34,247 bases of DNA, taken from NCBI GenBank assembly GCA_947596225.1, contig CANQEX010000010.1, positions 1 to 34,247 on the forward strand. The letters run 5' to 3'. A program made the translations under genes and the position numbers. Every line of letters starts with the position of its first letter. Position 1 is the stretch's first letter. Below the pieces are notes generated by a model. It saw only the letters and a program-made list of their open reading frames with translations, did not search any database and was not told the origin of the DNA. Below are positions 1 through 34,247 of this stretch, piece after piece. The stretch is from an uncultured Clostridia bacterium. Its GTDB lineage: Bacteria > Bacillota > Clostridia > TANB77 > CAG-508.

Positions 1-2
1 CT

Positions 3-641
3 AGTTTTGAAAATATGAAAGCATTGTCAAATTCAACTGATAAAAATAGAGCTAGTATTCCATTTGATAAAGAAAGAACAGGTTTTGTAATGGGTGAAGG
101 TTCAGCTGTTGTTGTTTTAGAAGAATTAGAACATGCTAAAAAAAGAGGTGCTAAAATATATGCTGAAGTTATAGGGTATGGAACTACTTCAGATGCATAT
201 CATATTACTTCACCAGATCCAGAAGGAACTGGTGCTGCAAGAGCTATGGAAAGAGCTATAAATGATGCTGGAATTAAAGTAGAAGATGTTGATTATATAA
301 ATGCACATGGAACTTCAACACATTTAAATGATTCAACAGAAACAAAAGCTATAAAATTAGTATTTAAAGATAAAAGTAAAGATTTAATGATAAGTTCTAC
401 CAAAGGAAATACAGGACATTTATTAGGTGCAGCTGGTGCATTAGAAGCAATTATTTGTACAAAAGCAATTGAAGATGGAATTATTCCACCTACAATTAAT
501 TATAAAGTAAAAGATGAAGAATGTGATTTAAATATTGTTCCAAATAAACCTATAAAGAAAGATATAAAAATTGCAATGTCAAATTCTTTAGGGTTCGGTG
601 GACATAATGCAAGTATAATTTTAAGAAAATTTGAAGATTAG
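3..641 (+). CDS. fabF: 3-oxoacyl-ACP synthase II (KAS II), 5'-truncated by window edge
   Basis: Frame open from base 3 ([15 protein letters not shown]...); KAS motifs [12 protein letters not shown] and [19 protein letters not shown]-terminal [11 protein letters not shown]. Confidence 0.96.
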
Positions 642-655
642 GAGGTATAAATAAA

Positions 656-1090
656 ATGGAGTATGAAAAAATTAAGCAATTAATGGAAGATATGGAAAAC
701 TCAAAATTAACTTTACTTGATATAGAATTTTCTGATGGATTTAAAATAAAAATGGAAAAGAAAAATGAAAATCAAGTTTTAGTTGGTGCACCTATTCAAA
801 ATATTACAAAAGCAGAAGTAAATAATAAAGATATTAAATCTGAAGAGACTAAAGAAGGTAATATTGTAAAATCTCCAATGATTGGAACTTTTTATATAAA
901 GCCATCTCCTGATAGTAAACCATATGTTGAAGTAGGTTCAGAAGTAAAAAAAGGAACAGTTCTTTGTATAATTGAAGCTATGAAATTAATGAATGAAATT
1001 GAATCAGAATATGAGGGAAAAATAGTTGAAATTTTTGTTAAAGATGGAGAAACTGTAGATTATGGAAAACCTTTATTTAGAATTGTATAA
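656..1090 (+). CDS. accB: Acetyl-CoA carboxylase biotin carboxyl carrier protein
   Basis: Biotinylation motif IIEAMKLMNEIE; RBS aggaggt upstream; operon context. Confidence 0.96.
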   Translation: MEYEKIKQLMEDMENSKLTLLDIEFSDGFKIKMEKKNENQVLVGAPIQNITKAEVNNKDIKSEETKEGNIVKSPMIGTFYIKPSPDSKPYVEVGSEVKKGTVLCIIEAMKLMNEIESEYEGKIVEIFVKDGETVDYGKPLFRIV

Positions 1091-1092
1091 AC

Positions 1093-1123
1093 ACAGAAAG
1101 CAGCATTAGCTGCTGCCTTCTGT
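1093..1123. terminator. Hairpin, 13-bp stem (1 mismatch) with loop TTAGC, between accB and a convergent minus-strand gene
   Basis: ACAGAAAGCAGCA-TTAGC-TGCTGCCTTCTGT; weak T-tract on either side, so terminator function is uncertain. Confidence 0.5.
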
Positions 1124-1435
1124 ATTTGATGGTTCGGTTGACACTGATTTATGCTGTATAGCAACTACCATTGATCTAAATACTTGTGTTTCTACGACTT
1201 CGTATATATCTAAATTTAATCCTAAATTTACCAGTATATTTTGTACTATATCTTTTGAAAAAGATATAGGATAATCACCAATAATTAATAATTCATTGGA
1301 GATAGAAACTGGTGTTTTGATATATACTGCGTATAGACTTAAAAGTATTTGGAGCTCAAAGGGATCAATCGTTGTGTCTATTAACCGTTTTGCTTTTTCG
1401 GTAAACAAGAGTTCACCAAGCATTTTTCTAATCAT
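1106..1435 (-). CDS. Hypothetical protein, about 109 aa (start chosen at the Met of MIRKMLGELL)
   Basis: Minus-strand ORF with RBS aaggaggg and sigma-A-like promoter TTTACT-N17-TATAAT; composition looks less AT-rich than neighbours; no family recognised. Confidence 0.65.
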   Translation of the reverse strand: MIRKMLGELLFTEKAKRLIDTTIDPFELQILLSLYAVYIKTPVSISNELLIIGDYPISFSKDIVQNILVNLGLNLDIYEVVETQVFRSMVVAIQHKSVSTEPSNTEGSS

Positions 1436-1468
1436 AAGGACCATCCCTCCTTGTTGTTAGTATTTTAA

Positions 1469-1497
1469 ATTATACTACACTTTTTTTTAAAAGTAAA
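1469..1497 (-). promoter_or_regulatory. Sigma-A-type promoter for the minus-strand hypothetical gene
   Basis: Reverse complement reads TTTACT (1492-1497), 17-nt spacer, TATAAT (1469-1474). Confidence 0.6.
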
Positions 1498-1517
1498 TAT
1501 AAAGATTGGAGAAAATT

Positions 1518-1940
1518 ATGTTAGATAAAAATAAAATAAAAGAAATTATACCACAAAGAGAACCATTTTTAATGATAGATGAAGTGGAAGAATATACACC
1601 TGGAGAAGGTTGTATTGCTTATAAAAATGTATCTGAAGATGAATGGTATTTTAAAGGACATTTTCCAGGAAATCCTATTATGCCAGGTGTTTTAATTACA
1701 GAAAGTTTAGCTCAAGCAGGTGCTGTTGCAATTCTTTCTATGGAAGAAAATAAAGGGAAAAATGCTTTATTTGGTGGTATTGATAAAATGAAATTTAAAA
1801 AAATGGTTGTACCTGGTGATAGATTAAAGCTTGAAGTAAAAATAATAAAAAGAAAAGGTCCTATTGGTATAGGTGAAGCTATAGCAACAGTAGATGGAAA
1901 AATTGCTGCAAAAGGTGAACTTACATTTGCTGTTGTTTAA
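1518..1940 (+). CDS. fabZ: 3-hydroxyacyl-ACP dehydratase FabZ
   Basis: [41 protein letters not shown] at 1518 preferred over the upstream TTG. Confidence 0.96.
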
Positions 1941-1952
1941 AAGGAGGAAAAC

Positions 1953-3287
1953 ATGAATAAAATTTTAATAGCTAATCGTGGTGAAATTGCAGTTCGCATT
2001 ATTAGAGCATGTAAAGAAATGAACATAAAAACAGTAGCTGTATATTCAGAAGCTGATAAAGATGCTTTACATACTCGTTTAGCAGATGAAGCAATATGTA
2101 TTGGTCCAGCACCATCTAATAGAAGTTATTTAAATATTAAAAACATAATAGAAGCTGCATATATTACTAGAGCAGATAGTATTCATCCAGGTTTTGGATT
2201 TTTGTCTGAAAATTCACAGTTTGCTAGTATTTGCAAAGAATCTAATATAAAATTTATTGGACCTACAAGTGAAGTAATAGATTTATTAGGAAATAAATCT
2301 AATTCAAAAGAGATGATGAAAAAAGCTGGAGTTCCTGTAATTCCCGGATCAGATGGAAGTGTAAAAAACATAGATGATGCTTTAAAAATTGCTGAAAAAA
2401 TAGGTTATCCAGTAATGTTAAAAGCATCTGCTGGTGGTGGAGGAAAAGGAATTAGAATTATAAATAATTTTGAAGAACTTGAAGCAAACTTTAATTTAGT
2501 AAAACAAGAGGCAAAAAATGCTTTTAATGATGATGAAATATATATTGAAAAATTTATAAAAAATCCTAGACATGTAGAAATTCAAATATTAGCAGATGAA
2601 TATGGTAATGTTATTCATCTTGGAGAAAGAGATTGTTCAATTCAAAGAAAACATCAGAAAGTTATAGAAGAAACACCATCAACAGCTATTGATGATAGGT
2701 TAAGAAATAAAATGGGTGAATCAGCAGTAAGAGCTGCAAAAACTGCAGGATATACCAGTTGCGGAACTGTAGAGTTTTTAGTAGATAGTGATAAGAATTA
2801 CTATTTTATGGAAATGAATACAAGAATACAAGTAGAACATCCAATTACAGAAATGAGAACTGGAATTGATATTGTTAAAGAACAAATTAAAATAGCAGCT
2901 GGTGAAAAATTAAAATTCAAACAAAAAGACATAATTTTTAAAGGTCATTCAATAGAATGTAGAATAAATGCAGAAAATCCTAGTAAAAATTTTGCACCAT
3001 GTCCTGGAAAAATTACTGGATTAAATTTACCAGGTGGAAATGGTGTAAGAATAGACTCTGCAATTTATGATGGATATACTATACCACCTTATTATGATTC
3101 AATGATTGCAAAAATAATTGTTTTTGGTAATAATAGAAATGAAGCTATTGCTAAAATGAAAAGAGCTTTAGAAGAACTAGTAATAGATGGTATAGAAACA
3201 AATAGAGATTTCTTATTTGATATTATAAGAAATCCAGATTTTATTAGAGGTAATTTTGATACATCTTTTATAGATAAAAATATGTAA
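1953..3287 (+). CDS. accC: Acetyl-CoA carboxylase biotin carboxylase subunit
   Basis: [48 protein letters not shown]. Confidence 0.97.
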
Positions 3288-3311
3288 TTCAAAAATTGGG
3301 AGTGATAATGA

Positions 3312-4148
3312 ATGATTGTAGATAAAATAAAAAAGAGAGCACCATCTGCTAAAAATAAACCAAGTAATATTGATATTCCTGTTGGAAAATGGATTAAGTG
3401 TGATGAATGTGGTGAGATTATTTATATTGAAACACTTAATAAAAATTTGAATATTTGTCCAAACTGTGGTCATTATTTTAGAATGCATATAAATAGAAGG
3501 CTAGAACAAATTATTGATAAAGGAACATTTGAAAGTTTTGATTTAAAACTAGAAACTAGTAATCCATTAAATATGGAAGAATATACTAAAAAATTAAAAG
3601 CATTAAGAGAAAAAACAGGTCTTGAAGAAGCTGTAGAATGTGGGACTGGTAAGATTAATGGAGAAAATGTTGTAATATGTATTATGGATAGTGGTTTTTT
3701 AATGGGAAGTATGGGAGTTGTAGTTGGAGAAAAAATAACATATGCAATAGAACAAGCAATAGAAAAAAAGTTTCCACTTATAATATTTTCTGTTTCTGGT
3801 GGAGCAAGAATGCAAGAAGGTATAATTTCTTTAATGCAGATGGCAAAAACAACTTCTGCACTTACAAAACTTGATAAAGCTGGAATTTTATATATTTCTG
3901 TTTTAACAGATCCTACTTATGGAGGAGTAACTGCTTCTTTTGCAAGTTTAGGTGATATTATTTTAGCAGAACCTAAAGCAATGATAGGATTTGCTGGTCA
4001 AAGAGTAATTGAACAAACTATTGGTGAGTCTCTTCCAGAAGGTTTTCAAACAGCTGAATTCCTTTTAGAACATGGTTTTATTGATAAAATAGTTGAAAGA
4101 AAAGATTTAAAAAATACTTTATATAAATTAATACAATATCATAAATAA
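3312..4148 (+). CDS. accD: Acetyl-CoA carboxylase carboxyltransferase subunit beta
   Basis: Zinc ribbon CDECGE...[29 protein letters not shown]; operon position. Confidence 0.96.
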
Positions 4149-4161
4149 AGAAGGTGAATAA

Positions 4162-4969
4162 ATGTCAAATAAAAAAATATCTGCATGGGACAGAGTTGAA
4201 ATTGCAAGAAATCCTAAAAGAAAAACTTCAATAGAATATATTGAAAAAATTTTTGATGAGTTTTTGGAATTGCATGGTGATAGAAGTTTTAAAGATGATA
4301 AAGCTATTATCTGTGGTCTTGGTAAAATTAAAAATCAAAATTTTACTATAATAGCAGAACAAAAAGGAAGAACTACAAAGGAAAATATAGAAAGAAATTT
4401 TGGAATGCCAAATCCTGAAAGTTATAGAAAAGCAATAAGATTTATGAATCAAGCAGAAAAATTTAAAAGACCAGTAATTACTTTTATAGATACAAAAGGT
4501 GCATATCCAGGGATTGGTGCTGAAGAAAGAGGTCAGCGGAGAAGCTATTGCTAAATCAATGTTTGAAATGGCAAAATTAGAAGTTCCTATAATTTGTATA
4601 GTTATTGGAGAAGGTTCAAGTGGTGGAGCATTAGCTATTGGAGTTGGTAATAAAGTTTTTATGCTTGAAAATGCAATTTATTCTATTCTTTCACCAGAAG
4701 GTTATAGTAGTATTTTATGGAAAGATCCTTCTCGAATAAAAGAGGCTGCTGAGAAAATGAAATTAACTGCTAAAGACTTATATGATTTAAAAGTTATTGA
4801 TAAAATAATTAAAGAACCAGATGATGAGGATGCTTTTAACAAAATTTGTAAAAATTTAAGAAAAGAAATAGTATCTTCTATTTCAGAAATGAAAGAGATG
4901 TCTAAAGATGAGATTGTAGAACATAGATATCAGAAATTTAGAAATATGGGAGAATTTATAAAAATTTAA
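4162..4969 (+). pseudogene. accA: Acetyl-CoA carboxylase carboxyltransferase subunit alpha, interrupted by a +1-nt frameshift
   Basis: ORF 4162-4554 ends ...GAYPGIGAEERGQ then shifts; ORF 4499-4969 continues GEAIAKSMFEMAKLEVP. Removing one base at about 4537 restores ...EERGQGEAIAKS... Confidence 0.93.
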
Positions 4970-4983
4970 TATAGGAGGAGATT

Positions 4984-5757
4984 ATGTTATTAGAAGGGAA
5001 AAAAATATTAATAATGGGAATAAGAAATAAGTGGAGTATTGCTTTTGGAATTGCTAAATCTGCTTATGAGAATGGAGCAAAACTTATATTTACATATATG
5101 GGAGAAGAAAATAAAGAAAAAATTGAAGAATTAACAAAAGATTTTAAAGGAAGCAAAGCATATGTTTTAGATGGAGCTTCTGAAGATGATTTAGTTAAAA
5201 ATGTTTTTACTAAAATTAAAGAGGAAAATGGAAAAATAGATGGAATAGTTCATGCTATTGCTCATGCAAATACCGAAGATTTACATAATGATTTTATTTA
5301 TACTAGTAAAGAAGGCTTTTCACATGCAAATGATGTTAGTGCATATTCATTTGTTTTAACAGCTAGAATGGCAAAGGAATTAGATATGCTTAATGAAAAT
5401 GCAAGTTTAGTAACACTAACATATCATGGTTCAACAAAAGTTTTAGAAGGATATAATGTTATGGGAGTAGCCAAAGCTGCATTAGAAGCAAGTGTAAGAT
5501 ATTTAGCTGAAAATTTGGGTAAAGAGCAGATGAGAGTAAATGCAATTTCTGCTGGTCCTATAAAAACTTTATCAGCTAAAGGAATTAAAGAGTTTTCTTC
5601 AATTTTAACAGTTGTGGAGGAAAAATCTCCATTACATAGAAATGTAACAACAGAACAAGTTGGAAATGTAGCAACATTTTTATTAAGTAATATGTCAGAT
5701 GCTATTACAGGTCAAGTAATATATGCCGATAGTGGATATAACATTATGGGAGTATAA
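4984..5757 (+). CDS. fabI: Enoyl-ACP reductase (NADH), FabI family
   Basis: SDR fold: KILIMGIRNKWSIAFGIAKSAYENGAKLIFTYMGE; YNVMGVAKAALEASVRYLA; ADSGYNIMG; end of FASII operon. Confidence 0.93.
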   Translation: MLLEGKKILIMGIRNKWSIAFGIAKSAYENGAKLIFTYMGEENKEKIEELTKDFKGSKAYVLDGASEDDLVKNVFTKIKEENGKIDGIVHAIAHANTEDLHNDFIYTSKEGFSHANDVSAYSFVLTARMAKELDMLNENASLVTLTYHGSTKVLEGYNVMGVAKAALEASVRYLAENLGKEQMRVNAISAGPIKTLSAKGIKEFSSILTVVEEKSPLHRNVTTEQVGNVATFLLSNMSDAITGQVIYADSGYNIMGV

Positions 5758-5776
5758 TAAAAAATATAAAAATTTT

Positions 5777-5803
5777 TGAAACCAAAACCCATTTTACTTT
5801 GTA
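5777..5803 (+). promoter_or_regulatory. Candidate ECF-type (autoregulatory) promoter
   Basis: TGAAAC (5777-5782), 17-nt spacer, TGTA (5800-5803), just upstream of an ECF sigma gene; resembles TGAAAC-N16/17-CGTA. Confidence 0.35.
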
Positions 5804-5827
5804 TTAATAGTAAAGGGAGGAAAAGTT

Positions 5828-6304
5828 ATGCAAAAAGAAACATATGTAGAAGAAAAAATACAAAAATATTCAGATATGATTTACAGAATTGCACTTACAA
5901 GATGTGGAACAATAGAAAATGCAGAAGATGTATTTCAAGAGGTTTTCTTAAAGTATAGCGAAAAAACACCAAAATTTGAAAATGCTGAACATGAAAAAGC
6001 TTGGTTTATTAGAGTTGCAATTAATTTAAGTAAGAATGTAAAGAAATCTGCTTGGAATAAAAAAATTGTTAGGTTAAATGAAAATTTAGAGTTTAATTCA
6101 AAACAAGAATATGATGTATTTTCTGCTGTTTGCGAACTACCTCAAAACTATAGAACTGTAGTTTATTTATTATACTATGAAGGATACAAAGTAAGAGAAA
6201 TTTCAAAATTGATGAATAGAAGAGAAGGAACAATAAAAATATGGCTTTATAGGGCGAGAGAGATTTTGAAAGAAAAATTGGAAGGAGGTTTTGAAGATGA
6301 ATAA
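5828..6304 (+). CDS. ECF-type RNA polymerase sigma factor
   Basis: Region 2 (CGTIENAEDVFQEVFLKYSE...AWFIRVAINLSKN) and region 4 (LPQNYRTVVYLLYYEGYKVREISKLMNRREGTIKIWLYRARE); RBS gggagga. Confidence 0.93.
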   Translation: MQKETYVEEKIQKYSDMIYRIALTRCGTIENAEDVFQEVFLKYSEKTPKFENAEHEKAWFIRVAINLSKNVKKSAWNKKIVRLNENLEFNSKQEYDVFSAVCELPQNYRTVVYLLYYEGYKVREISKLMNRREGTIKIWLYRAREILKEKLEGGFEDE

Positions 6305-8246
6305 GGATAATTACAAAAATGCAATAGACCAAATCCATGCAAGTGAAGAATTAAAGCAAAAAACATTTGAAAAAATTCAAAATAATAAAAGAAAATATAA
6401 TTATGTTAAATATTTAGTGGCTTGTACAGCAATATTTGTAATAGCTTTTTCTGTTAGATTAGTATATTTAAATAAAAATACAGAGAATATAGAAAATGAA
6501 GAACCTAATATAGAAATAGCAACAATGAATATAGAAGAATTACCTCATTTTAAAAACATAGATGAATTAAAAGATGTTCTTAAAGAAAATGGATATGGTG
6601 GAGCAAGATATGAAGAAACAACAAAAGGTATGTTATCAGATGTTATATCAAATGCAGATAGTGCTGTTCAAGAAAAACTAGAAGATATTAATTATTCAAC
6701 TACAAATGTACAAGTAGATAATGTTGATGAAGCAGATATCGTAAAAACAGATGGAGAATATATTTACTACATAACAAATAATAAAATTTATATAGTAGAT
6801 CGAAATTTAGAAATTGTATCTAAAATTTATATTAAAAATAATAATGAATATTTTTCTCCATTTGAATTATATATAAATAAAAATAAACTTATAGTTCTTG
6901 GAAATTATTTTTCATATCAAGAAAAAACTTACAGTGAAAGTGAAGATGAAGTTTTAAAGGATAGAGCAAGTGTAACTTCAATAAATTTAGCAAAAGTATA
7001 TGTATATGACATAACTGAAAAAAATTCTCCTAAACTTAAAAGAGAAGTTTCATTAGATGGAAATTATATTAATTCAAGAATGATAGGTGAGAATATATAT
7101 TTTGTTAGTAGAAAATATCCACACTATTATGAAGATACCAAAGATCAAGAAATATTGCCAGTTGTAAAAGATTCTTTAGCAAATGAATCAAAAACTATTG
7201 ATTGTACAGATATAATATATTTCAAAAACTCTAAAAATTATTGCTACATGTTAGTTGGTAGCTTTAATATAAATGATGAGAAAGAAGTAAATGTTCAAAC
7301 TTTTTTTGGTGCAAGTGATAATATGTATGTAAGTCAGAAAAATTTATATCTTACAGAAACAGAATATGGTATAGGATTTAGTTATATAGATAGTAAAACT
7401 ACTATTTACAAATTTAATCTTAACGATTCTATGTTAAATTTACAGTGTAAAGGAGAAGTTAATGGATATTTAAAAAATCAGTTTTCAATGGATGAATATG
7501 AAGGCAATTTAAGATTAGCAACAACAATTACTTTAGATGAAGAAAATGATATTACTGCAAACAATTTATATATTTTAAATGAGAATTTAGAAGAAATTGG
7601 TAAAATAGAAAATTTAGCAAAAGAAGAAAAAATTTATTCTGTAAGATTTATAGGAAAGATAGGCTATATTGTAACATTTAAACAAATAGATCCTTTATTT
7701 GTTATAGATTTATCAAATCCGAAAGAGCCAGTAGTTAAAGGTGAACTAAAAATACCGGGATATAGCTCATATTTACATCCTTATGATGAAACACATATTA
7801 TTGGAATAGGAAATAATGTTAAAGATAATGGACATGGTGGAGTAACAAATTCTAATATGAAAATGTCTATGTTTGATGTATCTGATTTAGAAAATCCAAA
7901 AGAAATATTTAATGTAGATATTGGAAATTCATATGCTGATTCTTCAATAAGTTATAACCATAAAGCCTTGTTTTATAATAAATCAAAAAATTTAATAGGA
8001 TTTCCTGTTGATCTTAGAGAACGTAAAGCTAAAGATGATAGAAATGGTTTTGTAGTTTTTAAAATAGATTTAGAGAAAAATGAATTTGAAAAATATGGGG
8101 AAATTTTGCAAGAAATTGATTATAAAACAAATATAGACAGAGCAATTTATATTGAAGATACATTATATACTTTAGCTGATTACAAAATAGTATCATATAA
8201 TTTAACTTCTTTTGAAAAAATAAAAGAATTGAATTTGGAAGATTAA
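6297..8246 (+). CDS. Membrane protein: anti-sigma-like N-terminus plus extracytoplasmic beta-propeller domain
   Basis: Overlaps the sigma gene stop; N-terminal IHASEELKQKTFEKI then one TM helix; long domain with VDEADIVKTDGEYIYYITNNKIYIVD typical of the secreted beta-propeller family (PF09826-like). Confidence 0.8.
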   Translation: MNKDNYKNAIDQIHASEELKQKTFEKIQNNKRKYNYVKYLVACTAIFVIAFSVRLVYLNKNTENIENEEPNIEIATMNIEELPHFKNIDELKDVLKENGYGGARYEETTKGMLSDVISNADSAVQEKLEDINYSTTNVQVDNVDEADIVKTDGEYIYYITNNKIYIVDRNLEIVSKIYIKNNNEYFSPFELYINKNKLIVLGNYFSYQEKTYSESEDEVLKDRASVTSINLAKVYVYDITEKNSPKLKREVSLDGNYINSRMIGENIYFVSRKYPHYYEDTKDQEILPVVKDSLANESKTIDCTDIIYFKNSKNYCYMLVGSFNINDEKEVNVQTFFGASDNMYVSQKNLYLTETEYGIGFSYIDSKTTIYKFNLNDSMLNLQCKGEVNGYLKNQFSMDEYEGNLRLATTITLDEENDITANNLYILNENLEEIGKIENLAKEEKIYSVRFIGKIGYIVTFKQIDPLFVIDLSNPKEPVVKGELKIPGYSSYLHPYDETHIIGIGNNVKDNGHGGVTNSNMKMSMFDVSDLENPKEIFNVDIGNSYADSSISYNHKALFYNKSKNLIGFPVDLRERKAKDDRNGFVVFKIDLEKNEFEKYGEILQEIDYKTNIDRAIYIEDTLYTLADYKIVSYNLTSFEKIKELNLED

Positions 8247-8252
8247 TACTTA

Positions 8253-8280
8253 TTGACATAAGGCATTCGAATGGTATAAT
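8253..8280 (+). promoter_or_regulatory. Near-consensus sigma-A promoter with extended -10
   Basis: TTGACA (8253-8258), 16-nt spacer, TGgTATAAT (-10 at 8275-8280). Confidence 0.75.
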
Positions 8281-8302
8281 TAATTGCAGAAGGGAAAAGT
8301 AA

Positions 8303-9100
8303 ATGAGTGTTTTGATAACTATATTTTTAGGTATATTAATAGTAAGACTTATAGTAAAAGATTCAAATTTTACATCTAAACCAAATTTTATATTTAAAAT
8401 GTTAGATACATTAGCAGAATCTAAAGATAAAATATATTTTTCAATAAACAAAGAATGTGTTGTTAAAGAGGTATATGGTGAGCTTGTAATTACTATTGAT
8501 GCAATTAATTATTTTATTAAGGAAAAAAATGGAAAAACATTAGCTGAAGGTGATATTGTAAAAATATCTAAAGATAATTTAAAACGAGAAAAAATAAGTG
8601 AGTCTACTCCTATAATTGTAGAAAAATTAAAGAAAAAAAATTATATATTTAGGCAAAAATTAAAAATTACTTCTAAAAAAATAATAGAAAAGTTGTCATT
8701 AATATTTATAACTCTAATGGTAGTAGGAATTTTAATACTTGGAATATATTTTCAATTTAAAGCAGACGATTTTTTTAAAACAGCAATAAAAACTACTGCT
8801 ATAATAACAGATATCAAAAGTGATTATACTGGAAGTGATACATCTTATTATGTTTATATTGATTACACAGTTGATGGAACTCTGTACCATAGTAAGTATG
8901 AGGAATATTATACTGGTATGAGTATTGGGCAAGAAGTAGAAATATATTATAATCCAGATAATCCATATGAAAATAAATGCAAAACTTCAAAATATGATGG
9001 ATATATTATGATTTTATTCATTACTTTATGGGTTCTCGTTATATTTTATATTCAAAAGCGTGCTAAAGCTAATGATGACAATAATGATGATAATGATTAA
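8303..9100 (+). CDS. DUF3592-like membrane protein
   Basis: Two TM segments flanking TTAIITDIKSDYTGSDTSYYVYIDYTVDGTLYHSKYEEYYTGMSIGQEVEIYYNPDNPYENK, typical of DUF3592. Confidence 0.75.
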   Translation: MSVLITIFLGILIVRLIVKDSNFTSKPNFIFKMLDTLAESKDKIYFSINKECVVKEVYGELVITIDAINYFIKEKNGKTLAEGDIVKISKDNLKREKISESTPIIVEKLKKKNYIFRQKLKITSKKIIEKLSLIFITLMVVGILILGIYFQFKADDFFKTAIKTTAIITDIKSDYTGSDTSYYVYIDYTVDGTLYHSKYEEYYTGMSIGQEVEIYYNPDNPYENKCKTSKYDGYIMILFITLWVLVIFYIQKRAKANDDNNDDND

Positions 9101-9189
9101 ATCCAGTAATAGCAAAGGGTTCATCCTAGCAACAATTTAGTAAAAATAAAATTTTCACATATTTAAAAGATGAATTGTAAAAAATATAA

Positions 9190-9426
9190 ATACAAAAAGT
9201 AATAGTAGAAAAAGAACAATCGGGACAAATAAAAGCTGAATATGGAAAAGCTATTTTACTAAATGTATCGAAAAGATTATCAAAAGAAATTGGAAAAGGA
9301 TTTTCAAAAAGCAATTTATTTAATATGAGAAAATTCTATCTAATGTATTCCAAAATTCCAGACACGTCTGGAATTTTTATAAATATTTTTTTATGGAAAT
9401 TTTTTATCTATAACATTAAAATATAA
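9190..9426 (+). pseudogene. Truncated remnant of a YhcG/DUF1016-type PD-(D/E)XK nuclease family gene (N-terminal domain fragment)
   Basis: Frame from 9199: IVEKEQSGQIKAEYGKAILLNVSKRLSKEIGKGFSKSNLFNMRKFYLMYSKI; no start codon; homology ends near 9350. Confidence 0.75.
9352..9377. terminator. 12-bp inverted repeat, possible bidirectional terminator
   Basis: AAAATTCCAGAC-AC-GTCTGGAATTTT followed by T-rich sequence. Confidence 0.65.
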
Positions 9427-9518
9427 AATTTTCCCATTCTTTTTATTAAGTAAAATGAAAATTGTTCAGAATATGTATAAAATAATAGTGATAGTTTATA
9501 AATATAATTGATATTTTA

Positions 9519-9549
9519 ACTGCTAACAATTTTGTTAGCAGTATTTTTT
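9519..9549 (+). terminator. Intrinsic terminator/attenuator-like hairpin upstream of the ABC operon
   Basis: ACTGCTAACAA-TT-TTGTTAGCAGT followed by ATTTTTTT, about 35 nt before the RBS at 9572. Confidence 0.65.
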
Positions 9550-9583
9550 TATGTTACATAAAATATAGTAAAGGAGGTAAAAA

Positions 9584-10354
9584 ATGAAACAAATATTAGA
9601 AGTAAAAAATATAAGTAAAAAATACCAAGGAAAAGAAGGAGAAGTTTTAGCTATAAATAATGTTAATTTTAATATTAAAGAAGGTGAATTTGTTAGTATT
9701 ATTGGACCAAGTGGATGTGGAAAATCAACTCTTCTTTCGATTATAGCTGGTTTAGAAGATAAAACAACAGGTGATATTTATATAGAAGGAGAAAAAATAA
9801 ACGGTATTTCAGAAAAGATAGGTTATATGCTTCAAAGAGATTGTTTATTAGAGTGGAGAAATATATTAAATAATACAATATTTGGGCTTGAAATAAAAAA
9901 TAATATAGATAAAGCTTCAAAACAATATGTAATAGATTTATTAAAAAAATATGATTTATATGATTTTATAAATAAATATCCAAGTGAGCTTTCAGGAGGA
10001 ATGAGACAAAGAGTTGCTTTAATTAGAACTCTTGCTACTAGGCCAAAAATTTTGTTATTAGATGAAGCTTTTTCTGCACTTGATTATCAAACTAGAATAA
10101 TGGTAACAAATGATATTTATGAAATTTTAAGAAAAGAAAAAATAACAACTTTAATGGTAACACATGATATTTCAGAAGCAATAAGTATGTCAGATAGAGT
10201 TTTAGTTTTAAGTAAAAGACCAGGAACTATAAAAAATATACATGAGATAAATTTTGATATAGATAATAGAACACCAATAAATTGTAGAGAAAGAACGGAA
10301 TTTACCAATTATTTTAATATTTTATGGAAGGAGTTGGGAGTTGATGAAAAATAA
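9584..10354 (+). CDS. ABC transporter ATP-binding protein (SsuB/TauB/ThiZ-type)
   Basis: Walker A GPSGCGKSTLL, signature LSGGMRQRVALIRTLATRPKILLLDEAFSALD, H-loop VTHDISEA. Confidence 0.95.
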   Translation: MKQILEVKNISKKYQGKEGEVLAINNVNFNIKEGEFVSIIGPSGCGKSTLLSIIAGLEDKTTGDIYIEGEKINGISEKIGYMLQRDCLLEWRNILNNTIFGLEIKNNIDKASKQYVIDLLKKYDLYDFINKYPSELSGGMRQRVALIRTLATRPKILLLDEAFSALDYQTRIMVTNDIYEILRKEKITTLMVTHDISEAISMSDRVLVLSKRPGTIKNIHEINFDIDNRTPINCRERTEFTNYFNILWKELGVDEK

Positions 10355-11150
10355 TATATCTGTTGAACGAAAAGAATATTTGAAAAAAATACGTAAAAGA
10401 AAATTTACTATTATATTTCTACAAATAGCTATATTAGTTGCTTTTTTAGTAATTTGGGAAATACTTGCAAATTTAGAAATTATAGATAGCTTTATAACAA
10501 GTAAACCAAGTAGAATATTTGAAACTTTTATGAATTTAAGCTCAAATGATTTATTAAAACATATTTTAGTAACAACATATGAAACTGTAATAGGCTTTTT
10601 AATTGGAACAACTTTAGGTGTTTTTATTGCAATTATATTATGGTGGTCTGATTATTTATCTGAAATTTTTGAACCATATTTGGTGGTATTAAATAGTTTA
10701 CCTAAAGTAGCATTAGGACCTATAATTATTATTTGGGTTGGTGCTGGAACTCCTGCAATAATTGTTATGGCAGTTGCAATATCACTTATAGTAACAATTT
10801 TGGAAAATTTAAATGGATTTTTAAAAACAGATAAAGAAGTAATTAAAATGGCTAAAACTTTTAAAGCAACAAAATTTCAAATATTAACTAAAATAGTAAT
10901 ACCAGCAAATATTAGTACTTTTATAAATTCTTTGAAAGTAAATATAGGATTATCATTAGTAGGTGTTATTTCTGGAGAATTTTTAGTATCTAAAGCTGGT
11001 TTAGGATATTTAATAGTTTATGGTGGTCAAGTATTCAAATTAGATTTAGTTATGACAAGTGTAATAATACTTGGAATTCTTGCTGGTATAATGTATGGTG
11101 CTGTTTTACTACTAGAAAAAGTAATTACAAAAACAAGGTTTAATATTTAG
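10341..11150 (+). CDS. ABC transporter permease (SsuC/TauC-type)
   Basis: Multi-TM; LNSLPKVALGPIIIIWVGAGTPAIIVMAVAIS motif; overlaps ATPase gene. Confidence 0.93.
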   Translation: MMKNNISVERKEYLKKIRKRKFTIIFLQIAILVAFLVIWEILANLEIIDSFITSKPSRIFETFMNLSSNDLLKHILVTTYETVIGFLIGTTLGVFIAIILWWSDYLSEIFEPYLVVLNSLPKVALGPIIIIWVGAGTPAIIVMAVAISLIVTILENLNGFLKTDKEVIKMAKTFKATKFQILTKIVIPANISTFINSLKVNIGLSLVGVISGEFLVSKAGLGYLIVYGGQVFKLDLVMTSVIILGILAGIMYGAVLLLEKVITKTRFNI

Positions 11151-11238
11151 TCAAGCACAATTAATCTTTACAAACATATGATATAAAAAGCTTTAATATG
11201 AAAATTTCATATTAAAAATATGTGATGGGAGGTTAAAA

Positions 11239-12252
11239 ATGAATAAGAAGAATATTACTTCGATTGTAATTGCTGTAGTAGCTGTTATTGTAGCTATTAT
11301 AATTATTATTAATGGCTTTACAAATCAAGATAATACTGAATTACAAACAATTAATTTAAGTGAGGTAACACGTTCTGTATTTTATTCGCCACAATATGTT
11401 GCTATAAAAAATGGATATTTTGAGAAAAATGGTATGAAAATTGAACTCACAACAGGGCAAGGAGCAGATGCTGTTATGACAGCAGTATTAGCAAATCAAG
11501 CAGATATAGGTTTTGCTGGACCAGAAGCTTCGATATATGTTTATAATGAAGGAAAAGAAGATCATACAGAAGTATTTGCACAACTTACTAAAAGAGATGG
11601 ATCTTTTTTAATTTCAAGAGAACCAAATGATAATTTTTCATGGAAGGATATAAAGGGTAAAACAGTTATTCCAGGAAGAAAAGGTGGAGTTCCATATATG
11701 ACTTTAGAATATGTTTTAAAACAAAATGAAATAAATCCACAAACAGATGCAAGTTTAGATGACAGTATAAAGTTTGACTTAATGGCTGGAGCTTTTTCTG
11801 CTGGAAATGCAGATTATGTAACATTGTTTGAACCAACTGCTTCTCAAACAGTTGCTCAAGGTAAAGGATATATTGTTGCTTCAATTGGTGAGGCAGCAGG
11901 TGAAATTCCATATACAGCATATTTTGCAAAACAAAGCTATATTAATGAAAATAAAGATATAATACAAGGTTTTACAAATAGTATTTATGAAGGTCAACAA
12001 TGGGTGAAAAATCATACAGCTAGAGAAATTGCCGAAGTTGTTCAAGAATTTTTCCCAGATACAGATTTAGATATGTTAGAATCTGCAATACAAAGCTATA
12101 AAAATATTGATGCTTGGAATGAAACTCCAGTTATGACTGAAGAAAGTTTTTCAAGGTTAGAAGATGTTATGATTGAAGCAGGAGAATTACAAGAAAAAGT
12201 ACCATTTAATGAAATTGTAAATAATACTTATGCTGAAAATGCTATAAAATAG
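11239..12252 (+). CDS. ABC transporter substrate-binding protein (NMT1/SsuA/ThiY-like)
   Basis: N-terminal TM/signal; SPQYVAIKNGYFEKNGMKIELTTGQGADAVMTAVLANQADIGFAGPEA. Confidence 0.92.
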   Translation: MNKKNITSIVIAVVAVIVAIIIIINGFTNQDNTELQTINLSEVTRSVFYSPQYVAIKNGYFEKNGMKIELTTGQGADAVMTAVLANQADIGFAGPEASIYVYNEGKEDHTEVFAQLTKRDGSFLISREPNDNFSWKDIKGKTVIPGRKGGVPYMTLEYVLKQNEINPQTDASLDDSIKFDLMAGAFSAGNADYVTLFEPTASQTVAQGKGYIVASIGEAAGEIPYTAYFAKQSYINENKDIIQGFTNSIYEGQQWVKNHTAREIAEVVQEFFPDTDLDMLESAIQSYKNIDAWNETPVMTEESFSRLEDVMIEAGELQEKVPFNEIVNNTYAENAIK

Positions 12253-12281
12253 GCTTGATTTAAAAATATAAATTGTTTAAA

Positions 12282-12321
12282 ATAAAACTATAGTGAAATT
12301 TTTTACTATAGTTTTATTTTT
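12282..12321 (+). terminator. Intrinsic terminator after the ABC operon
   Basis: ATAAAACTATAGT-GAAATTTTTT-ACTATAGTTTTAT then TTTTT. Confidence 0.8.
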
Positions 12322-12331
12322 GGGGGAAATA

Positions 12332-13177
12332 ATGAACTGGATATTTTTTTTAATAATGTATTTAATTTTTTCTGTTATATTTAATCAAGCTTATAAAGTG
12401 TCAACAAAAAATCTAAAAAATGCGGGTGCATTAACAATTTTATTAGAATTAATTGCAGTAATTACACTTATATTTTGTATACCATTTTTTGAAATAAAAT
12501 TTCCTAGTGATATAAAAGTATATCTGTTTTTAGGGTTATCTGTGATATTTTATACATTATCAGATAGATTAAATACTACTGTAAGAAGTGGAATAGAAGC
12601 ATCAACTTTTAATATAATTCTTCAATTATCAACTGTATTTATGATTTTTGCTGGATTAATATTTTTTAAAGAGCCTTTTATAATAAATAAATTTATAGGA
12701 GCTATATTAATTATTGTAAGTAATATTTTAGTATTTTATAAAAAAGGAAATCAAAAAATAGATAAGTATGTGTTTTTAGGAATTCTAGCTAATTTATCTT
12801 TTACAGTTGCACTATTTTTAGATGTTAATATCTCAGATAATTTTAATTTACCAATATATGCTGGTATTACATTAGGAGTTCCAGCGATTTTAATATTTAT
12901 TTTTGAAAAAATTAAAATTGCTGATTTAAAAGATGAATTTATAAATGGAAATAAAAAGGCAATGATACTAACTTCAGTTACTTGGGGACTTTCAATAATT
13001 TTTCAATTAAGAGCATATCAACTTGGAAATGTAAGTATTGTAGCACCACTTGGAGCTTTAACTGTAATTATAAATGTTATTGTTGGATATATATTTTTAA
13101 ATGAAAAAGATAATTTATTAAAAAAATTAATATCTGCACTTTTAATTATATTTGGTATAATTTTAATAAAAATATAA
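12332..13177 (+). CDS. EamA/DMT-family permease-like membrane protein
   Basis: About 10 hydrophobic segments with internal duplication; start at 12332 after ggggg RBS, as the upstream Met lies in a terminator. Confidence 0.75.
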   Translation: MNWIFFLIMYLIFSVIFNQAYKVSTKNLKNAGALTILLELIAVITLIFCIPFFEIKFPSDIKVYLFLGLSVIFYTLSDRLNTTVRSGIEASTFNIILQLSTVFMIFAGLIFFKEPFIINKFIGAILIIVSNILVFYKKGNQKIDKYVFLGILANLSFTVALFLDVNISDNFNLPIYAGITLGVPAILIFIFEKIKIADLKDEFINGNKKAMILTSVTWGLSIIFQLRAYQLGNVSIVAPLGALTVIINVIVGYIFLNEKDNLLKKLISALLIIFGIILIKI

Positions 13178-13239
13178 CTTAACATTCTTCCATATTTTGC
13201 ATAAACTATATAAAGATTTAGTTAGGTAGGTTTATGCTT

Positions 13240-13797
13240 ATGGAAAAAATAAAAATTATTATAGATATTATTAAAAATAATATTGTAAAAATATTTAAAG
13301 GTTTGTATGAAGATGCAAAAAATATAAAGGAAAAAGATCCAGCTGCTAGAAGTTTAATAGAAGTAATTATATTATATTCAGGATTTCATGCACTATTTTT
13401 TCATCGTATTGCACATCTTTTATATAAAAAGAAAATATATTTTATTGCTAGATTAATTTCTCAAGTTTCTAGATTTTTTACAGGAATAGAAATTCATCCA
13501 GGTGCTAAAATTGGAAAAAGATTATTTATAGATCATGGTATTGGAATAGTTATTGGCGAAACAGCAGAAATTGGAGATGATTGTACAATATATCATAATG
13601 TAACATTAGGTGGAACAGGAAAAGACATAAATAAAAGACATCCTACTCTTAAAAACAATGTTTTAGTAGGAACAGGTGCAAAAGTATTAGGGCCAATAGT
13701 AATAGAAAATAATGCAAAAATTGGTGCTGGTGCAGTTGTTTTAAAAGATGTAAAAGAAAATGAAACTGTTGTTGGTATTCCTGCAAGTAAAATATAA
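13240..13797 (+). CDS. cysE: Serine O-acetyltransferase
   Basis: Hexapeptide repeats; [48 protein letters not shown]. Confidence 0.95.
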
Positions 13798-13868
13798 TAA
13801 ATATGTTGTTGAATAAAATAAATTTCTGTGATAATATTTAATAGAAAAAAATGAAAGGAGAAATAATT

Positions 13869-14237
13869 ATGAGTAAAGAATTAATAATTAAAAAATGTAA
13901 TAAATGTGGAGAGCTTGTAAAAGTACTTAAAGATAATTGTGAAGTAGTATGCTGTGGAGAGCCTATGAAAAAATTAATACCAAATTCTGTAGATGCAACA
14001 ATAGAAAAACATGTTCCAGAATATGAAGTAAAAGATGGAAAAATATTTGTAAAAGTTAATCATGTAATGGAAGAAGACCATTATATTGAGTGGATTTCTA
14101 TTGTAATGGATGGAAAAGAATGTACAACATATTTAAAACCGGGAATGGAAGCTAAAGCTCATTGTAAATATGTTCCTGGTTCTACAATATATGCTTATTG
14201 TAATAAACATGAATTATGGAAAAAAGAAGTAGAGTAA
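13869..14237 (+). CDS. dfx: Desulfoferrodoxin / superoxide reductase
   Basis: N-terminal KKCNKCGELV...VVCCGEPMKKL; SOR core EKHVPEYE, NHVMEEDHYIEWI, CNKHELWK. Confidence 0.95.
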   Translation: MSKELIIKKCNKCGELVKVLKDNCEVVCCGEPMKKLIPNSVDATIEKHVPEYEVKDGKIFVKVNHVMEEDHYIEWISIVMDGKECTTYLKPGMEAKAHCKYVPGSTIYAYCNKHELWKKEVE

Positions 14238-14238
14238 A

Positions 14239-15795
14239 ATGTTTAGATTAGAAAATATAAAAATATATGAAGATTTATCTGAAGAAGAAGTTCTAAAACA
14301 AGCATGTAGTAAATATAAAATAGATTTTAAAAATATAAAAAAATATAGTATTTATAAGAAATCTATAGATGCTAGAAATAAATCTAATATTCATTATAAT
14401 TATACTATTGATATAGATTATAATGGAAATAGAAAAATAAAAAATGCTAAAATTGTTTCTGAAGAAAATTTTGAATTAAATATAAATGTAAAAAGAAAAA
14501 GTAAGGTAAGACCAGTAATAGTTGGAGCTGGTCCTGCCGGACTTTTTTGTGCGTTAATATTGGTACAAAATGGAATAAAGCCAATTATAATTGAGCGAGG
14601 TAAAAGGGTAGAAGAAAGAGAAAAAATAGTACAAGCATTTTTAGAAAAAGGAAAATTAGACTGTAATACAAATGTTCAATTTGGAGAAGGTGGAGCTGGA
14701 ACTTTTTCAGATGGTAAATTAACTACAAATGTTAATAACCCTTTATGTAGAAAAGTACTTAAAGAATTTGTGAATTTTGGTGCACCGAATCAAATAATGT
14801 ATATAAATAAACCTCATATTGGAACAGATAACTTAATAAAAATAATTTCTAATATGAGAAATTATATAATAGAAAATGGAGGAGAATTTATATTTGAAGA
14901 AAAAGTTATTGATTTCACAATAAAAAATGAAAATATAAGTTCTATAATTACTGAAAAAAGAGAAATTTCTACAGATACTGCAGTTTTTGCAATAGGACAC
15001 AGTGCTAGAGATACATTTGAAAAAATATATGAAAAAGGCTTAAATATGGAAAAAAAGAGTTTTTCTGTAGGAGTTAGAATTGAACATAAACAACAAATGA
15101 TAAATAATTCTCAATATGGTACAAAATCAAAATTAAAATTACCACCTGCAGAATATAAACTTGCATATCATGGAGAAAATCGTTCATGTTACACATTTTG
15201 TATGTGCCCAGGAGGAGTTGTAATTGCTTCTTCTAGTAATGAAGGAGAGGTTGTTACAAATGGTATGAGTAAATTTGCTCGTAATGAAGAAAATGCAAAT
15301 AGTGCAGTATTAGTAAATGTAACACCAGAAGATTTTGAAGGAAGTTCTCCATTACAAGGAATGTATTTTCAAAAAGAATTAGAGCAAAAAGCTTTTAAAT
15401 TAGGTGGCGAAAACTATTATGCACCAGTACAAAGAGTAGAAGATTTTTTTGAAAATAGAAAAACTGTAAAATTAGGAGAAGTAAAACCAAGTTATAAACC
15501 AGGAGTAACTTTATCTAATTTACAAGAAATTTTACCGAGTTATGTTACTAAAACTCTAAAAGAAGGATTATTAGATTTTGACAAAAAAATAAAAGGATTT
15601 GCAAATAAAGATGCAATATTAACTGGAGTTGAAACAAGAAGTTCTTCACCAGTTAGAATAATAAGAAATGATAATTTTGAAGCAAATGTAAAAGGATTTT
15701 ATCCATGTGGAGAAGGGGCTGGTTATGCTGGTGGAATTATGACAGCAAGTATAGATGGAATAAAATGTGCTATAAAAATATTAGAAAAAGAATAA
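14239..15795 (+). CDS. NAD(P)/FAD-dependent dehydrogenase (COG2509-like)
   Basis: RPVIVGAGPAGLFCALILVQNGIKPIIIERGKRVEER; NVQFGEGGAGTFSDGKLTT; C-terminal YPCGEGAGYAGGIMTASIDG. Confidence 0.93.
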   Translation: MFRLENIKIYEDLSEEEVLKQACSKYKIDFKNIKKYSIYKKSIDARNKSNIHYNYTIDIDYNGNRKIKNAKIVSEENFELNINVKRKSKVRPVIVGAGPAGLFCALILVQNGIKPIIIERGKRVEEREKIVQAFLEKGKLDCNTNVQFGEGGAGTFSDGKLTTNVNNPLCRKVLKEFVNFGAPNQIMYINKPHIGTDNLIKIISNMRNYIIENGGEFIFEEKVIDFTIKNENISSIITEKREISTDTAVFAIGHSARDTFEKIYEKGLNMEKKSFSVGVRIEHKQQMINNSQYGTKSKLKLPPAEYKLAYHGENRSCYTFCMCPGGVVIASSSNEGEVVTNGMSKFARNEENANSAVLVNVTPEDFEGSSPLQGMYFQKELEQKAFKLGGENYYAPVQRVEDFFENRKTVKLGEVKPSYKPGVTLSNLQEILPSYVTKTLKEGLLDFDKKIKGFANKDAILTGVETRSSSPVRIIRNDNFEANVKGFYPCGEGAGYAGGIMTASIDGIKCAIKILEKE

Positions 15796-15797
15796 AC

Positions 15798-15826
15798 TTG
15801 ACGAAAACTCGTAAAGAGAGTAAAAT
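15798..15826 (+). promoter_or_regulatory. Sigma-A-type promoter of rnpB
   Basis: TTGACG (15798-15803), 17-nt spacer, TAAAAT (15821-15826); predicted start coincides with P1. Confidence 0.7.
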
Positions 15827-15834
15827 AACAAATA

Positions 15835-16177
15835 GAGTAAATTGAATAGTCGCTGGTGAAATTCGAAAGGATTCACGAGAGGAAAGTCCGGGCTCCATAA
15901 GAGCAATGATACTTGATAACGTCAAGCGGGGGCAACCCTAGGGAAAGTGCAACAGAAAATAACAACCATTTTGGTTCAGGTGAAAAGGCGGAGTAAAAGC
16001 CCACCAGCAGTATAGTGATATACTGGCTGTGTAAACCCTATCTGGAGCAACACCTTGGTAAAGAATGTTAAGACTGCTCGTCATATTCTTGTAAATCCTT
16101 GAGTGGCTTGAAATATATAGCAATATATATTCTAGATAAATGACTATTCACGACAGAACCCGGCTTATAGATTTACT
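15835..16177 (+). ncRNA. rnpB: RNase P RNA, bacterial (class A-like)
   Basis: Conserved GAGGAAAGTCCGGGCTCC and GACAGAACCCGGCTTATAG; AGTAAAT/ATTTACT closing P1; ACAGAAA core. Confidence 0.96.
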
Positions 16178-16179
16178 TT

Positions 16180-16205
16180 AAAGAAGTGCAATTTGCACTT
16201 CTTTT
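16180..16205 (+). terminator. Intrinsic terminator of rnpB
   Basis: AAAGAAGTGCA-ATT-TGCACTTCTTT then T. Confidence 0.85.
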
Positions 16206-16296
16206 GTTAAATAAATGTAAATAAATTGTTATTTATTTTATATATTATTTGTTTTATAATATATATGTATATTATAAAAAGAAAGTTGGTATATAA

Positions 16297-17388
16297 ATGG
16301 GAATAAGAGATTTTTTAAATAATATGTTTGGAAATAAGGAGAAAGAACAAACAGAGAATACTAAACAAACAGTTTCTTCAATGGGAATACCAATAGAAGA
16401 TTATATAAATGCTAGAACAATATATTTAAGAGATATTGAAGATACCAATAAACATTTTTTATATGCAAATGGAGAGCAAAATACTATATATAAAGCTGTA
16501 TTATGGAGAACAGATGGATTAGAAAATGAAATGTTATTGGCTGCTCAATCACAAATTAGTTTTGAATTACCTGTTGGAATGTCAATAGATGAAGCTATTC
16601 AAAATGGAATTATAAGTAATCTTTTAAATAGTGGTAGAGCACAAGAACAAAATTTAAGATCTGATAGAGTAAATCATTTAGGTAAAGTTAATATGCAAAC
16701 TGGTATTGTTGAGCCATCTCATAATGCAGTTGAAAAATGGGTAGAAGATAATTTAACTAGTAAACTTAGACAAATACAAGAAGAAAGAAGAACTCAAGAT
16801 GCTCAATTAAACGAACAACGTAGAAGAGAAGAAGAAAAAACAAATCAAAATATAAATGAAACAAATTCATATTACGAAAATATGAGAAAGGAAAGAAAGC
16901 AGAATCCTAGATTTACAAGTGAAGGTCATGGAGAGTATAGATTAAATAATCCTGTTAATGGCGATATAGTAAGTTTACAAATTCTAGGTAATCCAATGCA
17001 AATAAAAGATAGTTCAGGAAGTTATAATTATTTCTATAATGCAATTAGACAAGATATTTTTCGTGAGGATGATGCTATAAATCTAAACCCAAATGTAAAA
17101 CCAAATCTTCAATTCTCTTTACCATATAAAATTGAAGATATGTGTCAATTTGCAAATGATGATCGTTATCCAGATAATTCTAGAGGAATTGCAAATATGA
17201 TGCAAAACCTTTTAAATATGAAAGGACCATATCATAATTCATTATATGTTGGAGGAATAAGTTTTAAAGATGGCATGTTAGTATTTGCAGATGATGCTAC
17301 AAAAAAAGAAATTATAGATACATATTTACTACAAAAAGAAGAACAAGATAGAAAAAAAGGATATGAAGATGGACCAAATGATAGATAA
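16297..17388 (+). CDS. Hypothetical protein, 363 aa, charged/coiled-coil centre
   Basis: Long uninterrupted ORF with plausible RBS (agaaagttgg); 12 nt before the EndoQ-like gene; no family recognised. Confidence 0.8.
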   Translation: MGIRDFLNNMFGNKEKEQTENTKQTVSSMGIPIEDYINARTIYLRDIEDTNKHFLYANGEQNTIYKAVLWRTDGLENEMLLAAQSQISFELPVGMSIDEAIQNGIISNLLNSGRAQEQNLRSDRVNHLGKVNMQTGIVEPSHNAVEKWVEDNLTSKLRQIQEERRTQDAQLNEQRRREEEKTNQNINETNSYYENMRKERKQNPRFTSEGHGEYRLNNPVNGDIVSLQILGNPMQIKDSSGSYNYFYNAIRQDIFREDDAINLNPNVKPNLQFSLPYKIEDMCQFANDDRYPDNSRGIANMMQNLLNMKGPYHNSLYVGGISFKDGMLVFADDATKKEIIDTYLLQKEEQDRKKGYEDGPNDR

Positions 17389-17400
17389 AAGGAGAAGAAA

Positions 17401-18588
17401 ATGTACGATATATATGCAGATTTACATGTACATATAGGAAGAAGTGAAAGTAATAAGCCAATTAAAATAACAGCTGCTAAAAGTTTAAATTTTGCAAATA
17501 TTGCAAAAGAATGTGTAGAAAGAAAAGGAATAAACTTAGTCGGAATTATTGATTGTGCTTCACCATATGTAATAGAGGATATTGAAAATTTTTTAAAAAC
17601 AGGTGAAGCATATGAAATTGAAGATGGTGGAATAATTTATAAAGATAAAGTTTGTATAATATTAGGTAGTGAAATAGAAACTTCTGAAGTAAATGACGAA
17701 GGAAAAACAGGAAGTGCTCATAATTTATGCTATTTTCCAAAATTAGCAGATATAAAAGCTTTTTCAAATGAAATGAGCCATCATATAAAAAATATCACAT
17801 TAAGTTCTCAAAGAGCAGATATTTCAGCATATAATTTAGTAGATATTGTAGAAAAATATAATGGTGTTTTAATTCCAGCTCATTGCTTTACACCTTATAA
17901 AAGTTTTTATGGAAATTGCACAGATTCTTTAAAAAAGATTTTTAAAGAAAAGTATGATAAAATTCCAGCTATTGAGTTAGGATTAAGTTCAGATACTTTT
18001 TTAGCTGATCAAATAAGCGAATTAGAAACCAAAACTTTTTTGACTAATTCTGATGCACATTCACTTCCAAGGATTGCAAGAGAATATAATAAAATGCAAT
18101 TAGAAGGAATAAGTTTTAAAGAATTTTTAATGGCAATCAAAAATGAAGGTGGAAGAAAAATTGTTGCAAATTATGGTTTAGATCCAAAACTGGGAAAATA
18201 TAATAGAACTTATTGTGAAGTTTGTGGTAAAAGAATACCTGGCGAAGCTCCTGTAACAAAATGTGATACTTGTGACAGTAGAAATATTACAATGGGTGTT
18301 TATGATAGAATAGAGATAATAAAAGATAGAAAAGAAACCAAAAGTCCTGACTTTAGACCTGAATACATATATCAATATCCACTTACATTTATTCCAGGAG
18401 TTGGAGGAAAAACAATAGATAAATTATTAAATCATTTCGGAACAGAAATGACAATCTTACATAAATTATCAGATGATGATATAGAAGCTGTTGTAGGTAA
18501 AAAAATAGCTCAAAACATTGTATTAGCACGTGATGGAAAAATGCATGTTATAGAAGGTGGAGGAGGAGTTTACGGAAAAGTCGAATAA
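17401..18588 (+). CDS. EndoQ-like PHP-domain nuclease with zinc ribbon and helix-hairpin-helix
   Basis: YADLHVHIGRS; PAHCFTPYKSFYG; TNSDAHSLPRIARE; CEVCGKRIPGEAPVTKCDTCDSRN zinc ribbon; FIPGVGGKTIDKLLNHFG HhH-like C-terminus. Confidence 0.88.
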   Translation: MYDIYADLHVHIGRSESNKPIKITAAKSLNFANIAKECVERKGINLVGIIDCASPYVIEDIENFLKTGEAYEIEDGGIIYKDKVCIILGSEIETSEVNDEGKTGSAHNLCYFPKLADIKAFSNEMSHHIKNITLSSQRADISAYNLVDIVEKYNGVLIPAHCFTPYKSFYGNCTDSLKKIFKEKYDKIPAIELGLSSDTFLADQISELETKTFLTNSDAHSLPRIAREYNKMQLEGISFKEFLMAIKNEGGRKIVANYGLDPKLGKYNRTYCEVCGKRIPGEAPVTKCDTCDSRNITMGVYDRIEIIKDRKETKSPDFRPEYIYQYPLTFIPGVGGKTIDKLLNHFGTEMTILHKLSDDDIEAVVGKKIAQNIVLARDGKMHVIEGGGGVYGKVE

Positions 18589-18619
18589 TTATAATTTTAT
18601 TGAATAAACTTTAATAATT

Positions 18620-18646
18620 AAATGAACTATATATAGTTCATTTTTT
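18620..18646 (+). terminator. Intrinsic terminator
   Basis: AAATGAACTATA/TATAGTTCATTT palindrome then TTT. Confidence 0.75.
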
Positions 18647-18672
18647 ATTTAAAAGTTTGTAAAGGATATAAA

Positions 18673-19282
18673 ATGAAAAATATATTATTAGACTACATTT
18701 CCAAGAATAAAAAGAATTTTATAGTAATAATTGTATTATTTTGTATAGGAATTGCTGTTGGAGTATTATTTATAAATAATTCTAATGATCTGCAAAAAAA
18801 TGAATTAAATGAATATATTAATAATTTAATAGAAAATATAAAAAATTCAGAAAATATTGATACCTTTAATATGTTGATTTTAAGCATAAAGCAAAATGTT
18901 GGTTTTATATTGTTAGTATGGTTTTTAGGTTGTACGATTATTGGAGGAATATTCATATATATAACAATTTTATATAAAGGATTTTCTATAGGATATACAA
19001 TATCTGCTATGATAGCTGTTCTTGGTGTGAAACAAGGAATTATTATTTCTATAATTTCATTATTGCTTCAAAATATAATTTTCTTACCAGCCTTTTTTAT
19101 AATAGCAGAAAATCGGAATAAAATTATATAAGGGTATATATAAAAGATGCATTAATTTAAAAGAAGAAGTAATAAGACATACTGTAATTATGTTGATTTC
19201 AATTATATTAGCAATATTGGCAAGTGTTATTGAAGTATATTTTTCTATGAATTTATTAATATTTTTAAAAGAAATTCTTTAA
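18673..19282 (+). pseudogene. spoIIM: Stage II sporulation protein M homologue with a +1-nt frameshift near the C-terminus
   Basis: ORF 18673-19131 is SpoIIM-like (multi-TM); a second frame from 19127 gives YKGIYKRCINLKEEVIRHTVIMLISIILAILASVIEVYFSMNLLIFLKEIL, the expected C-terminal part. Confidence 0.75.
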
Positions 19283-19396
19283 AAAACCTTTACTTTTTTT
19301 AAGATATTTGATATAACATAAATACCTTATGTAAATTATGTTGTTCATATAATTAAAAAATTAAGGCAATACTATTTTGATAGGAGAGGTTAAATA

Positions 19397-20278
19397 ATGG
19401 AAAAACAAATTAAACTTTTTTTGGATTTTCTTGAAAATGATAAAAAATTGTCAGCAAACACATTACAATCTTACAAAAGAGATATTACACAATATCAAGA
19501 ATACATAGAGAAAAATGGTTTAAACTATTCTAAAGTTAATAATGAAGATATTGATGAATATTTTAAAAATTTAAAAGCAATGAATAAAAAAACTTCAACT
19601 ATATCTAGAAACTTAGCAACAATAAGATCATTTTATCAGTTCTTATTAAGAACTAAAAAAATAAAAAAAGATCCAACAATAGGAGTACAATCTCCTAAAG
19701 TTGAAAAAAAAGTTCCTAGTATTTTAACTTCAAAAGAAGTAGAATTGTTATTAGAACAACCTAAAAGTATAGATTTAAAAGGAATTAGAGATAAAGCAAT
19801 GCTTGAATTTGCATATGCTACAGGAATGAGAGTTACAGAAATTATTTCTTTAGATATTGATGATGTAAATTTAGAAAAAGCATATGTTGTATGCAGTAAT
19901 GGTGTAAAAAAGAGAAATATTCCTTTAGGTTCAATTTCATTAAAAGCATTAAAAGATTATATTGAAAAGGCTAGACCAATATTAATTAAAGATGAAAAAG
20001 TAACAGCTTTATTTGTAAATATAAATGGAAAAAGATTAACAAGACAAGGTTTTTGGAAAATTGTAAAATTCTACAAAGAACAAGCTCATATATCTAAAGA
20101 TATAACACCACATGTTTTAAGACATTCTTTTGCAACACATTTATTACAAAATGGAGCAGATTTAAAAGCTATTCAAACTATGTTAGGTCATTCAGATATA
20201 TCATCAACACAAGTATATATGCAATTTCAAGATGAAAATTTAAAAGATGTTTATAAAAAAGCTCATCCAAGAGCATAG
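19397..20278 (+). CDS. xerD: Tyrosine recombinase XerD
   Basis: Catalytic motifs ATGMRVTEIISLDIDDV, HVLRHSFATHLLQNGADLKAIQTMLGHSDISSTQVYMQF. Confidence 0.93.
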   Translation: MEKQIKLFLDFLENDKKLSANTLQSYKRDITQYQEYIEKNGLNYSKVNNEDIDEYFKNLKAMNKKTSTISRNLATIRSFYQFLLRTKKIKKDPTIGVQSPKVEKKVPSILTSKEVELLLEQPKSIDLKGIRDKAMLEFAYATGMRVTEIISLDIDDVNLEKAYVVCSNGVKKRNIPLGSISLKALKDYIEKARPILIKDEKVTALFVNINGKRLTRQGFWKIVKFYKEQAHISKDITPHVLRHSFATHLLQNGADLKAIQTMLGHSDISSTQVYMQFQDENLKDVYKKAHPRA

Positions 20279-20312
20279 AAAAAAGGAATGGGGTTAACCA
20301 TTCCTTTTTTTT
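20279..20312. terminator. Bidirectional intrinsic terminator between xerD and the minus-strand gene
   Basis: AAAAAA-GGAATGG-GGTTAA-CCATTCC-TTTTTTTT. Confidence 0.88.
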
Positions 20313-20584
20313 GATGTTTCATACATGTAACAAGCTAAAATTCCTGCTAAAGAAAACAAGAATGTACTTAGTGACATGAATCGAAAAATTTTAAGTACCA
20401 AAACCAGTAAAACACTTATTGCATATCCGTTATTAATAATTTCAAATTTTGAAAGAATGTACCTTATTAATAACGGAAGCAACGCACATACTAGTAATGT
20501 TACTACTGGCCAGAACATTATCCGTAAGGCCAAAATAACTAAAACAACGAGTAACAGGTTTTTTACAACTTTTTTTGCTGTCAT
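20294..20584 (-). CDS. Small hypothetical membrane protein, 96 aa
   Basis: RBS aaaggagga; sigma-A-like promoter TTGTAA-N17-TATAAT; several hydrophobic segments; stop codon lies in the terminator loop. Confidence 0.75.
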   Translation of the reverse strand: MTAKKVVKNLLLVVLVILALRIMFWPVVTLLVCALLPLLIRYILSKFEIINNGYAISVLLVLVLKIFRFMSLSTFLFSLAGILACYMYETSKKRNG

Positions 20585-20653
20585 AAAACATCCTCCTTTT
20601 TAGCTATTATTGAAGATATTCTTCTTCAATGTAAATTATTGAAACGTCAATTA

Positions 20654-20682
20654 ATTATACCATGTTTTACTATTAATTACAA
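20654..20682 (-). promoter_or_regulatory. Sigma-A-type promoter for the 96-aa membrane protein; its -35 overlaps the pepV stop
   Basis: Reverse complement TTGTAA (20677-20682), 17-nt spacer, TATAAT (20654-20659). Confidence 0.6.
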
Positions 20683-22047
20683 GTCTTTGCTTAGTTCATA
20701 AATTGCTTCTGCATAAATTTTACAAGATAAAATTAATTTATCAATTTCTATAAATTCATCTACTTGATGACACATATCTAAATCACCTGGAAAAGTTGCA
20801 CCATAAGAAACACAATTATTAAATGCTCTTGCATAAGTACCACCACCAATTGCTATAGGAGCTTCTTTTAATCCTGTTTTTTTATTAAATATATTAACTA
20901 AAGTTTTTACTAAATAACTATTTCTATCAATATATAAAGGTTCTTGAATTCCCAATTTATTTATTTCTAAATTTTTAAACTCATTTTTAAAAATGTCATA
21001 TTTTTCTTTAATATTTTCTAAGTCAAATGTAACTGGAACTCTTAAATTAATTTTTATTATTAAATTATTTTCTATATAGTCTAAAACAGCTACATTAGAA
21101 GTTAATATTCCAGATTCATCTTCAATTTTATTTCCCATAAATTTAGGGCTTTCAATATCGAAGATACCAGAATTATATAGTGTTTGTAAATAATTTGAAT
21201 CAAATTCAAAATTATTTAACAAAAATTTTACGAGTGTTGTTATTGCATTTTTACCAAGCTCAGGATGTGCAGCATGTGAAGCAATTCCAAAAGCTTCTAT
21301 TTTAAATGTTTTAGAATCTAATTTTTGTATTTGAATATTACTAGGAAGTTTTGAAAATATTGGTATTTCTTTATTTGCTTTTAATGTAATAGAACAATAT
21401 TTTGGAACAACATTTATAGCATTATTATTACAATTAATATCTATAATTGAAAAATCTTTTATAGAAAAAGAGTTCTTTAATTCAATAGACATAATACCTT
21501 TTTCAGCATAAATGGCAGGAAAATTAGCATCAGGACTAAATCCAATAGTAGGCCATTCTTCATGATTTTTATAATAATTAATACATTTCCAATCTTTTTC
21601 TTCATTAAGACCTAAAATTAACCTTATCCTTTTAGAAACTTTAGTAGAATCTTTTATTGCTTTCATAGCATATAATGCAGAAACAACAGGACCTTTATCA
21701 TCAATAGCACCTCTACCAAATAGCTTACCATCTTTAATGCAAGGTTCAAATGGAGGAGAAGACCATCCATCTTCAGATAAAGCAGGAACAACATCTAGAT
21801 GACCAATAATACCAACTAAATCTTTTCCTTCACCAAATTCAATATAACCACAATATCCATCAATATTTTTTGTTTTAAATCCCATTGATTTACCAAGATT
21901 TAATATATATTCTAGGGCTTTAGAGCATTCTTCACCAAACGGTTTTAAAGGTATATCATTGTCTTGTGAAACACTTGGTATTCTTATTAAATTTGAAACA
22001 GTATCAATGATATTATTTTTTGATTTTTCTATTAATTCATCAAACAT
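20677..22047 (-). CDS. pepV: M20-family dipeptidase (PepV/Sapep-like)
   Basis: GIIGHLDVVPALSEDGWSSPPFEP, LFGRGAIDDKGPVVSALYAMKAI, LGLNEEKDWKCINYY, GGGTYARAFNNCVSYG. Confidence 0.92.
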   Translation of the reverse strand: MFDELIEKSKNNIIDTVSNLIRIPSVSQDNDIPLKPFGEECSKALEYILNLGKSMGFKTKNIDGYCGYIEFGEGKDLVGIIGHLDVVPALSEDGWSSPPFEPCIKDGKLFGRGAIDDKGPVVSALYAMKAIKDSTKVSKRIRLILGLNEEKDWKCINYYKNHEEWPTIGFSPDANFPAIYAEKGIMSIELKNSFSIKDFSIIDINCNNNAINVVPKYCSITLKANKEIPIFSKLPSNIQIQKLDSKTFKIEAFGIASHAAHPELGKNAITTLVKFLLNNFEFDSNYLQTLYNSGIFDIESPKFMGNKIEDESGILTSNVAVLDYIENNLIIKINLRVPVTFDLENIKEKYDIFKNEFKNLEINKLGIQEPLYIDRNSYLVKTLVNIFNKKTGLKEAPIAIGGGTYARAFNNCVSYGATFPGDLDMCHQVDEFIEIDKLILSCKIYAEAIYELSKDL

Positions 22048-22197
22048 AAACCTCTCCTTTCAAAATTAATATTTTAATTATTATATACCAAAAAATAAAT
22101 AATGTTATAAAAAATATATTAAAAAACTTGAATTAATAAAAAATTATGTATAAAATAATATCAGTAAACAAAAGTAAAAAATTTAGGAGGGTAAAAA

Positions 22198-22518
22198 ATG
22201 AAAAATCAAAAAGGTATAACATTAGTTGCTTTAATATTAATTATGGTAGTTTTGTTAATTTTAGCTGGTATATCAATATCACTTGTTTTAACAGATAAAA
22301 AGGTAAAAACAGAGACAGAAATGAATGACAATTCATATACAGTAGATGATGACGTTCTTTTTGACATAAACGGAAATCCAATTACTAGTTCAGAAGATGA
22401 AGAAAATGAGGTTGATGATAACTCAGTTGTAGAATCTACTTTAGATGAAAATACTGTAAACACAACAAATACTGTAAGTAATGAAATTGCTAATGAAGTA
22501 AATAATGTAACTTTATAA
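22198..22518 (+). CDS. Short prepilin-like/type IV pilin N-terminal-domain protein with acidic tail
   Basis: MKNQKGITLVALILIMVVLLILAGISI: prepilin-type leader and hydrophobic helix; good RBS. Confidence 0.75.
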   Translation: MKNQKGITLVALILIMVVLLILAGISISLVLTDKKVKTETEMNDNSYTVDDDVLFDINGNPITSSEDEENEVDDNSVVESTLDENTVNTTNTVSNEIANEVNNVTL

Positions 22519-22551
22519 TAAATAAAAATGAAATAAGAAAGTTTGTAAAAA

Positions 22552-23034
22552 ATGTTAAATATCAATGTTATATGTGTTGGAAAATTAAAAGAAAAATATT
22601 TAAAAGAAGCAGTTTTAGAATATTCTAAAAGATTGTCAAAATACTGCAATTTAAAAATTATTGAAATATCAGATGAAAAACTTCCAAATAAAATAAATAA
22701 AAATACTATACAAGAAGTAAAAAGTAAAGAAGGAATGAAAATATTAGATAGTATAAAGAAAGACTCATATATTATTGCACTAGATTTATATGGAAAACAA
22801 TTTACTTCAGAAGAATTTTCAGAAAAAATTGAAGATATTTCTGTAAGAGGATATAGTAGTATAACTTTTATTATAGGTGGAACATTGGGTATTTCAAAAG
22901 CAGTATTAAATAAATGCAATGAATTAGTATGTTTTTCTAAAATGACATTCCCACATCAGTTAATAAGAGTATTTTTGCTTGAACAAATATTTAGAGCTTT
23001 TAAAATTTCAAATAATGAAACATATCATTGGTAA
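22552..23034 (+). CDS. rlmH: 23S rRNA (pseudouridine1915-N3)-methyltransferase
   Basis: INVICVGKLKEKYLKEAVLEYSKRLSKYCNLKIIEI; FIIGGTLGIS; MTFPHQLIRVFLLEQIFRAFKI...YHW. Confidence 0.96.
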   Translation: MLNINVICVGKLKEKYLKEAVLEYSKRLSKYCNLKIIEISDEKLPNKINKNTIQEVKSKEGMKILDSIKKDSYIIALDLYGKQFTSEEFSEKIEDISVRGYSSITFIIGGTLGISKAVLNKCNELVCFSKMTFPHQLIRVFLLEQIFRAFKISNNETYHW

Positions 23035-23038
23035 TTAA

Positions 23039-23067
23039 TTGATATTAATTTTTTTATGTGATATAAT
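23039..23067 (+). promoter_or_regulatory. Sigma-A-type promoter for a structured leader/small RNA
   Basis: TTGATA (23039-23044), 17-nt spacer, TATAAT (23062-23067). Confidence 0.7.
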
Positions 23068-23073
23068 ATTTAT

Positions 23074-23170
23074 GTATATGATATTGTGTATTGGAACATA
23101 TTCCACTAAAAAGATAATTGTATAATGTTTATCATATACTATAGGAGTAGGAGGAAACTCCTACTTTTCT
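23074..23170 (+). ncRNA. Candidate small RNA or structured 5' leader (about 96 nt)
   Basis: GTATATGATA (23074-23083) pairs perfectly with TATCATATAC (23130-23139), enclosing TGGAACATATTCCA; followed by AGTAGGAG-GAAA-CTCCTACT-TTTCT hairpin; predicted start is the first base of the stem. Confidence 0.5.
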
Positions 23171-23186
23171 ATTATAGGAGAAAAAT

Positions 23187-23867
23187 ATGTGGAGAAATTA
23201 TTTTTTGCAAATTCAAAATAAATATAATATGAGATTAAGTATATCAGAACCATTAGTTATTAGATTTGATGGAAAAGATGTTACAAAAGATAATACAATA
23301 AATTTATTTGATATATATAATGGGAGTTTTGCGGATAGTATAGAAAAAACTGTGAAATTCTTTACAGCTAAATATCATGCTTTTTCTATATTTGGATCAG
23401 ATGAAATTAGTTTTATATTTCCAGACCCTATGAGTATTATATCTGATTTAGATGTAGAAAAATCTAATCGTTCAAACAAGATAATTTCATTATTTTCTCA
23501 ATACTTATTTAATTATTTTAATTCTTTGTATAAAGGAAGAATTATATTTTGGGATGTTAAAGCATTTTCAATACATAAAGAAAAATTAAGTTCTTATATA
23601 AAATATCGTTCAGGAAGCTTAAAAAATGTAGTAGTTACATATTTCTTAAAAAAGAAAAGAGTAATAATAGGAGATAAACCTTTAAAACAATTATTAAATG
23701 AAGCACAAGAATTTGATGATTATAAAATGCTAGAAAAAGTTCAAAATGGAAGATTATATTATGATGGTAGTGAAATCGATATAATAGATTATTTAGAAAA
23801 TGGAAAAATAACTAATCTTAAAAAAGAAGTATTTACTGATGATTATATAGATTTATCAAGTTTTTAG
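23187..23867 (+). CDS. Thg1-like protein (tRNA-His guanylyltransferase family, putative 3'-5' RNA polymerase)
   Basis: RFDGKDVTK (metal-binding D), IFGSDEISFIF (second acidic motif), SNKIISLFSQYLFNYFNS, IFWDVKAFSI...YIKYRSGSLKNVVVTYF matching the Thg1 order of motifs. Confidence 0.72.
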   Translation: MWRNYFLQIQNKYNMRLSISEPLVIRFDGKDVTKDNTINLFDIYNGSFADSIEKTVKFFTAKYHAFSIFGSDEISFIFPDPMSIISDLDVEKSNRSNKIISLFSQYLFNYFNSLYKGRIIFWDVKAFSIHKEKLSSYIKYRSGSLKNVVVTYFLKKKRVIIGDKPLKQLLNEAQEFDDYKMLEKVQNGRLYYDGSEIDIIDYLENGKITNLKKEVFTDDYIDLSSF

Positions 23868-23882
23868 AAGAAAAGAGGTTTT

Positions 23883-24755
23883 ATGGAAGGAATAATTTTA
23901 ATAGATAAACCTAAAGGTTTTACTTCTCAAGATGCAGTATCTAAAACAAAAAAAATATTAAATGTAAAGAAAGCTGGACATACTGGAACTTTAGATCCAA
24001 TGGCTACAGGTGTTTTACCGATATTACTTGGAAATTATACAAAATTATCAAAATATCTTATTGAGCATGATAAAAAATATATTGCAAAAATAAAATTAGG
24101 TGAAAAAACAGATACAGGTGATATAGAAGGGAAAATTATTGAAACAAAACAAGTTAATATATCTAATTTAAAAAAAGTTGAAAAAATATTAGAAGAATTT
24201 ATAGGAAAACAAGAACAAATTCCTCCAATGTATTCTGCAATAAAAGTTAATGGAAAAAAGTTATATGAATATGCAAGAGAAGGAATAAATATAAAAGTTA
24301 ATCCTAGAAATATAGAAATATATAATATAAAACTTATTAATATTGATGAAAAGAATTTAGAAATAGAATTTGAAGTTAGTTGTTCAAAAGGAACTTATAT
24401 AAGAGTTTTGTGTGAAGATATAGCAAAAAAATTAAATACAGTAGGAACTATGAGTTTTTTAAAAAGAACAGAAGTTGATAAATTTAAATTAGAAGAATCA
24501 ATTAATTTTGATATATTAGAGAAAAATAAAAATAATGAAGAATTTTTACATTCAAAATTATTTACAATGGAAAAATTATTTTCTAATTATGATGCAATTA
24601 ATTTAAATAATAAAAAGAAAACTTTATTTTTAAATGGTGTTTTGCTTACATTTTACTTAAAAGATGGTATTTATAATATATATGATGATAATAAAAATTA
24701 TATAGGTTTAGGCATTATAAAAAATAATTTATTAAAAAGAGATATAATAATTTAA
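23883..24755 (+). CDS. truB: tRNA pseudouridine(55) synthase
   Basis: GIILIDKPKGFTSQDAVSKTKKILNVKKAGHTGTLDPMATGVLPILLG; YSAIKVNGKKLYEYAREG. Confidence 0.97.
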   Translation: MEGIILIDKPKGFTSQDAVSKTKKILNVKKAGHTGTLDPMATGVLPILLGNYTKLSKYLIEHDKKYIAKIKLGEKTDTGDIEGKIIETKQVNISNLKKVEKILEEFIGKQEQIPPMYSAIKVNGKKLYEYAREGINIKVNPRNIEIYNIKLINIDEKNLEIEFEVSCSKGTYIRVLCEDIAKKLNTVGTMSFLKRTEVDKFKLEESINFDILEKNKNNEEFLHSKLFTMEKLFSNYDAINLNNKKKTLFLNGVLLTFYLKDGIYNIYDDNKNYIGLGIIKNNLLKRDIII

Positions 24756-24830
24756 AAAAATATTAATACCTCTTTACAAAATACTACTTTTTTTGATAAA
24801 ATTATAAAAATTCAAAAAAGGAGTATAATA

Positions 24831-25745
24831 ATGAAAAATTTAATTGATATTAAAGATTTATCAGTAGAAGAAATTGATGATCTTATTGAAGTAGCTAAAG
24901 ATATTATCGCAAACCCAGAGAAATATTCTCATAAATGTGATAATAAAATATTAGCTACTTTATTTTTTGAGCCAAGTACAAGAACTAGATTAAGTTTTGA
25001 ATCAGCTATGCTTAGATTAGGTGGAAAAGTTTTAGGATTTTCAGAAGCATCTTCAAGCTCTGTATCAAAAGGAGAAACTGTGTCAGATACTATAAGAATA
25101 GTAGGCTGTTATAGTGATATTATAGCAATGAGACATCCAAAAGAAGGAGCACCACTTGTTGCATCTTTTAAATCAGTAGTTCCAATAATTAATGCAGGAG
25201 ATGGAGGACATAATCATCCAACTCAAACTTTAACTGATTTATTAACAATTAAATGTGAAAAAAATAGATTGGATAACTTAACAATAGGACTTTGTGGAGA
25301 TTTAAAATTTGGTAGAACAGTTCATTCTTTAATTTCAGCAATGAGTAGATATAAAGGAATAAAATTTGTTTTAATTTCACCAGATGAATTAAAACTTCCT
25401 GAATATGTAAAAAAAGATGTCCTAGATAAGAATAATATAGAATATTGTGAAACAAAAAATATTGAAGAATATATTGGTGATTTAGATATTCTTTATATGA
25501 CAAGAGTTCAAAAAGAAAGATTTTTTAATGAAGAAGATTATATTAGATTAAAAGATTATTATATATTAAATAAAGATAAATTAAAAAATGCAAAAGAAGA
25601 TTTATGTATTTTACATCCATTACCAAGAGTTAATGAAATTTCAGTAGATGTAGATGATGATCCAAGAGCATGTTATTTCAAACAAGCTAATTATGGAAGA
25701 TATATTAGAATGGCGTTAATTTTAAAAATGTTGGAGGTAAAATAA
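24831..25745 (+). CDS. pyrB: Aspartate carbamoyltransferase catalytic subunit
   Basis: [58 protein letters not shown]. Confidence 0.97.
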
Positions 25746-26170
25746 TGAATATTGATAGTATAAAAAATGGATATGTAATTGATCATATAAAAGCGGGTAG
25801 GGCAATGAGAATATATGAATTACTTCATTTAAATGATTTAGATTGTCAAGTTGCAATTATTACAAATGCAAAAAGCAAAAAAACTGGAACAAAAGATATA
25901 ATAAAAATTGATAGAGATATTCCAATTAATTTAGATGCTTTAGGATTTATTGATCACAATACTACTGTAAATATTGTTAAAAATGATAAAATAGTAGAGA
26001 AGAAAAAATTAAGTCTTCCAGAAAAAATAGTAAATTTAGCAACATGTAGTAATCCAAGATGCATTACTTCAAGTGAAAAAACTTTAGATCAAATATTTAT
26101 TTTAACAGATAAAGAAAATGAAGTTTATAGATGTAAATATTGTGAGATGAGTTTAAAGAAAAAACAATAA
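25745..26170 (+). CDS. pyrI: Aspartate carbamoyltransferase regulatory subunit
   Basis: GYVIDHIKAGRAMRIYELL; Zn motif CSNPRCITSSE...YRCKYCE; overlaps pyrB stop. Confidence 0.97.
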   Translation: MNIDSIKNGYVIDHIKAGRAMRIYELLHLNDLDCQVAIITNAKSKKTGTKDIIKIDRDIPINLDALGFIDHNTTVNIVKNDKIVEKKKLSLPEKIVNLATCSNPRCITSSEKTLDQIFILTDKENEVYRCKYCEMSLKKKQ

Positions 26171-26175
26171 AAAAT

Positions 26176-26216
26176 AAAAGATTAGAAGTTAATTTTAATT
26201 GCTTCTAATCTTTTTT
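26176..26216. terminator. Bidirectional terminator between pyrI and the XRE regulator
   Basis: AAAAGATTAGAAG ... CTTCTAATCTTTT (13-bp stem) then TT. Confidence 0.82.
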
Positions 26217-26499
26217 ATATATTATCAATATAATTTTTGAAATCTTTCATTAAAGTATCAGCAGTAGTATTTAAAACTTTAGCTATTGCACATAATTCAT
26301 AATCAACTACTGTTCTAGCTCCAATTTCTATATCATAAATTGATTGACTTGGTATATCAATACCTAAAATCATAAGAGAATTTGATAAAGCTTGTCGAGA
26401 AAGTTGTTGTTTTACTCTAAGATTATCAATATTTCTGCCAACAATATTTAATTGACCTTTAAGTTGTTCAACTGATTTTCTTGTGCTCAAATTTATCAC
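26215..26499 (-). CDS. XRE-family HTH transcriptional regulator
   Basis: IDNLRVKQQLSRQALSNSLMILGIDIPSQSIYDIEIGARTVVDYELCAIAKVLNTTADTL, HTH_3-like. Confidence 0.8.
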   Translation of the reverse strand: MINLSTRKSVEQLKGQLNIVGRNIDNLRVKQQLSRQALSNSLMILGIDIPSQSIYDIEIGARTVVDYELCAIAKVLNTTADTLMKDFKNYIDNI

Positions 26500-26656
26500 C
26501 CCGTAATTTTTTTTATAAATATTCCATATTTGTAATTGATTTTATCATTTTAGTTATGTTATAATTTAAGGACGAGTGGATAATGGAATTATTATATGTA
26601 TTTATCAGAAAAAAATTCATTATTTTCATAGAAAATTAAAGAAAGGAATAATAATT

Positions 26657-26962
26657 ATGGATGAAAAAAAAATAAGTAGTATTATAAGTAAAGAGAGATA
26701 TTATAATGAAAGGCATATAAATTTAAAAGAAATTTTTAATAAAGAAGAACTACAAGTATTAAAAAAACTTGGAATTAATATTGAAAATAAACTATATACT
26801 AATTATGAATATGAATGTATTGAAATTGATCTTTTTGCATATTGTGATGATAAAGACTTGTTAAGTAAAGAAGAAGTAGAAATTACAAAACCTTTGCCAG
26901 AAGGAGTATCAAAAGAAGAATACAAAAATATTTTTGAAAAATTTTGTAATTGCAAGAAATAG
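26657..26962 (+). CDS. Small hypothetical protein, about 101 aa
   Basis: ATG at 26657 preceded by aaaggaataataatt; divergent promoter region from the XRE gene. Confidence 0.65.
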   Translation: MDEKKISSIISKERYYNERHINLKEIFNKEELQVLKKLGINIENKLYTNYEYECIEIDLFAYCDDKDLLSKEEVEITKPLPEGVSKEEYKNIFEKFCNCKK

Positions 26963-26993
26963 AGTTTATATGTAATTAAATAATTTAACCATC

Positions 26994-27035
26994 AAAAACT
27001 ATTCTTATAAATTAGAATAGTTTTTGCTTTTTTTT
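26994..27035 (+). terminator. Intrinsic terminator
   Basis: AAAAACTATTCT ... AGAATAGTTTTT followed by GCTTTTTTTTT. Confidence 0.85.
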
Positions 27036-27095
27036 TTACAATATGATAAAATGTCGCCAATCTGAAAAGCATGAAAAAAAAGAAAGGATATATAA

Positions 27096-28154
27096 ATGTA
27101 TAAAAGAAATGAAACAAAACCAGTGTATGTAGGAGGAGTTCAAATTGGAGGACAGAATAAAGTAGTAATTCAATCAATGTGTAATACAAAAACTAAAGAT
27201 GTTGAGGCTACAGTTAATCAAATACTTAAACTCGAAGATTGTGGTTGTGAAATAATTAGAGTAGCATGTTTTGATATAGAAGATGCTAAAGCTATTAAGC
27301 AAATAAAAGAAAAAATACATATTCCTATAGTTGCTGATATTCATTTTGATTATAGAATTGCACTTGAGGCAATAAATAATAATGTTGACAAAATTAGAAT
27401 TAATCCAGGAAATATTGGTGATGAAGAAAAAACAAAGGCTGTAGTTGAAGCTTGTAAAAAGAAAAATATTCCTATTAGAATAGGTGTAAATGGAGGATCT
27501 TTAGAAAAAGATCTTTTAGAAAAATACGGAAAACCATGTAGTGATGCTATGATAGAAAGTGCAAAACGTCATGTTGAAATATTAGAAAAACTAGATTTTC
27601 ATGATATAATAATTGCTCTTAAAGCATCAAATTTAGATATGTGTATTGAAGCATATGAAAAAGCTTCTAATATTTTCAAGTATCCATTACATTTAGGAAT
27701 AACTGAAAGTGGAACAACTTTTTCTGGAACTATAAAATCAAGTATAGGATTAGGTATTCTTTTAAGAGAAGGAATAGGAGATACTATAAGAGTTTCTTTG
27801 TCAGATGATCCAATAGAAGAAATTCCGGTTTGCAAAGAAATTTTGAAAAATTGTAATTTATTAAAAAATACTCCAAAATTAATATCATGTCCTACATGTG
27901 GAAGAATACAATATGATTTAATTCCTATAGCTAAAGAAATTGAAAAATTTTTACAAACTCTAAATTCAGATATTAGTGTTGCTATAATGGGTTGTGCAGT
28001 TAATGGACCAGGAGAAGCTAGAGAAGCAGATATAGGGATTGCTGGTGGAAAAAATGAAGGTTTACTTTTTAAAAAAGGAAAGATTATAAAAAAAATACCT
28101 CAAAATGAAATTGTAGAAGTATTAGAAAAAGAAATTTTAGAAATGATAAAATGA
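27096..28154 (+). CDS. ispG: 4-hydroxy-3-methylbut-2-enyl-diphosphate synthase
   Basis: [83 protein letters not shown]. Confidence 0.97.
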
Positions 28155-28171
28155 GAAGGCGAGGGACTAAT

Positions 28172-29194
28172 ATGAATTACCCTGAAAATTTAAAAAAAGG
28201 TGATACAATAGGAATATGTGCACCTTCAGATGGAATTACAGATGCAGATAAAATAAAAAAATTAGAAAAAGCTGAAAGTACTTTAAAGGAGCTAGGATAC
28301 AATATAGTAGAAACAAAAAGTGTTAGAATGAGTAGTAGAGGAAGAAGTGCATCAGGAGAAATAAGAGCTAAAGAATTTATGGAACTTTTAGAAAATGATA
28401 AAATTAAAATGATTTTATTTGCTACAGGTGGAGACTTTTTGTGTGAAATGTTAGATTATTTAGATTTTGAAAAAATAAAAAAATTAAAGCCTAAATGGAT
28501 GCAAGGATATTCTGATATAACAGGTATAAGTTTTTTATTTAACACAATTTGTGAAATACCAAGTATGTATTGCCAAACAATAAAAGACTATGCTATGAAA
28601 CCTTTACACAAAAGCTTAGTAGATGCTTTAAAAATACAGTCTGGAAATATAGTTAAACAAGAATCATTTGATTTATATGAAAAGGAATGTTTCCCAGATG
28701 ATTTTGAAAATGAAAATTATTTATATAATTTGACTGAAAAGGTTGAGTGGAAAAATATTTTTGGTGAAAAGAAAATTGTTATGGAAGGCAGAATGCTTGG
28801 TGGATGTTTAGATATAATAGTAGAACTTATGGGAACAAAATATGATAATGTAAAAAATTATATAGAAAAATATAAAAATGATGGAATAATATGGTTTTTC
28901 GATCCTTATGAAATGCCTACTTCACAATTATTTAGATATTTATGGAAAATGAAAAATGCTGGGTATTTTAAATATTGTAATGGAATTATAATTGGAAGAC
29001 CACTATTTATTAGAGATGATTATGATATAACATTTAATGAAACAGTTAAAGATGCATTAAAAGATTTAAAAATTCCTGTAATCTGTGATGCTGATATTGG
29101 ACATGTTTCACCACAACTTGCTATTGTTAATGGTTCTATTATTAAAATAACTAGCGAAAAAGGCAGAGGTATAGTAGAAACATTTTTTAAATAA
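28172..29194 (+). CDS. S66-family peptidase (LD-carboxypeptidase/MccF-like)
   Basis: LKKGDTIGICAPSDGI; GYSDITGISFLFN; LGGCLDIIVELMGT; ADIGHVSPQLAIVNG. Confidence 0.9.
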   Translation: MNYPENLKKGDTIGICAPSDGITDADKIKKLEKAESTLKELGYNIVETKSVRMSSRGRSASGEIRAKEFMELLENDKIKMILFATGGDFLCEMLDYLDFEKIKKLKPKWMQGYSDITGISFLFNTICEIPSMYCQTIKDYAMKPLHKSLVDALKIQSGNIVKQESFDLYEKECFPDDFENENYLYNLTEKVEWKNIFGEKKIVMEGRMLGGCLDIIVELMGTKYDNVKNYIEKYKNDGIIWFFDPYEMPTSQLFRYLWKMKNAGYFKYCNGIIIGRPLFIRDDYDITFNETVKDALKDLKIPVICDADIGHVSPQLAIVNGSIIKITSEKGRGIVETFFK

Positions 29195-29210
29195 TATTAG
29201 GGGGATAAAA

Positions 29211-30386
29211 ATGAAAGTTGCCGAAAAAGAAGTCACTTCAAGTGAATTGGAAGTAGTAGAAAAAGAAACTTCAAAAAAAAGAGATTATTCTGTAGACTTA
29301 ATAAGAATTATAGCTGCATTAAGTGTTATTGGAACACATTTATGTTTGCAAGTTTTAAATCAAGCTTATAATAGAATTGATTGGGGAAGATTATTAGAAA
29401 AATGTTTTTTTACAGATGGAGTACCACTATTTTTTATGATAACAGGATTTTTCATAATGAATGGACGTAGTTATAAAAAAATATGGAAAAATACAGTAAA
29501 AAAAGTTTTATTACCAACTCTTGCATTTGTATTGTTTGCACAAATCTTTTATATGTTTGTTACTAATAAAGAGAGTTTTTTGTGGTGTTTGCAAAATGCA
29601 ATATATAATTTGAATATTGGAGGAATATTACATAGTATATTAACTGGAACAGTAGAATCAATAAATAGTCTATGTGCACATTTATGGTATATTTTTTCAT
29701 ATGTAAAAATTATTATATGGATACCAGTATTATGGCTTGTATGTAAAGAAGAAAAGACTCCAAAACTTGCTCGTAGAATGATATTAGTTTTTGGTATTAT
29801 ATCTTGCATCATAACTGATATTCAAAGATTTGTAACACTTCCAAACATAGGTGCAATAAAGGTATTTAATTTTGTAGACAGAGAAATTATATATGTTTTG
29901 TTAGGTTACGAACTATTTATACATAAAGATAAAATTAAAAATAATAGAAAAGTATGTATCATATCTTTAATTGGTTTTGGATTAGTAAACATAATGAGAT
30001 ATAAAATAGAAATGCAATATATGGTAGCAAACTATTTTACAGATATAGTTGGAAGAGAAAACTTTATGGAATGGAAATATACTTGTTTAAATATTATTTC
30101 TGGTTTATGTTTATTTATGTTTTTATATTCATTTGAACTTAAAAATGAGAAATTGAATAAAATTATTTTATGGATAAGTGATAAAACTTTTGGAATATAT
30201 TTAATACATTATTTAATTCTAGCAAAAATAGATTTATATAAATTTGAAAAAATAGAAAGATTTTATTTTGAAATTATTTATTTAGTAGTTGGAATAATAG
30301 TAACAGCAATACTTTCAACAATAATAGTATGTATAATAAAAGAAATAAAAAAGCTATTTATAAAAGGGGTAAAAATGATTAAATAG
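29211..30386 (+). CDS. Acyltransferase family 3 membrane protein
   Basis: DYSVDLIRIIAALSVIGTHLCLQV; GVPLFFMITGFFIMNGRSYKKIWKN; multi-TM. Confidence 0.92.
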   Translation: MKVAEKEVTSSELEVVEKETSKKRDYSVDLIRIIAALSVIGTHLCLQVLNQAYNRIDWGRLLEKCFFTDGVPLFFMITGFFIMNGRSYKKIWKNTVKKVLLPTLAFVLFAQIFYMFVTNKESFLWCLQNAIYNLNIGGILHSILTGTVESINSLCAHLWYIFSYVKIIIWIPVLWLVCKEEKTPKLARRMILVFGIISCIITDIQRFVTLPNIGAIKVFNFVDREIIYVLLGYELFIHKDKIKNNRKVCIISLIGFGLVNIMRYKIEMQYMVANYFTDIVGRENFMEWKYTCLNIISGLCLFMFLYSFELKNEKLNKIILWISDKTFGIYLIHYLILAKIDLYKFEKIERFYFEIIYLVVGIIVTAILSTIIVCIIKEIKKLFIKGVKMIK

Positions 30387-30476
30387 TTATAATTTATTAC
30401 TAGACTTTTTTTATACTATATGATAAAATTATTCAAAATTAAGTAGCAAATTTAAGTTTTAATAGGGGGTCTAATT

Positions 30477-30764
30477 ATGGAATTAAAAAAATGTGTTCGT
30501 TGTGGTAAATTTTTTGCATCAGATGTTGATGTTTGCCATGAATGTGAGAAAAAGGATTTAGCTGATTTAAGTAAATTAAAAGGATTTTTTGCAGATAATT
30601 ATGTTGCTGGAGTTTCAAAAGTTCAAATATCAGCTTCTACTGGTATAAGTACAAAAAATTTAAATAGATATTTAGGATATGAAGAATTTAATGGAATATA
30701 TGTTACAGAAGATGCTAATGAAAATGGAGTAGAAAAGTTGTCAACAGGAAATGTTAATTTATAG
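30477..30764 (+). CDS. Zinc-ribbon/HTH protein, YvyF/TIGR03826-like
   Basis: CVRCGKFFASDVDVCHECEKKD zinc ribbon then KVQISASTGISTKNLNRYLGYEEF. Confidence 0.65.
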   Translation: MELKKCVRCGKFFASDVDVCHECEKKDLADLSKLKGFFADNYVAGVSKVQISASTGISTKNLNRYLGYEEFNGIYVTEDANENGVEKLSTGNVNL

Positions 30765-30775
30765 GAGGATGCTTA

Positions 30776-31990
30776 ATGATAGACATAATAAAAGAACTTG
30801 AAAATAGAGGATACATAGAACAATTAACAAATGAAGAAGAAATGAGAAAACTTTTTCAAAATGAAAGTGTTAGATTTTATATTGGAATAGATCCTACAGC
30901 AAACAGTATGCATATAGGTCATTTTGTAGCATTAATGGTTGCTTCAAGATTACAAAAAGCTGGTCATAAACCTATTATTTTAATGGGAGGAGGAACAGCT
31001 GTAATTGGAGATCCTTCTGGAAGAACTGATATGCGTCAAATGCTTACAAGAGAACAATTAGATGAAAATGTTAAAGCAATAAAAAAACAAGCAGAAAGAT
31101 TTGTTTCTTTTGAAGGAGAAAATGCTGCTATTATTGTTAATAATGCAGATTGGTTGTTAAACTTAAATTATCTAGAATTTATGAAAGAAATTGGAAGTAA
31201 ATTTACTATTAGTAAAATGATAGCACAAGAATGTTATAAAAATAGATTAGAAACAGGATTAACTTTTTTTGAAATGGGCTATTTATTACTTCAAAGTTAT
31301 GACTTTTTATATTTACATGATAAATATAATTGCAAAGTACAAATTGGTGGAAATGATCAATGGTCAAATATAATAGGTGGAGTTGAATTAATTAGAAAAA
31401 TTGGTTCTGAAGACTCTTATGGCTTAACATTTAAGCTTCTTACAACAGCTGAAGGTAAAAAAATGGGAAAAACTGCAAAAGGAGCTTTATGGTTAAATCC
31501 AGAAAAAACAACTCCATATGAATTTTATCAATATTGGAGAAATATTGGAGATACAGAAGTAAGAAAAGTATTAAATCTACTTACTTTTTTACCAGATGAA
31601 GAAGTTGATAGATTAGCATCATTAAAAGATGAGAAAATAAATGAAGCAAAAAAAGTTGCAGCATATGAAATTACAAAATTAATACATGGAGAAGAAGAAG
31701 CTAAAAAAGCAGAACAAGCTTCAGAAGCTTTATTTGGTAATGGTGGAAATTTAGAAAATATGCCAACTACAAAACTAGAAGATGAAAATATCTCTATTTT
31801 AGATGCTATTGTTTTAACAGGAATAGCCCCCTCTAAAGGACAGGCAAAAACATTAATTTCACAAGGTGGAATTGCTTTAAATGATATAAAAATAGAAGAT
31901 ATCTCTTACAAATTAAGTGATAAAGATTTTGAAAAAGGATATGCAATTTTAAGAAAAGGAAAAAAAGTATATCATAAATTAGAAAAATAA
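30776..31990 (+). CDS. tyrS: Tyrosyl-tRNA synthetase
   Basis: YIGIDPTANSMHIGHFVALM; GGNDQWSNIIGGVELIR; KKMGKTAKGALWL; S4 domain at C-terminus. Confidence 0.97.
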   Translation: MIDIIKELENRGYIEQLTNEEEMRKLFQNESVRFYIGIDPTANSMHIGHFVALMVASRLQKAGHKPIILMGGGTAVIGDPSGRTDMRQMLTREQLDENVKAIKKQAERFVSFEGENAAIIVNNADWLLNLNYLEFMKEIGSKFTISKMIAQECYKNRLETGLTFFEMGYLLLQSYDFLYLHDKYNCKVQIGGNDQWSNIIGGVELIRKIGSEDSYGLTFKLLTTAEGKKMGKTAKGALWLNPEKTTPYEFYQYWRNIGDTEVRKVLNLLTFLPDEEVDRLASLKDEKINEAKKVAAYEITKLIHGEEEAKKAEQASEALFGNGGNLENMPTTKLEDENISILDAIVLTGIAPSKGQAKTLISQGGIALNDIKIEDISYKLSDKDFEKGYAILRKGKKVYHKLEK

Positions 31991-31997
31991 ACTTTAA

Positions 31998-32024
31998 AAA
32001 ACGTGAGAGAAAATCTCACGTTTT
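31998..32024 (+). terminator. Hairpin between tyrS and proS
   Basis: AAACGTGAGA-GAAAA-TCTCACGTTT; short T run, could be a processing or attenuation stem. Confidence 0.55.
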
Positions 32025-32044
32025 AATGATTGGAGGAAAATTTT

Positions 32045-33343
32045 ATGAGAATTTCAAAAATGGGACTGAAAAATGTAAAATTAGCGAATTTAGATGAAAT
32101 GTATCCAGCACAAGATATATTAATGCAAACAGGACAAATAAAACAATTTGGAAGTGGAATTTATGGATATGATAACATACCATTAAAAGTTCAAGATAAT
32201 ATTGAAGAAATAATAAAAAAGAATTTTAATAAAGCAGATTTTATAGAAGTACAAATGCCATTATTGCAAATTGATGAAATTTGGAAAAGATCTAATAGAT
32301 ATGATCAATATATAGAAGATGGTGTAATGATGACTTCTAAAACTGATAAAGCTAATTATTGTTTAGCACCTACTGCTGAAGAAACTATTACTTCTTTTGT
32401 TGAAAACAGACTAACATCACATAAACAATTACCAATTGGATTATATCAAATTGGAACAAAATTTAGAAATGAAATAAGAAATAGAGGGTATCTTTTACGT
32501 GGTAAAGAATTTTTAATGTTTGATTTATATACTTTTGATAAAGATGAAGAAGGAATGCTTGAAAGTTATAAAAAAATAAAAGATACATATTTTAAAACTT
32601 TTAAAGAAATTGGTTTAGAAGTTGTTGCAGTAGCCGCAGATAATGGTTCTATGGGTGGAAAGAATTCAGAAGAAATGATGGCTATTTCAAGAATTGGTGA
32701 AGATACAATTTTATTTGATGAGGAAACAAAACAAGGATTAAATGTAGAAGTATTAGAAAAAGAAGATGCAGAAAAATATTTAGCTGAACAGTACAATATA
32801 AATGATATTAAAAAACTAGTAGAAAAAAGAGCTGTTGAATTAGGACATATATTTGCTTTAGGAACAAAATATTCAGATTCAATGGATATAAAATTTATAG
32901 ATTCTGAAAATAATAGCAAACCTTATTATATGGGATGTTATGGTATAGGAGTAAGTAGAGTTTTAGGATTAGTATATGAAAATAATATTATACAAAAAGA
33001 TGGAAAAATAGAAGGATATTCTTTACCATTATCTGTAGTTCCTTATTATTTATATATAATAAGCAATGAAAAAAAGAATGAAGTTGCAGAAAATTTATAT
33101 GATGAATTTAATAATAAAGATGTAGAAGTAATAATAGATGATGTTAAAGGATCTATTGGAGAAAAAATTAGAAATGCTAAAATTTTAGGAATTCCATATG
33201 TAGCTATTTTAGGAAACAATACAGAAGAAGGCTTTATAGAGATTGAAAGAACAAGAGATGGAATGAAAAAAACAATAAAAATAGAAGAATTAATTAAAGA
33301 AGTAGAGCAAATGAAATTTACTAAAAAAGATATTAATTTTTAG
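32045..33343 (+). CDS. proS: Prolyl-tRNA synthetase, short form (432 aa)
   Basis: Class II motifs: QMPLLQIDEIWKRSNRYDQY; LAPTAEETITSFVENRL; IGTKFRNEIRNRGYLLRGKEFLMFDLYTF; GCYGIGVSRVLGLV. The usual editing insertion is missing or strongly reduced. Confidence 0.94.
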   Translation: MRISKMGLKNVKLANLDEMYPAQDILMQTGQIKQFGSGIYGYDNIPLKVQDNIEEIIKKNFNKADFIEVQMPLLQIDEIWKRSNRYDQYIEDGVMMTSKTDKANYCLAPTAEETITSFVENRLTSHKQLPIGLYQIGTKFRNEIRNRGYLLRGKEFLMFDLYTFDKDEEGMLESYKKIKDTYFKTFKEIGLEVVAVAADNGSMGGKNSEEMMAISRIGEDTILFDEETKQGLNVEVLEKEDAEKYLAEQYNINDIKKLVEKRAVELGHIFALGTKYSDSMDIKFIDSENNSKPYYMGCYGIGVSRVLGLVYENNIIQKDGKIEGYSLPLSVVPYYLYIISNEKKNEVAENLYDEFNNKDVEVIIDDVKGSIGEKIRNAKILGIPYVAILGNNTEEGFIEIERTRDGMKKTIKIEELIKEVEQMKFTKKDINF

Positions 33344-33358
33344 TATAAAGAGGTAAGT

Positions 33359-34033
33359 ATGAAGGTAATAAAAAAAATATTGTTATTATTTTTAATTATA
33401 ATAGTAGTAATTGGATTTATTTTAGGAGTAAGAACAATATATAAATTCTATACAATTCAAAAAATATATAATGTTGTTGATAAAAATATTGCAAAAGAAA
33501 ATTATTATTTAAAAACAACTATAACAACTAAAGATAAGACTTCAGTAACAGAAGCTTATTATAAAGATGGAATAGGAAAACTAGTTTCAAGTAATGGTAT
33601 ATACACTTGGGTTGATGGTGAAGATGCATATATTGTTGATGAAGCTAATAAAACTATATATACAACTGATATTAATAAAACAATAGGTCTTGTTTCAAAT
33701 CAAATGTTTGCAAGTTATTATCCAGGATATTCAAAATCACTTACTGAAAAAATTCTTCTTGCGGGAAGTATTCAAAACAAAATAAAAACAGTAATGTTAA
33801 ATGATAAAAAATGTATTATGATTCAAACAAAAGATGAAACAAGTACAAAAACAGTTTGGATTACTAAAAGTGATTATTATATAGAGAAAGCAAAGTTGGA
33901 ATTTCCAAATGGTGATGTTATAGAATATGATTATATGCTAAAATTTAATTGTAATGGAATACGAGATGTTGAATTACCAGATATAAAAGACTATACACTT
34001 AAAACTGAAGATGATGAAGTTGTTTTACAATAA
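33359..34033 (+). CDS. Membrane-anchored extracytoplasmic protein, possible LolA/outer-membrane-carrier-like fold
   Basis: N-terminal TM; YYLKTTITTKDKTSVTEAYYKDGIGKLVSSNGIYTWVDGEDAYIVDEANKTIYTTD; fold assignment tentative. Confidence 0.6.
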   Translation: MKVIKKILLLFLIIIVVIGFILGVRTIYKFYTIQKIYNVVDKNIAKENYYLKTTITTKDKTSVTEAYYKDGIGKLVSSNGIYTWVDGEDAYIVDEANKTIYTTDINKTIGLVSNQMFASYYPGYSKSLTEKILLAGSIQNKIKTVMLNDKKCIMIQTKDETSTKTVWITKSDYYIEKAKLEFPNGDVIEYDYMLKFNCNGIRDVELPDIKDYTLKTEDDEVVLQ

Positions 34034-34223
34034 GTTAATTATAATATAAAAAATATAAAAAATAAGTAATTTTTAATTTTTAGGTATAACAACATAGAAA
34101 TAATTTTTATAAAATAATACTTGAATAAAAATAAGTTTATGAATATAATTAATATATGAATTTAATAAAGAAAATAAAAACAAAGGAAAAATAAAAAATG
34201 ATAGATAAAACCCTTGTGGCTCT

Positions 34224-34247
34224 ACACACACACACACACACACACAC
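34224..34247. repeat. (AC)12 dinucleotide microsatellite running to the window edge
   Basis: acacacacacacacacacacacac; preceded by an ATG at 34198 in frame MIDKTLVALHTHTHTH. Confidence 0.95.

What the first reader, a model, noticed from the sequence alone, without database searches (positions are those of the whole stretch)
23187..23867. Bacterial Thg1-like 3'-5' polymerase homologue between rlmH and truB
The ORF has the ordered Thg1 motifs (RFDGK; GSDEISFIF; a Ser-rich helix; a WRQ/N-like segment YIKYRSGSLKNVVVTYF). Thg1-like proteins are unusual in bacteria. Those characterised add nucleotides 3'-5' and can repair 5'-truncated tRNAs in vitro. Its neighbours, an rRNA methyltransferase and a tRNA pseudouridine synthase, fit an RNA maintenance role. 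The eukaryotic HINNLYN motif looks absent, arguing against classical tRNA-His specificity.
Basis: partly seen in the sequence, partly recalled or inferred. Interest (0 to 1): 0.75.

Follow-up and report, generated by a model that had tools for sequence, protein, structure and literature searches.

The report
Reverse-polymerase relative with its own RNA
The gene is a distant relative of enzymes that add letters to the front end of RNA, and in every one of the 31 places examined a small folded RNA of an undescribed family sits just in front of it, so gene and RNA look like one compact two-part system rather than a plain tRNA-repair enzyme.

Summary
The ORF at 23187-23867 is real. It is a divergent Thg1-like protein (TLP): sub-threshold Pfam Thg1 match, profile match to BtTLP, and an AlphaFold model whose 32 best PDB hits are all Thg1/TLP. 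The three catalytic carboxylates (D28, D72, E73) are kept; several residues of canonical TLPs are not.

rlmH-truB is only the insertion site: relatives lacking the gene have rlmH and truB adjacent, and other homologues sit beside unrelated genes.

Just upstream lies a strong sigma-70 promoter, a ~66-nt structured RNA (23074-23139) and a terminator-like hairpin. The RNA is present upstream of 31 of 31 family loci, shows strong covariation (15 of 20 pairs with compensatory changes, 0 of 500 shuffles), is absent from Rfam, and in 295 family genomes occurs once beside each TLP and never convincingly without one. The cassette is patchy, confined here to one order of uncultured Clostridia.

Best explanation: a two-component RNA-protein module in which the RNA is the TLP's cognate ligand and controls it, laid out like AbiF/type III RNA-antitoxin systems. 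Structure and association are shown; binding, activity and role are inferred.

The parts
23039..23067 (+). sigma-70 promoter TTGATA-17-TATAAT with TG before the -10; its -10 box ends 6 nt before the RNA helix
   Evidence: best-scoring promoter in 22400-24900, 11 of 12 matches; equivalent promoter a few nt before the RNA in nearly all relatives
23074..23139 (+). small structured RNA (undescribed family); terminal helix P1 = 23074-23083 with 23130-23139
   Evidence: model hit 23073-23140; 31-sequence covariation; folding z-score -3.2 for 23070-23190; no Rfam match
23092..23105 (+). P2 hairpin UGGAA-CAUA-UUCCA of the RNA, the most conserved helix of the family
   Evidence: alignment A5 and pair counts
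23142..23168 (+). terminator-like hairpin with a T-rich tail between RNA and start codon
   Evidence: 1 found, 0.1 expected in shuffles; a hairpin is seen here in 28 of 31 relatives, some scored by eye
23176..23180 (+). ribosome-binding site AGGAG
   Evidence: sequence directly
23187..23867 (+). divergent Thg1-like protein, 226 aa; catalytic D28, D72, E73
22552..23034 (+). rlmH, left edge of the insertion site (context only)
23883..24755 (+). truB, right edge of the insertion site (context only)

Best explanation
A compact two-component RNA-protein cassette. A sigma-70 promoter starts an RNA of about 95 nt whose 5' end lies at the tip of helix P1; the RNA folds into a three-way junction (P1; P2 UGGA/UCCA; P3 ACUA/UAGU abutting P1, as a T arm abuts an acceptor stem) and mostly ends at the following hairpin. 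Readthrough makes the TLP. The TLP binds this acceptor-stem-like RNA, which limits its synthesis in cis and occupies its substrate site in trans; TLP freed from the RNA modifies 5' ends of cellular or phage tRNA-like RNAs. Shown: homology, catalytic residues, RNA structure, one-to-one association, promoter and hairpin layout, patchy insertion. Inferred: termination and readthrough, RNA-TLP binding, retained 3'-5' nucleotidyl transfer, the inhibitory sense of the pairing, and a regulatory, toxin-like or defence role.
For: RNA upstream of all 31 TLP loci, including GNAT fusions and tandem pairs. A model built from 8 tandem-type loci finds the other 23, 22 of them at E <= 0.006. Covariation: 95.7% of cells paired, 15 of 20 pairs with two-sided changes, 0/500 shuffles, collapse when slid. 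In 295 family genomes: one RNA in each of the 20 genomes with a true TLP (E <= 8e-6); the six other hits, all in genomes without TLP, have E 0.036-0.096, fewer than chance would give. Promoter and T-rich hairpin tails. The same layout (SigA promoter, ~98-nt ncRNA, Rho-independent terminator, readthrough into the protein gene, ncRNA neutralising the protein in cis and in trans) is shown by experiment for AbiF of C. difficile (PMC12373285). [quoted passage not shown] Patchy: 4/53 genus, 21/295 family, 23/391 order, 2/392 class, both of that order.
Against: No experiment shows binding, toxicity or defence. Type III antitoxins are repeats; this RNA is a single unit. Three loci (L076, L081, L082) lack the hairpin and have the ribosome-binding site right after P1, which also suits a simple cis-acting leader. 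Neighbourhoods are mostly core genes, not defence islands; PADLOC gives no credible match. The RNA in the window and in G237 has lost a regular P3.
Confidence: 0.45

Rival explanations
1. The RNA is only a cis-acting autoregulatory leader: the TLP, or a ligand, binds the mRNA leader, which mimics its natural RNA target, and tunes termination or translation. The TLP itself is an RNA end-repair enzyme.
For: Always in cis and in the same orientation; followed by a hairpin and the ribosome-binding site; in three loci P1 adjoins the ribosome-binding site; leaders that mimic a protein's RNA target are well known (own knowledge).
Against: The hairpin does not systematically overlap P1-P3, so no conserved antiterminator is seen. 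Leaders of this kind typically belong to stable housekeeping genes, while this is a patchy accessory cassette. No tRNA defect to repair was found.
Confidence: 0.3
2. The RNA is the TLP's dedicated substrate or template: its predicted 5'-triphosphate at the tip of P1 is extended 3'-5' by the TLP, making a product that is not in the genome, in the manner of a retron but with a reverse-direction polymerase.
For: Predicted transcription start within a few nt of the outermost P1 pair in most loci; a 5'-triphosphate needs no adenylation, and the activation lysine (BtTLP K43) is not kept; catalytic carboxylates kept in all intact copies.
Against: No conserved template sequence 3' of P1; two of the three basic residues that hold the incoming NTP in BtTLP are not kept in the family.
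Confidence: 0.15
3. An ordinary TLP that repairs truncated tRNAs or adds G-1 to tRNA-His, helped by neighbours rlmH and truB.
For: Fold and carboxylates.
Against: tRNA-His encodes G-1 opposite C73 in G237; acceptor stems normal; insertion-site context; no PNK or RNA ligase beside it; present in few relatives; dedicated RNA unexplained.
Confidence: 0.1

Closest known systems
Bacterial/archaeal Thg1-like proteins (BtTLP 4kgk/4kgm, MaTLP 5axk-5axn)
   Same: Full-length fold by Foldseek; RxDG and DE catalytic motifs; 226-aa single domain
   Different: About 15-20% identity; KPFD lysine, DxR (HxK here in most members), WRQxD and K99 replaced; always preceded by a dedicated RNA; no PNK or RNA ligase partner
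AbiF/RCd22 of C. difficile and type III toxin-antitoxin systems
   Same: Promoter, short structured RNA, terminator hairpin, then the protein gene; patchy and compact
   Different: Protein is a Thg1-like nucleotidyltransferase, not HEPN or ToxN; RNA is one three-way junction without repeats; no toxicity or neutralisation shown
Retrons and ncRNA-associated DRT systems
   Same: Palm-domain polymerase encoded next to its own structured ncRNA
   Different: Thg1-type palm, not a reverse transcriptase; no reverse-transcribed region or effector recognised
MenT nucleotidyltransferase toxins
   Same: Nucleotidyltransferase proposed to act on tRNA-like ends
   Different: Unrelated family; MenT extends the 3' acceptor end; its antitoxin is a protein

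Membership tests
Thg1/TLP superfamily | significant profile or fold match over most of the protein | tested here: met
   Pfam score of the window copy alone is below gathering
Thg1/TLP superfamily | three catalytic carboxylates | tested here: met
   D28, D72, E73 invariant in the 26 sequences of A1; lost only in decaying tandem A copies
Thg1/TLP superfamily | activation lysine and NTP-triphosphate basic trio (BtTLP K43; R16, K99, R131) | tested here: not met
   K43 column has no conserved K; R16 is N/S; K99 is E/D (K98 in the window); R131 is K125 in most, E in the GNAT fusions. These residues define canonical activity more than the superfamily itself
Thg1/TLP superfamily | 3'-5' nucleotide addition | not testable with these tools
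   needs enzyme assay
Eukaryotic-type Thg1 (tRNA-His G-1) | HINN motif / N161 | tested here: not met
   segment reads SGSLKNVVVTYF
Type III toxin-antitoxin / AbiF-like | promoter, RNA, terminator, protein gene in that order | tested here: met
   terminator-like hairpin in 28 of 31; termination itself not shown
Type III toxin-antitoxin / AbiF-like | repeated RNA antitoxin units | tested here: not met
   single three-way-junction RNA
Type III toxin-antitoxin / AbiF-like | toxin homologous to ToxN, CptN, TenpN or HEPN AbiF | tested here: not met
   Thg1 fold; no credible PADLOC hit
Type III toxin-antitoxin / AbiF-like | protein toxicity neutralised by the RNA | not testable with these tools
   needs expression assay
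Known RNA families (Rfam 15) | match above gathering score | tested here: not met

The most novel reading that the evidence does not exclude
A new class of RNA-guided or RNA-templated system in which a 3'-5' (reverse-direction) polymerase works as a ribonucleoprotein with its own encoded RNA, extending that RNA or using it to select targets, plausibly for phage defence; tandem A-B copies would form a heteromeric enzyme.
Probability: 0.3. Interest if true: 0.93.

Novelty: new variant of a known kind. Interest (0 to 1): 0.8.

Why it matters
Biological substrates of bacterial TLPs are an open question (PMC6471195). A TLP family that always travels with one small, well-defined RNA hands over a candidate native ligand that can be tested directly. 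It would also add a non-reverse-transcriptase palm polymerase to the systems built from a polymerase and its own ncRNA, and a new RNA family to Rfam.

Tried and rejected
Repair of mismatched tRNA 5' ends: acceptor stems of about 90 tRNAs from carriers pair normally apart from a few ordinary exceptions. tRNA-His G-1 addition: G-1 is encoded in G237. rlmH/truB functional link: insertion site only. Free-standing RNA copies: none convincing in genomes without TLP. The same RNA beside canonical TLPs of phages, plasmids and Bacilli: none found. Rfam, PADLOC and PHROG names for the RNA or gene: none informative beyond tRNA-His guanylyltransferase. G156 'TLP' hit (E 4.5e-4, 29% identity over part of the query) set aside: none of the ORFs of 150 aa or more at L023 reads as a TLP and no RNA is there. 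First MAFFT alignment A2 misaligned the 3' half and was replaced by the model-based A5. Viral-contig searches gave no answer three times, so viral carriers remain untested beyond INPHARED, where tblastn with the window protein found none.

Full report
Observation. The ORF is intact and as described. On its own it only grazes the Thg1 family in Pfam (E 4.3e-5, below gathering) and PHROG 4717, and finds MaTLP at E 0.04. Relatives settle it: a 26-sequence profile finds BtTLP at 5e-6; the AlphaFold model (pLDDT 88.5) retrieves Thg1/TLP structures as its first 32 PDB hits, E 1.9e-9 to 1.2e-5, with nothing else below 0.07, and giant-virus Thg1 proteins first in BFVD; HHalign against 16 canonical bacterial and phage TLPs gives 98% probability. 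D28, D72 and E73 are invariant in A1.

How it differs from canonical TLPs. Mapped through the HMM and HHalign alignments, the KPFD lysine used for ATP activation (BtTLP K43; role from PMC3701042) is missing, the DxR motif is HxK in nearly all members (DxK in the window copy, HxE in the GNAT fusions), K99 is E/D in nearly all (K98 in the window), R16 is N/S, and WRQxD has become a (Y/F)RS-type segment. Canonical Bacilli TLPs lie beside a polynucleotide kinase and, in one of the two, an RNA ligase (compare PMC2904730); none of this is seen here.

Distribution. 4/53 genomes of the genus, 21/295 of the family (one of these 21 is a doubtful partial hit), 23/391 of the order and 2/392 of the class, both in the same order. 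Canonical PF04446 proteins occur in 2/399 genomes of the phylum. Two f5 carriers are the GTDB records titled uncultured Clostridia. Locations differ between genera but tend to be shared within a genus. In the window's genus the gene lies between rlmH and truB only in G000 and G237; in many other species rlmH and truB are adjacent, about 7-110 nt apart where both were found. The insert is promoter, RNA, hairpin and TLP, about 0.8 kb, and nothing else. Between G000 and G237 the TLP diverges like truB (63.7% and 67.8% identity; dN/dS 0.34 and 0.35).

The RNA. Printing the upstream regions of 21 homologues showed a shared element. A model from 8 tandem-type loci found it upstream of every one of the 31 TLP loci examined, 23 of them not used in training. 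On the resulting alignment 95.7% of cells pair, 15 of 20 pairs carry two-sided changes, 82 cells in all, none of 500 shuffles reaches any measure, and sliding the partner strand by one column drops pairing to about 27%. The alignment was fitted to the structure, which leans the counts towards it, but the sliding control and the raw P1 sequences (GCAAUAU/AUAUUGC, GUAUACAAU/GUUGUAUAC, GAUAUGCAGUA/UAUUGCAUAUC) leave little doubt. Fold: P1 of 7-20 bp; P2 with UGGA/UCCA and flanking ACGAA; a nearly invariant GUAGAACUA-type strand leading into P3; P3 directly abutting the 3' strand of P1. The window RNA (23074-23139) and that of G237 lack a regular P3. Rfam has nothing.

Transcription unit. A sigma-70 promoter with -10 ending usually 3-9 nt before P1 is seen in nearly all loci; in the window it is the best promoter of the region, 11/12. 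A hairpin follows P1 in 28/31 loci, some of them scored by eye. In the 26 that the script could measure, the 12-nt tail has 157 T against 116 A while the next 12 nt have 83 T against 146 A, and 19 of 26 have at least five T in eight. In the window the terminator-like site is the only one in 2.5 kb, 0.1 expected. L076, L081 and L082 lack it.

One-to-one association. In 295 family genomes the second model hits once in each of the 20 genomes that carry a TLP of this family, E <= 8e-6, each next to the TLP; six further hits have E 0.036-0.096 in TLP-free genomes, fewer than expected by chance. The model was trained on these loci, so the informative half is the clean result in about 275 TLP-free genomes. 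No such RNA is found beside canonical TLPs.

Variants. In several genomes two TLPs follow one RNA, always A then B; A and B each form a clade (B 100/96; A 100/99 without the decayed copy), so the pair is old. In genus g9 the A copy is decaying, with catalytic residues lost in L080 and L083 and stops in G293 and G484. Two members carry an N-terminal GNAT domain (PF00583, E 9e-20 and 8e-18). TLPs are dimers with cross-subunit active sites (PMC3701042), so A-B may be a heteromer (inference).

Interpretation. The layout of promoter, ~95-nt RNA, terminator and protein gene is that of AbiF/RCd22 in C. difficile, where the short RNA dominates, readthrough makes the protein, and the RNA neutralises it in cis and in trans (PMC12373285). 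Here the protein is a relative of an enzyme that grips an acceptor stem plus T arm (PMC6471195) and the RNA presents a long helix with a second helix abutting it. I therefore favour a cognate RNA ligand that holds the TLP in check, with a simple autoregulatory leader as the main rival and self-extension of the RNA as a third. None of these has been tested by experiment, and the searched literature holds no report of a Thg1-family protein with a dedicated RNA (open-access papers only).

Noticed in passing
L091:1447-2262 (+), with L091:218-799: A canonical TLP (KPFD, SDEIS, FDxK, RQLD) lies close to a gene that reads like a KptA/Tpt1 RNA 2'-phosphotransferase, in a genome (G474) that also carries the divergent TLP with its RNA.
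   Followed up: partly
L044:2287-3468 and L051:6701-7867: GNAT acetyltransferase domain fused in front of the TLP; the two do not group firmly in the tree, so the fusion may have arisen twice.
   Followed up: partly
L043, L045, L046, L049: Tandem TLP pairs A-B behind a single RNA; A and B are separate clades and A is decaying in genus g9 (L050, L080, L083).
   Followed up: partly
L046:1964-2956, L049:1-243, L050:6481-7497: Genes that read like RhuM lie near three of the tandem cassettes, and a fragment that reads like a recombinase near one; possible mobile or defence context.
   Followed up: no
window 23123-23139 and 23187-23867: The window copy departs from conserved positions in both partners: RNA without P3 and with GUAUAA for GUAGAA, protein H123D, C126A and K at position 98; either co-evolution or early decay.
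   Followed up: partly
window 22198-22518: Small pilin-like protein starting MKNQKGITLVALILIMVVLLILAGISISLVL; similar short proteins near L032:13203-13466 and L038:3142-3378.
   Followed up: no
G154, G299, G141 and others: The C-terminal part of truB is split over frames in many genus mates; a variable C-terminus or assembly errors.
   Followed up: no
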